From the NCBI GenBank assembly GCA_020848735.1, contig JADLHO010000080.1, positions 62,001-126,000 on the forward strand: DNA of 64,000 nt, written 5' to 3'. The DNA comes from Planctomycetota bacterium (lineage in GTDB: Bacteria > Planctomycetota > UBA1135 > UBA2386). Positions within the stretch are counted from its first letter, which is position 1. The number at the start of each line of letters is the position of its first letter. The notes under the pieces were generated by a model, which searched no databases, was not told where the DNA came from, and worked only from the letters and a program-made list of their open reading frames with translations. The position numbers and the translations under genes are program-made. Positions 1-64,000 of the stretch are shown here, in pieces.

Positions 1-407
1 ACCTGCGCACGCCGACGGAGCATCTGCAGTTCATGTTCGACGGCGGCAACGTCGTCGCCGTGTCCAGCGACGATCCCCCGCGCGGCCTGCGCCTCGGGGA
101 CATCCTGGTCCGACTCGGCCACGTCGACGAGGCGACGCTCACCGCGTTCCTCACGCGCATCCGGGCGACCGGTGTCCCGCTCGGCGAAGCGCTGGCGCGC
201 GAGTCGCTCGTCACGGTCGAGCAGCTCGCCGAGGCCCTCCAGAATCAGCTGCACGAGCAGTTCGCCCGGATGGAGCGCGAGCCGAATGCGGCGTACGGCT
301 TCGTGCCCGCGACCCGCTCCGATCACGATGGCAAGCTGAAGGTCACGCCGCGCGAACTCCTGCTCGAGTCGGCGCGCCGCAGCGACGAAGCCCGCCGCGG
401 GACCTGA
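1..407 (+). CDS. DUF4388-type (PATAN-like) protein, C-terminal part
   Basis: The reading frame is open from the window edge (first full codon at 3), so the start lies outside. About 134 residues are visible. The beginning, with a phenylalanine-aspartate-glycine-glycine-asparagine turn followed by 'VVAVSSDD', matches the end of the DUF4388 fold, where a strand and 'F.dG.ivha' turn precede a helical segment. After it come two helical stretches of the type 'LGDILVRLGHVDEATL' and 'LGEALARESLVTVEQL', which are the repeated helix pairs usual in this family and in the N-terminal domain of type II secretion GspE. Such proteins are often linked to gliding, signalling or type IV pilus control, but no partner is visible here. 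The family call rests on pattern only, because the N-terminal half is missing. Confidence 0.6.
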   Translation, partial: LRTPTEHLQFMFDGGNVVAVSSDDPPRGLRLGDILVRLGHVDEATLTAFLTRIRATGVPLGEALARESLVTVEQLAEALQNQLHEQFARMEREPNAAYGFVPATRSDHDGKLKVTPRELLLESARRSDEARRGT

Positions 408-456
408 GCGCGAACGCCGCGTGGACGCCGTCGCGGCGGACGGCGATCGTGCGCGC

Positions 457-2724
457 ATGCTCCTCTCGTCCTTGCTCGCGCTCGCGCTCGCGACCACCCT
501 CGTCCCGCAGGATGCCGAGGGGCTGCGGCCCGGCAACCTCGCGGCCTTGCCCCGCTTGCCCGCGCCCTTCGCCGGGGATTGGCTGATCGAGCCCGTCACG
601 ACGCGCGCCGGCGTGTACCGCGGCGCCCACGACGGGGAACTCGTGCTCGACAATGGTCTCGTGCGGCGGCGTTTCGTCCTCGCACCGGCCTGCGCGACGA
701 TCGCGATCGACTCCCTCGGGGATGAGCGCAGCGTCCTGCGCGCCGTCCGCCCCGAGGCGGTGCTCCGCGTCGACGGTGTCGAGCTGCGCGTCGGCGGGCT
801 CCTGGGGCAACCCAACCACGCCTGGCTGCAATCCGACTGGCTCGCCCGGATGAGCGCGGATCAGAGCGCGCTCACGCTCGTCGAATGGCGCAGCGGTCCG
901 ACGCAGGCGCCGTTCGCCTGGCGACGCACGCGACCGAGTTCGGAGGCGCGGCCCTGGCCCGCCCCCGGCGTCCGTCTCGAACTCCGCTTCGCCCTCGCCC
1001 CCGATGCCGCGCGCGCGAGCGTGAGCCGCTCCCGCCCGGAGCTCGACGAGACGGCGCGCGAGGCCTGCGTGGCGCGCCTGACGGCGCTCGAGCTCGTCGT
1101 CGTCCATGAGCTCTACGACGGGATCCCCGCGTTCCAGAAGCAGATCCAGCTCCACAACCGCGGCACCGCGACCGTGCGCCTCGACGAGGTGATCGTCGAC
1201 CGGCTCGCGGTCGTCGAGACCGAGAACCTCGTCGAGGCGAAGGACGATTGGCGCCTCCCCGACCTCGACGTCTTCTCGGACCATGCCTTCGGCGGGATGT
1301 CGCACCGCGACAGCAACCGCATCGCGCATTGGTCCCCCGACCCCGAGTACCACACCCAGGTCAACTACGAGCGCCGCACGCCCTGCCTGCTCGAGCTGCG
1401 ACCGCCGCAGGGCCCCGGGGTCGACGTCTTGGCCGGCACGAGCTGGAAGAGCTTCCGCGCGGTGATGCTGGTCCACGATTCGACCGAGCGCGAACGCAAG
1501 GGCCTCGCGGTGCGTCGGGTGTTCCGCACGCTCGCGCCCTGGTGCACCGAGAACCCGCTCATGATGCACGTGCTCCCGGCGAGCGACGAGATCGTGCGTC
1601 GCGCGGTCGACCAATGTGCCGCGGTGGGATTCGAGATGGTGATCCTCTCGTTCGGTTCGGGCTTCGACATCGAGAGCGAGGATCCCGCCTACCTCGCGCG
1701 GATGAAGGCACTCGCCGCGTACGCGCACGACCGGGGCATCCAGCTCGGCGGCTACTCCCTGTTCTCGAGTCGCCGCATCTCCGACGCCGACGACGTCGTC
1801 GATCCCGCGACGGGGCGCCCCGGCGGCGCGAAGTTCGGTTCGGCGCCCTGTGCGTGCAGCGCGTGGGGCCTGCGCTACTTCGACAAGCTGCAGCGCTTCT
1901 TCGTGGCCACCGACTTCGATCTGCTCGAACACGATGGCCCGTATCCGGGCGACGTGTGTGGTGCGACCGACCATCCCGGCCACCGCGACGCCGCCGACTC
2001 GCAATGGCGTCAATGGGAGCGCAGCGCGGCGTTCTACGCCTGGTGCCGCGAGCGCGGCATCTACGTCAACGCGCCGGACTTCTACTTCCTCGCGGGCACG
2101 AGCAAGGTCGGCATGGGCTATCGCGAGACGAACTGGTCGCTGCCGCGCGCACAGCAGCTCGTCCACGCGCGGCAGAACGTGTTCGACGGGACCTGGGACA
2201 AGACGCCGAGCATGGGCTGGATGTTCGTCCCCCTGACCGAGTACCACGGCGGCGGCGCCGCCGCGACGCTCGAACCGCTCGACGCGCACCGCGAGGATTA
2301 CGCCGCGCATCTCCGCGCCGTGCTCGGCGCGGGAGTGCAGGCGTGTTGGCGAGGCCCGCGCCTCTACGACACGGAGGCCACCCGGGCGTTGGTGAAGGAC
2401 CACGTCGACTGGTTCCGCGCCCATCGCCGCATCCTGGAGGCCGACGTGATCCACCTCCGACGGCCCGACGCCCGCGATTGGGATGGCCTGCTGCACGTCG
2501 ATCCGAGCGGCCCCGAGCGCGCGCTGCTCGTCGTCCACAATCCACTCGACGAGCCGATCCGACGCACGATCCGCCTGCCGCTGCGCTGGGCCGGCATGCG
2601 GGGCGAGGCCGAGCTGACGCCGGATGGCGAGTCCGCACGCCGCCTCGCACTCGATCCCGCGGGCGATGCGCGCGTCGAGCTCGAGATCCCCGCCCGCGGC
2701 TGGCGCTGGGTCGTCGTGCGCTGA
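457..2724 (+). CDS. Secreted glycoside-hydrolase-like protein (alpha-galactosidase-like TIM barrel)
   Basis: The product is 755 aa. I chose the ATG at 457 rather than the in-frame GTG at 421 because it begins directly with a signal peptide (MLLSSLLALALATTLVP). The first 330 residues look like a beta-sandwich ('LVLDNGLVRRRFVL'), as in clan-D glycosidases. The middle resembles a TIM barrel, with strand-end acidic residues in 'FDLLEHDGPYPGD' and a 'GTSKVGMGYRETNW' segment. The C-terminus is a small beta domain ('ALLVVHNPLDEPI'). Alpha-galactosidase-like proteins (GH27/GH36/GH31 relatives) have this order. The exact family and substrate are not recognisable, and the catalytic pair is only guessed (Asp of EHDGP and a later acid). 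It probably acts outside the cytoplasm on a polysaccharide or glycoconjugate. It stands 49 bases after the preceding gene. Confidence 0.6.
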   Translation: MLLSSLLALALATTLVPQDAEGLRPGNLAALPRLPAPFAGDWLIEPVTTRAGVYRGAHDGELVLDNGLVRRRFVLAPACATIAIDSLGDERSVLRAVRPEAVLRVDGVELRVGGLLGQPNHAWLQSDWLARMSADQSALTLVEWRSGPTQAPFAWRRTRPSSEARPWPAPGVRLELRFALAPDAARASVSRSRPELDETAREACVARLTALELVVVHELYDGIPAFQKQIQLHNRGTATVRLDEVIVDRLAVVETENLVEAKDDWRLPDLDVFSDHAFGGMSHRDSNRIAHWSPDPEYHTQVNYERRTPCLLELRPPQGPGVDVLAGTSWKSFRAVMLVHDSTERERKGLAVRRVFRTLAPWCTENPLMMHVLPASDEIVRRAVDQCAAVGFEMVILSFGSGFDIESEDPAYLARMKALAAYAHDRGIQLGGYSLFSSRRISDADDVVDPATGRPGGAKFGSAPCACSAWGLRYFDKLQRFFVATDFDLLEHDGPYPGDVCGATDHPGHRDAADSQWRQWERSAAFYAWCRERGIYVNAPDFYFLAGTSKVGMGYRETNWSLPRAQQLVHARQNVFDGTWDKTPSMGWMFVPLTEYHGGGAAATLEPLDAHREDYAAHLRAVLGAGVQACWRGPRLYDTEATRALVKDHVDWFRAHRRILEADVIHLRRPDARDWDGLLHVDPSGPERALLVVHNPLDEPIRRTIRLPLRWAGMRGEAELTPDGESARRLALDPAGDARVELEIPARGWRWVVVR

Positions 2725-2778
2725 CGCCGGCACCGTTCCGAAGGCTCGCGCGCCTCGCCCGTATCCTGCGACCTGCCC

Positions 2779-3648
2779 ATGGGTCACGACCTCTTCGTCG
2801 CCGCGTTGGTCGGGTCGGCCGCGCTCGCCTTGCTCTGGCTGCTGACGCGCCAGGCGCTCCTCCGCGCCGCGCTCGCGCGCGTGCTGCACCAGCCGGCCCT
2901 CCTCGTCCCGGCCGCGATGAGCGGCGCGTTGGGCCTCGTCTTCGCGCTGCTCGGCATGCCCGAGGCGATCGCGGAGCAGCCCATCGCGACCGCCGCCGAG
3001 CGGCTCGCGAGCCTGCCGACCGCGCTGATCGGCTTCCTCGCGATCACGGTCGCGCTGGCGGGTCAGATCGGCCTGCTGGAGGCGCTCGACGCCGGCCTGC
3101 CCGTGGACGGCCACGCGTTCGCGCGCGGCGTCCGTCGCCATGCGGCGACCGCCTTGCTCGCCCGCAGCGTCGCGGCCGCACTCGCCTGGGCGCTCTGGTG
3201 CGCCGTCGGTCCGACGCGCGACCCCCTGCTGGTCGTGTGGCTCGTGCCCCAGCTCTTCGTCGCCTCGAGCGTCGGCATCGCGAGCGCCTACCCGGGGCGG
3301 CCCTTCGGCGCGGTCCTCGCGCAGGCGCGCTTCGCACTCGCGAAGCTCGGCGGCATCGGCGCACCGGTGATCGCGCAGGCGCTCTTCCTCTTCGGCCTCG
3401 GACTGGCCCGTGCGCGCTTCGACGCGCTCGACGTGCCGCTGTCCGGGCACGCGCTCGGCTGGAGCAGCCTCGGCTACAACCTCTTCCCGCAGCTGCGGGT
3501 CGGCGAGTCCGTGCCGGCCGCGGTCGTCGCGACGCTGGCCAGCGCACTCGCGAGCACCGTCTTCGTGACGGCGCATTGGCTCGGTGTCCGCCACGGCTAC
3601 GGGGCCGCGTCGTTCCCGGCTGGTCGCGACGGTCCCGTCGCGGGCTGA
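2779..3648 (+). CDS. Polytopic membrane protein, function unknown
   Basis: The product is 289 aa and starts at ATG 2779. At least six hydrophobic segments can be seen, for example residues about 5-22, 37-58, 78-100, 125-142, 150-168 and 190-210, with a short hydrophobic stretch near the end. No conserved motif, binding residue or known transporter signature is apparent. The alanine- and leucine-rich composition and Arg-rich cytoplasmic loops (RRHAATALLAR) are ordinary for a membrane protein of a GC-rich organism. It lies 54 bases after the glycosidase-like gene, with a TATCCT hexamer at 2761-2766 that could be a -10 element. I do not recognise the family. Confidence 0.6.
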   Translation: MGHDLFVAALVGSAALALLWLLTRQALLRAALARVLHQPALLVPAAMSGALGLVFALLGMPEAIAEQPIATAAERLASLPTALIGFLAITVALAGQIGLLEALDAGLPVDGHAFARGVRRHAATALLARSVAAALAWALWCAVGPTRDPLLVVWLVPQLFVASSVGIASAYPGRPFGAVLAQARFALAKLGGIGAPVIAQALFLFGLGLARARFDALDVPLSGHALGWSSLGYNLFPQLRVGESVPAAVVATLASALASTVFVTAHWLGVRHGYGAASFPAGRDGPVAG

Positions 3649-3802
3649 GTCGCGGCGCGATCGCCGCGATCCCATGCGGACTTGCGGGTGCTTCGCGGAG
3701 CGACGCCACCTCGACCGCCTTGCCGCGTGACGCTCGTGCGGCCATCTGCGACACTCCCGCCCGCTCCTGCCAGAGCCACCCTCCCGTTCCGCAGCTCCCG
3801 TC

Positions 3803-5098
3803 ATGCGCCGATCCTCCCACGGCCAGCACGGGCGAGCGGTGCGTCCCGAGCCCTTCGCCGCGGTCGCGTTCGCGATCCTGGCGAGCGGTCTCGCGACCGC
3901 ACAGGCTCCGCCCGGCTACTACGCCTCGCTCGACCTGTCTTCCCCCGCGGCGCTGCGCGCCAGCCTGCACGCGATCATCGATGACCACACGAAGATCCCG
4001 TACACGGCCTCCAGCACCGACACGTGGAACGTGCTCGAGCTCGCCGACCAGGATCCGGCGAATCCCTCGCGCATCCTCGACGTCTATCGCAACCGCAGCC
4101 ACGCGAAGGTCGGCGCCGGCAACTCGAACTACGACCGCGAACACACCTGGCCGAAGAGCTACGGCTTCCCCAACGACGCCGCGGACAACTACCCCTTCTC
4201 CGACTGCCACGCGCTGCGCCTCTGCGATGTCAGCTACAACGCGACGCGCAGCAACAAGCCCTTCGAGGACTGCACGGCCTCCGCGAGCGAGTACCCCATC
4301 GAGGGCGGCAGCACCGGCAGCTTCCCGGGCACCTCGAATTGGTCGACGGGCTCGTTCACGACCGGCAGATGGCAGGTCTGGCGCGACCGCCGCGGCGACG
4401 TCGCGCGCGCGCAGCTCTACCTCGACGTGCGCTACGAGGGTGGCGTGCACGGCGTCACGGGCTACGCCGAACCCAACCTCGTGCTGACGGACAACCGCAG
4501 CCTGATGGACTCGTCGAACACCGGCAACAACGAGTCCGTCGGCTACATGGGGCTGCTCTCGACGCTGCTCACCTGGCACTTCGCGGACCCGCCGGACGCA
4601 GGGGAGCTGCGCCGCAACGACGTGGTGTTCTCGTTCCAGGGCAATCGCAACCCCTTCGTCGACCGGCCCGAGCTCGCCGCGATCCTCTGGAACCGGCCCT
4701 GGCCCGGGGCCTTCCTGAGCTATGGCCAGGGCTGCCTCGGCTCGAACGGTGGCATCCCCGTGTTCAGCGCGGTGGGCACCCCGGCCCTGGGACAGACCTT
4801 CAACCTGCGCCTCGCTTCGGCGCCGTCGAGCGTCCCGGCCGTCGTCAACTTCGACGTGGTGCGTCAGAACCTGCCGCTCGGCGGCATCGGCTTCGTCGGT
4901 TGCACGGCGCTGGCGCTGCCGGTCTTCGGCATCGCGTCGGCCACCGATGCGCAGGGCGCGCTCACGCTGCCGGTACCGATCCCGAACTCGTATGCGCTGC
5001 TGACCCAGAGCCTGCACGGGCAATGGCTCGTGCTCGACCCGGCCGGCCGTGGCGCGGTGTTCAGCAACGGCGGCACGCTGACGTTCGGCAAGCTGTGA
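3803..5098 (+). CDS. Secreted endonuclease I family nuclease with planctomycete-type C-terminal tail
   Basis: The product is 431 aa. The signal peptide (about residues 17-33, ending in ATAQA) indicates export. The endonuclease I / NucM signature DREHTWPKS lies at residues 111-119, with the catalytic His inside EHTWPKS, followed by 'SDCHALRLCDVSYNATRSNKPF', which I split as the typical D-x-H-L and N-x-x-R-S-N-x-P elements. These enzymes cut DNA and RNA non-specifically using a metal ion, outside the cell or in the periplasm. After about residue 305 comes a separate beta-rich tail beginning 'YGQGCLGSNGG', a pattern found on many exported planctomycete proteins. Its last bases overlap the next gene's GTG start, so the two genes are probably co-transcribed. 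Confidence 0.85.
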   Translation: MRRSSHGQHGRAVRPEPFAAVAFAILASGLATAQAPPGYYASLDLSSPAALRASLHAIIDDHTKIPYTASSTDTWNVLELADQDPANPSRILDVYRNRSHAKVGAGNSNYDREHTWPKSYGFPNDAADNYPFSDCHALRLCDVSYNATRSNKPFEDCTASASEYPIEGGSTGSFPGTSNWSTGSFTTGRWQVWRDRRGDVARAQLYLDVRYEGGVHGVTGYAEPNLVLTDNRSLMDSSNTGNNESVGYMGLLSTLLTWHFADPPDAGELRRNDVVFSFQGNRNPFVDRPELAAILWNRPWPGAFLSYGQGCLGSNGGIPVFSAVGTPALGQTFNLRLASAPSSVPAVVNFDVVRQNLPLGGIGFVGCTALALPVFGIASATDAQGALTLPVPIPNSYALLTQSLHGQWLVLDPAGRGAVFSNGGTLTFGKL

Positions 5099-6108
5099 CG
5101 ACGACCCCGACCCGGCGGCGTCCCCTCCGCACGTTCGTCCGCGGCCTGCTGCTGGTCGCGTTCGGCCTCGGGCTCGCGCTGGCGGGTTTCGAGGTCCTGC
5201 TGCGCGCCGTCGATCCCTACGGCTACGCGGACGACCAGGCCGTCGAGCGCTTCGCCCACGAACTGCGCGATCCCGCGCCCGGCGCGCGCCGCGGGCTGAG
5301 CTCCTTCCACCTGCGTCCGGGCGCGCAGATCGAGTTCCTCGGCGAGCGCTTCGACATCAACGAGCTCGGCTACCGCACGCCGCTCGTGCCGCACGCCAAG
5401 CCGCCGGACTGCTACCGCATCGTCGTCGTCGGTGACTCGGTGCCCTTCGGCTGGGGGATCGCGGAGGCGGACTGCTTCCCGCGGCGCCTCGAGACCCTGC
5501 TCAACGCCAAACCGCAGCCCTTCGGCAAGGCGCGCGTCGAGGTGGTGAACCTCTCCGGACCGGGCCGCGGACTCGGCGACTACCTCATCGTCCTCGAGGA
5601 CGAGGCGATGGCGTACCAGCCCGACCTCGTGCTCGTGCCGCTCATCTTCAACGACGTCCCCCTGTCGGAGGTCGACGACGCGCCGCACCCGAGCCCGCCC
5701 GCGCCCTTGCCCAGCTGGTTGCGCTGGAGCTTCGCAGCGCGCTTCGCGCACGTGACGATCGCGCGCCTGAGCGGCGCGGAGATGCACGGGGACTATTGGA
5801 TCGGCATCCGCAGCTCGCCCAAGGCGCTCGCCGCATTCCCCCTCGCCTTCGAGCTCTTCCGCAAGGCGGCGCAGGGCGTGCCGATCCTGCTCTTCGACAC
5901 GATCGGCGAGGGACCGGGCAAGGGCATCCCGGAGATCGCGGCGGCGGCCAAGGCGCAGGGCCTCGCACACCTCGAGTGCTTCCTGGATCTGTCGGAGTAC
6001 GACACGAAGTGGGCGATCCGCGCGCCCAAGCACAACCACCCCAATCCCGCCGCACACGCGGTCTACGCCCAGACGCTCGTCGACTGGTTCACCCGCAACG
6101 GGTGGTGA
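5095..6108 (+). CDS. Membrane-anchored SGNH/GDSL hydrolase
   Basis: The product is 337 aa. The GTG at 5095 overlaps the preceding stop codon (GTGA), which decides the start. Residues about 14-33 form one transmembrane anchor. Block I is 'VVVGDSVPFGWG' with the nucleophile Ser115. A block III-like 'VLVPLIFNDVP' contains the Asn. The C-terminal block is 'HNHPNPAAH', with the likely catalytic His315. The usual Asp three residues before that His is a Lys (K312), so either the acid comes from elsewhere or activity is altered. Family members are esterases, acyltransferases or sugar O-acetyl hydrolases acting on cell-envelope glycans. The anchor suggests action at the outer face of a membrane. The substrate is unknown. 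Confidence 0.78.
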   Translation: MTTTPTRRRPLRTFVRGLLLVAFGLGLALAGFEVLLRAVDPYGYADDQAVERFAHELRDPAPGARRGLSSFHLRPGAQIEFLGERFDINELGYRTPLVPHAKPPDCYRIVVVGDSVPFGWGIAEADCFPRRLETLLNAKPQPFGKARVEVVNLSGPGRGLGDYLIVLEDEAMAYQPDLVLVPLIFNDVPLSEVDDAPHPSPPAPLPSWLRWSFAARFAHVTIARLSGAEMHGDYWIGIRSSPKALAAFPLAFELFRKAAQGVPILLFDTIGEGPGKGIPEIAAAAKAQGLAHLECFLDLSEYDTKWAIRAPKHNHPNPAAHAVYAQTLVDWFTRNGW

Positions 6109-6121
6109 AGTCCGCGGGCAC

Positions 6122-7345
6122 TCAGCCCTGGGCGCGCACCTTCACCGTGCGCCCCACGTCGTCGAGCATGCCCCGGAGGGTGTCGTAGTCCGGGTGCCGG
6201 AGCACGAGCCACGCATTGGCGTGGTAGCCGTTCTCGACGCCCTGCGTCGCCGTGCCCGGCGGCGGGAAGTACTCCTTCACGATCGCGCTGCCGTAGCGCT
6301 GACGCATCGCCTCGAGTCCGTCGTAACGCACGATGCGGCCGTCGCGGTCCGGGCGCAGCGCGATCATGCCGCAGGCGTAACGACGCGAGAGCCGCGCGTC
6401 GGAGCGCCCGTGCACGACGGCCTTCGCCCACTCGGAATACAGGTCGATCTCGTTCGCCGCGGAATAGAGGTCCCAGACCCCCACGCCCGGCGGCCGGCAC
6501 CCGATCTCGCTGAACTTGAGGCCCTTGGCGCCGAAGAACCACTCCATGTGGGTCGCCGAGGTCTCGATGCCGAGGACCCCGAGCACCTTGCGCCCGAGCT
6601 CGCGCAGCTCGCGGTACGAGTCGAGCTCCACGCGGTTCGTGCACACGATCTGCGGCGAGATCCACCGCGTGCGCATCGCCTCGAGCACGTTGGGGTAGTA
6701 GTGGCAGACGAACTCGTGGAGCACGTGGCCGCCGATGCTCACCGTGTCCCAGAAGCCCTCGTGGCCGTCGATGAACTCCTCGACCGCCACCGCCTGCCCG
6801 CGGTCGACCCCGTGCTGCGCGATCGCGGCTTCGAGCTGTGCGTCATCGTCGGCGCGCATGGCGCCCGCCGCACCCGCCGCCGCCAACGGCTTCACGATCA
6901 CCGGATAGCCGACGCGCCGGGCGAACTCGCGGATGCTGGCGCCGTCCGAGGCGCCGGTCGAGGCCGCGCAGGGCACACCCGCCTCGCGCAGCGCGTGCTT
7001 CATCGCGGCCTTGTCGCGGCAGAGAAAGGCGGTCCGAACGCTCGTGCCCGGGATCGCGCAGCGCTCTCGCACGTGTGCGACCGGCAGGACGTGGGCCTCG
7101 ACCGTCGTCTCGAGGCGATCCACCCAGCCGCGCGCCTGGACCCGCCGCACCGCGGCCTCGAGCGCGGCCTCGTCGACGACCGAGCGCACCTGCTCATAGC
7201 CATCGAGCCAGCTTCGCAGCTCGGGATCGAGCGCCTCGGGCGAACGCTCGCCGATGCCCGTGACGCGGGCGCCGACTGCGTGCAGCGCGCGCACGTGCTC
7301 GCGCTGCGTCTTGGGGAACGCGGGTTCGACGAAGAGGACGTGCAT
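6122..7345 (-). CDS. ATP-grasp carboxylate-amine ligase, paralogue 1 of 3
   Basis: The product is 407 aa. The N-terminal pre-ATP-grasp domain begins 'MHVLFVEPAFP'. The nucleotide-binding part has 'RDKAAMKHALREAGVP', then 'GYPVIVKPLAAAGAAGAMR', 'AVEEFIDGHEGFWDTVSI' and the metal/ATP residues in 'HMEWFFGAKG' and 'FSEIGCRPPG'. ATP-grasp enzymes make an acyl phosphate from a carboxylate and pass it to an amine or other nucleophile. It shares length and motif spacing with the genes at 9056 and 11173, so all three come from duplications. It is read in the same direction as glgA, 100 bases downstream of it. The glycine loop here is less canonical (AAGAAGA rather than GAGS), which may mean different substrate handling. 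The product is unknown. Confidence 0.85.
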   Translation of the reverse strand: MHVLFVEPAFPKTQREHVRALHAVGARVTGIGERSPEALDPELRSWLDGYEQVRSVVDEAALEAAVRRVQARGWVDRLETTVEAHVLPVAHVRERCAIPGTSVRTAFLCRDKAAMKHALREAGVPCAASTGASDGASIREFARRVGYPVIVKPLAAAGAAGAMRADDDAQLEAAIAQHGVDRGQAVAVEEFIDGHEGFWDTVSIGGHVLHEFVCHYYPNVLEAMRTRWISPQIVCTNRVELDSYRELRELGRKVLGVLGIETSATHMEWFFGAKGLKFSEIGCRPPGVGVWDLYSAANEIDLYSEWAKAVVHGRSDARLSRRYACGMIALRPDRDGRIVRYDGLEAMRQRYGSAIVKEYFPPPGTATQGVENGYHANAWLVLRHPDYDTLRGMLDDVGRTVKVRAQG

Positions 7346-7445
7346 CGGCGGCGATTCCTGTCGTGACGTGGATTGGTGCCGGCGGCGATGACAGCCCGCG
7401 GCAACCCGTCGGGGACGGATGGGATGGCTCGTCTCGGTCGCGCGC

Positions 7446-8912
7446 TCAACGCATGAGCCGGCGATAGAGCTCGACGTAGTGCGGACCCTGACGGTCCCAG
7501 GACCAGTCCTGCGCCATGCCGGCCATCATGAGCGCGTGCCAGGCCGCAGGCTCCTTGAAGACCGCGACGGCGCGCTGCATCGCCGCGAGCAGCGAGTGCG
7601 CGTCGAAGCGGTCGAAGACGAAGCCGGTGCCACGGCCGGTCGCGGCGTCGTGGTCCACGACGGTGTCGGCGAGGCCTCCCGTGCGCCGCACGATCGGCAC
7701 CGTGCCGTAGCGCATGCTGTACATCTGGTTCAGGCCGCAGGGCTCGAAGAGCGACGGCATGAGGAAGGCGTCGGAACCGGCCTCGATCCAGTGCGCGAGC
7801 TCCTCGTGATAGCCGCGGTAGACGCCGACCCGATCGGGGAGCTGGTCGCGCAGCCACTGGAAGTAGTCCTCGTAGCGCTGCTCGCCGCTGCCGAGCGCGA
7901 CGAGGCGGACGCGCTCGTCACGCATCACGACGGGGAGCACGTCGGGCAGGAGGTCGAAGCCCTTCTGCGAGGTCAGCCGCGACACGATCCCGATCACCAT
8001 CGGGTTGCCGTCCTGACGCAAGGCGAAGCGCTCGAGCAGCTTCTTCTTGCACGCCGCCTTGCCGCTGAGGTCCTTCGCCCCGAAGGCCGCGGGGAGGTGC
8101 CTGTCGTTGGCGGGATCCCAGTCGCCGTAGTCCACGCCGTTGACGATGCCGGTGAGGGCGTCCTTGCGGGCGCGCAGGGTGTCCTCGAGACCCCGGCCGC
8201 CTTCGGCGGTCTGGATCTCCTTGGCGTAGTTGGGGCTGACGGTGGTCAGCCAGTCGGCGTAGAGCAGTCCCGTCTTCAGGAAGTTGACCTCGTTGCGCTG
8301 CTGGAGGTCGTCCTGGTGGAAGAGGTTCCGCGACGCCGCGAGGCCGAGATCGTCGATGACCTTGCCGCTGAACTGACCCTGGTAGCCGATGTTGTGGATC
8401 GTCAGCAGGGTGCGCGTCTTCCGGAACAGGCCGTCCCAGGAATAGAGCGAGCGCAGGTAGAGCGGCACCAGGGCCGTATGCCAGTCGTTGCAGTGCGCGA
8501 TGTCGGGCGCGAAGCCGAGCCGTTGACAGAACTCGAGCGCGGCGCGGCAGAGGAGGCCGAAGCGGATGTGCTCGTCGGCATACGTCGACGAGTAGATCCG
8601 GTCGCGACCGAACATCGCCGGGCAATCGACGAAGTAGACCGGCACCTTGCTGTTCGGCAGCTCACCGACCTTCGCGCCGAACTCCTGCTCGCTGCCGTCG
8701 AAGCGCATCCGGATGCGCCCGATGTCTCGTGCCTCGTGCAGATCGAAGCCGCCACGGGCGACCTGCCCGTAGAGCGGCATCACGATGCGGACCGAGTGAC
8801 CGACCTTCGCGAGCCAGCGGCCGAGGCCCGCGACGACGTCGGCGAGTCCGCCGGTCTTCGCGAAGGGCGTCAGCTCCGAGGAGACGAGCAGGATGCGGAG
8901 CGCGTCGGTCAT
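7446..8912 (-). CDS. glgA: Glycogen synthase, GT5 type
   Basis: The product is 488 aa, the normal length for bacterial GlgA. I chose ATG 8912 because the protein then starts 'MTDALRILLVSSELTPFAKT', as in the family. The ADP-glucose binding motif KTGGL is at residues 19-23, and the C-terminal donor-site motif 'PSLFEPCGLNQMYSMRYGT' is complete, followed by 'GGLADTV'. It transfers glucose from ADP-glucose to the end of an alpha-1,4-glucan in the cytoplasm. Unusually it does not sit in the glycogen operon 9 kb further on, but between two ATP-grasp genes. A second, different synthase domain exists in the fusion protein at 22845. It is divergent from the ATP-grasp gene at 9056, with a shared 143-base gap. 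Confidence 0.95.
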   Translation of the reverse strand: MTDALRILLVSSELTPFAKTGGLADVVAGLGRWLAKVGHSVRIVMPLYGQVARGGFDLHEARDIGRIRMRFDGSEQEFGAKVGELPNSKVPVYFVDCPAMFGRDRIYSSTYADEHIRFGLLCRAALEFCQRLGFAPDIAHCNDWHTALVPLYLRSLYSWDGLFRKTRTLLTIHNIGYQGQFSGKVIDDLGLAASRNLFHQDDLQQRNEVNFLKTGLLYADWLTTVSPNYAKEIQTAEGGRGLEDTLRARKDALTGIVNGVDYGDWDPANDRHLPAAFGAKDLSGKAACKKKLLERFALRQDGNPMVIGIVSRLTSQKGFDLLPDVLPVVMRDERVRLVALGSGEQRYEDYFQWLRDQLPDRVGVYRGYHEELAHWIEAGSDAFLMPSLFEPCGLNQMYSMRYGTVPIVRRTGGLADTVVDHDAATGRGTGFVFDRFDAHSLLAAMQRAVAVFKEPAAWHALMMAGMAQDWSWDRQGPHYVELYRRLMR

Positions 8913-9055
8913 GGTTCTCGTCGAGGACGGGTGGAGCGCGACGTGGCCGTCGGGCTCCGCGATCACGAGGTCTTGCGGCACGGCGCCCGCGCCGGTCCGA
9001 TGACCAGGGCTTCGCGGCGGGCCATTCCGCACGCGAGCGAGGCCGGATGGTAGCG

Positions 9056-10282
9056 ATGCACCACTGCGTTTTCGCCGCTCCCTTCGCGCTCGAGAGCACG
9101 ATGCGTTTCGTGCGCGCGGCGCTCTCCCTGCCCGGGCTGCGGCTCGCCGTCCTCTCCCAGGAACCGCTCACCCGGCTCCCCGACGACGTGCGTGCGGGCA
9201 TCGCGGCGTTCACCCGCGTGAAGGACGCGCTCGACGTCGACGACCTGGTGCGCGGCATACAGGAACTCGCGACCGAGCTGGGCGCCCCGGTCGACTCGCT
9301 GATCGGCATCCTCGAGCAGGCGCAGGTCCCGCTCGCGGAAGCGAGGGCGCGGCTGGGACTGCCGGGCATGGGTCCCGCCGCAGCGCGCAACTTCCGCGAC
9401 AAGTCCCAGATGAAGGACATCCTGCGGGCACACGGCCTCCCGTGTGCGCGCCACGCCCTCGCCCGGAGCGCGGCGGAGGCCATCGCCGCGGCCTCGCGCA
9501 TCGGCTACCCGATCGTGGTGAAGCCGCCGGCCGGCGCCGGCGCTCGCGCCACCGTGCGCGTCGAGGATCGCGCGCAGCTCGAGAGTCACCTCGCGACGCA
9601 GAAGCCGAGTGCGAGCGCACCGGTGCTCCTCGAGGAGTTCATCCGCGGCCGCGAGTTCTCGTTCGATTCGATCACCCTCGGCGGGCGCCACGTCTTCCAC
9701 TCGGTGAACAGCTATGCGCCGACTCCGCTCGAGGTGGTGCAGACGCCGTGGATCCAGTGGTGCGTCCTCCTCCCGCGCGAGGCCCGCCAGCCCCTCTTCG
9801 AACCGATCTGGGAGGCCGGCCCGCGCGCGCTCGACGCGCTCGGCATGCACACCGGGATGACGCACATGGAGTGGTTCCTGCGCGCCGACGGCAGCATCGC
9901 CATCTCCGAAGTCGCCGCGCGACCTCCCGGGGCCCAGTTCATGACCCTGCTCTCCTGGGCCCACGACTTCGACTTCTACCGCGCCTGGGCCGAGCTCGTG
10001 ATCTTCGGCCGCGTGGCGATCCCGCCGCGCCGCTACGCGACCGGCGCCGCCTACCTGCGCGCGCAGGGCGACGGCACGAAGATCGCCGCCGTGGAGGGCA
10101 TCGAACAGGCGCGCGCGGAGCTCGGTGACCTGGTCGTCGAGTCGAAGCTTCCGCAGCCGGGACAGGCGCCGACGGGCACCTACGAGGGGGAGGGCTACGT
10201 CATCGTCCGCCACCAAGAGACCCACGTCGTGCAGCGCGCCCTCGAACGACTGGTCGGCCTCGTGCGCGTGCGGCTCGCGTGA
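9056..10282 (+). CDS. ATP-grasp carboxylate-amine ligase, paralogue 2 of 3
   Basis: The product is 408 aa from ATG 9056; an ATG three codons earlier (9047) is also possible. The start 'MHHCVFAAPF' lines up with the first strands of the other two paralogues. Key features are 'RDKSQMKDILRAHGLPCARH', 'GYPIVVKPPAGAGARATV', 'LLEEFIRGREFSFDSITL', 'HMEWFLRADG' and 'ISEVAARPPG'. These give the ATP-binding lysines, the acidic metal ligands and the arginine of the ATP-grasp fold. The C-terminal 80 residues ('YATGAAYLRAQGDGTKI') form the small lid domain shared by the three. The next gene starts within its stop codon (GTGA), so the two are translationally coupled. The substrate is unknown. Confidence 0.87.
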   Translation: MHHCVFAAPFALESTMRFVRAALSLPGLRLAVLSQEPLTRLPDDVRAGIAAFTRVKDALDVDDLVRGIQELATELGAPVDSLIGILEQAQVPLAEARARLGLPGMGPAAARNFRDKSQMKDILRAHGLPCARHALARSAAEAIAAASRIGYPIVVKPPAGAGARATVRVEDRAQLESHLATQKPSASAPVLLEEFIRGREFSFDSITLGGRHVFHSVNSYAPTPLEVVQTPWIQWCVLLPREARQPLFEPIWEAGPRALDALGMHTGMTHMEWFLRADGSIAISEVAARPPGAQFMTLLSWAHDFDFYRAWAELVIFGRVAIPPRRYATGAAYLRAQGDGTKIAAVEGIEQARAELGDLVVESKLPQPGQAPTGTYEGEGYVIVRHQETHVVQRALERLVGLVRVRLA

Positions 10283-10827
10283 GCGAGCCCGCCGTCGTCC
10301 CACAGGAAGCGCTCGCCGGCTGGTTCGACGCGTTGCTCGCCGCGCTCGACGCGAACCGCACGCTGGTCGTCGCGCTCGCGATCGCATCCGTCGCGATGTT
10401 CGTCGGCGGGATCGTCGTGGTGAACCTGCTCATCGTGCGGATGCCGGCGGACTGGTTCGTCCGCGCGCGGCGGGCACCGCGACGCCATCCCGTCGCACAC
10501 GTCGTCCTGCTCGTCCTGCGCAACCTGCTCGGCGTGGCGATGCTCCTGCTCGGCGTGGCGATGCTGGTCGGCCCCGGGCAGGGCGTCCTCATGATCCTGC
10601 TCGCGCTCGGTCTGCTCGAGTTCCCCGGCAAACGCCGCATCGAGCTCGCGATCGTGCGCCGGCGTCCCATCCGCCGCGCGATCGACTGGATGCGTCATCG
10701 CGCCGGCAAGCCGCCGCTGCAGATCCCCGCGCCGCGACGGCGCCGCGACGCGGTCACCAGCGACGCACCATCTCGTACGGACGGAACACCTCGCCGAACT
10801 CGTTCCAATAGCGACCCAGGCTCTTGA
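10279..10827 (+). CDS. Small PGPGW-type transmembrane protein
   Basis: The product is 182 aa. The GTG at 10279 overlaps the stop of the ATP-grasp gene. Two or three membrane segments are visible (about 32-54, 74-92 and 94-112). Between the last two is 'VGPGQGVLMILLALGLLEF', which resembles the PGPGW transmembrane family motif (glycine-proline-glycine followed by a hydrophobic helix and 'GL..L..EF'). The tail is strongly basic and probably cytoplasmic. The last 25 codons overlap the convergent lipoprotein gene on the other strand by 74 bases, so the true functional end may be short of the stop. Its role beside an ATP-grasp ligase is unclear; it may be a membrane partner or simply a coupled neighbour. 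Confidence 0.65.
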   Translation: MSEPAVVPQEALAGWFDALLAALDANRTLVVALAIASVAMFVGGIVVVNLLIVRMPADWFVRARRAPRRHPVAHVVLLVLRNLLGVAMLLLGVAMLVGPGQGVLMILLALGLLEFPGKRRIELAIVRRRPIRRAIDWMRHRAGKPPLQIPAPRRRRDAVTSDAPSRTDGTPRRTRSNSDPGS

Positions 10828-11059
10828 ACACCGACGCGTCGTGGTTGACGCCGTTGTAGAAGGCGACGAACGGACCGCCGATCGCACCGCCGAGGAACAC
10901 GAAGGGCACCGCCCAGAGGCGCGACTTCTCCGCGTCCGAGACGAAGCTGCGCGTGAGATCGACGCCGCCGGTGATCGGGCTGACCGCGGTACCGAGGATC
11001 GTCGCGCAGCCCGTGAGCGGCAGGACGGCGGCGAGGGCGAGGGCAGCGAGAGTGCGCAT
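10754..11059 (-). CDS. Small lipoprotein
   Basis: The product is 101 aa. I chose ATG 11059 because it gives a clean lipoprotein signal peptide, with a short basic start, a hydrophobic run and the lipobox LTGC at residues 13-16, so the mature protein would begin at Cys16. The mature part is about 85 residues with a hydrophobic glycine-rich stretch ('FVFLGGAIGGPFVAFYN'), perhaps a membrane-contacting hairpin, and an aromatic C-terminus. I do not recognise a family. It is divergent from the ATP-grasp gene at 11173 and overlaps the end of the upstream plus-strand gene. Confidence 0.65.
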   Translation of the reverse strand: MRTLAALALAAVLPLTGCATILGTAVSPITGGVDLTRSFVSDAEKSRLWAVPFVFLGGAIGGPFVAFYNGVNHDASVFKSLGRYWNEFGEVFRPYEMVRRW

Positions 11060-11072
11060 GGTTCGGAGCTTC

Positions 11073-11085
11073 TTCACGAATCGTC
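11073..11085 (+). promoter_or_regulatory. 13-base element shared with 14526-14538
   Basis: The sequence ttcacgaatcgtc occurs here 88 bases before the ATG of ATP-grasp paralogue 3, and again at 14526-14538, 85 bases before the ATG of the RimK-like ATP-grasp gene. The same strand and nearly the same distance hint at a common operator. A 13-mer shared twice in 64 kb can also arise by chance, and this copy lies just upstream of the divergent lipoprotein gene. Confidence 0.25.
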
Positions 11086-11172
11086 GGTGCCCGGTGGGCG
11101 AAGGACGGCGACGGATCGTAGCCGCGCCCACACGCCCGGCCTATGGTGCGAGCTCCTCTCACCGAGAAGCCC

Positions 11173-12390
11173 ATGAACGTCGTGATGCTCTCGCCGGGAT
11201 TCCCGGACGACATGCCCTACTTCACGCGCGGACTCGCCACGGTCGGCGCCCGCGTCTTCGGCGTCGGCGATCAACCCGTGCAGGCGATCCCCGAGATCGC
11301 GCGCGCCGCTCTCACCGATTACCTCCGGGTCGGCAATCTCTGGGACGAGGCGAAGACCGTCCGCGAGGTCCAGGAGTGGATGCGCGGACGTTCCATCGAC
11401 CGCGTCGAGTGCCTCTGGGAACCGGGGATGGTGCTCGCGGCGCGCATGCGCGAGGCCTTCGGCGTCCCCGGCCTCGACGTCGAGCGTTCGATCGCGTTCC
11501 GCGACAAGGTCCGCATGAAGGAGGTCCTCGCCGCCGCCGGGGTGCGCGTGCCCGGTCATGCCCGCGCGCGCACGAAGGCCGAGGTCCGCGCCGCCGTGGA
11601 GCGCTTCGGCTTCCCGGCGATCGTCAAACCGATCGCCGGCGCCGGCTCGGCCGACACCTATCGACTCGACCGGAAGGAGGACGTCGAGAAGGCGCTCGGC
11701 GCGCTCGACCACGTGAGCGAGGTCACGGTCGAGGAGTTCATCGAGGGCGAGGAGTACACGTACGACACCATCTCGATCGACGGGACGCCGGCGTACGACA
11801 ACGTCGCGTGGTACCGCCCGAAGCCCCTGGTCGCGCGGCTCAACCCCTGGATCAGCGCGCAGGCGATCGCCCTGCGCGACCTCGAGCGGAGGGAGATCCG
11901 CGTGGGCCGTGAACTCGGTCGGCGCGCGATCACGGCGCTCGGCTTCGAGTCCGGGATGACGCACATGGAGTGGTTCCGCAATACGGCCGGCGAGGCGGTG
12001 TTCGGCGAGATCGGTGGCCGCGCTCCGGGTGGCCGGCTCACGCACCTGATGAACTACGCCTGCGACCTCGATCTCTTCCGCGGCTGGGCGGAGGCGGTCT
12101 GTCATCGGCGCTTCTCGCAGCCGGTCGATCGCCGCTACAACGCCGCCGTCGTCTTCAAGCGCGCCGAAGGCGATGGGACGATCCGGCGCATCGAAGGACT
12201 CGACGGCCTGCTCGCGCGCTACGGCGAGCACGTCGCGCACATCGACCTGGTCCGCGTCGGCGAGAAGCGGCGCGACTGGCGCCAGGTGGTGACCGGCGAC
12301 GGCTGGGTCGTCGTGCGCCACCCGGAACTCGAGACCACGCTCCGCATGGCCGATCAATTCGGCACCGATCTCCGCATCTACGCGGCCTGA
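11173..12390 (+). CDS. ATP-grasp carboxylate-amine ligase, paralogue 3 of 3
   Basis: The product is 405 aa from ATG 11173; the upstream in-frame ATG at 11143 would add ten residues before the conserved 'MNVVMLSPGFP' start. The motifs are the most canonical of the three: 'RDKVRMKEVLAAAGVRVP', 'GFPAIVKPIAGAGSADTY', 'TVEEFIEGEEYTYDTISI', 'GMTHMEWFRNTAG' and 'GEIGGRAPGG'. The glycine-rich loop GAGSAD and the pair of acidic metal ligands are intact, so an active ligase is likely. The next gene begins 16 bases downstream on the same strand, followed by an esterase with overlapping stop and start codons, making an operon of ligase, S51-like hydrolase and esterase. The substrate is unknown. Confidence 0.88.
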   Translation: MNVVMLSPGFPDDMPYFTRGLATVGARVFGVGDQPVQAIPEIARAALTDYLRVGNLWDEAKTVREVQEWMRGRSIDRVECLWEPGMVLAARMREAFGVPGLDVERSIAFRDKVRMKEVLAAAGVRVPGHARARTKAEVRAAVERFGFPAIVKPIAGAGSADTYRLDRKEDVEKALGALDHVSEVTVEEFIEGEEYTYDTISIDGTPAYDNVAWYRPKPLVARLNPWISAQAIALRDLERREIRVGRELGRRAITALGFESGMTHMEWFRNTAGEAVFGEIGGRAPGGRLTHLMNYACDLDLFRGWAEAVCHRRFSQPVDRRYNAAVVFKRAEGDGTIRRIEGLDGLLARYGEHVAHIDLVRVGEKRRDWRQVVTGDGWVVVRHPELETTLRMADQFGTDLRIYAA

Positions 12391-12406
12391 GCCCGCGCCC
12401 CGCACC

Positions 12407-13342
12407 ATGAGAGCGACGGCCATCCTCGGCCCCCAACGTCACAAGCCCTGCGTGCGCGATGCCCTGCGCGCCCTCGTGGGCCGCGACGTCCGCCGCCCCG
12501 TCGCCCTGGTCAGCGCCGGTTGGGAGGAGCGTGAACGCGAGCACGACGAGCTGCAGCAGCACGTCGAATGCCCGGTGCGCAATCTCGAGGTCTTCCACCG
12601 CGTCGAGGACGTCTACCAGCGCGATCCAGAACTCCAGCGCGCGGTGCGCGAGCGCAACGATCGTCTCCGTCGCCTGCAGGGCTTCTATCGGACGCGCCTC
12701 TCCCACGCGCTCGGCGCGGCGCGCGAACTCCTCGCGTCGAACGCCGAGCACGACCTCGTCGAGCCGGAACGGCACGAGGCCGTGCTCGCGGTGCGCGCGA
12801 TCGACCTCCACCATCTCGACCGGTTGCGCGGCGTCCATCACGAGTTCTGGTCGCGTTGGCGGCCGGAGCAGCGCGATGCGATCGCCCTGCATCGCGGCGA
12901 GCTGCGCACGATCCTCGCGCAGTGTTCGGCCCTGTGCGTCGCCGGCGGACACGTCGCGGTGCTGCTGAACCGCCTGCGGCTCCTCGGCGTGCTCGATCTG
13001 CAACCCGATCTGCCGGTGGTCGCCTGGTCGGCCGGGGCGATGGCCCTGAGCAATCGCGTCGTCCTCTTCCACGACAGCCCGCCGCAGGGGCCGAGCGATC
13101 CCGAGGTCTTCGAGGCCGGGCTCGGTGTCCTGGGTGGCGTCGTGCCGTTGCCACACGCCCAGCACCGCCTGCACCTCGCCGACCGCGCGCGCGTCTCGCT
13201 CCTCGCGCGCCGCTTCGCCCCCGACCTCTGCCTGCCGCTCTTCGGCGGCGAGTACCTCGCGTGGCACGAGGGCCGCTGGGCGGCGCGGAACGCCGTGCAA
13301 CGGCTCGAGCCCGACGGCTCGCTCGGGGAGGTCGCGGCGTGA
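12407..13342 (+). CDS. Peptidase S51-like (cyanophycinase / dipeptidase E-like) hydrolase
   Basis: The product is 311 aa. Residues about 180-225 carry the hallmarks of the S51 fold: 'CVAGGHVAVLLNRLRLLG' corresponds to the strand, 'GG.' turn and helix. 'PVVAWSAGAMAL' is the nucleophile elbow with Ser208, as in dipeptidase E (GWSAGA) and cyanophycinase (GTSAGA). A later 'VPLPHAQHRL' fits the catalytic His region and 'LPLFGGEYLAW' the last core strand. The N-terminal half is helical and charged and much longer than usual. S51 enzymes cleave Asp-X or beta-aspartyl bonds. Sitting between ATP-grasp ligases, it could break down or trim the peptide-like product they make. The exact substrate is inference. 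Confidence 0.68.
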   Translation: MRATAILGPQRHKPCVRDALRALVGRDVRRPVALVSAGWEEREREHDELQQHVECPVRNLEVFHRVEDVYQRDPELQRAVRERNDRLRRLQGFYRTRLSHALGAARELLASNAEHDLVEPERHEAVLAVRAIDLHHLDRLRGVHHEFWSRWRPEQRDAIALHRGELRTILAQCSALCVAGGHVAVLLNRLRLLGVLDLQPDLPVVAWSAGAMALSNRVVLFHDSPPQGPSDPEVFEAGLGVLGGVVPLPHAQHRLHLADRARVSLLARRFAPDLCLPLFGGEYLAWHEGRWAARNAVQRLEPDGSLGEVAA

Positions 13343-14475
13343 CCCTGCTGATCCACGACTTCATCGGCAAGCGGGCCTTCGCGCCGCCGGCGGTCGACGC
13401 CTTCCTCGCGCGGCACGGTTTCCCGTTCGTCGAAGGTCGCACCGTGACGTTCGTCTACCGCGGCCACGCCGACTCGGTCGAACTGGTGCACTGGATCCAC
13501 GGGCTCGAGTCGTCGATGGCCTTCCAGCGCATCGCCGGCACCGAGCTCTGGTACCTCACGATGGACCTGCCCGAGCGTTCGCGGGTCGAATACAAGCTCG
13601 GTGTCCGGCGCGGCCCGCATCACGCGCTGATCCGCGACCCGCTGAACGACCGCATCGCGCGCGATCCCTACGGCGCGAACTCCGTGGTCCACGGCAACGG
13701 CTATCACGTGCCGGATTGGATCCACGAGGACGCCTTCGCGCGGCGCGGCGAACTCGTGGAACGCCGCTTCCACAGCCACGCCTTCGGCGGCGAGCGCGGC
13801 GTGTCGGTGTACCTCCCCGCGCGCTTCCGACCCTCGCGCCGCTATCCCCTGCTCATCGCGCACGACGGCCCCGACTACGTCCAGTTCGCCTCGCTGCGCA
13901 ACGTGCTCGACAACCTCATCCATCGGCTGGAGCTCCCGCCGATGATCGTCGCGCTCACCGCCTCGGCCGATCGGCTCCACGAGTACGCCGACGACGAGCG
14001 CCACGCCCGCTTCCTCTGCGACGACCTGCTCCCCGAGCTCGATCGGCATTACCCGTTGCTCGACGATCCGGAGTCGCGAGGCCTGATGGGCGCGAGCTTC
14101 GGGGCGGTGGCGTCCCTGGCCGCGGCGTGGCGACGCCCCGGGGTCTTCGGCCGTCTGCTCCTCCAATCCGGCTCCTTCGCCTTCACCGACATCGGACACC
14201 ACAACCGCGGGCCGCTCTTCGACCCCGTCGTGCGCTTCGTCAATGCGTTCCGGGCCGCGCCCGGACGCCCCGCGGAGCGGCTCTTCGTGAGCTGCGGGAT
14301 GTACGAGTCGCTCATCTACTACAACCGCTCCTTGGTTCCCCTCCTGCAGTCGGCCGGCATGGACGTGCGCTTCGTCGAGTCCCCCGACGGGCACAACTGG
14401 GAGAACTGGCGGGACCGCCTCCGCGAGGGCCTCTCGTGGCTCTTTCCCGGCCCGGCCTGGGCGGTCTACGAGTGA
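13339..14475 (+). CDS. Fes-like esterase with N-terminal E-set (CBM48-like) domain
   Basis: The product is 378 aa. The GTG at 13339 overlaps the previous stop codon. Residues about 30-95 look like an immunoglobulin-like E-set domain: 'RTVTFVYRGHADSVELVHWI', an 'ELWYLTMDLPE' strand pair and 'RVEYKLGV'. This is the order seen in enterochelin esterase and in CBM48 glycogen-binding modules. The alpha/beta hydrolase part follows, with 'YPLLIAHDGPDYV', the nucleophile elbow GASFGA (Ser253) and the C-terminal 'DGHNWENWRDRL' with His352, all typical of the esterase D/Fes family. It hydrolyses an ester, or rarely an amide, of an unknown small molecule or polymer. There is no signal peptide, so it is cytoplasmic. 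No siderophore genes are nearby, so a siderophore role is unlikely. Confidence 0.82.
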   Translation: MTLLIHDFIGKRAFAPPAVDAFLARHGFPFVEGRTVTFVYRGHADSVELVHWIHGLESSMAFQRIAGTELWYLTMDLPERSRVEYKLGVRRGPHHALIRDPLNDRIARDPYGANSVVHGNGYHVPDWIHEDAFARRGELVERRFHSHAFGGERGVSVYLPARFRPSRRYPLLIAHDGPDYVQFASLRNVLDNLIHRLELPPMIVALTASADRLHEYADDERHARFLCDDLLPELDRHYPLLDDPESRGLMGASFGAVASLAAAWRRPGVFGRLLLQSGSFAFTDIGHHNRGPLFDPVVRFVNAFRAAPGRPAERLFVSCGMYESLIYYNRSLVPLLQSAGMDVRFVESPDGHNWENWRDRLREGLSWLFPGPAWAVYE

Positions 14476-14525
14476 GCTCGCTCGGGTCCCCGCGCGAGGG
14501 CTGGACGCTGGACTCGGCAGAGGCG

Positions 14526-14538
14526 TTCACGAATCGTC
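14526..14538 (+). promoter_or_regulatory. 13-base element shared with 11073-11085
   Basis: This is the second copy of ttcacgaatcgtc, 85 bases upstream of the start of the RimK-like ATP-grasp gene. A TAGCAT hexamer follows at 14544-14549 and could be a -10 element, although no well-spaced -35 is evident. See the first copy for the caution about chance. Confidence 0.25.
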
Positions 14539-14622
14539 CGGGCTAGCATCCTCGCCCCTCGCCGCGTCGGCTCGGCGCCTCGTCGCGCGCCCGCGCCGGC
14601 GGCGGGCCACGGCAGATCCAAC

Positions 14623-15867
14623 ATGGCAGACGTCACGCGCCGCATCGGCCTATCCCTCGGGGCCGACCTGTGCTGGCCGAAGTGCTTCGAGGACATCGTC
14701 GGTGATCTCCGTCCCGCGGTGCGGGTCGGCAACGACACCGTCCGCTTCCACATCGAACGCGTCGCGATCGAGCCCTTCGACCTGCGCCAGAAGACGCGCT
14801 ACGACCTGATCATCGATCGGCTCACGCACTGGTACCAGCCGACGCGCGAGTGGATCAAGAAGGCGACCATCCTCGACGGTTGCTACGTCTTCAACAATCC
14901 GTGGTCCGTGCAGTCGATGGAGAAGCACACCACGTACTGCGCGATGGCCAAGCTCGGCCTGCCCATCCCGGAGACCTGGCTCATCCCGCCCAAGAGCTAC
15001 GACCAGAAGCCGGACCTCGAGCGCACGCTCCAGAGCTACGCGAAGCTCTTCGACCTCGGCGAGGTCGGACGGAAGGTCGGCTTCCCGCTGTTCATGAAGC
15101 CGTTCGACGGCGGAGGCTGGGTCGGCGTGTCGAAGATCGACGACGAGCAGCAGCTCCGCGACGCCTACGAGCAGAGCGGCAAGTTCCTGATGCACCTGCA
15201 GCGGGGCGTCGTGCCGTACGACCTGTTCGTCCGCGGCATCGGTGTCGGTCCGCAGGTCCGGGTGCTGAAGTACGACCCCGCCGCGCCCCTGCACGACCGC
15301 TACACGACCGCGGTCGACTTCCTGTCCGCGGCGGATGAGTCCTTGGTCCGCGACATCACCCTGACGATCAACGCGTTCTTCGGCTGGGACTTCAACTCGG
15401 CCGAGATCCTCACGCGCGACGGCGTCTGGTACCCGATCGACTTCGCCAATCCCTGCCCGGACTCCCAGGTGACCTCGCTGCACCTGCACTTCCCCTGGCT
15501 CGTGAAGGCGAAGATCCGCTGGGGACTCTTCTGCGCGGCGACCAAGCGCCATTTCCGCCACAACCTCCACTGGCAGCCCTTCTGGGACGTCGCCGCCGAG
15601 GATCTCCCGTACCGTGAGAAGCTCCGGCGCTACGCCCAGATCGCGGAGCGCCGCTTCGAGCAGGACCGCTTCCTCGAGTTCTGCGAAGAGCAGTTGCCGC
15701 AGCTCGACGAGGTGGCCTGGAACTACTTCGGGTCGGACCGCGCGCGCGACGCCGTGCGCCGCAAGGTCGAGGCCCTGTTCCCCAAGCACGAGTGGGATCC
15801 CTTCACCGATCTCTTCTGGACGCGCATCCAGGACTGGCGCAGCTCCGACGCGAAGGCCCGCGCATGA
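14623..15867 (+). CDS. RimK-like ATP-grasp ligase, distinct from the three paralogues
   Basis: The product is 414 aa from ATG 14623. It begins 'RIGLSLGADLCWPKCFEDI', a pre-ATP-grasp region, then 'SMEKHTTYCAMAKLGLPIPE', the entry to the ATP-binding domain. 'GFPLFMKPFDGGGWVGVSKI' carries the ATP-binding lysine and flexible glycine loop. 'WDFNSAEILTRDGVWY' followed by 'PIDFANPCPD' supplies the acidic and asparagine metal ligands in the RimK/glutathione-synthetase style. The last 100 residues are helical and charged, with a 'W..F' rich tail not found in RimK. It overlaps the esterase gene downstream by ATGA, so ligase and esterase are translationally coupled. Probably it activates a carboxylate and couples it to an amine. 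The substrate is unknown. Confidence 0.82.
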   Translation: MADVTRRIGLSLGADLCWPKCFEDIVGDLRPAVRVGNDTVRFHIERVAIEPFDLRQKTRYDLIIDRLTHWYQPTREWIKKATILDGCYVFNNPWSVQSMEKHTTYCAMAKLGLPIPETWLIPPKSYDQKPDLERTLQSYAKLFDLGEVGRKVGFPLFMKPFDGGGWVGVSKIDDEQQLRDAYEQSGKFLMHLQRGVVPYDLFVRGIGVGPQVRVLKYDPAAPLHDRYTTAVDFLSAADESLVRDITLTINAFFGWDFNSAEILTRDGVWYPIDFANPCPDSQVTSLHLHFPWLVKAKIRWGLFCAATKRHFRHNLHWQPFWDVAAEDLPYREKLRRYAQIAERRFEQDRFLEFCEEQLPQLDEVAWNYFGSDRARDAVRRKVEALFPKHEWDPFTDLFWTRIQDWRSSDAKARA

Positions 15868-16607
15868 CCAAGGAATCGTCGACCTGGTACTCCCACCGCG
15901 TCCACCGGCGGGTCACGTTGACCCGCTGGGGTGCGATCGGCACGCCGATCCTGATCTTCCCGACCGCCGCCGGCGACGCCGAGGAGAGCGAGCGCTTCCA
16001 CCTCATCGACGCCATCGGTCCGCTCCTCGAGGGGGGGCGGGTGAAGGCCTACTCGGTCGACTCGGTGCCGGGGCAGGTCTGGTTGCAGGAGAACAACCGG
16101 ATGGACCACGCGAGCTGGATCCAGAACCAGTTCGACGCCGTGATCGAGCACGAGATCGTTCCGGCGATCCGCCACGACTGCAACCATGCCGAGGGCCTGC
16201 AGATCATCGTCACCGGGGCCTCGATCGGCGCGTTCAACGCGCTCGCCTCGCTCTGCCGTCACCCCGAGCTCTTCCGCAAGGCGATCTGCATGAGCGGGAC
16301 CTACGATCCGCGCCGCTTCCTCTCGGGCGAGGCCAACGACGAATGGTTCCGCTCCTCGCCGATCCACTTCGTGCCGAAGCTCCAGGAGGACTCCGAGCAG
16401 CTCCGTCGCCTGCGCCAGTGCTTCGTGCTCCTCACGCACGGCGAGGGCCGACACGAGGCGCCGAAGGAGTCTTGGGACGTGGCCCACGTGCTCGGCGCCC
16501 GCGCCATCCCCAACCGCGTCGACTCGTGGGGCAAGGACTGGCACCACGACTGGGTCACGTGGCGCGCGATGCTCCCGAAGTATCTCGAGGAGCTGCTCCC
16601 GCGGTGA
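15864..16607 (+). CDS. Esterase D-like alpha/beta hydrolase coupled to the ATP-grasp ligase
   Basis: The product is 247 aa. Its ATG lies inside the stop codon of the ATP-grasp gene. The strand 'PILIFPTAAG', the nucleophile elbow TGASIGA with Ser120, and 'DWHHDWVTWRAMLPKYLEEL' near the end (candidate catalytic His227/His228 followed by the typical W-x-x-x-L-P) place it in the esterase D superfamily. It has no signal peptide and no E-set domain, unlike the Fes-like gene 2.5 kb upstream. The close coupling suggests that it acts on the ligase product or supplies its substrate by releasing a carboxylate. That is inference from gene order. Confidence 0.83.
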   Translation: MTKESSTWYSHRVHRRVTLTRWGAIGTPILIFPTAAGDAEESERFHLIDAIGPLLEGGRVKAYSVDSVPGQVWLQENNRMDHASWIQNQFDAVIEHEIVPAIRHDCNHAEGLQIIVTGASIGAFNALASLCRHPELFRKAICMSGTYDPRRFLSGEANDEWFRSSPIHFVPKLQEDSEQLRRLRQCFVLLTHGEGRHEAPKESWDVAHVLGARAIPNRVDSWGKDWHHDWVTWRAMLPKYLEELLPR

Positions 16608-16631
16608 GCGCGCGGCGTCGCCGCCCCGCGC

Positions 16632-17864
16632 TCAGTTCCGCGCGTGCATGCGCCGGAACGCGCCGAGGTAGCGGTACTGCCCGACGTCCTGACGCAGCGC
16701 GTTGAGCACGGCGTCGCCGTACCGGATCGTGGAGCGGTCACCGGAGCCGTTCACCGTGACGCGACCCGTGGCGATGACGCAGCCCTCGATCTCCGCCGGC
16801 GCGTTCATGGTGAAGTTGCCGGCGACGTAGAGCAGGCCGTTGAAGACCGAGTTCGAGCCGGCCAGGATCGTGCAGTCCCCCCGCACGTAGACCAGCCCAC
16901 GCCCGCGCAGCGGGTGGTCGCGGTCGAAGCTCACGGCGCCGCCGGTGTCGACGATGATCGTCGCGTTCTCGGCGAGCGAGCGCGGGAAGTCCGCGATGTC
17001 CGTGACCACGAGGTCGGCGGAGGCCCGCAGGTCGATGAAGGTCGCGCCGAAGATGTTCTCGGGCGACAGGTCGAGGGCGGTCGTCGACGTCGACGTCGCC
17101 GGGTTGCCCGAGATGTTGCCGCCCGTGTTGCGGATGGAGCCGGTGTTGCGCGGGTAGTAGGCACCCACGCCGCGCGTCGTGCCCTCGATGCGACCGTTGG
17201 TCGTCATCGTGATCCAGTCGCCGCGGTTCGTGGCAACCGCCGCGTTCCCCGGCGGCGCGAGCTTGCGGCGCAGGATCTCCGCCTCCACCACCTCCATCGC
17301 GATCACGCTGTTCGGCGCCTGGTCGAAGGGCAGCGACTCGTCCTCGCGCTCGAACACGTAGCCGATCGAGCGGATGCGCCAAGACGTGCCGGCGTTGCCC
17401 GCGCGCCGCTCCATCGAGACGTCGTGCGCGCGCATCTGCTCACGCCAATCGCGACGTTCCTCGATCGGGTCGGCGTCCCAGCGCTTCCACACCTCGTAGC
17501 GCCCCCAGGTGCGACCGCGCACGCGGAACTCGCGCACGATGCCGACCTCGGTCTCCTGCGTGTCGATGATGGGCGGCGAGGCCTCCATGTCGACGATCGG
17601 CTCGAACGCGAGCACCGGCTGCGTGTTCTGCCGCCGGAACCAGGAGATCGCCTCGGTCAACCCGGCGCGTGCGAACTGCACGGCCTGGGCGCCGACACGG
17701 AACTCCGTGTTGGTCTTCTCCGCGTTGCCGCGCTCGATCATCGCGCCCGTGAGCACGATGCCGGTCGAGATGATCACGAAGATCATCGCAAGCACGAGCG
17801 CTGCGCCGCGCTCCCCTTCGCGCATCGGCGCTGGCCCACGGCGTGGACCGACGAGAGTGGTCAT
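16632..17864 (-). CDS. PilX-N-like pilus assembly / pseudopilus-associated protein
   Basis: The product is 410 aa. I chose ATG 17864 because a short basic leader (MTTLVGPRRGPAPMREGERG) then precedes 'AALVLAMIFVIISTGIV', a single hydrophobic helix at about residues 20-42 with an adjacent amphipathic segment, as in PilX N-terminal domain proteins. The rest is a beta-rich extracellular region with low-complexity Thr/Ser/Asn stretches around residues 215-260 and repeated 'AGNFTMNAPAEIEGCVIA'-type strands that look like a right-handed beta helix. PilX-like proteins take part in type IV pilus priming. No other pilus genes are visible, so the partner machinery must lie elsewhere. It stands downstream of glgC on the same strand but 117 bases away and separated by a hairpin. 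Confidence 0.6.
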   Translation of the reverse strand: MTTLVGPRRGPAPMREGERGAALVLAMIFVIISTGIVLTGAMIERGNAEKTNTEFRVGAQAVQFARAGLTEAISWFRRQNTQPVLAFEPIVDMEASPPIIDTQETEVGIVREFRVRGRTWGRYEVWKRWDADPIEERRDWREQMRAHDVSMERRAGNAGTSWRIRSIGYVFEREDESLPFDQAPNSVIAMEVVEAEILRRKLAPPGNAAVATNRGDWITMTTNGRIEGTTRGVGAYYPRNTGSIRNTGGNISGNPATSTSTTALDLSPENIFGATFIDLRASADLVVTDIADFPRSLAENATIIVDTGGAVSFDRDHPLRGRGLVYVRGDCTILAGSNSVFNGLLYVAGNFTMNAPAEIEGCVIATGRVTVNGSGDRSTIRYGDAVLNALRQDVGQYRYLGAFRRMHARN

Positions 17865-17957
17865 GAGTGAGTCCTGCGCGACGACCTCGACCACGCTCCG
17901 GGCGGAGGCATCACGCGTCCGCAGCTTCGGCACCCCCTGTCGCGAACTTGAGCAACG

Positions 17958-17974
17958 GGTCCCGCCGCGGGACC
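17958..17974 (-). terminator. Hairpin after glgC
   Basis: A perfect 7-bp stem (ggtcccg / cgggacc) with a 3-base loop begins 7 bases after the glgC stop codon. There is no T tract on the minus strand, so it may be a weak terminator or an mRNA 3' end stabiliser separating glgC from the PilX-like gene. Confidence 0.4.
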
Positions 17975-17981
17975 ACGGTCC

Positions 17982-19223
17982 TCATGCGAAGGGGTACTTG
18001 TGCGGGACGACCACGATTCCCGTGTCGCTGACCGTGAAGCGCCGCCGGTCCTCCGCCGCGTCGTAGCCGATGCGCGTGCCGTCGGGGACGACCGTCCACT
18101 TGTCGATGATCGCGCGGCGGATCCGCACGTCCTTGCCGATGCGCGCGCCGCGGAACAGGATCACCTCGTCGAGGACGCTCCGCTCGTCGACGTAGACGCG
18201 GTTCGAGAGCACGGAACGGCGCACCTGCGCGCCCGAGACCACCACGCCGGGGCAGAGCAGCGAGTCGATCACCTCCGAACGACGACCGGGCTCGTCGAAG
18301 AGGGTCTTCGCCGGCGGGTCGTTGTGCCACTGCGTGAAGACCGGCCATGCGTCCTCGTACAGGTTGAGCGCGGGCTGCGGACTGCAGAGGTCCTGATGGG
18401 CATCGAAGTACGACTCGATCGTGCCGACGTCGCGCCAATAGGGATCCCGGTTGCCGTCGATGTCGACGAAGTGGTGCGCGATCACGTGACCGTCGCCGAT
18501 CATCTTCGGGATGATGTCCTTGCCGAAGTCGTGGCTGCTCTCGTCGCCGGCGACGTGATCGTCCTCGAGCCTGCGGACCAGCTCCTCGGTCCGGAAGATG
18601 TAGATGCCCATCGAGCCGAGGCAGTAGCCCGGCTGATTCGGGATCTCGGGCGCGTTCGACCGCGGCTTCTCCACGAAGCTCCGCACGACGTCGTCCGCGT
18701 CGACCTGCAGCACGCCGAAGCGGCGCGCCTCCGCGGTCGGCACCCGCACCGCACCGATCGTGAGCGCCGCACCCTTCTCCAGGTGGTCCTGGAGCATGCG
18801 GCCGTAGTCCATCTTGTAGATGTGGTCGCCCGAGAGGATCAGCACGTTGTCCGGGCGCTCGGCGCGCATCGCGTCGAGGTTGTGGAAGATGGCATCGGCG
18901 GTGCCGCTGTACCACGCGTTGGTGTCGCCGTGCTGCGGCGGCCGCGTGACGATGAACTGCTCGAGGCGACGCGGGAGGAAGTTCCAGCCGAAGCGGATGT
19001 GCTCCTCGAGCGAGCGCGCGCGGTACTGCGTGAGGATGAAGATCCGGCGCAATCCCGAGTGGATGCAGTTGCTGAGCGTGAAGTCGATGATCCGGTACGA
19101 ACCGGCGAAGGGCACCGCCGGCTTCGCTCGCGTCAGCGTGAGCGGATGCAGACGCTCGCCGCGGCCACCCGCGAGGATGAACGTCAGCGTGTTGCGGAGA
19201 TGTTGGGGTAGCAGCGTGGACAC
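17982..19223 (-). CDS. glgC: Glucose-1-phosphate adenylyltransferase
   Basis: The product is 413 aa from a GTG at 19223, the only start that gives the family's normal short N-terminus before '[17 protein letters not shown]'. The nucleotide loop GGRGERL, the '[21 protein letters not shown]' substrate region, '[15 protein letters not shown]' and 'FVEKP' are intact, and a left-handed beta-helix C-terminal domain follows ('[18 protein letters not shown]'). It makes ADP-glucose from ATP and glucose-1-phosphate, the first committed step of bacterial glycogen synthesis, and is usually allosterically regulated. It is divergent from the debranching enzyme gene with a 239-base shared control region. 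Confidence 0.95.
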
Positions 19224-19462
19224 GTCTTGATCCGCGGCGAGTGAAGGAGCGAGAAGGGCGAAGAGGATGACGCGCTGTGGCCGATAGAATGTCGCCGCAC
19301 GCTCGACTAGAAAACCCTTCTCTCCCCGCGCGGCCGGGGCGGCAGCCGCTCGACCGCGGCCACCGAGACCCGACCGGCGACGGTCGCGCCCGCCGCTCCC
19401 ACCCCACCGCTCTCCGCCCCGACGCGCGAAGACCACCGACGCGCCATGACCATCGCTGCAGC

Positions 19463-21454
19463 ATGACCAGTCCGCCCGCGCGCCTCGACCGCAGCACACT
19501 GCTCGACCGGTCGCGAGCGTTGCGCACCGAGTGGCTGGAAGCGGACGGCGTGGGCGGCTTCGCGATGGGCAGCGTCCTTTGCGCGAGGGCCCGGCGTTAC
19601 CACGGACTCCTCGTCGCGACGCCCCGCGGGCTCGCGCGACGTCACCAGTTCCTGGCGCGCTGGCAGGATCGCCTCGTCCTCGCCGACGGCTCGCAGCTCG
19701 AACTGTCGCCGGCCACGCCGGACCGCGGGCAGGGCTTCCCGGCCGCCGACGCCATCGAGTCGTTCACCATCGACCCCGCGCCGACCTGGACCCTCGAGCT
19801 CGACGGCTGCCGCCTCGAGCGCGAGATCCTGGTCCCGAAGGGCCGCGCCGCCGTGCTCTGTCGCTGGTCGCTCCTGCGCGCCCGCTCGCCGCTCACGCTC
19901 GAACTGGTGCCCTGGCTGACCTGTCGCGAACTCGATCGTCTCCACCACCGCAACGCCGCGCTCGACCCCCGCACTCGCCGCGAAGGCGACGTCGTGCGCG
20001 TGCGTCCCTACGCGGCGCTCCCCGAGCTCTGCCTCGGGGTCGGCGCGAGCCCCCGGGGCTTCCGCTTCGAGGAGAAGGCCGCGTGGACGATCGGGGTCGA
20101 GCTCGCCATCGAGCGCGAGCGCGGCTACGACGACCACGAGGACGAGTTCGCGCCGGGTCACTTCGCGATCCCGTTGCGTGAGGGGGAGAGCGTCGTCGTC
20201 GCGGCCGCGCTCGAGCAGCCCGTCGAGGCGCCCGAGACCCTGCGCGAGCGTGTCCTCGACCTGCGCCGCAAGGCGATGCGGCTGCGCGCGTCGGCGACGC
20301 GCGCCGCGCCGCTGCGCGCCCGCCTCGAAGCGCGCGCCGACGAGTTCCTCTACGTCGATCGCGGTGGCCGGCTCGGCGTGATCGCGGGCCATCCCTGGTT
20401 CGGGGAATGGGGTCGCGACACCTTCATCGCGCTGCCCGGCCTGACGCTGGCGCGCGAGCGCGTCGACCAGTGCGCGAAGGTGCTCGCCGGCGTCCTCCCC
20501 TTCCTCGCGGACGGACTCGTGCCCAACGTGTTCGGCACGTGTCGCGAGGACAGCCATTACGGCTCCGTCGACGCCGCGCTCTGGTATGCGCGCGCCATCG
20601 ATCTCTGGCGGCGGGCGGGCGGCGTGCATCCGCGCCACGATGCGGCCCTCGATGCCGCGCTCCTCGAGATCGCGACGCGCTACCACGACGGCACCGCGCT
20701 CGGCATCCGCGCCGACGACGACGGGCTGCTCGTCTGCGGCGGGAGCGATCTCAATGCGACCTGGATGGACGCGCAGCTCGCCGACGGCCCGGTGACGCCG
20801 CGCGACGGCAAGCCTGTCGAGATCGTCGCGCTCTGGTGCGCGCTGTTGGACCAGGTCGCGGAACGCGCCCCCGACGCGGCGCGGTGGCGCGCCCGCCGCG
20901 ACCGCGCGTGGCAGTCCTTCCGCGAGCGGTTCTGGGTCGCGGATCCGAGCACGAGCGGGGCGGGCTGGCTCGCGGATCGCCTCGATCGCGACGGCAGACC
21001 GGACCCGAGCGTGCGCCCGAACATGGTCCTCGCCGCGGCGCTCGCCAGGTCACCGCTCGACGACCGGGTCCGCGCCGCCGTGCTCGAGGTGACCGAGCGC
21101 GACCTGCTGACGCCGCGCGGCCTGCGCACGTTGTCGAACCGCGACCCGCGGTACGTCGGGCGCTACCACGGTGACGTCGTCTCGCGCGATCGGGCCTACC
21201 ACCAGGGCACCGTGTGGCCGTGGCTGATCGGCAGCTATGTCGAGCTCGCCCTGCGCGTGCGCGGCGACGCCGCCGTGCCCGCGCTCCGCGCGCTGCTCGA
21301 CGGTTTCGCGACGACGCTCGACGAGGCCGGACTCGGTTTCGTCTCCGAAGTCCACGACGGTGATCCGCCGCACCGACCCGGCGGAGCGATCGCGCAGGCC
21401 TGGAGCAGCGCCGAGCTGCTGCGGGCCTACGCCCTCTTGGAGGAACGCTCGTGA
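19463..21454 (+). CDS. Glycogen debranching enzyme (amylo-alpha-1,6-glucosidase type)
   Basis: The product is 663 aa, the usual size of bacterial GDE-type debranchers. ATG 19463 begins just before 'RTEWLEADGVGGFAMGSV', the typical first motif of the N-terminal beta domain (GDE_N_bis). The C-terminal (alpha/alpha)6 catalytic domain includes 'HPWFGEWGRDTFIALPGL', 'GSDLNATWMDA' and 'YHQGTVWPWLIGSYV', with the expected catalytic acids in EWGRD and near TWMD. It removes single alpha-1,6-linked glucose stubs from limit glycogen in the cytoplasm. It is the first gene of an operon with the GH57 amylase (GTGA overlap) and the synthase-phosphorylase fusion. Confidence 0.92.
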   Translation: MTSPPARLDRSTLLDRSRALRTEWLEADGVGGFAMGSVLCARARRYHGLLVATPRGLARRHQFLARWQDRLVLADGSQLELSPATPDRGQGFPAADAIESFTIDPAPTWTLELDGCRLEREILVPKGRAAVLCRWSLLRARSPLTLELVPWLTCRELDRLHHRNAALDPRTRREGDVVRVRPYAALPELCLGVGASPRGFRFEEKAAWTIGVELAIERERGYDDHEDEFAPGHFAIPLREGESVVVAAALEQPVEAPETLRERVLDLRRKAMRLRASATRAAPLRARLEARADEFLYVDRGGRLGVIAGHPWFGEWGRDTFIALPGLTLARERVDQCAKVLAGVLPFLADGLVPNVFGTCREDSHYGSVDAALWYARAIDLWRRAGGVHPRHDAALDAALLEIATRYHDGTALGIRADDDGLLVCGGSDLNATWMDAQLADGPVTPRDGKPVEIVALWCALLDQVAERAPDAARWRARRDRAWQSFRERFWVADPSTSGAGWLADRLDRDGRPDPSVRPNMVLAAALARSPLDDRVRAAVLEVTERDLLTPRGLRTLSNRDPRYVGRYHGDVVSRDRAYHQGTVWPWLIGSYVELALRVRGDAAVPALRALLDGFATTLDEAGLGFVSEVHDGDPPHRPGGAIAQAWSSAELLRAYALLEERS

Positions 21455-22848
21455 CCGATGTCGTCTGCTATTTCCAGGCCCACCAACCCTTCCGGTTGCG
21501 TCCGGGTCGGCACGAGCGCGGCGAACCCCAGCAGCGCTGGTTCGATGACGAGCTGAACCGCCTCGTGGTCGAGCGCGTCGCCGAGCGCTGCTACCGGCCG
21601 ATGAACGCGCTCCTGCTCGAGCTCGGCAGACGGCACGAGGGCCGCTTCCGTGTCGGACTCTCCGTGACCGGGACCCTCCTCGACCAGCTCCGGCGCTGGT
21701 CGCCGGCGACCCTCGACTCCTTCGTCGCGCTCGCCGAGAGCGGCTGCGTCGAGTTCCTCGGCGAGACCTCCCACCATTCCGTGTCCGCACTCGCCTGCGA
21801 AGCGGAGTTCCGCGACCAGGTGGAGACCCACGCGCGGACGATCGAGGAGCTCTTCGGGCGTCGGCCGACGACGTTCCGGAACACCGAGCTGATCATCCGC
21901 GAGGACATCGCGCGGATCGTCGAGGAGCTCGGCTTCGAGGTCCTGCTCGGCGAGGGCGCCGACCGGCTCCTCGGCTGGCGCCTGCCGTTCTGGCCGTATC
22001 GCCCCAAGGGCTGCACGTCGCTCAAGCTGCTCCTGCGCTGCTACTCGCTCTCCGACGACATCGGCTTCCGCTTCAGCAATCGCCAGTGGCCCGAGTACCC
22101 GCTCTTCGCCGACAAGTTCGCGCGGTGGATGCACGGCGTCGCGAGCGATGCGGCCTTCGTCGGCCTCTTCATGGACTATGAGACCTTCGGCGAGCACCAG
22201 TGGGCCGACACGGGGATCCTCGAGTTCATGAAGCAGATGCCGGGCGAAGTCCTGAAGGACGAGCGCTTCACCTTCCGCTCCCCGGGCGAGTCCGCCGCCC
22301 GCCACGCCGTGGTCGGCGAGCTGGCGATCCCCGACGCGGTCTCCTGGGCGGACGCCGAGCGGGACGTCTCGGCCTGGTTGGGCAACCCGATGCAGCGCCA
22401 CGCCCACGCGGAGCTGTACGCCTTGCGCGACGAGGTGTTGCGTGCCGCGACACTCGGCCGCGGGGATCTCCTCGACGCCTGGCGCCGCATGACGACCTCG
22501 GACCACGTCTATTACATGGCCACGAAGTCGGCTTCGGACAACGACGTGCACGAGTACTTCAGTCCGTACGGGCGCCCGCACGATGCCTTCATGACGTTCT
22601 CGAACGTCCTCGACGATCTGCGGTCCCGCGTGCGCGCTGCGCTCGCGTCGCCCGCAGATGCCGCCCGGCCCGTCGCCGCCCTCACCGGCGACACCCGCTC
22701 GGCGAACGTCGCAGTTCCGCCCTCACCCTCGACCCCCGATCGCGGCCGCACCAGCACGGCGCCGCCACAAGCTCCCGTGACGAGACACCCGGAACCCCCT
22801 TCGAAGCCGGACCGCGACACCGACCGCAAGCGGAGGCGCCCCTCGTGA
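21451..22848 (+). CDS. GH57 family alpha-amylase / 4-alpha-glucanotransferase-type enzyme
   Basis: The product is 465 aa. The GTG at 21451 overlaps the debrancher's stop codon. GH57 regions are present in order: 'CYFQAHQPFR' (region 1), 'CVEFLGETSHHS' (region 2), 'TFRNTELI' (where the nucleophile region is expected) and 'LFMDYETFGEHQW' (acid region). It has the length of the short cytoplasmic GH57 amylases found in glycogen operons. The last 65 residues are a low-complexity, Pro/Arg-rich tail that looks disordered. It acts on alpha-1,4-glucan; whether hydrolysis or transfer dominates cannot be told. The next gene begins inside its stop codon, so debranching, amylase and phosphorylase would be made together. 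Confidence 0.88.
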   Translation: MTDVVCYFQAHQPFRLRPGRHERGEPQQRWFDDELNRLVVERVAERCYRPMNALLLELGRRHEGRFRVGLSVTGTLLDQLRRWSPATLDSFVALAESGCVEFLGETSHHSVSALACEAEFRDQVETHARTIEELFGRRPTTFRNTELIIREDIARIVEELGFEVLLGEGADRLLGWRLPFWPYRPKGCTSLKLLLRCYSLSDDIGFRFSNRQWPEYPLFADKFARWMHGVASDAAFVGLFMDYETFGEHQWADTGILEFMKQMPGEVLKDERFTFRSPGESAARHAVVGELAIPDAVSWADAERDVSAWLGNPMQRHAHAELYALRDEVLRAATLGRGDLLDAWRRMTTSDHVYYMATKSASDNDVHEYFSPYGRPHDAFMTFSNVLDDLRSRVRAALASPADAARPVAALTGDTRSANVAVPPSPSTPDRGRTSTAPPQAPVTRHPEPPSKPDRDTDRKRRRPS

Positions 22849-25800
22849 AGAGCCCGCACGCCCTCTTCGAGATCAGCTGGGAGGTCTGCAACAAGGTCGG
22901 CGGCATCCACACGGTGCTGTCGAGCAAGGCGAAGACCGCCGTGGCACGGTTCGGGGACGACTACGTCGTCGTCGGCCCGTGGCTCCTCTCGGACACCGAC
23001 CGTCGCAACGCATTCGAGCCCGAGCCCGGACACGAGGTCTTCGCGGACGCATGCCGTGCCCTGGGGCTGCCGGTGCAGATCGGTCGCTGGAAGATCCCCG
23101 GTCGACCGCGCTGCATCCTGATCGAGTTCTCCAGCCACTACGCGCAGAAGAACGACATCCTCACCCGCCTCTGGGAGGACTGGCAGGTCGACTCGATCGA
23201 GGGCGGCTGGGACTACGTCGAACCGGTGCTCTTCGGCTGGGCGGCCGGCAAGGTCCTCGAGGAGTACTGGGAACACTACCTCGCGCCCGAGCACCGACGC
23301 GCCGTCGTGCAGGCGCACGAGTGGATGACCGGCTCGGCGCTGCTCTACCTCAAGAAGCGCGTGCCGGCATTGGGCACGGTGTTCACGACGCACGCGACCA
23401 TGCTCGGCCGCGCGCTCTCGTCACTCGGTCACTCGCCCGAGGATGGCCTCGGCGACAAGACGGTCGACGATCTCGCCCGCACGCACGGAGTGCGCGCCAA
23501 ACACTCCCTCGAGGGCGTGTGCGCGCGCGAGGCCGACGTCTTCACGACCGTGAGCGAGCTCACGGCGAAGGAGGCGAAGCTGCTGCACCGCCGCGATGCG
23601 AACCCGGTGCTCCCCAATGGCATCGACCTCGAGGTCCTCGACGAGCTCGCCGGCAATGCCTCGCATCGGACCATGGTGCGGCAGCGGCTGACCGACCTCG
23701 CCCAGCGCTTCCTCGGGACTCCCGACCTCCGCAACGCCGCGTTCGCCTGCATCTCCGGACGCTACGAGTTCCACAACAAGGGCATCGACATCCTGCTCGA
23801 CGCGGCCGCCCGCCTCGAGAAGCGCGAGGGCCGCCCGGTCGTCCTGTGGGTCCTCGTGCCCGCGGGCAACTCGGGGCTGCGCTCCGAGGTCCGGGAACGC
23901 CTGGACGCCAAGGGCCCGCTCCAGGTGCAGGATCCGATCGGCACCTGCACGCACCACCTCTTCGACGAGGACAAGGACCCCGTTCGCAAGCGCGCGATCG
24001 AGCTCGGTCTCACCAATGCCTCGGGGGCGAGGATCAAGCTGATCCACGTCCCGATCTATCTCGGCCCACGCGACGACTTCCTCGGCTTCGAATACGAGGC
24101 GGTCCTCGCGGCGATGGATCTCGGGATCTTCCCCAGCTTCTACGAGCCCTGGGGCTACACGCCGCAGGAGAGCCTCGGCGTCGGGGTCCCGACCATCACC
24201 AGCGACTTCGCGGGCTTCGGGCGCTGGGCCTTGTCGCAGGCGCTCGCCGAAGCCGACGGCGTGACCGTCGTGCGGCGCGCGGGCGCACGCTACGACCAGG
24301 CGATCGAGCGGGTCACGGACGCCATCGCGACCGCGTTGGCGCGCACCGAGTCCGAACACCGGGCGTTGCAGCCGCGCTGCCGCGCCGCCGCGGCGCGGAC
24401 CGCGTGGCACGACCTCTACGAGAACTACGTGACGGCCTATTCGTCGGCCGATCTCGCCGTCGATTCGCGCGCCGCGGCGCGCGTGCCACAGACGCGACGG
24501 CCGAAGTCGCAGGTGGTCGTCGTGCCCGCGAGCACGGCCGCGCCGCGGATCCGCTACTTCGACGTCGCGGCGACCCTGCCCGACGCCCTCCAACCGCTCG
24601 AACGCATCGCCCGCAACTTCTGGTGGTGCTGGGATCCGGAGGCGCCGACGCTCTTCGAGGCCATCTCGCCCCAGGGCTTCGCCGCCGCGGGCCGCAATCC
24701 GCTGCGGTTCCTGCGCCGAGCCTTCCCCGAGGATCTGCGTCAGAAGGCCGACGACGCGAGCTTCGTCGCCCGGGTCGTCGCGGTCGAGCAGCGCTTCGAC
24801 ACCTACCTCGCCGCGCGCCGCGAACGCGTCGAGCTCGGCGGGCCGAACGGCGGGAACCTGACCCGTCACCACCCGGTGGCGTACTTCTGCGCCGAGTTCG
24901 GCATCCACGAGTCCTTCCCGATCTACAGCGGCGGACTCGGCATCCTCGCGGGCGACCACCTGAAGTCGGCCAGCGACCTCGACATCCCGCTCGTCGGCGT
25001 GGGGCTTTTCTACCGCTTCGGCTACCTGAAGCAGCAGCTCACGACCGACGGTCGTCAGCTCGCGCTCGACCGCGAGAACGACCCGGAGCAACTCCCGATG
25101 GAGCTGCTCCGCAATCCCGATGGCTCGCCCCTCGAAGTGCGGGTGCCGATGCCCGGGCGCGACGTCGCATTGCGTGCCTGGCTCGTCAAGGTCGGCCGCG
25201 TCGACCTCTACCTGCTGGATGCGAACACGCCGAGCAACCGGGACGAGGACCGCGACATCACGCGGCACCTCTACGGCGGCGATCACGAGATGCGCATCCG
25301 CCAGCTCATCGCCCTGGGCCGAGGCGGCGTCCGCCTCCTCGGGGAGCTCGGCATCGAGCCCGCGGCCTGGCACATGAACGAGGGCCACGCCGCATTCCTG
25401 ACCCTCGAGCGCGTCGGCCGGCTCGTCCGTCGTGGCGGCCTCACGTTCGAGACCGCGCGTGAGGCGGTGCGGGCGACGACCGCCTTCACGACGCACACCC
25501 CGGTCCCGGCCGGCCACGACCGCTTCGCCGAGGACATCATGCGGCGCTACTTCAGCGACGTGCCGGACTGGGTGGGTGTGCCCTGGGATCGGTTCCTGCG
25601 CTTCGGCCGCGCCGACGCGTCGGGGTCCGACTTCAACATGACCTACCTGGCGCTGACGTTCTCGTCGTTCTGCAACGGAGTGAGCAAGCTCCACGGCATC
25701 GCCTCGCGGGATCTCCTCCACCCGTATTGGCCGAGCCTGCTGCGCGATGAGGTGCCCGTCGAGTCCATCACCAACGGCGTCCACCTCCCGACCTGGACGA

Positions 25801-27089
25801 GCCCGCGGATCGCCTCGCTGCTCGGCGCGCGCAACGTCCCGGTGAAGGGACAGAACTTCCGCGACGGCGCGCCGCGCGTCGACCGCCGCGCGCTCTGGCG
25901 AGCGCGCAACGAGCTCAAGCGCGTCCTGCGCGACAAGGTGTCCGCGCGCGTCGAGAAGGCCTTCGTCGGCCGCAGCGACAATCCCACCATCCTCGGGAAG
26001 ACGCTGGCCGGACTCGACGAGAACGCGCTCTGGATCGGGTTCGCCCGGCGCTTCGCGCCCTACAAGCGCGCCGGCCTGCTCTACAAGGACCCGGCGCGCC
26101 TGAAGCGCCTCTGCGCCAGTACCGATCGACCGGTGCGCATCCTCGTCGCCGGCAAGGCGCATCCGCGGGACCAGATGGGCCAGGACATCCTCCGCGGGAT
26201 CGCCGAGCTCGCCCGGGGCGATCAGCTCCTCGGCAACGTGGTCTTCATCGAGGACTACGACATCGAGCTCGCCCGCGCGCTCGTGCAGGGCGTGGACGTC
26301 TGGCTCAACACGCCGACGCGCATGCTCGAGGCCAGCGGCACGTCGGGCATGAAGGTCGCCGCCAACGGCGGCCTCAATCTCTCGATCGCCGACGGCTGGT
26401 GGCCCGAGATCGCGGATGGTCGCAACGGCTGGGTGATCGGCAGCGAGAAGCGCAGCTATGCGCAGGCCGAACTCCAGGACCAGCTCGATGCCGAGACGCT
26501 GTATCGGCTCCTGGAGGACGAGGTCGTCCCGCTGTTCTTCGACCGTGACCAGGACGGCGTGCCGGCGGGCTGGCTGGATCGCGTGGTCCACTCCCTGGAG
26601 AGCGTCGCGCCCGTCTTCGACACCGACCGCATGGTCAAGGAGTACTTCGACCGCGCGTATGCGGAGCTGGGACGCGGCTTCGCCGCCATGCAGAGCGACC
26701 GGGGCCGGGCCCAGCGGATCGCGGACGAGGCCCAGCGCGTGCGCAAGAGCTTCGAGGCGATCAAGATCCTCGAGGTGCGGCACACCGAGACGACCGACGT
26801 CCGCGTCGGCGACGCGGTCGATGCATTCGTGCGCGTCGATCTCGGCGCGCTCACCGCGAAGGACGTCGACGTCGAGCTGGTGCTCGGCAACGCGACGGAG
26901 AGCGGCGAACTCGCGAACACCACGCTCGTCGTCCTCAAGCCCACCGGCACTCCGGAAGGCGCCGTGCAGGACTTCGCGGGGCAACACACGGTGACACGCT
27001 CCGGCCGTTACGGTGCGGGACTCCGGGTGCGCCCCAAGCGCTTCAGCGCCTCGCCGAGTTCGCTCCGCGACCTCGTCCTCTGGGCCTGA
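22845..27089 (+). CDS. Glycogen synthase - alpha-glucan phosphorylase fusion
   Basis: The product is 1414 aa from a GTG overlapping the amylase stop codon. Residues about 1-560 are a glycogen synthase of the eukaryote-like GT3 type: 'EISWEVCNKVGGIHTVLSSK', 'HEWMTGSALLYLKK' and 'FPSFYEPWGYTPQESLG'. A Pro/Arg-rich linker follows at about 545-570. Residues about 575-1414 are an alpha-glucan phosphorylase of the short GT35 type: an N-terminal DUF3417-like segment 'LERIARNFWWCWDPEAPTLF', 'YFCAEFGIHESFPIYSGGLG', and the PLP lysine K1170 in 'ASGTSGMKVAANGG'. One polypeptide thus carries both chain extension and phosphorolysis. Similar fusions are known in some Bacteroidetes, and here it is a second synthase besides GlgA. 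It is cytoplasmic. Confidence 0.92.
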   Translation: MKSPHALFEISWEVCNKVGGIHTVLSSKAKTAVARFGDDYVVVGPWLLSDTDRRNAFEPEPGHEVFADACRALGLPVQIGRWKIPGRPRCILIEFSSHYAQKNDILTRLWEDWQVDSIEGGWDYVEPVLFGWAAGKVLEEYWEHYLAPEHRRAVVQAHEWMTGSALLYLKKRVPALGTVFTTHATMLGRALSSLGHSPEDGLGDKTVDDLARTHGVRAKHSLEGVCAREADVFTTVSELTAKEAKLLHRRDANPVLPNGIDLEVLDELAGNASHRTMVRQRLTDLAQRFLGTPDLRNAAFACISGRYEFHNKGIDILLDAAARLEKREGRPVVLWVLVPAGNSGLRSEVRERLDAKGPLQVQDPIGTCTHHLFDEDKDPVRKRAIELGLTNASGARIKLIHVPIYLGPRDDFLGFEYEAVLAAMDLGIFPSFYEPWGYTPQESLGVGVPTITSDFAGFGRWALSQALAEADGVTVVRRAGARYDQAIERVTDAIATALARTESEHRALQPRCRAAAARTAWHDLYENYVTAYSSADLAVDSRAAARVPQTRRPKSQVVVVPASTAAPRIRYFDVAATLPDALQPLERIARNFWWCWDPEAPTLFEAISPQGFAAAGRNPLRFLRRAFPEDLRQKADDASFVARVVAVEQRFDTYLAARRERVELGGPNGGNLTRHHPVAYFCAEFGIHESFPIYSGGLGILAGDHLKSASDLDIPLVGVGLFYRFGYLKQQLTTDGRQLALDRENDPEQLPMELLRNPDGSPLEVRVPMPGRDVALRAWLVKVGRVDLYLLDANTPSNRDEDRDITRHLYGGDHEMRIRQLIALGRGGVRLLGELGIEPAAWHMNEGHAAFLTLERVGRLVRRGGLTFETAREAVRATTAFTTHTPVPAGHDRFAEDIMRRYFSDVPDWVGVPWDRFLRFGRADASGSDFNMTYLALTFSSFCNGVSKLHGIASRDLLHPYWPSLLRDEVPVESITNGVHLPTWTSPRIASLLGARNVPVKGQNFRDGAPRVDRRALWRARNELKRVLRDKVSARVEKAFVGRSDNPTILGKTLAGLDENALWIGFARRFAPYKRAGLLYKDPARLKRLCASTDRPVRILVAGKAHPRDQMGQDILRGIAELARGDQLLGNVVFIEDYDIELARALVQGVDVWLNTPTRMLEASGTSGMKVAANGGLNLSIADGWWPEIADGRNGWVIGSEKRSYAQAELQDQLDAETLYRLLEDEVVPLFFDRDQDGVPAGWLDRVVHSLESVAPVFDTDRMVKEYFDRAYAELGRGFAAMQSDRGRAQRIADEAQRVRKSFEAIKILEVRHTETTDVRVGDAVDAFVRVDLGALTAKDVDVELVLGNATESGELANTTLVVLKPTGTPEGAVQDFAGQHTVTRSGRYGAGLRVRPKRFSASPSSLRDLVLWA

Positions 27090-27102
27090 CCCGCTTCTGC
27101 CC

Positions 27103-29274
27103 TCAGCGCCGCTGCGCGCCGATCGTCATCGCGAGGAACGCGAGCCGGTCGGTGGCCTCGGCGATCTGCGCGCTCGTCGCCTTGCCCGCGCCGTGACCCG
27201 CACGGCGCGTGATGCGCAGGAGCACGTCGGCGGGCCCCCGTTGCGCGGCCTGGAGCGTGGCCGCGAACTTGTAGCTGTGTCCGGGGAGCACCCGATCGTC
27301 GTGATCCCCGGTCATGATCAGCGTGGGCGGATACACCGTCTCGCGCACATTGTGCAGCGGCGAATAGGCGCGGAGGACGGGGAACATCTGCGGATCGTCG
27401 CTCCGGCCGTACTCGGGGGCCCACGCCCTGCCGATCGTGAACTGGTGGTACCGCAGCATGTCGAGCACCCCGACCTCGGGGATCGCGGCGCCGAACAACC
27501 AGGGCCGCTGGACCAGGCAGGCGCCGACGAGCAATCCGCCATTGCTGCGCCCGGAGATCGCGAGGTGGTTGCGATCGGAGTAACCGTTCCGACGCATGAA
27601 CTCCGCCGCGGCGAAGAAGTCGTCGAAGACGTTCTGCTTCTTCTCGCGCATGCCGGCCTCGTGCCAGGCGAGCCCCCGCTCTCCGCCGCCACGGAGCGTG
27701 ACCTGCACGAAGAGCCCGCCGGTCTCGACGAAGGCCAGTCGCTCCGGCGAGAAGCCCGGCCGCAGTGCGATGTCGAAGCCGCCGTAGCCGTAGAGCCAGG
27801 TCGGGTTGGACCCGTCGAGTCGCACGGGTCCGCGACGGCGCAGCATGAACATCTGCAGCGGAGTCCCGTCGCCGCTGTGGAAGCCGATCTGCGTGACGAC
27901 GAAGTCCTCGGGATCGAAGCGCAGCGGCGGTTCCCGGACGAGCCGCAGCTCCTGACGATCGAAGTCGAAGGCGTACACCGAGGCCGGTCGGGCGAAGCTC
28001 TCGAAGGTGAAATGCGTGATCCGGTCCTCTGGATCTCCGGTGAGCGGACCGATGCTGCCGGGTCCCGGCAGGACGATCTCCCCGAGAGGTGCACCGGCCG
28101 TCGAATGGCGGACGAGCACGTCGTGCGCATCCCGCAGGTAGAGCACCACGAGTTCCCCGCCGACGAGGCGTGCGGCGAGCAGTTTGTCGCCCTTCTCGCC
28201 GACGATCTCCCGTCGGCTCGACGGGTCCCTCAGATCGACGCCGACGAGGCGTCCGAACGGAGCGTCGCGGTCCGTCACGAAGAGCGCCTCGTCCCCCAGC
28301 ATCCCCACGAAATCCCACTGCGCATCGAAGTCCATCAGCAGCGGGACGACCGCGAAATCCGCGCCGGCGAGGTCGATGAAGGCGACCCGATTGCGCCGAT
28401 CCGTGCCCTCGCTGATCGAGACGATCGCGAAGCGCCCGTCGTGGGTGACCTCGGCGTGGAAGCCCCAATCCGGATGATCGGGTCGCTCGTAGACGACCCG
28501 GTCGTCGGCCTGCGGAGTGCCCACCCGGTGGTAGCACAGCGACGGCTTCGCCGTGATCGCCTCGTGCACGGCGCCCGCTTCCGGGCTCGGGTAGCGCTGG
28601 TAGAAGAAGCCCTCGCCATCCAGCGTCCACGACGCGCTCGAGAACTTCGACCACCGGACGCGATCCTCGTGGACGTTTCGGGACGCCACGTCCATCACGC
28701 GCCATTCCACCCAATCCGAGCCCGCGTCCGTCAGGCCCAGGGCCACCCGTCGCCCGTCCTTGCTGTACGAGACCCCCGCGAGTGCGACCGTGCCATCGTT
28801 CGACTGCGCATTCGGGTCGAAGAGCAGTTCGCCATCGGCCTGCGGGGAGTCCCCGATCCTCAGCACCGCCTGGTTCTGCAATCCGTCATTGTGACTCCAG
28901 ACCCAGCGCTCCCCGCACGGCGCGGGAGCGGACCAGCGGGGGAAGTCCCAGAGCTCCGTCAGCCGGGCGCGGAGCGCCTCCCGCGAGGGCACGGCCGCGA
29001 GCCGGGACTCGGTATGCGCGTTCTGGCGATCCACCCAGGCGAGGACCTCCTCACCATCCTGATCCTCGAGCCAACGGAACGGGTCGGCGACCTTGGTCCC
29101 GTGATAGTCGTCGACGACGTCGACGCTGCGGGTCTCCGGTGCTCGGCCGGGTTGGAAGGTCGAGCCCGTGCCCGGTCCCGAACCGCAGGCCGAGAACACG
29201 GTGAGGACCAGGATCGCGACGAACTCAGCCGCTCTCACGAGCGCTGCCGGAACGGGTTGAACGAACGACGTCAT
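27103..29274 (-). CDS. Prolyl oligopeptidase (S9A), lipoprotein-like
   Basis: The product is 723 aa. ATG 29274 gives a signal region ending in a lipobox-like FSAC (about residues 27-30), so the enzyme is probably anchored outside the cytoplasm. After a start typical of the family ('YHGTKVADPFRWLED') comes a seven-bladed beta-propeller, then the catalytic alpha/beta domain: 'TWLYGYGGFDIALRP', the nucleophile in 'ISGRSNGGLLVGA', Asp in 'TGDHDDRVLPGHSYK' and His in 'RAGHGAGK'. It cleaves short peptides after proline and cannot act on folded proteins because the propeller restricts access. It is convergent with the glycogen operon, with only 13 bases between stops. Likely monocistronic. Confidence 0.95.
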   Translation of the reverse strand: MTSFVQPVPAALVRAAEFVAILVLTVFSACGSGPGTGSTFQPGRAPETRSVDVVDDYHGTKVADPFRWLEDQDGEEVLAWVDRQNAHTESRLAAVPSREALRARLTELWDFPRWSAPAPCGERWVWSHNDGLQNQAVLRIGDSPQADGELLFDPNAQSNDGTVALAGVSYSKDGRRVALGLTDAGSDWVEWRVMDVASRNVHEDRVRWSKFSSASWTLDGEGFFYQRYPSPEAGAVHEAITAKPSLCYHRVGTPQADDRVVYERPDHPDWGFHAEVTHDGRFAIVSISEGTDRRNRVAFIDLAGADFAVVPLLMDFDAQWDFVGMLGDEALFVTDRDAPFGRLVGVDLRDPSSRREIVGEKGDKLLAARLVGGELVVLYLRDAHDVLVRHSTAGAPLGEIVLPGPGSIGPLTGDPEDRITHFTFESFARPASVYAFDFDRQELRLVREPPLRFDPEDFVVTQIGFHSGDGTPLQMFMLRRRGPVRLDGSNPTWLYGYGGFDIALRPGFSPERLAFVETGGLFVQVTLRGGGERGLAWHEAGMREKKQNVFDDFFAAAEFMRRNGYSDRNHLAISGRSNGGLLVGACLVQRPWLFGAAIPEVGVLDMLRYHQFTIGRAWAPEYGRSDDPQMFPVLRAYSPLHNVRETVYPPTLIMTGDHDDRVLPGHSYKFAATLQAAQRGPADVLLRITRRAGHGAGKATSAQIAEATDRLAFLAMTIGAQRR

Positions 29275-29370
29275 GGCGTGCCAGCGGGCAGCCGATCCCG
29301 ATCCCCGAGCGAGCACAAGCGCATTCTCCGCGCTCCGCTCGAGCACCTCGCAGCGCCACTCCGGTCCCTC

Positions 29371-29398
29371 TTGCGCGCGTGCCGATCTCTGCTAACCT
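29371..29398 (+). promoter_or_regulatory. Possible promoter of tRNA-Asn
   Basis: TTGCGC (29371-29376) and TAACCT (29393-29398), 16 bases apart, resemble a sigma-70 -35/-10 pair 52 bases before the tRNA. Assigned by eye only. Confidence 0.35.
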
Positions 29399-29450
29399 GT
29401 TCGGCCCACGAACGCCCCGCAGGCGCTCGCAGCTCTCGAACATCCGGTGA

Positions 29451-29523
29451 TCCCCGATAGCTCAGTCGGTAGAGCGGGTGACTGTTAATCACTAGGTCGT
29501 AGGTTCAAGTCCTACTCGGGGAG
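29451..29523 (+). tRNA. tRNA-Asn (GTT)
   Basis: A full cloverleaf of 73 bases can be drawn. The acceptor stem is tccccga with tcgggga. The D stem is gctc/gagc and the anticodon stem ggtga/tcact, with loop ctGTTaa and the anticodon GTT at 29484-29486. The T stem is gtagg/cctac around ttcaagt, and the discriminator is G. The CCA end is not encoded. The G-U pair at the top of the anticodon stem is tolerable. A strong hairpin lies 21 bases downstream. Confidence 0.97.
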
Positions 29524-29544
29524 ATGCGGCTCGATCGGAGCCAG

Positions 29545-29581
29545 GCAACCCGCTGCAAGCTCGCCGCTTGCAGCGGGTTGC
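29545..29581 (+). terminator. Perfect 15-bp hairpin after tRNA-Asn
   Basis: Arms gcaacccgctgcaag and cttgcagcgggttgc pair perfectly around the 7-base loop ctcgccg. A short T-containing run (gtcgttt) follows. Position and symmetry fit transcription termination of the tRNA, possibly in both directions. The weak T tract makes this a little less certain. Confidence 0.6.
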
Positions 29582-30350
29582 GTCGTTTCCGGGCAGTCCG
29601 GTGCCGGCGCTGCGGCAGCGGCCGGCCGCCCGTCTTGGCCCTTCGATCGGACGCTGCCGGCGCGCTCCGCATCGCGGCCGGCAGCGAGGCGTCTCCGGCG
29701 CGCGGGAGCGTCGCGAGGACGCGTGGCTGCCGACCGCGCTGCGACGCCGCTCCGAAGCGCGCGGGCGCACCGGGCGTCGATGACCGGGTCGACGTCCACC
29801 GTTGGCGACTCCACGCGCCGGCGGTCCGTCGTGCATGCGAGACCGAAGCGCCGCGGCAATCCGCGACGGCGCCCGCGAGGTCGCTCCCCGCGCGGATTGC
29901 GAACGCCCCCAAACGCGCGCCGGCTGGAACCCGCGCCCCGCGCGGCGTGGGCCTGGCCATCCATATCCAACCGCGCCTGCCGATCACCGCGCGCATCGAC
30001 GGCCGACGGTCCGCGCCCTCGCGGTGCATACCCGGCCGCGCGCGCGTCCGCGGCGAGCCGGACCGCGGGAACCCGGCGTTCTCGCGGGTGGCGGAGCTCC
30101 CGCGAATCCCGGCCCTTGAGAGCCGCGAGGAGGGCCTGCGGCCGAAACCGTGGAGCGGCCGTGCACCAGCCCCACGGAACGAGCCGAGGGCGAGCTCCCC
30201 TCGACGGGAGACGCGGCACAGAGGGCGGACACGACCCGCGTCGAACGCGCGCGCCCGATCCCACGCATGCAGCGCGCTCGACGTCGCGTCAGGAGCCACT
30301 GCGGCGCGCGCGCCGCATGGCTCGTCGTCGCGGCGGAGCGCCGAGCCGCT
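29582..30350. other. Long non-coding GC-rich gap
   Basis: Nearly 770 bases between the tRNA terminator and the small GRP-motif gene hold no convincing gene. Several long open frames run through it on both strands, but all translate to Arg/Ala/Pro-rich text without domains or a plausible start region, and they exclude each other. I see no repeat, attachment site or tRNA-like fold. A non-coding RNA cannot be excluded by eye. Confidence 0.5.
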
Positions 30351-30758
30351 TCAGACCGAAGCGAGCACGTCGCGGAGCTTGCCGATCACCGAGAGGAGCT
30401 GCGCACGCTCCCGCTCGAGATTGCGCACGTGCTGCACGATCCCCTCGATTCCGACGAGGCCGGCGGACGGCTTCGCCTTCGGCGGGCGACCGGGACCACG
30501 ACGCACGACGGCCGGTGCCGCGACCGCTGCGGGCGGACGACCGACCTTGGCAGCCTTCTTCGCGGCCGCCTTCGCCTTCGACGCCGGCTTCGTCTTCACG
30601 TGCCCGAGCAGCAGCTGCGCGCGCCCGTAGACGATCGGGTAGATCTTGTGACCCTTGGCCTTCGCTGCGTCGCGCACCTCCGCGAATGGTGCGCCCTTGT
30701 GCGCAGCGAGGTAGTCCTTGACGAATGCGAACGCGTCTTTGCCTTTCTGGTTGGCCAT
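30351..30758 (-). CDS. Small basic GRP-motif protein, paralogue A (putative nucleoid or DNA-binding protein)
   Basis: The product is 135 aa. Residues 1-55 form a conserved domain with 'GKDAFAFVKDYLAAHKG' and 'IYPIVYGRAQLLLG'. A Lys/Ala/Pro-rich basic linker follows, with an AT-hook-like 'RRGPGRPPKAK' core and an additional GRPP. The last 35 residues form a heptad-like helix ('VQHVRNLERERAQLLSVIGKL'), likely a coiled coil for dimerisation. A second copy lies at 47718-48149; the N-terminal domains are about two-thirds identical by eye and the C-terminal helices are alike. Both genes have a promoter-like element ending 7-8 bases before the ATG. AT-hook proteins bind DNA in the minor groove. Its role as a regulator or nucleoid protein is inference. 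Confidence 0.72.
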   Translation of the reverse strand: MANQKGKDAFAFVKDYLAAHKGAPFAEVRDAAKAKGHKIYPIVYGRAQLLLGHVKTKPASKAKAAAKKAAKVGRPPAAVAAPAVVRRGPGRPPKAKPSAGLVGIEGIVQHVRNLERERAQLLSVIGKLRDVLASV

Positions 30759-30766
30759 GGCCCCCA

Positions 30767-30796
30767 GTTATCGACGCGACCCTATGGCAGATTCAA
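30767..30796 (-). promoter_or_regulatory. Promoter for paralogue A, predicts a leaderless mRNA
   Basis: Read on the minus strand: TTGAAT, 18 bases, GATAAC, then only 8 bases to the ATG. The paralogue at 47718 has the same geometry (TTGCCC, 18 bases, CATAAG, 7 bases, ATG). Transcription would start at or beside the start codon, leaving no room for a Shine-Dalgarno site. Confidence 0.55.
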
Positions 30797-31056
30797 GAGG
30801 CGATTTGCCGATCCCCATTGTTCTCTGGCCCCGGCGGCAGGGGTCGGGTCGGAGATCACACGGCTCCGACACCGCAGGCCAGGGGATCGACCCCGCCCGC
30901 CGCAGGCGCCGTTTGCCCACGCTACCCGCGGCCTGTGCTCGGCCTCCGGCGCCATTCCTGCTTAGCCGGTATCCGGTTGGAGACCGGGCCACCGGGGGGC
31001 GAGCGACCGATCGGTTCCGCGTAGGATCGGCCGCTCGCGATGCCTGAACACCACGC

Positions 31057-31431
31057 ATGAAGCCCGTCGTACCTTCGCGAACGGCCACGCGGCACCCCGC
31101 GCGGCGATCCCCCTGGCGAGCATGGGCGCTCCTGGGAATCGCCGTGGGGCTGGCGCTCGCGATGCACGCGTCACGCGCGACCCGCTCGATCGATCCGGAT
31201 TGGTCGCGGGTCGCCATCGAAGTGCCGGAACTCGATTGCACGTTCTGGTGCAGCGTCCGGCTCTCGACGATCCTCGACGCCGTCGACGGCATCCGCGCGG
31301 AGAGCTTCGACCCCAGGACGCGCCAGGCCACGGTCCGCTTCGACCCGCGCAAGCGATCGGCGACGGAGGTGCTCGACGCGCTGTCGTCGCGCGGTGTCCG
31401 GGCCAGGATCCCGGCTGCGACGGACCGCTGA
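31057..31431 (+). CDS. Membrane-anchored HMA-like (heavy-metal-associated) domain protein
   Basis: The product is 124 aa from ATG 31057. A basic N-terminus leads into one hydrophobic anchor (about residues 23-38). From about residue 52 it reads like an HMA/MerP fold: 'VAIEVPELDCTFWCSVRLST', then 'AVDGIRAESFDPRTRQATVR', then 'SATEVLDALSSRG'. This is the beta-alpha-beta-beta-alpha-beta order with the two metal-binding cysteines as CTFWC (C-x-x-x-C) instead of the usual C-x-x-C, which may change metal choice or mean a redox role. It probably faces outward. It is convergent with terC. The metal is unknown. Confidence 0.65.
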   Translation: MKPVVPSRTATRHPARRSPWRAWALLGIAVGLALAMHASRATRSIDPDWSRVAIEVPELDCTFWCSVRLSTILDAVDGIRAESFDPRTRQATVRFDPRKRSATEVLDALSSRGVRARIPAATDR

Positions 31432-31459
31432 TCCAGGGCGTTTGCCGACCCTCGCGAGA

Positions 31460-32419
31460 TCAGCCGTCCTCGCCGACCGGCGAGGTCCTCTCCTTGGAAA
31501 TGGATACCGGCCGCGACGAGCGCCACGACACGGCGACCGATACGGCGAGCACGGCGACGATGACCGAGAGCGAGAGCAGCGGCGGGATCTTCACGGTCTC
31601 CATGAGCAGCAGCTTCGCCCCGACGAAGGCGAGCACGATCGCCAGGCCCGTCTTCAGATGCACGAAGCGGTCCACCATCCCCGCGAGGACGAAGAACAGC
31701 GAACGCAGGCCGAGGATGGCGAACACGTTCGACGTGAAGACGAGGAAGGGCTCCTGCGTGACCGCGAAGATCGCCGGGATGGAATCGACGGCGAACACGA
31801 CGTCGGAGACCTCGACCATCACGAGCGCGAGGAAGAGCGGCGTGGCTCGCAGGCGGCGGTCGACCCGCACGAAGAAGCGCTGATCGTGGATCTCGGTGAC
31901 GCGGAGCCGTCGCCGCAGCCAACCGACGAGCCGTGAGTCCTGCGGCTGCAATTCGTGCGGGCGCTGGGTGAGCAGCTTGATCGCCGTGAGCACCAGGAAG
32001 GCGCCGAACACGTACAGCACCCAATGGAACCGGGTCACGAGCGCCGCTCCACCGAGGATCATGAGCGCCCGCAACACGATCGCCGTGAGCACGCCCCAGA
32101 ACAGCACGCGGTGCTGGAGATGCAGGGGGATGCGCAGCGTCTCGAAGATCAGGACGAAGACGAAGACGTTGTCGAACGACAGCGACTGCTCGATCACCCA
32201 CCCGGTGTAGAACTCGATTGCCGCCGTCCCGCCGAACTGCCAGCCGATCCAGGCGCCGAAGAGCATCGCGAGCGAGGACCAGACGACCGTCCAGGTCAGC
32301 GCCTCACGGAATCGCGGGACGTGGGCCGCGCGATGGAAGATGCCGAGGTCCAACGCCAGCATGCCCAGGACGAACGCGACGAACAGACCCCAGAACAGCG
32401 GGGAGACTTCGATGGGCAT
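31460..32419 (-). CDS. TerC family membrane protein
   Basis: The product is 319 aa with about nine hydrophobic segments. The TerC signatures are clear: 'EQSLSFDNVFVFVLIF' in the early membrane part, and the second acidic repeat 'VEVSDVVFAVDSIPAIFAVT', whose Asp residues lie within the membrane. TerC/Alx proteins are linked to metal (Mn2+) homeostasis, tellurite resistance and metalation of exported proteins. It is divergent from the pirin gene with a 141-base gap that contains the structured element at 32439-32525. I looked there for a yybP-ykoY type manganese riboswitch, which often precedes such genes, and could not recognise its conserved core. Confidence 0.93.
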   Translation of the reverse strand: MPIEVSPLFWGLFVAFVLGMLALDLGIFHRAAHVPRFREALTWTVVWSSLAMLFGAWIGWQFGGTAAIEFYTGWVIEQSLSFDNVFVFVLIFETLRIPLHLQHRVLFWGVLTAIVLRALMILGGAALVTRFHWVLYVFGAFLVLTAIKLLTQRPHELQPQDSRLVGWLRRRLRVTEIHDQRFFVRVDRRLRATPLFLALVMVEVSDVVFAVDSIPAIFAVTQEPFLVFTSNVFAILGLRSLFFVLAGMVDRFVHLKTGLAIVLAFVGAKLLLMETVKIPPLLSLSVIVAVLAVSVAVSWRSSRPVSISKERTSPVGEDG

Positions 32420-32438
32420 GGCGTGGTCGGTCGCGGAC

Positions 32439-32525
32439 GCCGGTGGAGTCGCGGCGCGCGCATCCTCGAGGGCGGGGCGCGGAGGATGCGCCGCGTCCGC
32501 GCGGGTTCAAGTCGCGACCACCGGC
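32439..32525. other. Structured inverted-repeat element between terC and pirin
   Basis: An outer stem of 8 bp (gccggtgg with ccaccggc) plus 5 bp (tcgcg with cgcga after a 2-base bulge) encloses an inner hairpin of 13 bp with a 4-base bulge, ending in gcgcatcctc / gaggatgcgc around a GC-rich loop. Beside the 3' arm is gggttcaagtc, which looks like a tRNA T loop. It lies in the leader of terC (minus) and of pirin (plus). A tRNA cannot be folded from it. It may be a cis-regulatory RNA or a small RNA. Confidence 0.45.
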
Positions 32526-32560
32526 TTGCGCCGCCCCCCGCCGGACCCTAGAGCCCGGCA

Positions 32561-33457
32561 ATGCCCGAAGCCGACCCCGCCCTCCCCGAGAAGTCCGTGA
32601 TCGAGGTGCTGCATGGCCTGGGTCGGCACTGGGTCGGCGACGGATTTCCCGTCCAGACGCTCTTCGCGTATCCCGAGCGCGGTCCGGAGCTGAGTCCCTT
32701 CCTCCTGCTCGACCACGCCGGCCCCCACGCCTTCGCGCCGACGACGCAGCGCCGCGGGGTCGGAGCCCACCCTCACCGCGGTTTCGAGACCGTCACCCTC
32801 GTGTTCGCGGGCGAGGTCGAACACCGGGACTCCGCGGGCGGCGGCGGCACGATCGGTCCGGGCGACGTGCAATGGATGACGGCCGGCGCCGGCATCGTGC
32901 ACGAGGAATTCCATTCCCCGCGTTTCGCCGCGAGCGGCGGGAACTTCGAGGTCGCGCAGCTCTGGGTGAACCTGCCTGCCGCGCGCAAGCGCACGCCCGC
33001 CCGCTATCAGGCGATCACGGCCGACCGGATCCCCGAGCGCACGCTGGCCGAAGGACGCGCGCGGGTCCGCATCGTCGCCGGCAGCTTCCCCGTCGGCTCG
33101 GACATCGTGCAGGGCCCGGCCGAGACCCACAGCCCCGTGAACGTGTGGGACGTGCAGGTCGTCGAGGACGGCCCGCTCGCGCTTTCCCTGCCCGACGGCC
33201 AGACGGCCCTGCTCGTCGTGCTCTCGGGCAGCCTGACGCTGTCCGAGGGCAGCGTCGCAGCGCGTGACAGCAGCATCCGTTTCACCCGCGAGGGCGTCCG
33301 ACTCGTTGTGGGCGCGACCCACGGCACCCACGTGCTCGTCCTCGCCGGCGCGCCGCTCCACGAACCCATCGCGGGCAGTGGCCCCTTCGTGATGAACACG
33401 CCGGACGAACTCGCGCAGGCCTACGCCGATCACCGTCGCGGACGACTCGGCCATTGA
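32561..33457 (+). CDS. Pirin family protein
   Basis: The product is 298 aa, usual for pirins. The N-terminal cupin contains the signature 'HPHRGFETVTLVFAGEVEHR' with metal-ligand histidines, then 'GPGDVQWMTAGAGIVHEEFH', and the C-terminal cupin is weaker ('LLVVLSGSLTLSEGSVAARD'). Bacterial pirins are iron-binding cupins, some acting as quercetin 2,3-dioxygenases and others as redox-linked regulators. It is transcribed away from terC, sharing its control region. No operon partner downstream. Confidence 0.95.
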   Translation: MPEADPALPEKSVIEVLHGLGRHWVGDGFPVQTLFAYPERGPELSPFLLLDHAGPHAFAPTTQRRGVGAHPHRGFETVTLVFAGEVEHRDSAGGGGTIGPGDVQWMTAGAGIVHEEFHSPRFAASGGNFEVAQLWVNLPAARKRTPARYQAITADRIPERTLAEGRARVRIVAGSFPVGSDIVQGPAETHSPVNVWDVQVVEDGPLALSLPDGQTALLVVLSGSLTLSEGSVAARDSSIRFTREGVRLVVGATHGTHVLVLAGAPLHEPIAGSGPFVMNTPDELAQAYADHRRGRLGH

Positions 33458-33491
33458 CGCGCGTGAGGCGCGCATTCCGGGGACTCGTCGA

Positions 33492-33785
33492 TCAGCGCGT
33501 CAGCGCGATGCGCAGGCAGGTCGCGGCGCTCTCGAAGTCCTCGTATTCGCCGAGTCCCACCAACACCAGGGCGAGCTCGGTGACGACGCGCTCGACGCGC
33601 GCCACGTCCGCCCGGTCCGGGGTCGACAGCGGTGCCACCCGGGCCGCGACGCGTGCACGCAGCCGGGAGTCGATCCGGGCCAGGAGCTGCTGCACCTGAT
33701 CGAGCCGCCACTCGAGTTGCGTCTCGAGGGCAGCACGTGGTTCGAGTTCGGTGTCGACGCGGTCCGTGTGGAGCGCTCGCTGCAT
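33492..33785 (-). CDS. Small helical protein, unknown
   Basis: The product is 97 aa. The sequence is almost entirely predicted helix, with regular Leu/Arg/Glu patterns ('LDQVQQLLARIDSRLRARV', then 'RVERVVTELALVLVGL') and little low-complexity, which is why I keep it as a gene although other frames are open in the region. It is convergent with pirin and ends 34 bases from its stop. No family is recognised and no signal peptide is present. It could be spurious. Confidence 0.45.
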   Translation of the reverse strand: MQRALHTDRVDTELEPRAALETQLEWRLDQVQQLLARIDSRLRARVAARVAPLSTPDRADVARVERVVTELALVLVGLGEYEDFESAATCLRIALTR

Positions 33786-34069
33786 GGCGGATCGGGAGGA
33801 GGACGGATGCGGAATGCCGCGTGCGAGACGCGGCGCGCTCCTTACGCGCAGGGCGATGCCCGGGGCTCGTCCGAGTTCCGGGCGCGGAATTGTCGGCTCC
33901 GCCGCGTGCCCGCGGCGCCGTCGGCTGCTGCCCCGGCGGTCGATCGGGAACCTTCACCCACCGACCGGAGGACCCCGCGCGACATGGGCAGGCGTAACGA
34001 AGGGACCGCGCCGCGACGACGTTGCCGCGACGCGGATCATCGATCGAGACCAACGAGGAACCGACAGCC

Positions 34070-34945
34070 ATGAAGACCCACCTCTCGCCGCTCACCGCCG
34101 CCGTGCTGGCAGCGTTCGTCGCGCCCGCCGCGAACTCCCAGGAGGCCTCGACCGGCGCGCCGGTCCGCGCCGACGACGTGACGGGACGCGATCCCCACGC
34201 GCCACTGCAGGACCTCATCGGCACCACGGTCCGTCTCGCGAGCCCCAAGCCGCGCGATCCGGAGCCGGATCCGGGCCGCGGCGCGGCCGCACCCGCGCCC
34301 GGCGGCGCGCAGAGCGCGATCACGCGCATCGTGCTCGACGCCGACGACGGCACGATCGACTGGGTCGTGATCGGGACCGCCGCGTGGCTCGGACTGCCCG
34401 AACGCCATGTCGCGGTGCCCCGCGATGCGCTCCGCGGCACCACGTCGGCGACCGACGAGAAGCGACGCGAGTTCGTGCTCGACGCGACGACCGAGCGGCT
34501 CGCGACCCAGCCCGCGTTCGAGGACGAAGGGCTCGCGAAGCGCGGCCTGGCCGCGCTCGTGAACGAGGCACGCGAGGCCTGGCAGCGCTCGGGCGGCCGC
34601 GTCGACGAGACCGCGAGTCCGCTGCTCGCGGAGTCCATCCGGCCCGCACCGGTGCACGCCCGGGACGGCCGCTTCGGTGCGATCCACGAGGTCTTCAGCG
34701 ATGACCGCGGACGACGCGCCCGCTTCGTGATCGTGCGGTCCGAGGGCACGAACTGGCTCATGCCCTTCGCGGCATTGAGGTGGACGCCGGGTGACGACGA
34801 GGCGCGTTGGGTCATCGACCGTCCGGCGGCCGCGCTGCGGGAGTCGGGCATCCGCTACGAGAAGCCCGCGGACTGCCTCATCGATCCGAAGGCCGCCGAA
34901 GCCGCGCAGGCGGCGTTCGCCCGCAGCGCGCGGACCTCGCGCTGA
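34070..34945 (+). CDS. Exported PRC-barrel domain protein
   Basis: The product is 291 aa from ATG 34070, which has a gaggaa Shine-Dalgarno-like site about 10 bases upstream. A signal peptide (about 1-23, ending 'AANSQ') is followed by a PRC-barrel-like beta domain: 'SAITRIVLDADDGTIDWVVI' and 'HVAVPRDALRG'. A second, more diverged copy follows from about residue 200 ('IHEVFSDDRGRRARFVIV', then 'TNWLMPFAALRW'). PRC barrels are small beta domains used as adaptors, for example in RimM and photosystem H subunits, and in exported planctomycete proteins. Partner unknown. It lies 151 bases before the cytochrome gene and may be expressed with it. Confidence 0.68.
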   Translation: MKTHLSPLTAAVLAAFVAPAANSQEASTGAPVRADDVTGRDPHAPLQDLIGTTVRLASPKPRDPEPDPGRGAAAPAPGGAQSAITRIVLDADDGTIDWVVIGTAAWLGLPERHVAVPRDALRGTTSATDEKRREFVLDATTERLATQPAFEDEGLAKRGLAALVNEAREAWQRSGGRVDETASPLLAESIRPAPVHARDGRFGAIHEVFSDDRGRRARFVIVRSEGTNWLMPFAALRWTPGDDEARWVIDRPAAALRESGIRYEKPADCLIDPKAAEAAQAAFARSARTSR

Positions 34946-35096
34946 GACGATCTCGCGAGGTCGCGCCACGGTGAGCACGCCGTGACGAACTCGGGGCATC
35001 GCCGATTCGGAAACCTCTGCCGCGGGGCGACTAGCGAGCCCCGCGGCGGCGTCTCGACGGCGTCTCGCGCTCGCGAACTCCTCCACCACCGACGCC

Positions 35097-37082
35097 TTGG
35101 AACTCGCAGTCCTCGCCTTCTTCGCCCTCGCGACCGCAGCCTGGCTCGCACGCGACACGTCTCCACGATCCCGCGCGATCGGTGTGGGCGTCCTCGTCGT
35201 CCTGATCGCCGTCGGTTGGTCGCGCGAGGCGACGCGGGCGACGGCTGATCACGCGCTGCTGCCGAGCGTCGCCGAGACGGCCGGATTCACGAGTTCCTCG
35301 AGCTGTCGGGCCTGCCACCCCTCGCGCTACGCCTCGTGGCACCAGTCCTACCATCGGACGATGACGCAGGCGATCGACGCCGAGAATGCACTCGGCGACT
35401 TCGACGACGTCACCCTGGTCACGCGCGGCCGGACCACCCGGCTCTGGCGCCGGGGCCGCGAACTCTGGTGCGACACTGTCGATCCCTATTGGGAGATGGC
35501 GAACCAGGCCGTGCCCGCGGCCCAACTCGGAAACGACCCACCGCGCGTGACGGCGCGCGTGGTGATGGCGACCGGCTCCCACCATCGGCAGACCTACTGG
35601 CTTCGGCGACCTGCCGATCCGAGCCAGGTCGCGGCCGGCCTGCCCCCGGACGACGGTGCCTACCACCAATTGCCCTGGACCTGGGATGTCGCCGAGGCCC
35701 GGTGGATCCCCACGCAGGACTCGTTCCTCACGCCTCCGAGCGAGCGCGTGGAGCCGGGACTGCCCTGGAACACCTCGTGCAACCTCTGCCATTCCGTGGG
35801 CACGAGTCCTCATCTCACCCGTGATCCCGAACACGGCCGCGAGGTCTTCCACACCAGCAGCGTCGAGCTCGGTATCGCCTGTGAGTCGTGCCACGGCCCT
35901 GCCGAATCGCACGTGGACCTCCATCGCTCGCCCTGGCAGCGCTATCGCCGCCATCTGAGCGGTGACGACGAGGCCGACGCCACGATCGTCGATCCGCGTC
36001 GCCTCACCAAAGCGCGCAGCACGGAGGTCTGCGGCCAATGCCACAGCTTCCACAAGGAGCTGGACCTCCCGCGCTGGCGCGATCGGGGCGTGACCTTCCG
36101 GCCCGGTGACGTGCTCGCGGACACCAAGCGCGTCTTCCGGTTCGCGGCCGAACCGACCGATCCCGTGCTCCTCCAGCATCTGGCCTACGAACCCGACGCC
36201 CTGGCCGGTCGCTTCTGGAAGGACGGCACCATCCGCGTCGCAGGCCGCGAGTACAACGGCCTGCTCGAGTCGGCGTGCCATACCCGCGGCGAGATGAGCT
36301 GTCTCTCCTGCCACGCCTCGCACGCGTACGAGGCTCCGGCCGACCAGCTCCGCGCCGACGTCAGCACCCAGCAGGCCTGTGTCGCCTGCCACGCCGAGAT
36401 CGCGCGCGACGTGCCCGCGCACACCCATCACGCGGCCGGTTCCGGCGGCTCGGACTGCGTGAACTGCCACATGCCCCACACGACCTGGGGCCTCTTCACC
36501 GCGATGCGGAGCCACCGGATCGACTCTCCGAGCGCGAAGACCTCGTTCGAGACCGGTCGGCCCAACGCGTGCAACCAATGCCACGTCGATCGTCCGCTGC
36601 AATGGACGGCGGATCAGCTCGCCGCGTGGTACGGACACGAGCGCCTGACGCTCCCCGCGAAGCACCGCGAGGTCTCGGCCACCGTGCTCTGGACGCTCGA
36701 AGGCGATGCCGCTCAGCGGGCGATCGCGGCGTGGACCCTCGGCTGGGAGGAGTCCCGGCGGAGTGCGGGCGCGGACTGGCAACCGCTCTATCTCGGCATG
36801 TTGCTCACGGATCCCTACGCAGCCGTGCGCCGGGTCGCGGTCGACGCGCTGCGCCGCTTCCCCACGCATGCGGGCTTCGCCTACGACTTCGTCGCTTCGC
36901 CCGGACAACAGACGGAGCGGGCCCGCGCCGCACTCGGGATCTGGCAGGCGAGACGCGTCCGGCCCCCCGAGTCCAGGGCGGCAAACGTGCTCCTCGATGC
37001 CGCGAGCGGTGAACCGCTGCGCAGCCGCATTGCCGAGTTCTCGGCGCATCGCGACGACACACCGCTCCGCATCATCGAATGA
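35097..37082 (+). CDS. Membrane-anchored octaheme c-type cytochrome
   Basis: The product is 661 aa from a TTG start at 35097, the only start that keeps the N-terminal hydrophobic segments (about 1-17 and 27-41) as an anchor. Eight CxxCH haem motifs are present in order: CRACH (from residue 70), CNLCH, CESCH, CGQCH, CLSCH, CVACH, CVNCH and CNQCH (about residue 492). The middle spacing with 'ACESCHGPAESH' written as C-E-S-C-H-G-P is usual for the cytochrome c554 / multihaem family. After the haem region, about 150 residues look like HEAT-type helices ('DPYAAVRRVAVDALRRF'). It would carry electrons at the outer side of the membrane; the partners are unknown. It overlaps the next gene by ATGA. 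Confidence 0.88.
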   Translation: MELAVLAFFALATAAWLARDTSPRSRAIGVGVLVVLIAVGWSREATRATADHALLPSVAETAGFTSSSSCRACHPSRYASWHQSYHRTMTQAIDAENALGDFDDVTLVTRGRTTRLWRRGRELWCDTVDPYWEMANQAVPAAQLGNDPPRVTARVVMATGSHHRQTYWLRRPADPSQVAAGLPPDDGAYHQLPWTWDVAEARWIPTQDSFLTPPSERVEPGLPWNTSCNLCHSVGTSPHLTRDPEHGREVFHTSSVELGIACESCHGPAESHVDLHRSPWQRYRRHLSGDDEADATIVDPRRLTKARSTEVCGQCHSFHKELDLPRWRDRGVTFRPGDVLADTKRVFRFAAEPTDPVLLQHLAYEPDALAGRFWKDGTIRVAGREYNGLLESACHTRGEMSCLSCHASHAYEAPADQLRADVSTQQACVACHAEIARDVPAHTHHAAGSGGSDCVNCHMPHTTWGLFTAMRSHRIDSPSAKTSFETGRPNACNQCHVDRPLQWTADQLAAWYGHERLTLPAKHREVSATVLWTLEGDAAQRAIAAWTLGWEESRRSAGADWQPLYLGMLLTDPYAAVRRVAVDALRRFPTHAGFAYDFVASPGQQTERARAALGIWQARRVRPPESRAANVLLDAASGEPLRSRIAEFSAHRDDTPLRIIE

Positions 37083-37525
37083 CCGTCGACTCCAACCGGG
37101 ATCCGCTCGTCCGTCGTCATCTCCGCGCCGCCTGGCTCGGACTGCTCGTCTTCCTCTCCGCGGGTCTCGCGCTCGAGACCCTGCACGGCTTCAAGGTCGG
37201 GTTCTACCTCGACGTGGACCATTCGACGCGCCGGCTGATGTGGCGTCTGGCCCACGCGCACGGCACCCTGATCGCGCTCCTGCAGCTCGCCTTCGCCGTC
37301 TCCCTGCCGCTGATCGGAAGCGACGCGAAGGGACTCGCCCTCGCGTCGCGATGCCTCCTCGGCGCGCTGGTCCTGATGCCGCTCGGCTTCCTGCTCGGTG
37401 GGATCTGGATCCACCGCGGGGACCCCGGACTCGGGGTCCTGCTCGTCCCGCCGGGCGGGCTGCTGCTCTTCCTCGGCGTCCTCCTCACCTGGCGCGCGTC
37501 GCGCGCCGACGCGCCGAAGCCCTGA
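37079..37525 (+). CDS. Four-helix membrane protein coupled to the octaheme cytochrome
   Basis: The product is 148 aa. ATG 37079 overlaps the cytochrome stop codon. Four hydrophobic segments are seen (about 17-37, 60-80, 88-108, 118-138). Histidines occur in 'LAHAHGTLIALLQLAF' (residues about 57-60), near the membrane, so haem or quinone binding is possible. I do not recognise a family. The coupling suggests that it anchors or accepts electrons from the cytochrome, but this is inference. Confidence 0.6.
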   Translation: MTVDSNRDPLVRRHLRAAWLGLLVFLSAGLALETLHGFKVGFYLDVDHSTRRLMWRLAHAHGTLIALLQLAFAVSLPLIGSDAKGLALASRCLLGALVLMPLGFLLGGIWIHRGDPGLGVLLVPPGGLLLFLGVLLTWRASRADAPKP

Positions 37526-37547
37526 GCGACCGCGCCCGGCGCTCCAC

Positions 37548-37563
37548 GCGGGCCGCGGCCCGC
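37548..37563. terminator. GC hairpin between convergent genes
   Basis: The 6-bp stem gcgggc/gcccgc with the tetraloop cgcg lies 22 bases after the membrane-protein stop codon and 44 bases after the anti-sigma gene on the other strand. It could end transcription from both sides. No T tract is present. Confidence 0.35.
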
Positions 37564-37607
37564 AGCGAAGCGCGGCCGTCGACCCGCCAAGTCCGCGGAG
37601 TCGCCGC

Positions 37608-38459
37608 TCAGAGTCCGACGACGGCGACGATCTGCTCGGGCCGCTTGGCGCTGACGACGACACCGCCCGGCCTCTCCTTCGTGATGGCGAACGCGAAGGC
37701 GTCGTGGACGCGCAGCTTCGGATCGATCGGCACGACGAACTCGGGCCCGCTCTCGCCGGGCGCGAGGTCGAAGACGCCGCCGTCGACCGGCGTCGCCGTG
37801 TCCTGGGCGCGGTCGAAGATCCAGAGCTGGTATTGGAAGTCCCGCGGATCGTTCGGGGGCAGACCGCGGATGGTGAGGAAGCCGGCCTGCGCGCGATCGC
37901 TCCAGAGCACTTCGCCTTCGCAGCCCTTCGCCCAGGGCAGGCGACGGCTCTCGGGATGCTCGGCGAGGAAGGCCTCGCGCAGTTCGTGGGCCGGCGCGGC
38001 GGAGGAGGCCGAGCGAGCCCAGCTCACGTAGAGCGCGATCGCCGCGGCACTCGCCGCGATCAACCACGGCAAGGCGAGGGACGCCGCGCGCCGCGGCCGT
38101 GCGACGCCCGGCAGCGGCGGGACGCCAGGGCCGGGCACCGCGGTCCGCGGCGACGCGCTCCGGCGCGGTCCCGCCGCCTTCGCCGCGAACTCGAGCGCGG
38201 AGACGCGGAGCCGCTCGCGCAGACCCGCGGACATCGGCTCCACGCCGTGCAGGGCGAGAGACGCCACGAGGGACGCGCTCACGCGCTCGAAGGCCGCGAG
38301 CTCGCGCGCGACGGCATCCTGATCGTCGACGTCGCGCAGCTCGCGCAGTTCGTGCTCGTCGAGGTTCTCGAGCACCGCTCCCGCGCAGAGTTCGGCGAGA
38401 CGCTCCCGACCCTCGGGCGGAGGCACTGCGGAGCCACGATCCGCGGGCGGGCGGCTCAT
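37608..38459 (-). CDS. RskA-like anti-sigma factor
   Basis: The product is 283 aa. The N-terminal 110 residues form a cytoplasmic helical domain with 'LAELCAGAVLENLDEHELREL', like anti-sigma binding regions. One membrane helix is at about residues 128-145 ('LPWLIAASAAAIALYVS'). The extracytoplasmic part is an anti-sigma-K/RskA-type domain: 'RDFQYQLWIFDR', 'PVDGGVFDLA' and 'AFAFAITKERPGGV'. Its ATG overlaps the stop of the sigma gene, the standard arrangement, so it holds that sigma factor inactive at the membrane. It is not a cupin-type ChrR, although its neighbours are those of a ChrR-like regulon. The inducing signal is unknown. Confidence 0.88.
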   Translation of the reverse strand: MSRPPADRGSAVPPPEGRERLAELCAGAVLENLDEHELRELRDVDDQDAVARELAAFERVSASLVASLALHGVEPMSAGLRERLRVSALEFAAKAAGPRRSASPRTAVPGPGVPPLPGVARPRRAASLALPWLIAASAAAIALYVSWARSASSAAPAHELREAFLAEHPESRRLPWAKGCEGEVLWSDRAQAGFLTIRGLPPNDPRDFQYQLWIFDRAQDTATPVDGGVFDLAPGESGPEFVVPIDPKLRVHDAFAFAITKERPGGVVVSAKRPEQIVAVVGL

Positions 38460-39010
38460 CGCGCACCTCCCTCGTCGACGACGATGCCGAGCGCCTCGCG
38501 GATCCGCATGAGTCCTCGCCGGGCGAGGCTCTTGACGGTGCCGAGCGGCATTCCCGTCTGCTCGCTGATCTGCGTGTGCGTACGTCCCTGCAGCAGCGCG
38601 AGCTCGAGCACCTTCTGCTGCTCGACGCGCAAGGTCTGGAAGGCGTCGTGCACGCGCCGCGACTCGTCGGCGAGTTCGACGCGATCCACGACGGGACGCG
38701 CGGGGACGAGGTCCTGATCCGCAAAGGCCTCCGCCGCGGGGCGTGCGCCCCGTCGGCGGGCGCGGTCGATCAGACGCCGTCGCGCGATGGTGACGATGAA
38801 GGTGCTCTCGGCCGCGATGGTCGCGTCGTAACGCGCCGCGCTCTTCCAGACCTCGAGGAAGATCTCCTGCACCGCGTCCTCCGCGTCGTGCAGGTTCGGC
38901 GAGGAGCGCCGCGCCAACGTCCAGACGAGCTGTCCGTAGCGATCCTGGAAGTCCTGCATCGCGGCGGGATCACCGGCGGCGATGCGATGGAGAACGCTGG
39001 ACTCGGTCAT
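38456..39010 (-). CDS. ECF sigma factor
   Basis: The product is 184 aa from ATG 39010. Region 2 is 'LHDAEDAVQEIFLEVWKSAA' and region 4 is 'VEQQKVLELALLQGRTHTQI' followed by 'SEQTGMPLGTVKSLARRGLM', the helix-turn-helix that reads the -35 element. This is the usual size and order for extracytoplasmic-function sigma factors. It is coupled (ATGA) to the anti-sigma gene and stands 100 bases after the DUF2878 gene on the same strand. Seven genes from the desaturase to the anti-sigma factor thus point one way, and the lipid genes upstream are likely targets. That regulatory link is inference from order and from known regulons. Confidence 0.93.
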   Translation of the reverse strand: MTESSVLHRIAAGDPAAMQDFQDRYGQLVWTLARRSSPNLHDAEDAVQEIFLEVWKSAARYDATIAAESTFIVTIARRRLIDRARRRGARPAAEAFADQDLVPARPVVDRVELADESRRVHDAFQTLRVEQQKVLELALLQGRTHTQISEQTGMPLGTVKSLARRGLMRIREALGIVVDEGGAR

Positions 39011-39110
39011 CGGCGCCTTCACGCGGGCACGGCATTCGAGCACCGCGGCCCGCCGCCCGCAACGCGACGGATTCCGCCGCGTGAGATCCACGCTGGTCGT
39101 CGCCATCAGC

Positions 39111-39653
39111 TCACCACGCGGCGATCCTCGCCGCGTTCTGCCGCGCGGCGACGGCGCACGGCGTGTAGACGGCCCAGAGCGCGGCGATGGCCGCGAGCGC
39201 CAGCGGACGATCCGCGCCGATCCGCAGCGCGCCCAGCCGCTCTCCCGCGACGACCGCGAGCGGCCCCCCGAGGGCACCGAACGCGATCGACCACACGCTG
39301 CGGCCGCGCAACCAGCGCAGGCTCGTGTCGAGCAGGATCGGGAAGAGCAACCACAGCGCGGCATACCAGAGCGGCAGGCCGAGCACGGGGCGGGACCCGT
39401 CGTCGAAGCAGACGGTGCCGAGCGCGACGAGCCCGGCATCGGCGAGGAGCCCCGACACGCCGAGGACGCCGATCGCGAGCGCTTCGCGGCGCCTCTCCCC
39501 GCGTCGCGTCAGCAGGCCGAGGTGGAGTGCGCGGACCACGAGTGCCGCGCCCGGACCGAGGAACGGCTGCCCGGCCCGGCCCGCGAACACGCACGCGAAC
39601 CAGGCGAGCTGGAAGAGCGCGAAGGCGGACAGGCTGCGCAGACTCGCCGACAT
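39111..39653 (-). CDS. DUF2878-type membrane protein
   Basis: The product is 180 aa with about six hydrophobic segments. 'LWLLFPILLDTSLRWLRG' followed by 'AFGALGGPLAVVAGERLGAL' matches what I remember of DUF2878, a small membrane family often encoded with cyclopropane synthase, DUF1365 and DUF1295 genes. It begins 4 bases after the stop of the cyclopropane synthase gene. Function is unknown; the company suggests a membrane-lipid step. Confidence 0.72.
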   Translation of the reverse strand: MSASLRSLSAFALFQLAWFACVFAGRAGQPFLGPGAALVVRALHLGLLTRRGERRREALAIGVLGVSGLLADAGLVALGTVCFDDGSRPVLGLPLWYAALWLLFPILLDTSLRWLRGRSVWSIAFGALGGPLAVVAGERLGALRIGADRPLALAAIAALWAVYTPCAVAARQNAARIAAW

Positions 39654-39657
39654 GGCG

Positions 39658-40995
39658 TCACGCGACGGGCAGCGGGAGACGCGCGCTCAACGCCGCGCGC
39701 GTGGACAGGATCGGACTCGGCCGCGCATCCGGCCGCGCGAACACGTACTGCCCGAGGCCGAGGAAGCGCTCCGCGAAGCCCGCCTCGCAGTAGCGGAGGT
39801 AGTACTCCCAGAGCCGGAGGAAGCGCTCCGAGCGGCCGCTCGCGCGCAGGGCCTCACGGTTCGCGAGGAAGCGTTCGCGCCAGAGCCGCAGGGTGCGCGC
39901 GTAATGCACGCCGAACTCCTCGAAGTGCACCAGCCGGAGATCGGAGCCCGCGGTCGCCGCGTCGAGCAACGCCGTCGTCGAGGGGATGAAGCTGCCGGGG
40001 AAGACCCAGCGCTTGATGAAGTCGACCTCCCGCAGGGCCCGCGCATAGTGCTGGTCGGCGATCGTGATCGCCTGCATCGCCAGCACGCCGTGCGGTTCGA
40101 GCAGCTCCGCGCAGCGCCCCAGGAAGCGCGGCAGGAAGGGCGCGCCGACCGCTTCGACCATCTCGCAGTGCACCAGCTTGTCGAAGCGGCCACGCAGATC
40201 GCGGTAGTCGTCGCGACGGAGGTCGATGCGGTCGCCCAGGCCGGCCGCGGCGATGCGCGCCCGTGCACCCTCGTATTGCTCCTGGGAGATCGTCGTCGTG
40301 GTCACGTGGCAGCCGTAGACGCGGGCCGCGTGCATCGCCAGGGCGCCCCAGCCGGTGCCGATCTCGAGCAGTCGGTCACCGGGTTGGAGATCGAGCTTCA
40401 AGCAGAGCCGATCGATCTTCGCGATCGAGGCCTCGGCCATCGTCGCGTCCTCGCGCTCGAAGACACCGCAGGAGTACGTGAGCGTGGGGTCGAGGAAGCT
40501 CTCGAAGAACTCGTTGCCGAGGTCGTAGTGCTCCGCGATGTTGCGCCGGCTGCCGCGCCGGGTGTTCGCGCGCAGGGCGTGGCCGAGACGCAGCAGCGGC
40601 GCGACGAGCCGCGTGAGGCCGCTGTCCAGACCGTCGAGCACTGCGCGATTGCGCAGCATCACGCGGACCAGCCGGGTGAGATCGTCGCAATCCCAGGCAC
40701 CGTCGACGAACGACTCCGCGGCCCCGAGCGAGCCGCGGGCCACGAGGGCGGTCCAGAACGTCGGCGACGCGATGCGCAGCACGACCGCGTCGTCCGCGGA
40801 GCACGCCGCGCCGAACTCGAAGCGTTCGCCGTCGACGGCATCCTCGAACGTCAGGCGACCGTTCCGCAGCGAGCGCAGCCTCGCGACCGCGAGGCGCCGC
40901 GCCCAGGCCGCACGGAACGGCAACGGGCGGATCGGCGGGAGAGCGCGGAGGGCGGTCGGTTCGGGTGCCCGCTGCGCGTCGCGTGGAAGGGTCAT
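39658..40995 (-). CDS. cfa: Cyclopropane-fatty-acyl-phospholipid synthase
   Basis: The product is 445 aa. ATG 40995 is preferred over longer frames, which add unrelated Arg-rich sequence. The N-terminal domain has 'LVARGSLGAAESFVDGAWDC', then the family signature 'IAEHYDLGNEFFESFLDP' and 'TYSCGVFERED'. SAM motif I is 'LLEIGTGWGALAMHAA', and 'HCEMVEAVG' and 'QAITI' follow. The enzyme adds a methylene bridge from S-adenosylmethionine to the double bond of membrane phospholipid acyl chains. The double bond could be made by the desaturase three genes upstream. A second, shorter relative is at 44992. It lies 20 bases after DUF1365 and 4 bases before DUF2878. Confidence 0.93.
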   Translation of the reverse strand: MTLPRDAQRAPEPTALRALPPIRPLPFRAAWARRLAVARLRSLRNGRLTFEDAVDGERFEFGAACSADDAVVLRIASPTFWTALVARGSLGAAESFVDGAWDCDDLTRLVRVMLRNRAVLDGLDSGLTRLVAPLLRLGHALRANTRRGSRRNIAEHYDLGNEFFESFLDPTLTYSCGVFEREDATMAEASIAKIDRLCLKLDLQPGDRLLEIGTGWGALAMHAARVYGCHVTTTTISQEQYEGARARIAAAGLGDRIDLRRDDYRDLRGRFDKLVHCEMVEAVGAPFLPRFLGRCAELLEPHGVLAMQAITIADQHYARALREVDFIKRWVFPGSFIPSTTALLDAATAGSDLRLVHFEEFGVHYARTLRLWRERFLANREALRASGRSERFLRLWEYYLRYCEAGFAERFLGLGQYVFARPDARPSPILSTRAALSARLPLPVA

Positions 40996-41015
40996 GGCCG
41001 CAGGTTTCGCGCGGC

Positions 41016-41783
41016 TCAGGCCGGCGGATGCACGGCGCGTCCCGGGTGCGGATGGAACGGGACGCCGCGCAGCTTGAGGCGCAGCGCCTGCCAATAGATG
41101 GCGAGCAGGACCAGGCCGGTGATGAAGGGGCGACGCAGCACGGCAGCGGCGAGCGCCCAGCCGCCCAGTTCTCGCCGCTCGAGCTGGAGGACGGCGTCGA
41201 ACCAGGGCTCGCCGTCCTGGAGGTTCTGCATCCGGATGCCCAGGTCCCGGCCCGGGACGTCGAGTCGCCAGACGTAGTCCTGCGCCATCCGCATGAAGGG
41301 CGAGACGTGGAAGCGCTTCGCGAAGCGCGCCACCGCCACGCCATCCTCGCCGACGCGCGCATCCACGACGTAGGCGTGGCGTTCACCCCACGGCGTGTTG
41401 GTGATCTCCGCGAGCACCGCTTCGAGCGTCGTGCCGTCGGCGGCGAAGCAGTAGTAGAAGCTCACCGGATTGAAGGCGAGACCGAGGCAGCGCAGGTGCG
41501 AGAGCATGCGCACGGGGCCCGCCGGTCGCCGGCCGAGCTCCGCCTCCACGCGCGCGAGCACGGCCTCGCGCAGCGGCACCGCGGGATCCCCGAAGTAGTC
41601 GGAGCGGTGCCAGGCGAAGAGGTTCCGTCGCCCGACCGACCAGAACCAACGCCCGCGGAACACCGCGTGGAGCTCGTCGAGGTCGAGATAGAGGAGGTGC
41701 AGGCGATAGCGGAAGGCGTGGCGTCGCGGTCGATGCCGAGCGTGACGCACGACCCCCACGTAGAGCGCGCTCGCCCGACTCAT
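41016..41783 (-). CDS. DUF1365 family protein
   Basis: The product is 255 aa. ATG 41783 overlaps the FAD enzyme's stop codon. 'VRHARHRPRRHAFRYRLHLL' at the start, 'CLGLAFNPVSFYYCF' in the middle and 'KRFHVSPFMRMAQDYVWRL' are the DUF1365 signatures. The family regularly sits with an FAD-dependent amine-oxidase-like enzyme and a cyclopropane synthase, as here. It is thought to take part in modification of unsaturated fatty acids; its chemistry is not established. Confidence 0.92.
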   Translation of the reverse strand: MSRASALYVGVVRHARHRPRRHAFRYRLHLLYLDLDELHAVFRGRWFWSVGRRNLFAWHRSDYFGDPAVPLREAVLARVEAELGRRPAGPVRMLSHLRCLGLAFNPVSFYYCFAADGTTLEAVLAEITNTPWGERHAYVVDARVGEDGVAVARFAKRFHVSPFMRMAQDYVWRLDVPGRDLGIRMQNLQDGEPWFDAVLQLERRELGGWALAAAVLRRPFITGLVLLAIYWQALRLKLRGVPFHPHPGRAVHPPA

Positions 41784-43066
41784 GCGAAGTCCAGGCCGAA
41801 CTGGCGCGCGACGGTGACGGCGGAGCGGCAGCCGTCCTCGTGGAAGCCGTAGCCCCAATAGGCCCCGCAGTAGTACGTGCGCCTCACCCCGCTGATCTCG
41901 GCATGGCGCGCCTGCGCGGCCACACCGTCCGGCGTGTAGAGGGGGTGGTGGTAGACCATGCGCCGGAGCACGCGCGCGGGGTCGATCGCGGCGTCGCGAT
42001 TGAGCGTGACCAGATAACGCTCCTCGGCCTCGAGCGACTGCAGGACGTTCATGTCGTAGGTCAGCGTCGCGCCGGACGTCGCCCGCTCGCCGTCGAGGTC
42101 CAGGTGATAGTTCCACGCCGCGCGGGCGCGCGGCCGCTTCGGCAGGAGCCGCGTGTCCGTGTGCAGCAGCGCGGTGTTGGCCTGGTAGGGGATCGCCCCC
42201 AGCACCTCGCGTTCGGCCGCGCTCGGATCGACGAGCAGCTGGAGCGCCTGGTCGGAGTGGCAGGCCAGGACCACGGAGTCGAAGCGTTCGGGCGCCGCGC
42301 CGCGCACCGTCAGCTCCACGTGACCGGAGTGCCGCGCGACGGCGACGACCGGCGAGGCGCGGCGGATGCGCTCCGCGAAGGGCGCCACGAGCTTCTCGAG
42401 GTAGCTGCGCGAACCGCCGCGGATCACCCGCCATTGCGGACGGTCGTCGACGGTCAGGAACCCGTGGTTGTGGAAGAAGCGCGCGAAGTACACCGCGGGG
42501 AAGCCGAACATGCGGCCCGGCGCGGTCGACCAGACGGCCGCCCCCATCGGCACGAGGTAATGCCGCACGAAGCGTTCCGAGTAGCGGCCGCGCACGAGGA
42601 AGGCACCGAGCGTGATCGACGCGTCGACCCCGGCGGTCCCGACCTGCTCGAGCAAGGCGAGCGCCTCGAGGTTGAAGCGCAGGATCTCCTTCAGCATCCC
42701 CCAGAACGACGGACGGAGGAGGTTGCGACGCTGGGCGAACAGCGTGTTCAGCGAGGTGCCGCAGTACTCGAAGCCGTTCGTCTCGTCGCGAACGGAGAAG
42801 CTCATCGAACTCGGTTGGGTCGCGACGCCGAGCCGCTCGAGCAGACGCGTGAAGATCGGATAGGTGCGCTCGGTGTAGACGATGAAGCCGGTGTCGATCG
42901 CCAGCCGTCGGCCGCCGGCGTCGACGTCGACCGTGTGCGTGTGGCCCCCCACGCGCCCCTCCGCCTCGAACACGGTCCCCTCGTGGTGCGTCGCGAGCAG
43001 ATGCGCGGCGAGGCAGCCCGCGATCCCGCTGCCGACCACGGCGACGCGTTGACGGGTCGCACTCAC
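41780..43066 (-). CDS. FAD-dependent amine oxidase-like oxidoreductase
   Basis: The product is 428 aa from a GTG at 43066 that overlaps the desaturase stop codon. The N-terminal FAD site is 'VAVVGSGIAGCLAAHLL' (GxGxxG), with 'EAEGRVGGHTHTVDV' as the second-strand acid and GG region. The middle has 'NGFEYCGTSLNTLFAQR' and the C-terminal flavin contact is 'YYCGAYWGYGFHEDG'. It belongs to the flavin amine oxidase superfamily, in the branch always found beside DUF1365. In alpha-proteobacteria, related genes act on cyclopropane-type or furan fatty acids. It probably oxidises a lipid acyl chain at the membrane; the exact reaction here is not known. Confidence 0.92.
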   Translation of the reverse strand: MSATRQRVAVVGSGIAGCLAAHLLATHHEGTVFEAEGRVGGHTHTVDVDAGGRRLAIDTGFIVYTERTYPIFTRLLERLGVATQPSSMSFSVRDETNGFEYCGTSLNTLFAQRRNLLRPSFWGMLKEILRFNLEALALLEQVGTAGVDASITLGAFLVRGRYSERFVRHYLVPMGAAVWSTAPGRMFGFPAVYFARFFHNHGFLTVDDRPQWRVIRGGSRSYLEKLVAPFAERIRRASPVVAVARHSGHVELTVRGAAPERFDSVVLACHSDQALQLLVDPSAAEREVLGAIPYQANTALLHTDTRLLPKRPRARAAWNYHLDLDGERATSGATLTYDMNVLQSLEAEERYLVTLNRDAAIDPARVLRRMVYHHPLYTPDGVAAQARHAEISGVRRTYYCGAYWGYGFHEDGCRSAVTVARQFGLDFA

Positions 43067-44034
43067 GACCGCCCTCGCCTCGGCGTGCGTCGACCCTCGA
43101 GCACATGCCCCGGCACGGGCGCGAGGTCGTGGACGATGCCGAGCTTCGCCAGGACGAGCAGTCCGTACCAGGTGAGGTCGAGCTCCCACCAACGGAAGCC
43201 CTGGCGCGCGGCCACGGGATAGAAGTGGTGGTTGTTGTGCCAGCCTTCGCCGAAGGTCAGGAGCGCGAGCAGGAAGCTGTTGCGGCTCGTGTCGGGCGTG
43301 GGATAGCGACGCGACCCGAAGAGATGACCGAGGCTGTTGATCGACGAGGTCCCGTGGAACAGCAGCGTGGTCGAGACGAAGAAGCCCCACACCAGGAGCT
43401 GCGGCCCCGAGGTCGCGAGCGACGGCGCGACCGCGGCCAGCAGCTCGCCGAGCGCATAGGTCCCCCCGGCGAGGGCGAGGGGCGCGATCACGTCGAAGCG
43501 GTCGAGGAAGCGCAGCTCGGGGAAGCGGGCGAAGTCCGGGATCTGCTGCAGGTCCGTCGCGAAGTTGCGGCGCGTCGTGAACCAGAGCACGTGGCTCCAC
43601 AGCACGCCCCGGTCGTGCGGTGAGTGCGCGTCGCGCCCGGTGTCGGCGTGCTTGTGGTGGCGGCGATGGTGCGCCGCCCACCACAGCGGTCCACGCTGGC
43701 CGGCGGCGTTGCCGAGCGCGGCGAAGAGGAACTGCACGAACCGCGACGTGCGGAAGGCGCGGTGCCCGAAGTAGCGGTGGTAGAAGGCGGTGATCGCGAA
43801 CATCCGCACCGCATAGGCGAGCGCACACGCGACCAGCGCGGTCGTGCTCACTCCCACCACGAAGACGAACGCGCACCCGACGTGCAGCGCGAGGAAGGGC
43901 ACGAGCCGCAGCCAGTCGATCGCGTCCTGGTCGGCGCCCTCGTTGCGACGCTGCGCAGCCCGCGCGTCGAACCAGGACGCCAGCGTCGCCAGGCCGCGCA
44001 CGAGGGGATGGGAAGAGGACGGTTTCGCGATCAT
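43063..44034 (-). CDS. Delta-9-type fatty acid desaturase (membrane di-iron)
   Basis: The product is 323 aa from ATG 44034. Three His boxes are present in order: HRYFGH, then [13 protein letters not shown], then GEGWHNNHH, with two pairs of membrane helices between. This is the stearoyl-CoA desaturase-like layout of bacterial and eukaryotic delta-9 enzymes. It introduces a cis double bond into a saturated acyl chain, using O2 and an electron donor. It is the first gene of the minus-strand group and would supply the unsaturated chains that cyclopropane synthases need. It is divergent from DUF1295 over a 166-base gap that likely holds both promoters. Confidence 0.94.
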
Positions 44035-44200
44035 CGGGCGGGCGCTCGGAGTCGCCGCGGGGCGCCGCCCGGTTCTGGTCCGAAGGGGCAGGACCGGGTG
44101 ACGAGCGCGGACTTCGCAGGCCGGACCCGCGCGGATGCACCGGCACACCGCGTCGATCCGATCGCATCCGCGTGTGCCCGCGCTGCGAACTCCGCGCCCG

Positions 44201-44995
44201 ATGCCCGACTCCGTCCCGACGCCTGCCGTGGCCCTCGCGGCGACCGCGCTCGGCTTCGCGCTCCTGCACCTGCACGCGACGCGGCGCCGGAACGCGACCT
44301 GGGTCGACTTCGGCTGGGCCGTCGCGATCGGCGCGCTGGCGGTCGCCCATGCGATCACGGGCGACGGCGCGCCGGTGCAGCGCGCCTTCGCGGGACTGCT
44401 CGGGGGAACCTGGGGCTTCCGCCTCGCAGGGCATCTGCTCGTCGACCGGATCCTCGGCCGACCGGAGGACGCTCGCTACGTGCAGCTCCGGGCCTGGTTC
44501 GGACGCCACGCCACCTGGCACTTCGCCTGGTTCTTCCAGGCGCAGGCGCTGCTCGCCGTGCTCCTCGCCTGGCCCTTCGCCCTCCTCGCGGACCACGCGG
44601 CACCGGCGCTGGCGCCGGTCCAGATCGCCGGCGGCGTGCTCTTCGCCGTCGCGCTCTTCGGCGAGTCGTACTCCGACCACACCCTCGCGCGCTGGCGCGC
44701 CGATCCCTCACGCCGGGGTCGTACCTGTCGCATCGGTCCGTGGCGTTTCTCGCGCCACCCGAACTACTTCTGCGAATGGCTGATCTGGGTCGCCTTCGCG
44801 CTCGCGGCGACCCCGGCACCGGGCGGCGGCTGGGCCTGGCTCGCACCGCTCGCGATGTACCTGCTCATCGTGCACGTCACCGGCATCCCGCACACCGAGG
44901 CCCAGGCGCTGCGCTCCCGGGGCGACGAGTACCGCGACTACCAGCGCAGCACGAACGCCTTCTTCCCCGGTCCCCCGCGCGCGACCTTGCGATGA
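44201..44995 (+). CDS. DUF1295 family membrane protein (steroid 5-alpha-reductase-like fold)
   Basis: The product is 264 aa from ATG 44201. About six to seven membrane helices are seen. The C-terminal signature '[20 protein letters not shown]' and '[18 protein letters not shown]' is that of DUF1295 and of steroid reductases/isoprenylcysteine methyltransferases, where it binds a nucleotide cofactor. The substrate in bacteria is unclear; the location suggests an acyl lipid. The next gene overlaps by ATGA. Confidence 0.9.
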
Positions 44996-46098
44996 GCGTC
45001 ACGAAACTCCTCGACAGCGGACTCCTCCCCGACTGGCTCATCCGCATCGGCATCCGCCGCCTGCTGAACGCCCGCCTGCGCGAGCAGGGCGCCGGTGGCT
45101 TCGAAGCCGCGCACCGCGGCACGATGGCCTGGCTCCGCACGCTGCGCACGAGCGGCATCGCCCTCGAGACCGCGGCCGCCAATGCGCAGCACTACGAGGT
45201 GCCGGCCGAGCTCTACCGGCTCACGCTGGGGCCGCGACTCAAGTACTCCTCGGGGCTCTGGAGCGACGGCGTGCAGGACCTCGCGGGCGCCGAACTCGCG
45301 ATGCTCGAGCTCTATGCGCAACGCGCCCGCCTCGTCGACGGGCAGGACGTGCTCGACCTCGGTTGCGGCTGGGGCTCGTTCGCACTGTGGGCGGCCGAAC
45401 GGTTCCCCCGCAGCCGCATCCTGGGCGTCTCGAACTCGGCGAGCCAACGCGGCTTCGTCCTCGCGCGCGCGCGGGAACGCGGACTCACGAACCTCGAGGT
45501 GGTGACCTGCGACGCGAACGTCTTCGACACGCCGCGGCGCTTCGACCGCATCGTCTCCGTGGAGATGCTCGAGCACGTCCGCAACTACCAGGCGATGTTC
45601 GAGCGCATGGCTGGGTGGCTCCGCGACGACGGCCTCGCCTTCGTGCACGTCTTCGTGCACCGCGAGTTCGCCTATCCCTTCGAGACGCAGGGCGAGGACG
45701 ACTGGCTCGGGCGCTGGTTCTTCACCGGGGGCCAGATGCCGTCGGACGCGCTCTTCCTCTACTTCCAGGACCATCTCGCGATCGAGGACCACTGGCGGGT
45801 CCGCGGCACGCATTACGGGAAGACGGCCGAGGCCTGGCTCCGCAACTTCGACGCGCACCGCGAGGAGCTGCAACCGGTCCTCGAACGGACCTATGGTCCG
45901 GAGGCCGCTCGCATGGCGCGCTACTGGCGCGTCTTCTTCATGGCCTGCGCGGAGCTCTGGAATCACCGGCGCGGCGAGAGCTGGTTCGTCTCGCACTATC
46001 TCTTCCGCAAGCGGGTGACCGCCCGCGCGCGTCCGACCCCGACCGATCCATGCGACAGCTCGAAGCGACCGTCCTCGACCTCGATGTCTTCGGTGTGA
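44992..46098 (+). CDS. Cyclopropane-synthase-like SAM methyltransferase
   Basis: The product is 368 aa. ATG 44992 lies within the DUF1295 stop codon. The family signature appears as '[18 protein letters not shown]', then 'KYSSGLW'. SAM motif I is '[20 protein letters not shown]' and '[11 protein letters not shown]' follows, with the C-terminal '[15 protein letters not shown]'. It is shorter than the gene at 39658 because it lacks the usual N-terminal domain, and is closer to the SAM methyltransferase branch that modifies unsaturated chains. The last 16 codons overlap the start of the thiol-redox gene in another frame; this tail is low-complexity and may not matter for function. Confidence 0.88.
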
Positions 46099-46646
46099 AT
46101 CTCCGCGGCGGCAGCGGCCCCGCCGGACCGGCACGGCTGCGCGACCAGTGCGGGCCGGGCCCGACGCTCTTCGCGTTCCTCCGCCACCTCGGTTGACCCC
46201 TGTGCCGGGAGATGGTCGCCGCGTTGCGCGCCTGCCGGACTTCGCAGCCGCGATACCCGTCGGTGGTCCTCTTCACGACGGCCTCGGTCGAGGCCACCCG
46301 CAGCTTCCTCGCCGAACGTTGGCCCGGCGCGATCGCGATCGCGGATCCCGAGGGCGTCGTGCAGACCGCGTGCACGGCCGCTTCGGCACCGCGACCCGCG
46401 CTCTTCGACGTCCGTGTCCTGGGCGCATTGTTCCGCGCGCTGCGACGCGGTCACGGCCTCGGCCGCGTGCAGGGCAGCGTGACGGCGCGACCCGGGCTCC
46501 TGCTGATCGAGGGCGAGAGCGTGCGCTGGGAACACCCGTTCGAACACATCGGCGACCATCCGGACTTCGCCGCGATCCCCGCGCTCGCCGGCCTCGTGCC
46601 CGACTCGGGCCAGGGACCCGGACTGGACAGCGAGCCACCCCGATGA
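46050..46646 (+). CDS. Predicted selenoprotein, SelL/PRXL2-like thiol-redox protein with UxxC (in-frame TGA at 46194-46196)
   Basis: Read through one TGA, the frame gives 198 residues from ATG 46050. Residue 49 is the TGA (46194-46196), in '[16 protein letters not shown]', where the PRXL2/AhpC-TSA_2 family has R-x-x-G-C-x-x-C-R-E. The first redox cysteine is therefore replaced by TGA, and Cys52 is the partner. The frame stays open for another 150 codons with a thioredoxin-fold ending ('[20 protein letters not shown]', then '[13 protein letters not shown]', then '[14 protein letters not shown]'). A SECIS-like hairpin lies at 46205-46238. Without readthrough the product would be a useless 48 residues. 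Related proteins reduce peroxide or disulfides. It overlaps the lipid methyltransferase gene and precedes the B12-binding gene by 16 bases. The Sec machinery is not in this window. Confidence 0.8.
46205..46238 (+). promoter_or_regulatory. Candidate bacterial SECIS element
   Basis: A stem can be drawn starting 8 bases after the TGA: ccgg pairs with ccgg, then, after a small internal loop, gg and tcgc-region bases pair with gcg and gcc. The six-base apical loop cgcgtt (46220-46225) begins 23 bases after the TGA and has G as its second base. Known bacterial SECIS hairpins have a small loop with a G in the first two positions about 16-37 bases after the TGA. Drawn by hand, not by energy calculation. 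Confidence 0.55.
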
Positions 46647-46662
46647 TGCGATCCGCACGCTG

Positions 46663-47679
46663 ATGGACCAGAGCGGTTCCGTTCTCGCCGATTGGCTCGG
46701 CCAGTCCCGGCGCGCCCTCGCGCAGGGCGCGGCGTCGCGGAGCTCGGCGGCGAGCGAGCCGGCCTTGCACGACGGTCTGCTCCAGCACCTCGGGCAGGCC
46801 CTGGCCGCCGGTCGCGTCGAGATCTTCGTCCTCCACACACGTTGGCTGGCGGAGACCCTCGCGGCGCGCCACGGGTCGCGGGTCGCGGTGCGCGAGCTCC
46901 TGCTCGCCCTGCGGGAGGAGCTCGAACATGCGGTCCCCGCCGCGGCCTGGCCGCGCGTCCGCGCGGCCTTCACGGCCGCGCTCGACGGACTCGAGACGGT
47001 GCAGCCACCCGTCGACTCGCTGCTGCGGGACGGCGCCCCACGCGTGGAGCTCGCCCGGCGCTACCTGCTCGCCGTCCTCGAGGCGCGCCTCGACGACGCG
47101 GTGCGGCTCGTGCTCGATGCCGCGCAGGGCGGCGCCTCGATCGAGGAGCTCATCGCCGAGGTCGTCATCCCCGTTCAGCAGGAGCTCGGGCGCATGTGGC
47201 AATGCGGCGAGGCCAGCGTCGCCGAGGAGCACCTCGCCTCGCAGGTCGCGGCGCGTCTGCTCACGCTGCTCGATGCGCAGGCCACCCGGGCGCCGCGCCG
47301 TGAGCGGCGCATCCTCGTCGCCTGCGTCGAAGGCAACGACCACGACTTCGGGGCACGGCTCCTGGCGTCGGCCTTCGAACGACAGGGCTGGCAGGCCATC
47401 CTGCTCGGCGCCAACACACCCGCTGCGGAACTCGCGACCGCGGTCGAGCAGTTCCAGCCCGACCTCATCGCGCTCTCCGCAGGCACCGCACTCCACGTGC
47501 GGGCGACCGCGGCCACCGTGGCGGCGATCCGGGCGCGCGCGCCCGGGCGCACGCCGATCCTCGTCGGCGGTGGCGCCTTCGCCGCGGTCCAGGGACTCTG
47601 GCGCGACGTGGGCGCCGACGGCACCGCAGCCGACGCCGCGAGCGCACTCGCGTGGGCGCGCGAATCGTCCGCGCGCTGA
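46663..47679 (+). CDS. Cobalamin (B12)-binding protein without a DNA-binding domain
   Basis: The product is 338 aa from ATG 46663, 16 bases after the selenoprotein gene. Residues about 120-205 form the four-helix cap (B12-binding_2 type) with 'ELGRMWQCGEASVAEEHLAS', whose W and EEH are the light-sensor (CarH/LitR) cap motif. Residues about 215-335 are a Rossmann-type B12 domain: 'ILVACVEGNDHDFGARLLAS' with His227 as the cobalt ligand (N-x-H-x-x-G, where D or E usually stands first), then 'GWQAILLGANTP', 'ALSAGTALH' and 'PILVGGGAF'. The first 115 residues are helical and unassigned. It lacks the MerR helix-turn-helix of CarH, so it may sense light or cobalamin and act through a partner such as the sigma/anti-sigma pair. 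That is inference. Confidence 0.85.
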   Translation: MDQSGSVLADWLGQSRRALAQGAASRSSAASEPALHDGLLQHLGQALAAGRVEIFVLHTRWLAETLAARHGSRVAVRELLLALREELEHAVPAAAWPRVRAAFTAALDGLETVQPPVDSLLRDGAPRVELARRYLLAVLEARLDDAVRLVLDAAQGGASIEELIAEVVIPVQQELGRMWQCGEASVAEEHLASQVAARLLTLLDAQATRAPRRERRILVACVEGNDHDFGARLLASAFERQGWQAILLGANTPAAELATAVEQFQPDLIALSAGTALHVRATAATVAAIRARAPGRTPILVGGGAFAAVQGLWRDVGADGTAADAASALAWARESSAR

Positions 47680-47717
47680 GAGCGGGGCTGCACGGGTGCC
47701 GCCGGGGCGGGCGGTCC

Positions 47718-48149
47718 TCAGAGTCCGGCGAGCAGGCCGCGCAGCTTCTCGAGCGTCGAGCGCAGCTGATCGCGCTCGCGCTCGACGCCGCGGATGTGAT
47801 CGACCAGCGACTCGATGCCGAGGGCGGCCGAGCTCTTGGCCGGGCGACCCGGGCGACGGCCGGGGGCCGGAGCGCTCGCCGCACGGGCGGGCTTGCTCGC
47901 AGCCGGCTTGCTCGCGGGACGCGGCGTCACGGACGGCAATGCCGCCGCGGGCCTGGCGGCAGCCGGCTTGGCCGGACGCTTCGCCTTCGTGTAGCCGAGC
48001 AGGAGCTGCGCGCGCCCGTAGACAATGGGATAGATCGAATGGCCGGCGGCACTCGCTGCCTCGCGGACCTCTGCGTACGACGCCGTCTTGTGCGTCGTGA
48101 GGAAGTCCTTCACGAACGCAAAGGCATCCTTGCCTGATGGATTGGACAT
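47718..48149 (-). CDS. Small basic GRP-motif protein, paralogue B (putative nucleoid or DNA-binding protein)
   Basis: The product is 143 aa from ATG 48149. The first 55 residues match paralogue A (30351-30758) closely, including 'GKDAFAFVKDFLTTHK' and the exact 'IYPIVYGRAQLLLG'. The middle is Ala/Pro/Lys-rich with 'GRRPGRPAKSS', a weaker AT-hook-like core. The C-terminal helix 'VDHIRGVERERDQLRSTLEKL' has the same heptad pattern as A. The linkers differ in length and sequence, so the two genes have been separate for some time while the end domains were kept. The leaderless promoter geometry is also shared. DNA binding is inferred from composition. Confidence 0.72.
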   Translation of the reverse strand: MSNPSGKDAFAFVKDFLTTHKTASYAEVREAASAAGHSIYPIVYGRAQLLLGYTKAKRPAKPAAARPAAALPSVTPRPASKPAASKPARAASAPAPGRRPGRPAKSSAALGIESLVDHIRGVERERDQLRSTLEKLRGLLAGL

Positions 48150-48156
48150 CCCGTCC

Positions 48157-48186
48157 CTTATGGGGGCGCAGCCAGGGTGAGGGCAA
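48157..48186 (-). promoter_or_regulatory. Promoter for paralogue B, predicts a leaderless mRNA
   Basis: On the minus strand: TTGCCC, 18 bases, CATAAG, then 7 bases to the ATG. It matches the geometry of the promoter of paralogue A at 30767-30796, which supports both. Confidence 0.5.
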
Positions 48187-48189
48187 GCG

Positions 48190-48685
48190 TTCGCTTCGCG
48201 GCGCGTCGGATCCGTCCTCCGCCGGCGATGGACGCGCCCGGCCTCCATCGCCGCCCGCGACCGCTCCCGGGCAGCCGGTCCCGGCGGGTCCGCGGGGTCA
48301 GGGCGCGCGAACGGCGCGGGTGCTCGCCTGGCGGCTGCTCCAGAGATCCTGGGCCCGACCGGGTCCCGGGTCCGGGTCGCCCCCCTCGGCGGAGCTCCCG
48401 CAGGGATTCCGAAGAGCACTCATGCATTCTGGCGCCGGGATCGCTAACCTCCCGCCCCCTGTGCCGGATCGATCTCGCCTCCATGCGGTTCGCCCCGGCA
48501 AGCACCCGTCGCATCCGCGGCGGCTCACCGCAAGTCGCGACACCGTGTCGCGAGGCGCGATGAGGTGAGAGCCCGGCTCGAGAGGCTCGTTCTCGAGCGG
48601 CGACGGAGACCAGCACGGAATCCTGCGCGCCAAGTGTCATGCACCGCACGAGCGTGTCGGTGCGTATCCGTGCTGAGTGAGACAG
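48190..48685 (+). other. Gap with structured leader of the RNA-binding gene
   Basis: About 500 bases between the two divergent genes hold no gene that I can support. At 48576-48598 an 8-bp hairpin (gctcgaga / tctcgagc, 7-base loop) lies about 90 bases before the RRM start, and a second, looser one (gcac/gtgc) is around 48643-48665. Long structured leaders are common for cold-regulated RNA-binding proteins. Whether these are regulatory is unknown. Confidence 0.4.
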
Positions 48686-49123
<438 letters not shown>

Positions 49124-49181
49124 GCCCACCGCTGCGCGCTCTGCGCAGCTGGTTTCGACCTTCCTACGGCCCTGCCTCGCG

Positions 49182-49205
49182 AAGCGAAGCGGGGCCGCTT
49201 CGTTT
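49182..49205 (+). terminator. Intrinsic terminator of the RRM gene
   Basis: The stem cgaagcg/cgcttcg with loop gggc is extended by a G-U and two A-T pairs (aag with ttt), so the T run after the stem may also act as the U tract. It lies 58 bases after the stop codon. Confidence 0.55.
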
Positions 49206-49365
49206 CCGGACCCATCGGTGCTCCCGGCGCCGGAGCGCGAGCTCGCTTCGTCGCCTCGCCGGCTCTCGATTCTTTGCATGGCCAAGTAATTCAGCCAGCG
49301 TGGCGGATTCCCCCGCGCTCGCGACGCGTGACGGTCGCTAGCATCGCGCCGCGACGGCCACTGCG

Positions 49366-50931
49366 ATGACCCGATCCGGAACCGACGACGAGGGCTGGTT
49401 GCCCGCGCTCCTCGACGACCTGCTGGAAGGCTTCCAGGTCCTCGGCTTCGACTGGCGCTACGTGTTCGTCAACCATGCGGCAGCGCGACACGGCCGCTCC
49501 CGCGTGCCGGCCCTGATCGGTCGCACGCTCCAGGATTGCTATCCGGAGATCGAGTCGACTCCGCTCTTCGCCCATCTGCGGCGCGCGCTCGAGGACCGTG
49601 TACCGCACGCGATGGAGAACGAGTTCCGTTTCGCCGATGGCTCGACGGCGATCTTCGAGTTGCGCATGCAGCCGGTGCCGCAAGGGCTCTGCGTGCTCTC
49701 GATCGACATCACCGCCCGCAAGCTCGCGGAGGCCCGGCTCCGTGAGATCGAGGGCCGGCTCGAACACGCGGCCCGCATGGACGCGATCGGCCAGCTCGCG
49801 GCCGGCGTCGCGCACGACTTCAAGAACCTCCTCTCGGTGATCCTCGGCGTCGGCGAGCGGGCCCTCGCAAGGGAGAGCGGGCCGTCCAAGGTCGATCTCC
49901 GCGAGATCCTCGACGCCGCACGCCGCGCGGCCGACGTCACGCGTGAGCTCCTGGCCTGCGGCCGCACGCAGGTCCTCCGCCCCGCGGTCGTCGATCTGCA
50001 CGAGGTCGTCGTCGCGCTCGAGCCGCTGCTGCGCGCCGCGCTCGACGCCGGGATCGCGCTCCTCGGACCGGCGAAGGCGCCGCTCGGACGCGTCCACGCC
50101 GACCGGACGAAGCTCGAGCAGCTCCTGGTGAACCTCGTGCTCAATGCCCGCGATGCGATGCCCGACGGCGGCACGCTGCGCATCGAGCTGAGCGACGTCG
50201 AGCTCGACGAGCACTACGTCGAGCTCCACCCGGGCGCGCGGACCGGCCCGCACGTCTGCCTCGCGGTCTGCGACACCGGCATCGGCATGGACGAGGCCAC
50301 GCGCGCCCGCATCTTCGAGCCCTTCTTCACGACGAAACTCGACGGCCCGGGCGTCGGTCTCGGCCTCGCCGCGGTGCACGGGTTCGTGCAGCAGAGCGGC
50401 GGCAGCGTCTGGGTCTACAGCGAGCTGGGCCGAGGCACCACGTTCAAGGTCTACCTGCCGTGCTGCGACGACGCCGCGACGCCGCGGCGGACGTCGCCGA
50501 TGACGCGCAATGGCACCACACCGTCGACCCCAAAGGCGCAGAGGGCCCGCTCACGCGTCCTCGTCGTCGAGGACGACTCGCAGCTCCGCGAGCTCGCCGA
50601 GACCGTCCTCGCGGGCGAAGGCTACGAGGTCGTGACGGCGGCCGACGGCCGCGACGCTCTCGCCCGCATGGCGGACGAGTCGCCCTTCGATCTCCTGCTG
50701 ACGGACTACGCGATGCCCGGCATGCGCGGCACGGAGCTCATCCAGCGCGCGCTCGACCTTCGCCCGGACCTGCTCGTCCTCTGCACCTCGGGACTCCCGC
50801 AGCACGCCTTCACCGGCGAGGACTCGCTGCCCGAGCACGTCGGCTTCCTCGAGAAGCCGTATCTCCTCAGCGATCTCGTCGAAGCCGTGCGCACGCAGCT
50901 CGATCGCTCGACGCGGTCTCCCACCACCTGA
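49366..50931 (+). CDS. PAS sensor histidine kinase with C-terminal receiver domain
   Basis: The product is 521 aa. An N-terminal PAS-like domain (about residues 15-118; 'QVLGFDWRYVFVNHAAARH', ending 'VLSIDITARKLAE') is followed by the HisKA helix with the phospho-accepting His150 in 'AAGVAHDFKNLLS'. The HATPase follows ('LVNLVLNARDAMPDGG', 'DTGIGMDEATRARIFEPF', 'GLGLAAVHGF'). A receiver domain at about 400-515 contains 'VLVVEDDSQL', the Asp447 site in 'LLLTDYAMPG' and Lys in 'EKPYL'. There are no membrane helices, so it is a cytoplasmic hybrid kinase of the NtrB-like type. The signal is not identifiable. It is convergent with the next kinase, 11 bases apart. Confidence 0.93.
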   Translation: MTRSGTDDEGWLPALLDDLLEGFQVLGFDWRYVFVNHAAARHGRSRVPALIGRTLQDCYPEIESTPLFAHLRRALEDRVPHAMENEFRFADGSTAIFELRMQPVPQGLCVLSIDITARKLAEARLREIEGRLEHAARMDAIGQLAAGVAHDFKNLLSVILGVGERALARESGPSKVDLREILDAARRAADVTRELLACGRTQVLRPAVVDLHEVVVALEPLLRAALDAGIALLGPAKAPLGRVHADRTKLEQLLVNLVLNARDAMPDGGTLRIELSDVELDEHYVELHPGARTGPHVCLAVCDTGIGMDEATRARIFEPFFTTKLDGPGVGLGLAAVHGFVQQSGGSVWVYSELGRGTTFKVYLPCCDDAATPRRTSPMTRNGTTPSTPKAQRARSRVLVVEDDSQLRELAETVLAGEGYEVVTAADGRDALARMADESPFDLLLTDYAMPGMRGTELIQRALDLRPDLLVLCTSGLPQHAFTGEDSLPEHVGFLEKPYLLSDLVEAVRTQLDRSTRSPTT

Positions 50932-50942
50932 GGGTCGCCCGA

Positions 50943-53405
50943 TCACCTGCCGACGGCGAGCGCGCCGTGGCCAGGTTCCCGACCGGATTGCTGCACGAGC
51001 GGCAGTTCGATCGACACCGTGCAGCCGGACTCGCGGCCGTTGCGGGCCCGGATCCGCCCCCCGCATGCCACGACGATGCGCTGCGACAGGGCGAGGCCGA
51101 GACCCCGACTGCCCACGCGGCTCGCCGCCGGCGAGGCGCGACCCGTGCTCGCGCCGAGCAACGCGAGCGCCTCGTCGTCGAGCGGCGGGCCGTCGTCTTG
51201 GATCTCGACCATCACGAACGCACCACGCCACACGCTGGCGACGTGCAGATGGCCGTGCCCATCGCGCGGCAGCCGCTGGCTCGCATGCAGGATCACGCTC
51301 AGGAGCACCTGCCCCAGCTGCGACTCGTTCAGGGCGACGGCCGGCGTGTCGGCGAGCGCCGTCGTGACGCTCGCCCGAGGACGGAGCTCGCCCTGCGCCA
51401 CGCGCAGCGCGGAGCCGAGGACCGCCTTCAGATCCGCATGGCCGGAGCCCGTCCCTTCGCCGCGCGAGAACACGCCGAGATCCCGCACGATGCCGCGCAG
51501 GCGCAGTGCCGAATCCCGGGCATCCGCGAGTCCGCGTCGCAGCTCTCCGGCGTCCCCGCCGGACCTCGTGTCGGAGAGCCCGGTGGCGTCCTCGATCGCG
51601 AGTTCGAGGTTCGCGAGCACCGTCGCCAGCGGGTTGTTCAGCTCGTGCACCACGGTCGCCGCGATCGAACCGATCGTCGCGAGACGATCGGCCACGACCA
51701 ACTGCTGCCGAGCACGGAGCTGCTCGGTGACGTCCCTGCCGATCACGAGGGTGAGCGTCTCGCGGTCGACCTCGAGCCTCGACGACGAGAGCGCGAGCAC
51801 CACGCGTGAACCGTCCGGACGCGCCGCCTCGACGAGAGGGCCGAGCGGGTCACCGTCGGGCAATGCGACGAGGAGCTCCGCGATCGTGCGTCCCACGAGC
51901 TGATCGGGGCTCGCGTCGAACAGCGCGGCGAAGCGTCGATTCACCTCGCGGAGTCGCCCATCCAAACCGTGCACCGCGATGGCGTCGTTGGCGTGCTCCA
52001 TCAGGGTGCGCCGGCGGGACTCGGATGCCGCGAGGCGGCCGAAGGCGCGCTCGAGCTCCACGGCCTGCACCAGTTGGATGCCGACCGCGCGGAGGAACGC
52101 GGTGCGTTCCGGTGCCAGCCAATCGGCGCGCTCGCCGAAGGCCGCGATCACCCCGAACTCCTCGTCGGCGCGGTGGATCGGGACGAGCTCGGCCGTCAGC
52201 CGCCCCAGCTCGGTGGCCCCGCCGCGCAGCTCCGGAACGGCGGCGATGCAGGGCGTCCGGCGGCGAAGCGCCGCCTGGAGGAGCTCGGGTCGTCCACCGA
52301 AGTCGTGCAGCGCATCGCGCATCGCGTCGTCGAAGCCCACGGCGTGTCGCAGCACGAGCTCGCCCTCCGCGTTGCGCAGGAACAGCGCGCCTTGCCGGAC
52401 GCCGGCGGCATCGAGTGCCGCCGCGAACACGTCGCGGATGCCGAGGTCCATGCCGCCATCGCCCGTGAGGGCGACGACCATCCCGGAGAGAAGGGCGAGC
52501 TGGGCTTCGAACAACGCGTCCCGCCGTTCCAGGGAGGCGAGGCGCGCATGGGAGCGGGTGACCTCCAGACGTACCACCGCCGCGTGCCGACGCGCGAAGT
52601 CGAGCGCGGTCAACGGCGGCGAGCGCGGCGCGCCGACGCGCACGACCGTCGCCAGGGCGAGCGCCAGCGCGTCGGCGTCGCGATCGTCGACGATCAGGCC
52701 ATGCGCGCCCACCGCGCGCACGAAGGCCTGTGCGATCGGGTCGATCGGGCGCGTGGCGAGCAGCACGAGCGGCGGCAGCCCCGGCGCGGCCTGCAGACTC
52801 AGCTCGTGCGCGATGGTGAAGCCGTCGCGATCCCCCTGCCAGAGCGCACACAGGATGGCATCGACCGGCGGCTGCATCCGGTGTCCCGGCCGGAACTCGT
52901 CGACCGCCGTGAGCCGCAGTCCCACCGGTGCGAGCCGCGCGGCGAGCGACGCCGCGCGCGGGCGGTCGGTGTCGATCAGCAGCACGTGACGACACGCCGC
53001 GATCGGGTCGTCGCCGTCGCCCGTACCACGCGTCGGCGGCACGAGTGCGGTGATCGTCGCGAGGAGGCGGGACGGCTCGATCGGCTTCAGGTGGATGGCG
53101 TCGAGCACCACGCCCCGCTGGCTCAGGTCCTGCAGGCGCCCGAGGAAGCCCGACAACGCGACGATCGGCATCCGGATGCCCGGGAACCGTTGGCGCAATC
53201 GATGCGCCAGATCGACGCCGTCGCCGTCGGGCAGGACGAGGTCGAGCAACACGAGATCCGGCAACTCGCTCGCGACCGCTTCGAGCGTGCTGCGCACGTC
53301 ACCGGCCTCGCGCACCACGTAGCCCTCGCACTCGAGCGCGAGCCGGAGCATGCGCCGCGCGACCGGATTGTCCTCCACCACGAGCACGCAGCGGCTCCGC
53401 TTCAC
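50943..53405 (-). CDS. Hybrid histidine kinase: receiver, degenerate receiver-like, GAF-like, PAS, HisKA, HATPase
   Basis: The product is 820 aa from a GTG at 53405 overlapping the stop of the response regulator. The receiver domain is at residues 5-120 with Asp55 in 'LVLLDLVLPDG' and Lys in 'HLKPI'. A second region (about 145-270) has the shape of a receiver but no recognisable phosphorylation Asp. A GAF-like region (about 325-460) has 'AGVRQGALFLRNAEGELVLR'. A PAS domain starts near 465 ('TLMEHANDAIAVHGLDG'). HisKA has 'IAATVVHELNNPLATVLANL' with the phospho-His in VVHELNN. The HATPase ends with 'GLGLALSQRIVVACGG'. No membrane segments. The last gene of a three-gene signalling operon. Confidence 0.9.
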   Translation of the reverse strand: MKRSRCVLVVEDNPVARRMLRLALECEGYVVREAGDVRSTLEAVASELPDLVLLDLVLPDGDGVDLAHRLRQRFPGIRMPIVALSGFLGRLQDLSQRGVVLDAIHLKPIEPSRLLATITALVPPTRGTGDGDDPIAACRHVLLIDTDRPRAASLAARLAPVGLRLTAVDEFRPGHRMQPPVDAILCALWQGDRDGFTIAHELSLQAAPGLPPLVLLATRPIDPIAQAFVRAVGAHGLIVDDRDADALALALATVVRVGAPRSPPLTALDFARRHAAVVRLEVTRSHARLASLERRDALFEAQLALLSGMVVALTGDGGMDLGIRDVFAAALDAAGVRQGALFLRNAEGELVLRHAVGFDDAMRDALHDFGGRPELLQAALRRRTPCIAAVPELRGGATELGRLTAELVPIHRADEEFGVIAAFGERADWLAPERTAFLRAVGIQLVQAVELERAFGRLAASESRRRTLMEHANDAIAVHGLDGRLREVNRRFAALFDASPDQLVGRTIAELLVALPDGDPLGPLVEAARPDGSRVVLALSSSRLEVDRETLTLVIGRDVTEQLRARQQLVVADRLATIGSIAATVVHELNNPLATVLANLELAIEDATGLSDTRSGGDAGELRRGLADARDSALRLRGIVRDLGVFSRGEGTGSGHADLKAVLGSALRVAQGELRPRASVTTALADTPAVALNESQLGQVLLSVILHASQRLPRDGHGHLHVASVWRGAFVMVEIQDDGPPLDDEALALLGASTGRASPAASRVGSRGLGLALSQRIVVACGGRIRARNGRESGCTVSIELPLVQQSGREPGHGALAVGR

Positions 53406-53812
53406 GTGGGCTCTCCCGTCTCCTCGTTCCCCGCACCGGCACTCCCGTGCAGGAGGCGTGCGATCGTCTCGAGCAGCCGATCGATGTCCATCGGCTTCGC
53501 GACGTAGCCATCGCACCCGGCTGCGAACGCGCGAGCCTCGTCGTCCTTCATCGCATTGGCCGTCAACGCGAGGATCGGCACGTCGGCGAAGCGCGCATCG
53601 GCCTTCAGCAGACGCGTCAGCGTCAGGCCATCCATCCCGGGGAGCTGGACATCCATGAGGACGAGCTGCGGTCGGTGCGCCGAGATCTGTCCGAGCGCAC
53701 TCTCCGCGTCGATTGCCGTGTGCACGGAATACCCCTCCGACTCCAGCAGGAGCCGTGCGAGCCGCAGGTTCTGCGGATGGTCGTCGACGATCAGGATGGT
53801 CTCGCCGCTCAT
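53402..53812 (-). CDS. Single-domain response regulator (CheY/DivK-like)
   Basis: The product is 136 aa. ATG 53812 overlaps the upstream kinase's stop codon. It is one receiver domain with the acid pocket Asp10/Asp11 ('ILIVDDHPQNL'), phosphorylation site Asp54 ('LVLMDVQLPGMDG'), Thr in 'ILALTANAM' and Lys in 'VAKPMD'. There is no output domain, so it relays phosphate or regulates by protein contact. Both flanking kinases overlap it, which makes a phosphorelay between them likely. Confidence 0.95.
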   Translation of the reverse strand: MSGETILIVDDHPQNLRLARLLLESEGYSVHTAIDAESALGQISAHRPQLVLMDVQLPGMDGLTLTRLLKADARFADVPILALTANAMKDDEARAFAAGCDGYVAKPMDIDRLLETIARLLHGSAGAGNEETGEPT

Positions 53813-55287
53813 GGCCGTCGCTCCGCCTCTCCCGCGCCCTGGCGATGGATCCTCGGCAGCACCGCGATGAACGTGCTGCCGCATCCCGGTGCGCTCCGCA
53901 CCCCGACACTCCCGCCCTGCGCTTCGACGATGCGCTTCGTGAGGGCCAGGCCGAGTCCGGCACCCTGATGACGCTTGGCCGTTCCGGCGTCGAGCTGCTG
54001 CAACGCCACGAAGAGCTTCTCGAGATCGCCCGTCGCGATCCCCACCCCGGTGTCCTCGACCTCGACCCGGAACGCCTGCTCGGACTCCGCCGTGACGCGC
54101 ACGCAGACCCGACCTTCCTGCGGGGTGAACTTGATCGCGTTCGACAGGTAGTTGAGCAGCACCTGCTTGAAGCGACGCGGATCGATCTCGACGGTGCCGA
54201 GCCCCTGGTCGGCGAGCACCGCGAGCTCGATCCGCTTGCTCTCGGCCATGCCGCGCACGATGTCCCGTGCCTCCGCGACCACGCTCACGGGGTCGACGCG
54301 CTCGGGCCGGAACTCCAGATGGCCCGACTCCACCTTCACGAGATCGAGCACGTCGTTGATCAGCTCCAGCAGATGGCGCGCGCTCCCGAGGATGTCGCTG
54401 AGGCACTCCTGATGGCGTGGTGGCGTCGGCCCGAGCTTGCCGCGCACCAGCAGCTCCGCGAAGCCGATGATCGAGTTCAGCGGCGTCCGCAGCTCGTGCG
54501 ACATGTTGGCGAGGAACTCCGACTTGTGGCGATTCGCCTCCTGCATCCGCTGTTCGAGGCGTCGCCGTTCGGTGACGTCCCGGATGGCGGCCGTCACGAG
54601 CAGCCCGCTCGACGAGTGCATCGGCGCGAGGCTGATCTCCGCCGGGAACTCCGTGCCATCGCGACGCACGGCATGGAGCTCCCGACCCATTCCCATCGGG
54701 CGAGGCTTCGGATTCTCACCGTACGAGGCGCGTTGTCGCGGATGCAGATCGCGCAGTCGCGGTGGCACGAGCACCTCCACCGTCTGCCCGAGCAACTCGG
54801 TTCGCGCGTAACCGAAGAGCCGCTCGAGCTGGCGGTTGACGAACCGCACGCGGCCCTCGACATCCACGATCACCATCGCATCGGGTGCTGCCTCGAGCAG
54901 CTCGCGGAAGTCGATCGCCGGCGTCCCCGTGGCGAGGGCCCCGAATCGCAACGCCCCGTCGCCGAATCTCAGGACGACCAGCTCCTCCGCGACGCCTCGG
55001 AGCGACTCGAGCCGCGACAATGCGGAATCGAGATCACGCAGGGCGTCGACTGCGGCCTCGCCGTCCGCGTGCGGCGGCTTCAGACCCGCGATGGTGTGGC
55101 CGCGCGCTTCCGCCTCCTGGACTCCGAACAGCTCGCTGGCCGCCGCACTCCATTGGTCGACGCGCCCTCCCACGCCGGTGACGAAGTACGTGTCCATGGC
55201 GAAGGGCGGGAACGCCGTCGCCACGGCGCGCGGATTGTCGCGCGAGGGGCCGCCAGGTTCGCCACCGTGCTCTGATCCGTTCGTCAT
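53809..55287 (-). CDS. Cytoplasmic PAS-PAS histidine kinase
   Basis: The product is 492 aa from ATG 55287, the first Met before 'YFVTGVGGRVDQWSAAASEL', a PAS-like domain (about 20-130). A second, clearer PAS (about 132-250) has 'APDAMVIVDVEGRVRFVNRQ', followed by a PAC segment. HisKA has 'FLANMSHELRTPLNSIIGFA'. The HATPase has 'LLNYLSNAIKFTPQEG', 'VEDTGVGIATGDL' and 'GLGLALTKRIVEAQGG'. It is the first gene of the operon with the response regulator and the large hybrid kinase. It is divergent from the EAL gene. The signal is unknown. Confidence 0.94.
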   Translation of the reverse strand: MTNGSEHGGEPGGPSRDNPRAVATAFPPFAMDTYFVTGVGGRVDQWSAAASELFGVQEAEARGHTIAGLKPPHADGEAAVDALRDLDSALSRLESLRGVAEELVVLRFGDGALRFGALATGTPAIDFRELLEAAPDAMVIVDVEGRVRFVNRQLERLFGYARTELLGQTVEVLVPPRLRDLHPRQRASYGENPKPRPMGMGRELHAVRRDGTEFPAEISLAPMHSSSGLLVTAAIRDVTERRRLEQRMQEANRHKSEFLANMSHELRTPLNSIIGFAELLVRGKLGPTPPRHQECLSDILGSARHLLELINDVLDLVKVESGHLEFRPERVDPVSVVAEARDIVRGMAESKRIELAVLADQGLGTVEIDPRRFKQVLLNYLSNAIKFTPQEGRVCVRVTAESEQAFRVEVEDTGVGIATGDLEKLFVALQQLDAGTAKRHQGAGLGLALTKRIVEAQGGSVGVRSAPGCGSTFIAVLPRIHRQGAGEAERRP

Positions 55288-55488
55288 GCTCGCGAGCGCC
55301 TCCGACTCGAGCTTGGTTGCCTGCAGCAACCGTCGCCGCACGCGCCGCGACGATAACGGGTTCGTGCGCGAGCCTGGGCCACGCAAACGCGGCTCCTGAG
55401 AGTCGTGATCGCACGAGTTCACGAACCCGCGGTGGTTCCTGCGATGACGAGCGATGTCATCGCTCGACGTATCATCGCGCCGCTCACC

Positions 55489-56652
55489 ATGCACGACGCA
55501 ACGCACGCGACCTTGGTGCTCGTCGCCGAAGACGACGCCACGTTGCTGAGCGCGCTGGCCCGCGCTCTTCGCCACGACGGACACGAAGTCGTGTGCGCTC
55601 CCGACGGCGCGCGTGCGGCGAAGGCCATCGACGACCACGACTTCGATGTCGTCCTCAGCGACATCGCGATGCCCGGCCTCGAAGGCACCGAGTTGTTGGC
55701 CTACGTGCGCGCGCGCGACCCGGACCTGCCCGTGATCCTGATGACGGGAGCCCCGAGCGTGTCGACCGCGGTCACCGCGGTGGAGCGCGGGGCCCTGCGC
55801 TATCTCATCAAGCCCATCGCGATCGAGGAGCTGCGTGCCCTGGTCCGCCACGCGGTCGGGATCCGGGGCATGGCGCGGATCCGTCGCCGCCTGGTCGAAT
55901 CCGCGACCCGCGACGGCGCGGGCGGCGCCGACCTCGCTGCCGACCACGCCCGCTTCCAGGATTGCCTGAACTCGCTGTCCGTCGCGTTCCAGCCGATCGT
56001 CGCCTGGCGCGAGCGGAAGGTCGTCGCGCACGAGGCGCTCCTCCGCTCGAACACCTCGGCCCTGCCCGATCCGGGCGCGGTGCTCGCGGCGGCCGAACGC
56101 CTGGGCCGGCTCGGTGAGCTCGGCGCGCGCGTGAGGGAGCTCGCGGCCACCCCGTGGTGCGAGGGCCGGGCCTTCGGGCTCCTCTACGTCAATCTCCACC
56201 CGCGTGACCTCTTCGACGACGCGTTGCTCGATCGCACGACGCCACTCGCCACGATCGCGGACCGGGTCGTCCTCGAGGTCACGGAGCGCGCCTCGCTCGA
56301 CGGTCTCGGGGACCTCCGCGGCCGCATCGCCGCGCTGAGGTTCCTCGGCTATCGGATCGCGCTCGACGATCTGGGCGCGGGCTACTCGGGTCTCGCGAAC
56401 CTCGTGCTGCTCGCCCCCGAGGTCGTGAAGCTCGACCGCTCCCTCGTGTCCGACGTCGACCGCGAGCCGAGCAAACAGGCCCTCGTGCGTTCGATGGTCG
56501 GAGCCGCTCGCGAGATGTGCATGACCCTCGTCGCGGAGTGCATCGAGCGCGTCGGGGAGCGGGACGCGCTCGACGCCGCGTCTCGAGACGCCCGCGACGG
56601 GCACACGCACTGCGCGACTGTCATGCGACCTGGACTCCGCTCCTCTGCATGA
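55489..56652 (+). CDS. Response regulator with EAL (cyclic-di-GMP phosphodiesterase) domain, degenerate C-terminus
   Basis: The product is 387 aa from ATG 55489; in-frame ATGs at 55444 and 55405 would add unrelated sequence. The receiver covers residues 8-120: 'LVAEDDATLL', Asp in 'VVLSDIAMPG', Thr in 'ILMTGAPS', Lys in 'LIKPI'. The EAL domain (about 155-375) has 'VAFQPIVAWRERKVVAHEAL' (the EAL glutamate), 'LYVNLHP', 'VLEVTERAS', 'ALDDLGAGYSGLANL', 'VVKLDRSLV' and 'TLVAECIERVG' in order, so most metal ligands are present. The last region, normally with a Q-G-Y/F and R-P motif, is replaced by 'RDGHTHCATVMRPG', which may reduce activity. Confidence 0.85.
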   Translation: MHDATHATLVLVAEDDATLLSALARALRHDGHEVVCAPDGARAAKAIDDHDFDVVLSDIAMPGLEGTELLAYVRARDPDLPVILMTGAPSVSTAVTAVERGALRYLIKPIAIEELRALVRHAVGIRGMARIRRRLVESATRDGAGGADLAADHARFQDCLNSLSVAFQPIVAWRERKVVAHEALLRSNTSALPDPGAVLAAAERLGRLGELGARVRELAATPWCEGRAFGLLYVNLHPRDLFDDALLDRTTPLATIADRVVLEVTERASLDGLGDLRGRIAALRFLGYRIALDDLGAGYSGLANLVLLAPEVVKLDRSLVSDVDREPSKQALVRSMVGAAREMCMTLVAECIERVGERDALDAASRDARDGHTHCATVMRPGLRSSA

Positions 56653-56787
56653 CGTGATCGCGACACGGATTCCGTGAGGCACGCGGCCGGGTTCGGACGC
56701 TCTCGCGAAGGGCAGGGACCTCGCGCGTGCCCAGGCGTGCGTCCGCACGCCCGCGCGAGGCCGACCCGCATCCCGCGATCCGCCGCC

Positions 56788-59676
56788 ATGCGCAACCGCC
56801 AACGTCGCTCCTCCCTCGTTCCGCTCGTCGTCCCCCTCGCGTGTGCCGCCGCGCTCGGCATTGCGCCCGCCGCCCACGCGCAGCTGGGGCTCTTCTCGCG
56901 CGCCGGCCTGCAGCCGATCCCATTCGGCACCGGAGCCGCGCTCGAGCTCGGCTCCATCGCGAGCGGTGCCCGCGGCATCGCGCTGCGCTTCCGTCACGAC
57001 GCGGAGCACGGCGTCGCGATGAGCTCGATCGGCCATCGCGGCACGCGGGGCGATGGCACCGTCGCCGTCTGGGAGTATTCGACCGAGGCTCCCGCCGGTG
57101 AATCCTCCGCGCTGTGGAACGCGGTGCTGCGACCCGTGGGAAGCGCGACGACCCTGTCGCTCTCGAGCTCCGACGCCGACCAGTGCCAGGTCTTCGTCGA
57201 CGTGCCGGGCGACACGCGCCGCGCGCTGTTCGTGTGGACGGGCGCACAGCTGCCGGACCCGGCCGCGGAGTCGGCCTTCCGCATGGAGCTGCTCGTCGAA
57301 CTCGACCCCCTGCGACCGTGGCGGGTCACGTGGCAGAGCCGCATGGGCCGCGTCTCACGACCGGCCTGCCCGAACCTCTACACGCTCGACGAGGTGCGCG
57401 CGCCCATCGTGTGGGTGAAAGCCCCGGGGACCGGCGACTTCGAACGCCTCCTGGTGCCGATCGCGGGCGCGACGCTGGTCCCCGCCGCCAACCTGCCGCT
57501 GCGCATCTGGCAGGTGGTGGGCTACGACGCGGTGTTCGAACATCCGGCGCGCCAGCAACAGCTGCAGTTCAGCGCCCTCTACTCGGGCACGAACGTGTCG
57601 ATCCCGAACGGTGACACGGTGCTCTCGCCCTGGCGCAAGGCCCTCTACTTCACGACCGAGGATGCCGAGGGTCACTACAAGCAGTTCCAGCACAAGGTCG
57701 TCGCCGACGGCCCCACGCTGACCTACCGCTGGGCGCCCGTCTACTTCCCGACCTACGGCCTCTCGCCCACGCGCAACTTCCATTTCGCGAGCTACCCGGT
57801 CGCCTTCGAGGCGATCGAGGCCGCGACGGACTCGTACTGGTACGACTGCACGACGACCTACCGCCGCTTCGTCGACGCGCGGATGGGGCTCACGCGCATC
57901 ACCTCGCCCGCATACGCGCTCAATCGCGACTTCGTGCGCGCCTCACCGTTCGTCGCGAACTCGGTCGTCGATCCGGTGCCGGCGCTCCCGGCGTCGCAGA
58001 TCTTCCCGCTCTACACCGCGAACGCGCTGCGTCTCCAACGCCAGTTCCGCGGCGCCGACGGCCGCACCCTGCCGACCTTCATGGAGTGGCAGCAATGGCT
58101 GAAGGGTGATCCGCTCGATTCCCCGTTCGACCGCCCGCCGCAGGACCCGATCGGGCCCGACTTCAACCCACGCCCCTATTCGGGCGCGACCGAAGCGTTC
58201 CAGGAACCCCCCGCCCATGTGCTCGCCGAGATCGAGCGCGCGCACGGCCTCGGCATCAACACGACGGTCTACACGCTGCCCGTGCTGATGAATCGGAACG
58301 ACTGGCCGGGCTTCCGCGACGAATGGCTGCTCCGCACGCGCGAGGGTGCCTATGCACCGGTCGCCGAGTCCGCGACCGGCAACGTCATCGACTACGGCGC
58401 CTGGGGCGTTCCGCTGTGGATGGCCGGGGTCTTCTACGACGACGTCTTCGACACCGCGCCGAAGCTCGGCGGAGTCTTCCTCGACGTCATCTCCGGCGGC
58501 GGGGCGAGCCTGCGCTACCCCGCGCGTCCCGAGTTCCTCTTCGAGTTCCGTCGCTACCACGGCGGCACCGCGTTCGTGCGCGGGACGCAGCGGCTCTTCG
58601 ATCTCCTGCGGTTGCGCGTCGCCGCCGGCAAGCCGACCACGGTGCACCCCGACGTCCCCTTCCTCCCGACGGAGACCGTGCAGGAGTACCTCGCCGGGCG
58701 CTTCGACTTCGCGCAGCAGGGGCTGAAGGACGTGCCCATGCAGATGCAGCTCGGCAACGTGTACGACGCTCTCGTCGGTGTCCCGAACTTCGCGCCGGAG
58801 GCGCAGAATCCGTCGCCACCGCTGTGGAACGCCGTCTATCACGAGTGGGCACGGGCGGAAGGCCTGACGACGGTGCTCGGCGTGCGCGCGGTGAACGTGT
58901 TCCTCGGCGGCGGCCAGGACAACCCGCTCTACCCCGGGGTCGACTGGAACACCTGGGCCGCCTACCAGCGCATGGTGCACGCGTTGTGGTGGTTCCAGGG
59001 CATGAAGCCGACCTCGTTCCAGTACCTGCAGAGCCTCGAGCCGTGGAACCTGCTCGTCGATGGCCCGGCGGACAGCGTGACCGTGCGCGATCCGCACGTG
59101 CTCCAGCAGTCGCAGCTCGTCGCGTTCCTCACGCGCCTGCATCACGCGCTCGACCGCGAGGGCGAGGCCGGTCGCTTCCTGAGCGGCGGTCGACTCGAAC
59201 GCCCGCTGCAGACGCCCTGGGCCTTCGATCCCTTCCTCGTGACGCAGAGCCTGAACCCCGGTGCCGTGCAGGAGCAGTTCTGCGATCCGGCGAAGCCCGG
59301 CGTCTTCCACTTCTACGAGAACTTCTTCTCGAAGCTGCCCTACCCGATCCCGCACGTCTTCCACGCCGTCTGGCGTGACGTGCAGAGCGGGGATCTCGCG
59401 CTCGTCTTCGTGAACTGGTCGGACGGCATCGCGGCCTGGGACGGCCTCTTCGACCCGCGCCTCTACGACGGCTTCGGCGGCGGCGCCTTCACCGTGTCGG
59501 GGATCGCTCCGGACGGCGCCGGCACGACCGAGTACTTCGTCGGTGCCGGCAGCGGCCCGACGCGGCTCGGCTGGAACCCGGCGGTCGCCGGTCTGCCGCT
59601 CCGCCATCACGACGATGCGGCACCGTCGTACATGCCGGCGCGCAGCGTGCAGGTCTTCGTCGTGCGCCCGCAGTGA
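56788..59676 (+). CDS. Large secreted glycoside-hydrolase-like protein (DUF6259-like)
   Basis: The product is 962 aa. ATG 56788 gives a signal peptide (about 1-32, with 'LACAAALGIAPAAHAQ'). The first 350 residues look like beta-sandwich domains. From about residue 395 a barrel-like part has 'TFMEWQQWLKGDPLDSPFDR', then 'LAEIERAHGLGINTTVYTLP', 'LGGVFLDVISGGGASLRYPA' and 'WWFQGMKPTSFQYLQSLEPW', with strand-end Asp/Glu residues as in TIM-barrel glycosidases of the alpha-galactosidase / DUF6259 kind. The C-terminal 150 residues are beta-rich. It is secreted and likely acts on a polysaccharide. I cannot name catalytic residues. It differs in sequence from the one at 457. Confidence 0.58.
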   Translation: MRNRQRRSSLVPLVVPLACAAALGIAPAAHAQLGLFSRAGLQPIPFGTGAALELGSIASGARGIALRFRHDAEHGVAMSSIGHRGTRGDGTVAVWEYSTEAPAGESSALWNAVLRPVGSATTLSLSSSDADQCQVFVDVPGDTRRALFVWTGAQLPDPAAESAFRMELLVELDPLRPWRVTWQSRMGRVSRPACPNLYTLDEVRAPIVWVKAPGTGDFERLLVPIAGATLVPAANLPLRIWQVVGYDAVFEHPARQQQLQFSALYSGTNVSIPNGDTVLSPWRKALYFTTEDAEGHYKQFQHKVVADGPTLTYRWAPVYFPTYGLSPTRNFHFASYPVAFEAIEAATDSYWYDCTTTYRRFVDARMGLTRITSPAYALNRDFVRASPFVANSVVDPVPALPASQIFPLYTANALRLQRQFRGADGRTLPTFMEWQQWLKGDPLDSPFDRPPQDPIGPDFNPRPYSGATEAFQEPPAHVLAEIERAHGLGINTTVYTLPVLMNRNDWPGFRDEWLLRTREGAYAPVAESATGNVIDYGAWGVPLWMAGVFYDDVFDTAPKLGGVFLDVISGGGASLRYPARPEFLFEFRRYHGGTAFVRGTQRLFDLLRLRVAAGKPTTVHPDVPFLPTETVQEYLAGRFDFAQQGLKDVPMQMQLGNVYDALVGVPNFAPEAQNPSPPLWNAVYHEWARAEGLTTVLGVRAVNVFLGGGQDNPLYPGVDWNTWAAYQRMVHALWWFQGMKPTSFQYLQSLEPWNLLVDGPADSVTVRDPHVLQQSQLVAFLTRLHHALDREGEAGRFLSGGRLERPLQTPWAFDPFLVTQSLNPGAVQEQFCDPAKPGVFHFYENFFSKLPYPIPHVFHAVWRDVQSGDLALVFVNWSDGIAAWDGLFDPRLYDGFGGGAFTVSGIAPDGAGTTEYFVGAGSGPTRLGWNPAVAGLPLRHHDDAAPSYMPARSVQVFVVRPQ

Positions 59677-59730
59677 AGGGTCGCTCGGCCTTGCGGCGCG
59701 GGTCGGATGCTTCCACGATCCGACGCCGCG

Positions 59731-60060
59731 ATGCACTGGCTCCTCCTCGTCCTCGCCGGTCTCCTCGAGTGCGCGTGGGCCATCGGCCTCAAGCTGTCGG
59801 AGGGCTTCACGCGACCCTGGGTCTCGACCTTCACCGTGCTCGCGATCGCCGCGAGCATGCTGCTGCTCGGCCTCGCGGCACGCAGCCTGCCGATCGGCAC
59901 CGCCTATGCTGTCTGGGTGGGGATCGGCAGCGTCGGCGCGGCGATCCTCGGCATCGTGCTCCTCGGCGAGCCGGCGAACCCCGCGCGCCTCGCCTGCCTG
60001 GCACTCCTCGTGCTCGCCATCGTCGGTCTCAAGCTGACGACGCCGGATGCTGCGACGTGA
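59731..60060 (+). CDS. sugE: SMR family exporter of the SugE/Gdx (guanidinium) type
   Basis: The product is 109 aa from ATG 59731, with four membrane helices. Features distinguishing Gdx/SugE from multidrug SMR proteins are present: the start 'MHWLLLVLAGLLECAWAIGL' with the essential Glu13, followed by 'KLSEGFTRPW', and 'SLPIGTAYAVWVGIGSVGAA' with GIVLLGEPANPAR. Gdx proteins export guanidinium in exchange for protons. A 7-bp hairpin (59702-59724, gtcggat/atccgac) lies before the start, but I could not recognise a guanidine riboswitch, so regulation is open. Confidence 0.92.
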   Translation: MHWLLLVLAGLLECAWAIGLKLSEGFTRPWVSTFTVLAIAASMLLLGLAARSLPIGTAYAVWVGIGSVGAAILGIVLLGEPANPARLACLALLVLAIVGLKLTTPDAAT

Positions 60061-60100
60061 CGGATCGCGGGGCGCGGCGTAGAGTCCGCCCCGGCCTCCG

Positions 60101-60508
60101 ATGCTCGTCTTCCGTCGCACCCTCGTCGCCCTGATCGCGGTGATGCTCCTCCTGAGCACGCGGCCGGGCTTCGACTGCGGTGCCGGCTGTGCGAGCGCGG
60201 AGCCCGGGGACCACGCGATCCGCTGCTGCTGTTGTGAGACGGCGGATGCCGACGCTTCCCCGCGCGCCGACGAGGGTTCGGCCTGCGCCTGCGATTGCGA
60301 CGGCCCCCGCGACGCGGAGCCCGCTCCGCCGCGCGAGCTCGAAGGCCTGCCGCTGCTCGGCTCGCCGGCCGAGGGCGAGCCGCTGCCGCTTCCCGAAGCG
60401 GCAGCGACGCCGGTGGCGAGCGCGCGCGACGCAGGGTCGGCTAAGCCCGGCCCGGCGCTGCTGCCCGGCCGCTCGCGGCAGTCGGTGCTCTCGATCTGGC
60501 GATCGTGA
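60101..60508 (+). CDS. Small exported cysteine-rich protein, unknown
   Basis: The product is 135 aa from ATG 60101. A signal-like or anchor segment (about 6-20, 'TLVALIAVMLLLS') is followed by a stretch of nine to ten cysteines in 45 residues, as 'DCGAGCASAE', 'IRCCCCETAD' and 'ACACDCDGP', with many Asp/Glu. The remainder is Pro/Ala-rich and probably disordered. It stands 148 bases before the CusB-like gene on the same strand. Clustered cysteines in an exported protein next to a copper/silver efflux system suggest metal binding, but I do not recognise a family. The gene call itself is moderately sure. Confidence 0.55.
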   Translation: MLVFRRTLVALIAVMLLLSTRPGFDCGAGCASAEPGDHAIRCCCCETADADASPRADEGSACACDCDGPRDAEPAPPRELEGLPLLGSPAEGEPLPLPEAAATPVASARDAGSAKPGPALLPGRSRQSVLSIWRS

Positions 60509-60656
60509 CGCGACGGGACGGGGACGGTCTGTACCGAGCGCAGCGGGCGAACCGCACACGCTGACGCGCACGGCGACCGCGACCCGTCCGACCTGACGTG
60601 ACCGCGCCCCGGCGTGGTCGTCCCCACTCGTCCCGTCGCCTCACGTACCGATTCCC

Positions 60657-62327
60657 ATGCGTCTGCTCCGCACGCTGCTCCCTGCCGCGGCGTTCTTCGT
60701 CCTCCTCGGCGCGGCCCTCGCCTTCGGCTTCCTGCTCGGTCGCGACCACGCGCCCGTCGCGGAGCTGCCGCTCTACACCTGTTCGATGGACCCCGAGGTG
60801 AGGCGACGGGGACCGGGTCTCTGTCCCGTCTGCGGCATGGAGCTCGTGCCCGCCTCCACGTTGGCGCGCGAGGGCAAGGTGCTGCCGATCGATCCCGTCG
60901 TCGTGCAGCAGATGGGCGTGCGCGTCACCCGGGTGGCGCGTGCACGCCTCACGCGCAGCCTGCGCGCGGCCGCCGTGTTGCGCGCACCCGAGGACGGGCA
61001 GCGCGATGTCACGCTGAGGGTCGGTGGTTTCGTCGAGACCCTCCATGCGCACACGTTGGGCATGCAGCTCGAGCTCGACGATCCCCTCTTCGAGCTCTAC
61101 TCGCCCGAGCTGGTCGTCGCGCAGGAGGAGTTGATCGCGAGTCGCCGCAGCGGCGATCCGGAGCTCCTCGCCGCCGCGCGCGAGAAGCTCCTGCGCTGGG
61201 GCCTGCCGGCGGCGCTGGTGGACGAACTCGCCGCATCCGACCGCTCGCGGCGCACGGTGACGTTCCGCAGCCCGGTCCGCGGTGTGCTCGTCCGTCGCGA
61301 GATCGTCGCGGGCGCACCCGCGCCCGCCGGGACACCGCTCCTGCGCCTCGCCGACCTCGATCGACTCTGGCTCGACGTGAACCTCCCGGAGGCGCGGCTG
61401 CCGAAGGTGCCGCTGGGCACGCCCGCGACGGCGACGATCGACGCCTACCCGGGCGAATCCTGGTCGGGCACCGTGGTCTTCCGCGCACCGCAGCTCGACG
61501 AGGCGTCCCGCACCGGCGTCGTCCGCATCGCACTCGGCAACCAGGATGGCCGTCTCCGACCCGGGATGTTCGCGACGGTGCGGTTCGCGCTCCTCCTCGC
61601 CGACGATGCGCTGGTCGTCCCGATGGAGGCGGTCCTCGACACCGGCACGCGACGGGTCGTCTGGCTCGCGCACGGCGGCGGACGCTTCGAACCGCGCGAC
61701 GTCGTCGCGGGACCGACCGGCGACGACGGCCTGACCCAGATCCTCGACGGCCTCGCGGAGAACGACGCCGTGGTGGTGAGCGGGCAGTATCTGATCGACT
61801 CCGAGAGCCGCTTCCTCGAGAGCATCCGGAAGCTCTCCGACGAGGGCCTCATGGCCGGCGGCAGCGCGCTTCCCGCCGCCGCGGCCGTCGCGATCGAGCC
61901 GGCCGCGCGACTCGCGCTCGACACGACGCTGACCGCGTACCTCGCGCTCACGGCCGCCTTCGCCGCGGACCGCGACGACGACCCGGCGTGGCAAGCGCTG
62001 ATCGTCGCGGCGCGGAGCCTCGCCGACGCGCTGCCCGCGGACTTCGAGAAGGACGCCGCCGCGCTGCGCGCGAGCGTCGCCGGCGATGCCACCGGACTGG
62101 CGAAGCGACGCGAGCTCCTCGTCGCGCTGTCGAGCGCCCTGGTCGCCATCACCGAACGCGCGCGCCCCGGACCTTCGATCGGTGCGCTCGCGGTGATGCA
62201 CTGCCCGATGGTGCCGGCCGACTGGCTGCAGCTCGGCGAGCAGCTCCGCAATCCGTACTACGGCAGCGAGATGCTCGAGTGCGGCGAGCTGAAGACCAAG
62301 GTCCCCGTCGCCGAGCCCAAGCGATGA
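60657..62327 (+). CDS. cusB: RND efflux periplasmic adaptor (CusB-type) with N-terminal metal-binding domain
   Basis: The product is 556 aa. A signal/anchor (about 8-28) leads to an HMBD-type segment, 'YTCSMDPEVRRRGPGLCPVC' with 'GMELVP' following, whose Cys/Met residues bind heavy metal. Then come the barrel-sandwich and beta-barrel domains of membrane-fusion proteins: 'VTFRSPVRGVLVRREIVAGA', 'LARLAD'-type strands as 'LLRLADLDRLWLDVNLPE', and 'LVVPMEAVLDTG'. A C-terminal DUF3347-like domain ends 'MHCPMVPADWLQLGEQLRNP'. It links the inner-membrane RND pump to an outer-membrane channel for Cu(I)/Ag(I) export. It overlaps the pump gene by ATGA. Confidence 0.93.
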   Translation: MRLLRTLLPAAAFFVLLGAALAFGFLLGRDHAPVAELPLYTCSMDPEVRRRGPGLCPVCGMELVPASTLAREGKVLPIDPVVVQQMGVRVTRVARARLTRSLRAAAVLRAPEDGQRDVTLRVGGFVETLHAHTLGMQLELDDPLFELYSPELVVAQEELIASRRSGDPELLAAAREKLLRWGLPAALVDELAASDRSRRTVTFRSPVRGVLVRREIVAGAPAPAGTPLLRLADLDRLWLDVNLPEARLPKVPLGTPATATIDAYPGESWSGTVVFRAPQLDEASRTGVVRIALGNQDGRLRPGMFATVRFALLLADDALVVPMEAVLDTGTRRVVWLAHGGGRFEPRDVVAGPTGDDGLTQILDGLAENDAVVVSGQYLIDSESRFLESIRKLSDEGLMAGGSALPAAAAVAIEPAARLALDTTLTAYLALTAAFAADRDDDPAWQALIVAARSLADALPADFEKDAAALRASVAGDATGLAKRRELLVALSSALVAITERARPGPSIGALAVMHCPMVPADWLQLGEQLRNPYYGSEMLECGELKTKVPVAEPKR

Positions 62328-64000
62328 TCGCGCGGATCGTCGAACTCTCGGTGCGCCACCGCGCGCTGGTCCTGCTGATGACCGCGGTGCTCCTCGCGCT
62401 CGGCGTCTGGGGCTATCGCCAGGTCCGGCTAGATGCGATCCCGGACCTGTCCGACGTGCAGGTCATCGTCGTCACCGAGCTGCCGGGTCAGAACCCGCAG
62501 GTCGTCGACGACCAGGTGACGTATCCGCTGTGCAGCGCCCTCCTGGCGGTGCCCGGCGCGACCGACGTGCGGGGCACGTCGATGTTCGAGTTGTCGTTCG
62601 TCTACGTGCTCTTCGAGGACGGGACCGACCTGCATTGGGCACGCAGCCGTGTCCTCGAATACCTGAGCACCGTGCGCGATCGGCTGCCCGAGGGCGTGCA
62701 GCCGAAGCTCGGGCCGGACGCGACCGGTGTCGGCTGGGTCTTCCAGTACGCGCTCTCGAGCGATCGCCACGATCTGGCGGAGCTCCGATCGATCCAGGAC
62801 TGGTTCCTGCGCTTCCCGCTCAACGCCGTCGAGGGCGTGGCCGAGGTCGCGAGCTTCGGCGGCTTCGTGAAGGAGTACCAGGTCCTGCTCGATCCGGTGC
62901 GGCTGCGCGCCTTCGGTCTCGGGCTCGAGCAGGTCGTGCGCGCGATCGAGCGCAGCAACGACGACGTCGGCGGCGCCGTGATCGAGCGCGGCGAGCAGGA
63001 GTACATGGTGCGCAGCCGGGGCTACCTCCGCGGTCTCGAGGACCTGCGCCAGGTCCCGGTCGGGCTCGGCGAGGGCGGCACGCCGATCCTCCTCGACGCC
63101 GTGGCCACGCTCGCCGTCGGTGCCGAAGCCCGTCGCAGCGTCGGCGAACTGAACGGCGAGGGCGAAGCGGTCGGCGGCATCGTCGTGGCCCGCCACGGCA
63201 GCAATGCGTACGAGGTGATCCGCGCCGTGAAGGAACGCCTCGCGGAGCTGCAGAAGGGCCTGCCCGCCGGCGTGTCGATCATCACGACCTACGACCGCTC
63301 GCTCGTCATCGAGCGCGCCGTCGACACGCTCCGCACGGCCGTGATCGAGGAGCTGCTCGTCACCGCCGGGATCTGCCTCGTGTTCCTCGCCCACGTCCGC
63401 AGCGCGCTCGTCGCGCTCCTCGTGCTGCCGATCGGACTCCTCGCCTCGCTCCTCCTGATGACGTTGCTCGGCATCAACGCGAACATCATGTCGATCGGCG
63501 GGCTCGCGCTCGCGATCGGCGTGATGGTCGACTCGGGAGTGGTGCTCATCGAGAACGCGCACAAGCACCTGCAACGCGCGCGCGAGGCCTTCGAGCGCGA
63601 TGGCGTGCCGATGCCGCCTCAGCCGCAGCTCGTCCTCGACGCCGCCAAGGAGGTCGCGCCGAGCCTGTTCAGCTCGCTCTTCGTGATCGTGGTGGCCTTC
63701 CTCCCCATCTTCGTGCTGGGCGGTGAATCGGCGCGCATGTTCGGCCCGCTCGCCTGGACGAAGACCTTCGCGATCGCCGCGGGCGCCGTGCTGGGCATCA
63801 CCGTCGTCCCCGCACTCATGGTGTACCTCGTGCGCGGGCGGATCCCGCGCGAGGAGCGCAACCCCGTCAATCGCCTCTCGGAGGCCGTCTACGAGCCCTT
63901 CTTCTGGATCTGCCTCCGCCATCCCTGGGCCACGCTCACGGTGACGCTCCTGCTCGGCGCGTCGGCGATCTACCCCGCGAGTCGTCTCGGCAGGGAGTTC
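62324..64000 (+). CDS. cusA: Heavy-metal RND efflux pump (CusA-type), N-terminal part, cut by the window end
   Basis: 559 residues are visible and the frame is open at the edge; full-length members are about 1040 aa. The start 'MIARIVELSVRHRALVLLMT' is typical. 'RLDAIPDLSDVQVIVVTELP', 'VTYPLCSALLAVPGATDVRG' and the membrane helix with 'IMSIGGLALAIGVMVDSGVV' followed by 'LIENAHKHL' carry the proton-relay Asp of heavy-metal RND pumps. It exports Cu(I)/Ag(I) from the periplasm or cytoplasm using the proton gradient. Overlap with the adaptor gene (ATGA) shows an operon. An outer-membrane channel gene may follow outside the window. Confidence 0.95.
   Translation, partial: MIARIVELSVRHRALVLLMTAVLLALGVWGYRQVRLDAIPDLSDVQVIVVTELPGQNPQVVDDQVTYPLCSALLAVPGATDVRGTSMFELSFVYVLFEDGTDLHWARSRVLEYLSTVRDRLPEGVQPKLGPDATGVGWVFQYALSSDRHDLAELRSIQDWFLRFPLNAVEGVAEVASFGGFVKEYQVLLDPVRLRAFGLGLEQVVRAIERSNDDVGGAVIERGEQEYMVRSRGYLRGLEDLRQVPVGLGEGGTPILLDAVATLAVGAEARRSVGELNGEGEAVGGIVVARHGSNAYEVIRAVKERLAELQKGLPAGVSIITTYDRSLVIERAVDTLRTAVIEELLVTAGICLVFLAHVRSALVALLVLPIGLLASLLLMTLLGINANIMSIGGLALAIGVMVDSGVVLIENAHKHLQRAREAFERDGVPMPPQPQLVLDAAKEVAPSLFSSLFVIVVAFLPIFVLGGESARMFGPLAWTKTFAIAAGAVLGITVVPALMVYLVRGRIPREERNPVNRLSEAVYEPFFWICLRHPWATLTVTLLLGASAIYPASRLGREF

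Follow-up and report, generated by a model that had tools for sequence, protein, structure and literature searches.

A gene from a Planctomycetota bacterium very probably encodes a selenocysteine (Sec)-containing SelL/PRXL2-like protein, with Sec predicted to be inserted at an internal UGA codon (positions 46194-46196). It lies in what we call the window, the whole 64,000-nucleotide stretch of contig JADLHO010000080.1 that was analysed. The product is almost certainly a selenium-containing antioxidant-type enzyme, because the TGA falls exactly at the position where its relatives carry their catalytic Cys or Sec. The gene and the codon are located as follows:

46050..46646, forward strand: SelL/PRXL2-like selenoprotein gene, 198 aa when read through, Sec49-x-x-Cys52
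46194..46196, forward strand: internal TGA, predicted selenocysteine codon of residue 49, based on the homologue column and the Sec machinery in the genome

An in-frame TGA within a continuous coding frame

The frame starts with an ATG and ends with a TGA at 46644-46646, and its 5' end overlaps the 3' end of the upstream CMAS-family methyltransferase gene by 49 bases. Re-reading the coordinates confirmed that the frame contains only one internal TGA and that this codon opens the UxxC motif, as reported in the first-pass annotation. The same annotation proposed a 198-residue product with Sec49 and Cys52; the readthrough sequence contains U49 and C52 among 198 residues, and the Sec/Cys column of the homologues and the Sec machinery described below support this proposal. 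Its count of 150 codons after the TGA is corrected here to 149. The GC content at third positions is 0.83 ahead of the TGA and 0.87 past it, near the 0.91-0.92 of neighbouring genes and unlike the overlapping +1 frame, which has a non-coding look (0.585). Both halves of the frame are therefore coding.

Standard calling rules recover after the TGA only a 144-aa fragment (46212-46646) starting at an ATG six codons past the internal TGA, in line with the earlier prediction that simple gene callers would err at this locus. This ATG would be compatible with the UGA being a true stop that separates a short N-terminal peptide from an independent downstream protein. However, such a break would split the catalytic motif, leaving the downstream product without the invariant R45 and residue 49, and Cys-form homologues run unbroken across residue 49. 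We rejected termination with internal restart on these grounds and assign it a negligible probability. Decoding of the UGA as Trp or another residue, through an altered code or a suppressor, is similarly far-fetched: we found no support for it, TGA acts as an ordinary stop here in that it terminates the preceding CMAS gene (46096-46098), a bona fide tRNA-Sec with a UCA anticodon is present, and Trp was never seen in column 49 of the homologues. This explanation was likewise rejected.

Selenocysteine machinery in the same genome

The window's own genome spans 6.44 Mb in 277 contigs, with completeness and contamination estimated by a tool at 89.3% and 6.9%. The first-pass annotation had named selA, selB, selD and a tRNA-Sec as the genes to look for, and all four are present: selA (477 bits) with selD directly behind it (342 bits), selB (307 bits, in an ORF of 649 aa) and a tRNA-Sec with the anticodon UCA. 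Contamination was assessed on stretches sampled around selA/selD, tRNA-Sec and selB. Compared to the window, their contigs have matching GC content (0.70-0.72) and tetranucleotide composition (r 0.992-0.993), and selA is present in 97 of 101 relatives, which makes contamination an improbable source of the Sec genes.

Two further internal TGA codons were seen in this genome. The selD gene is itself a selenoprotein gene, with a TGA at the catalytic position in the motif WSCAAGU (locus L019, contig C163, approximately 23214-24143). A SelB-like/EF-Tu-like match elsewhere (L003, C41:4520-5701) has one TGA inside the matched stretch.

Sec or Cys at residue 49 in all homologues read

Matches to the family were found in 40 of 101 genomes (the window's own and its relatives), mostly with one internal TGA. 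A scan of genome contigs for homologues returned three distant loci and no more, and the one same-genus genome that was searched had no detectable copy. Among 32 relatives, the DNA at column 49 reads TGA in 27 and Cys in 5. Together with 30 phylum-level loci, one of which repeats a gene already read, and the window gene, 62 genes were compared: 35 have TGA, 27 a Cys codon and none any other codon. The expectation that homologues should have Cys or Sec at this residue thus holds for 62 of the 62 read by DNA, and the coincidence of TGA with this very column in 35 of them, with Cys in the rest, excludes chance. Three residues past the U/C of the family motif, FLRHxG[U/C]xFCRE, stands Cys (+3), which is replaced by Thr in six Sec forms. 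The 55-member alignment has two invariant columns, R45 and residue 49.

These data bear on whether the gene is a pseudogene, or whether the TGA is a sequencing error over an ancestral Cys codon (TGC or TGT). The draft state of the assembly, with its estimated incompleteness and contamination, would suit either explanation, as would the long branch of the window protein and its scores under the family cut-offs. Against this, TGA occurs in the identical column of 34 other homologues from independent assemblies, so that sequencing error is an inadequate explanation; the downstream frame retains coding composition and is still 35-47% identical to the closest homologues, and the Sec machinery is in the genome. 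We rejected both variants given the recurrent TGA column, the preserved composition and the machinery, and consider them very improbable.

Sec is conserved in the SelL-like family, with at least four Sec/Cys switches within the sampled homologues: the tree has five, four of which are forced by well-supported branches, and a single Sec clade is rejected. The window protein falls into a supported all-Sec group with two homologues (L022 and L023), on an end branch of 0.95. Among phylum genomes with a good family match, selA is present in 31 of 33 TGA-form genomes versus 9 of 35 Cys-only genomes (Fisher p 4e-9, ignoring kinship and with two borderline selA matches counted as present). The phylum search did not find selA in G302 (67% complete) and G347 (91%), both of which contain TGA-form SelL-like genes.

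A divergent SelL/PRXL2-like protein

By sequence and predicted structure, the window protein is a divergent SelL/PRXL2-like protein, because it matches NCBIfam NF040769 (SelL_rel_redox), its relatives match PF13911, its AlphaFold model has the corresponding fold, and PRXL2B is the top match. The SelL/PRXL2, AhpC-TSA_2 assignment of the first-pass annotation is upheld by these data. The NF040769 match is near-full (profile positions 16-171 of 173, E 6e-26) and includes the family motif. It scores 91 bits and misses the curated cut-off of 120 bits, so that by this model the protein ranks as a divergent relative and not as a formal member; the window motif is U-P-L-C rather than the usual U-x-F-C, and the central AFGxxRG region is altered. 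Each of the 55 aligned members has an NF040769 match, and the window protein shares a tree with members above the cut-off. PF13911 (AhpC-TSA_2) is matched by 54 of the 55 (best 3e-19); a Pfam search of the window protein gave no match to PF13911 even at E 1, and none of its own.

The AlphaFold model (pLDDT 92, pTM 0.87) predicts a thioredoxin-like PRXL2 fold, in which the [U/C]xxC motif is located between a core strand (39-43) and a helix (50-65). Human prostamide/PGF synthase PRXL2B (9us9, 9usa) is the top PDB match by both sequence profile (E 5e-15) and fold, where 9usa ranks first. The alignment places the human CxxC motif (C44/C47; 9usa is the C44S/C47S mutant) within the segment R-x-x-G-C-x-x-C-R. 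The window protein differs from PRXL2B in that Sec replaces the first Cys, and the fold alignment has 16% identity with a query TM-score of 0.65. Members of the AhpE, PrxQ and ResA/TlpA families are also among the fold and sequence matches.

Fish selenoprotein L (SelL) has the motif UxxU. It is a PRXL2-like protein with Sec in its redox motif, as in the window protein, which differs in having UxxC and in its predicted use of a bacterial SECIS/SelB system rather than a eukaryotic one. A bacterial AhpC-TSA_2/cd02970 selenoprotein with a UxxS motif has already been catalogued (PMC9312934, PMC13188914); it belongs to the same Pfam/CDD family and has Sec at the same position, but carries Ser where the window protein and most relatives have Cys and six have Thr. 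The UxxC and UxxT forms are not catalogued under the AhpC-TSA_2 family in these two papers, and a literature search for 'SelL-related redox' proteins found no paper. The SelL-related NCBIfam family and the UxxS selenoprotein are thus already known; what is new is the linkage to a gene cluster described below. Automatic annotation cuts or misses such genes, and Sec use is therefore underestimated in large uncultured lineages.

A candidate SECIS element downstream of the UGA

The first-pass annotation expected a SECIS hairpin close behind the TGA. The Sec forms as a set provide a signal for this, whereas the window gene's own hairpin is marginal compared to shuffled sequences. The candidate is:

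46214..46232, forward strand: candidate bacterial SECIS apical hairpin GGUCGCCGC-GUU-GCGCGCC, loop at 46223-46225, with GUU in the AGUU register of the relatives

This hairpin is weak, having two bulges and an isolated energy of -5.3 kcal/mol, and the RNA after the TGA of the window gene folds no better than shuffles in single-sequence and comparative tests. The published bSECIS model asks for a hairpin 16-37 nt past the UGA with an energy of at most -7.5 kcal/mol and a G in the first two loop positions (PMC13188914). The window gene has a hairpin satisfying this model (-11.9 kcal/mol), of a kind that is common in synonymous shuffles. The model is passed by 33 of 36 Sec forms versus 25.5 expected from synonymous shuffles, and by 13 of 27 Cys forms versus 10.7. 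Past codon 49, the RNA of Sec forms folds more stably, with a mean z of -0.63 versus -0.10 for Cys forms (p 0.012). The share of Sec forms with a hairpin in a fixed register (loop AGUU or GUU, 26-29 nt past the UGA) is 37%; Cys forms reach 7% and synonymous shuffles 12%, with 0 of 200 shuffles attaining the Sec-form level. TTG serves as the Leu codon beneath the loop in 13 of 29 Sec forms, compared to 10% gene-wide. Such counts are inflated by the relatedness of the sequences. Other clades seem to use other hairpin registers, with centres at 67 and 71. We regard the downstream hairpin as a putative SECIS element.

A neighbourhood of putative lipid-modifying genes

In the DUF1295-CMAS-SelL unit, the SelL-like gene holds third place; an operon that runs from a desaturase to an anti-sigma gene diverges from this unit. 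The first-pass annotation had missed these neighbours, which we add here:

37608..38459, reverse strand: RskA-type anti-sigma factor
38456..39010, reverse strand: ECF sigma factor
39111..39653, reverse strand: DUF2878 protein
39658..40995, reverse strand: second CMAS-family methyltransferase, UfaM-like
41016..41780, reverse strand: DUF1365 protein, UfaO family by domain (PMC7380195)
41780..43063, reverse strand: FAD amine-oxidase-fold protein, likely a UfaD-like fatty acyl desaturase, role by analogy (PMC7380195)
43063..44034, reverse strand: fatty acid desaturase (PF00487), in the divergent operon
44135..44995, forward strand: membrane protein with DUF1295, resembling steroid 5-alpha-reductase; opens the unit
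44989..46098, forward strand: CMAS-family (cyclopropane/methyl fatty acid synthase-like) SAM methyltransferase, adjoining the SelL-like gene on its 5' side
46663..47679, forward strand: cobalamin-binding protein whose sensor domains resemble CarH (WQCGEASVAEEH, Wx9EH type)

The best NCBIfam match of the B12 protein (46663-47679) is CarH over the sensor part, below that model's cut-off, and no MerR DNA-binding domain was found in it. Its WQCGEASVAEEH motif of the Wx9EH type presumably denotes a CarH-like B12 sensor. Perhaps the protein serves as a stand-alone, B12-based light sensor whose target is the sigma/anti-sigma pair close by.

The methyltransferase, FAD desaturase and DUF1365 genes that occur together in 37608-47679 were identified by their Pfam domains. 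UfaD is presumably of the same FAD amine-oxidase type as the 41780-43063 protein. In Rhodobacter sphaeroides, UfaM, UfaD and UfaO, the last of which carries DUF1365, make furan fatty acids (PMC7380195), and the RpoE-ChrR singlet-oxygen response houses the ufa genes (PMC7074977). The window resembles this system in combining a CMAS methyltransferase, an FAD desaturase-type protein, a DUF1365 oxygenase-type protein and an ECF sigma/anti-sigma pair (PMC7380195, PMC7074977). It differs in adding the selenoprotein, DUF1295, a PF00487 desaturase and the CarH-like B12 protein, and in that its anti-sigma factor is assigned by Pfam to the RskA type. An analogous regulon of Shewanella contains glutathione peroxidase and cfa (PMC4336711), which provides a precedent for a peroxidase in such a regulon. 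We regard 37608-47679 as a putative cluster for modified (furan/methyl) fatty acids and photo-oxidative stress, which probably shields membrane lipids against light-generated oxygen damage.

Recurrent linkage to the putative lipid cluster

Of 56 neighbourhoods sampled, 8 have lipid-cluster genes close to the SelL-like gene (G015, G014, G007, G008, G094 and G141, and more loosely, at 6-10 kb, G034 and G192). By search tables and codon reading, all eight are Sec forms. Approximately 0.3 linked cases would be expected by chance (Poisson p ~3e-9, ignoring ancestry), assuming one cluster per genome, random positions and, by our own estimate, ~30 kb in 5 Mb. The order DUF1295-CMAS-SelL is common to the window and G141, which belongs to another family of the phylum, and CMAS-SelL is kept in L089, L091 and L136; in G008 and G094, the SelL-like gene occupies different places. 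Linkage with varied gene orders is seen across families of the phylum (L089, L090, L094, L099, L136), and we found no report of it in the literature searched. The remaining 48 neighbourhoods show no lipid-cluster genes close by, although several of the contigs are short.

We also considered the B12-binding, sigma and anti-sigma genes as universal partners of SelL-like genes and rejected this, as beyond the window the trio occurs only in L099. The cluster of G094 also has sigma, anti-sigma and B12 genes. A sigma match lies 7.5 kb from the SelL-like gene in L094, and the remaining sigma, anti-sigma and B12 matches are 23-30% identical.

Proposed mechanism and role

We propose that SelB carrying Sec-tRNA(Sec), guided by the hairpin just 3' of the codon, would place Sec at UGA 46194-46196, giving a 198-residue PRXL2/SelL-like peroxiredoxin of the cytosolic type. 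Sec49 would attack and reduce an O-O bond, Cys52 would resolve it as an Se-S bond, and a thioredoxin-like donor would re-reduce that bond to restore the enzyme. The substrate may be an oxidized lipid (hydroperoxides or endoperoxides) that forms under singlet-oxygen or photo-oxidative stress in the vicinity of modified fatty acids, probably of the methylated or furan type. Oxidized membrane lipids appear to be the most reasonable substrate because the gene is embedded among lipid-modifying genes that are apparently regulated by light or oxidants. We infer the redox chemistry, the lipid substrate and the stress regulation from this context, and our best reading is a selenoperoxidase or endoperoxide reductase for oxidized membrane lipids. 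The lipid role is tentative, and we rate its chances slightly short of even. Since 48 of the 56 neighbourhoods show no cluster close by, it may suit only a subset of these proteins, or none.

Evenly balanced, in our judgement, is the possibility that the protein does contain Sec but acts as a generic reductase (thiol-disulfide or hydroperoxide), the neighbourhood reflecting inherited co-location; here only the role is in dispute. It would be in keeping with the location of most homologues away from the lipid cluster and with the matches to AhpE, PrxQ and ResA/TlpA. By contrast, the linkage is above chance, with varied gene orders and phylum families, and the nearest solved relative by both sequence and fold is titled a prostamide/PGF synthase in the PDB. 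Human PRXL2B reduces prostaglandin endoperoxides. A more specific form of the lipid reading is a dedicated Sec-containing PRXL2-type lipid (endo)peroxide reductase, parallel to PRXL2B, in light- or singlet-oxygen-regulated membrane lipid remodelling by UfaD/UfaO/CMAS-like enzymes, the ECF sigma/anti-sigma pair and the CarH-like B12 sensor; we consider this rather unlikely.

Linkage to the putative furan/methyl fatty acid cluster offers the orphan SelL-like family a concrete substrate class. If the lipid reading is true, selenium use in bacteria would be connected to the protection of membranes from light-generated oxidants, and PRXL2B-type chemistry would gain a simple bacterial model.

Six homologues (L026, L028, L029, L030, L031 and L049) retain Sec and have Thr in place of the second Cys. 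The UxxT form arises by two changes on the tree, where a single clade accounts for five of them; having lost the resolving Cys, these relatives would be one-Sec peroxidases.
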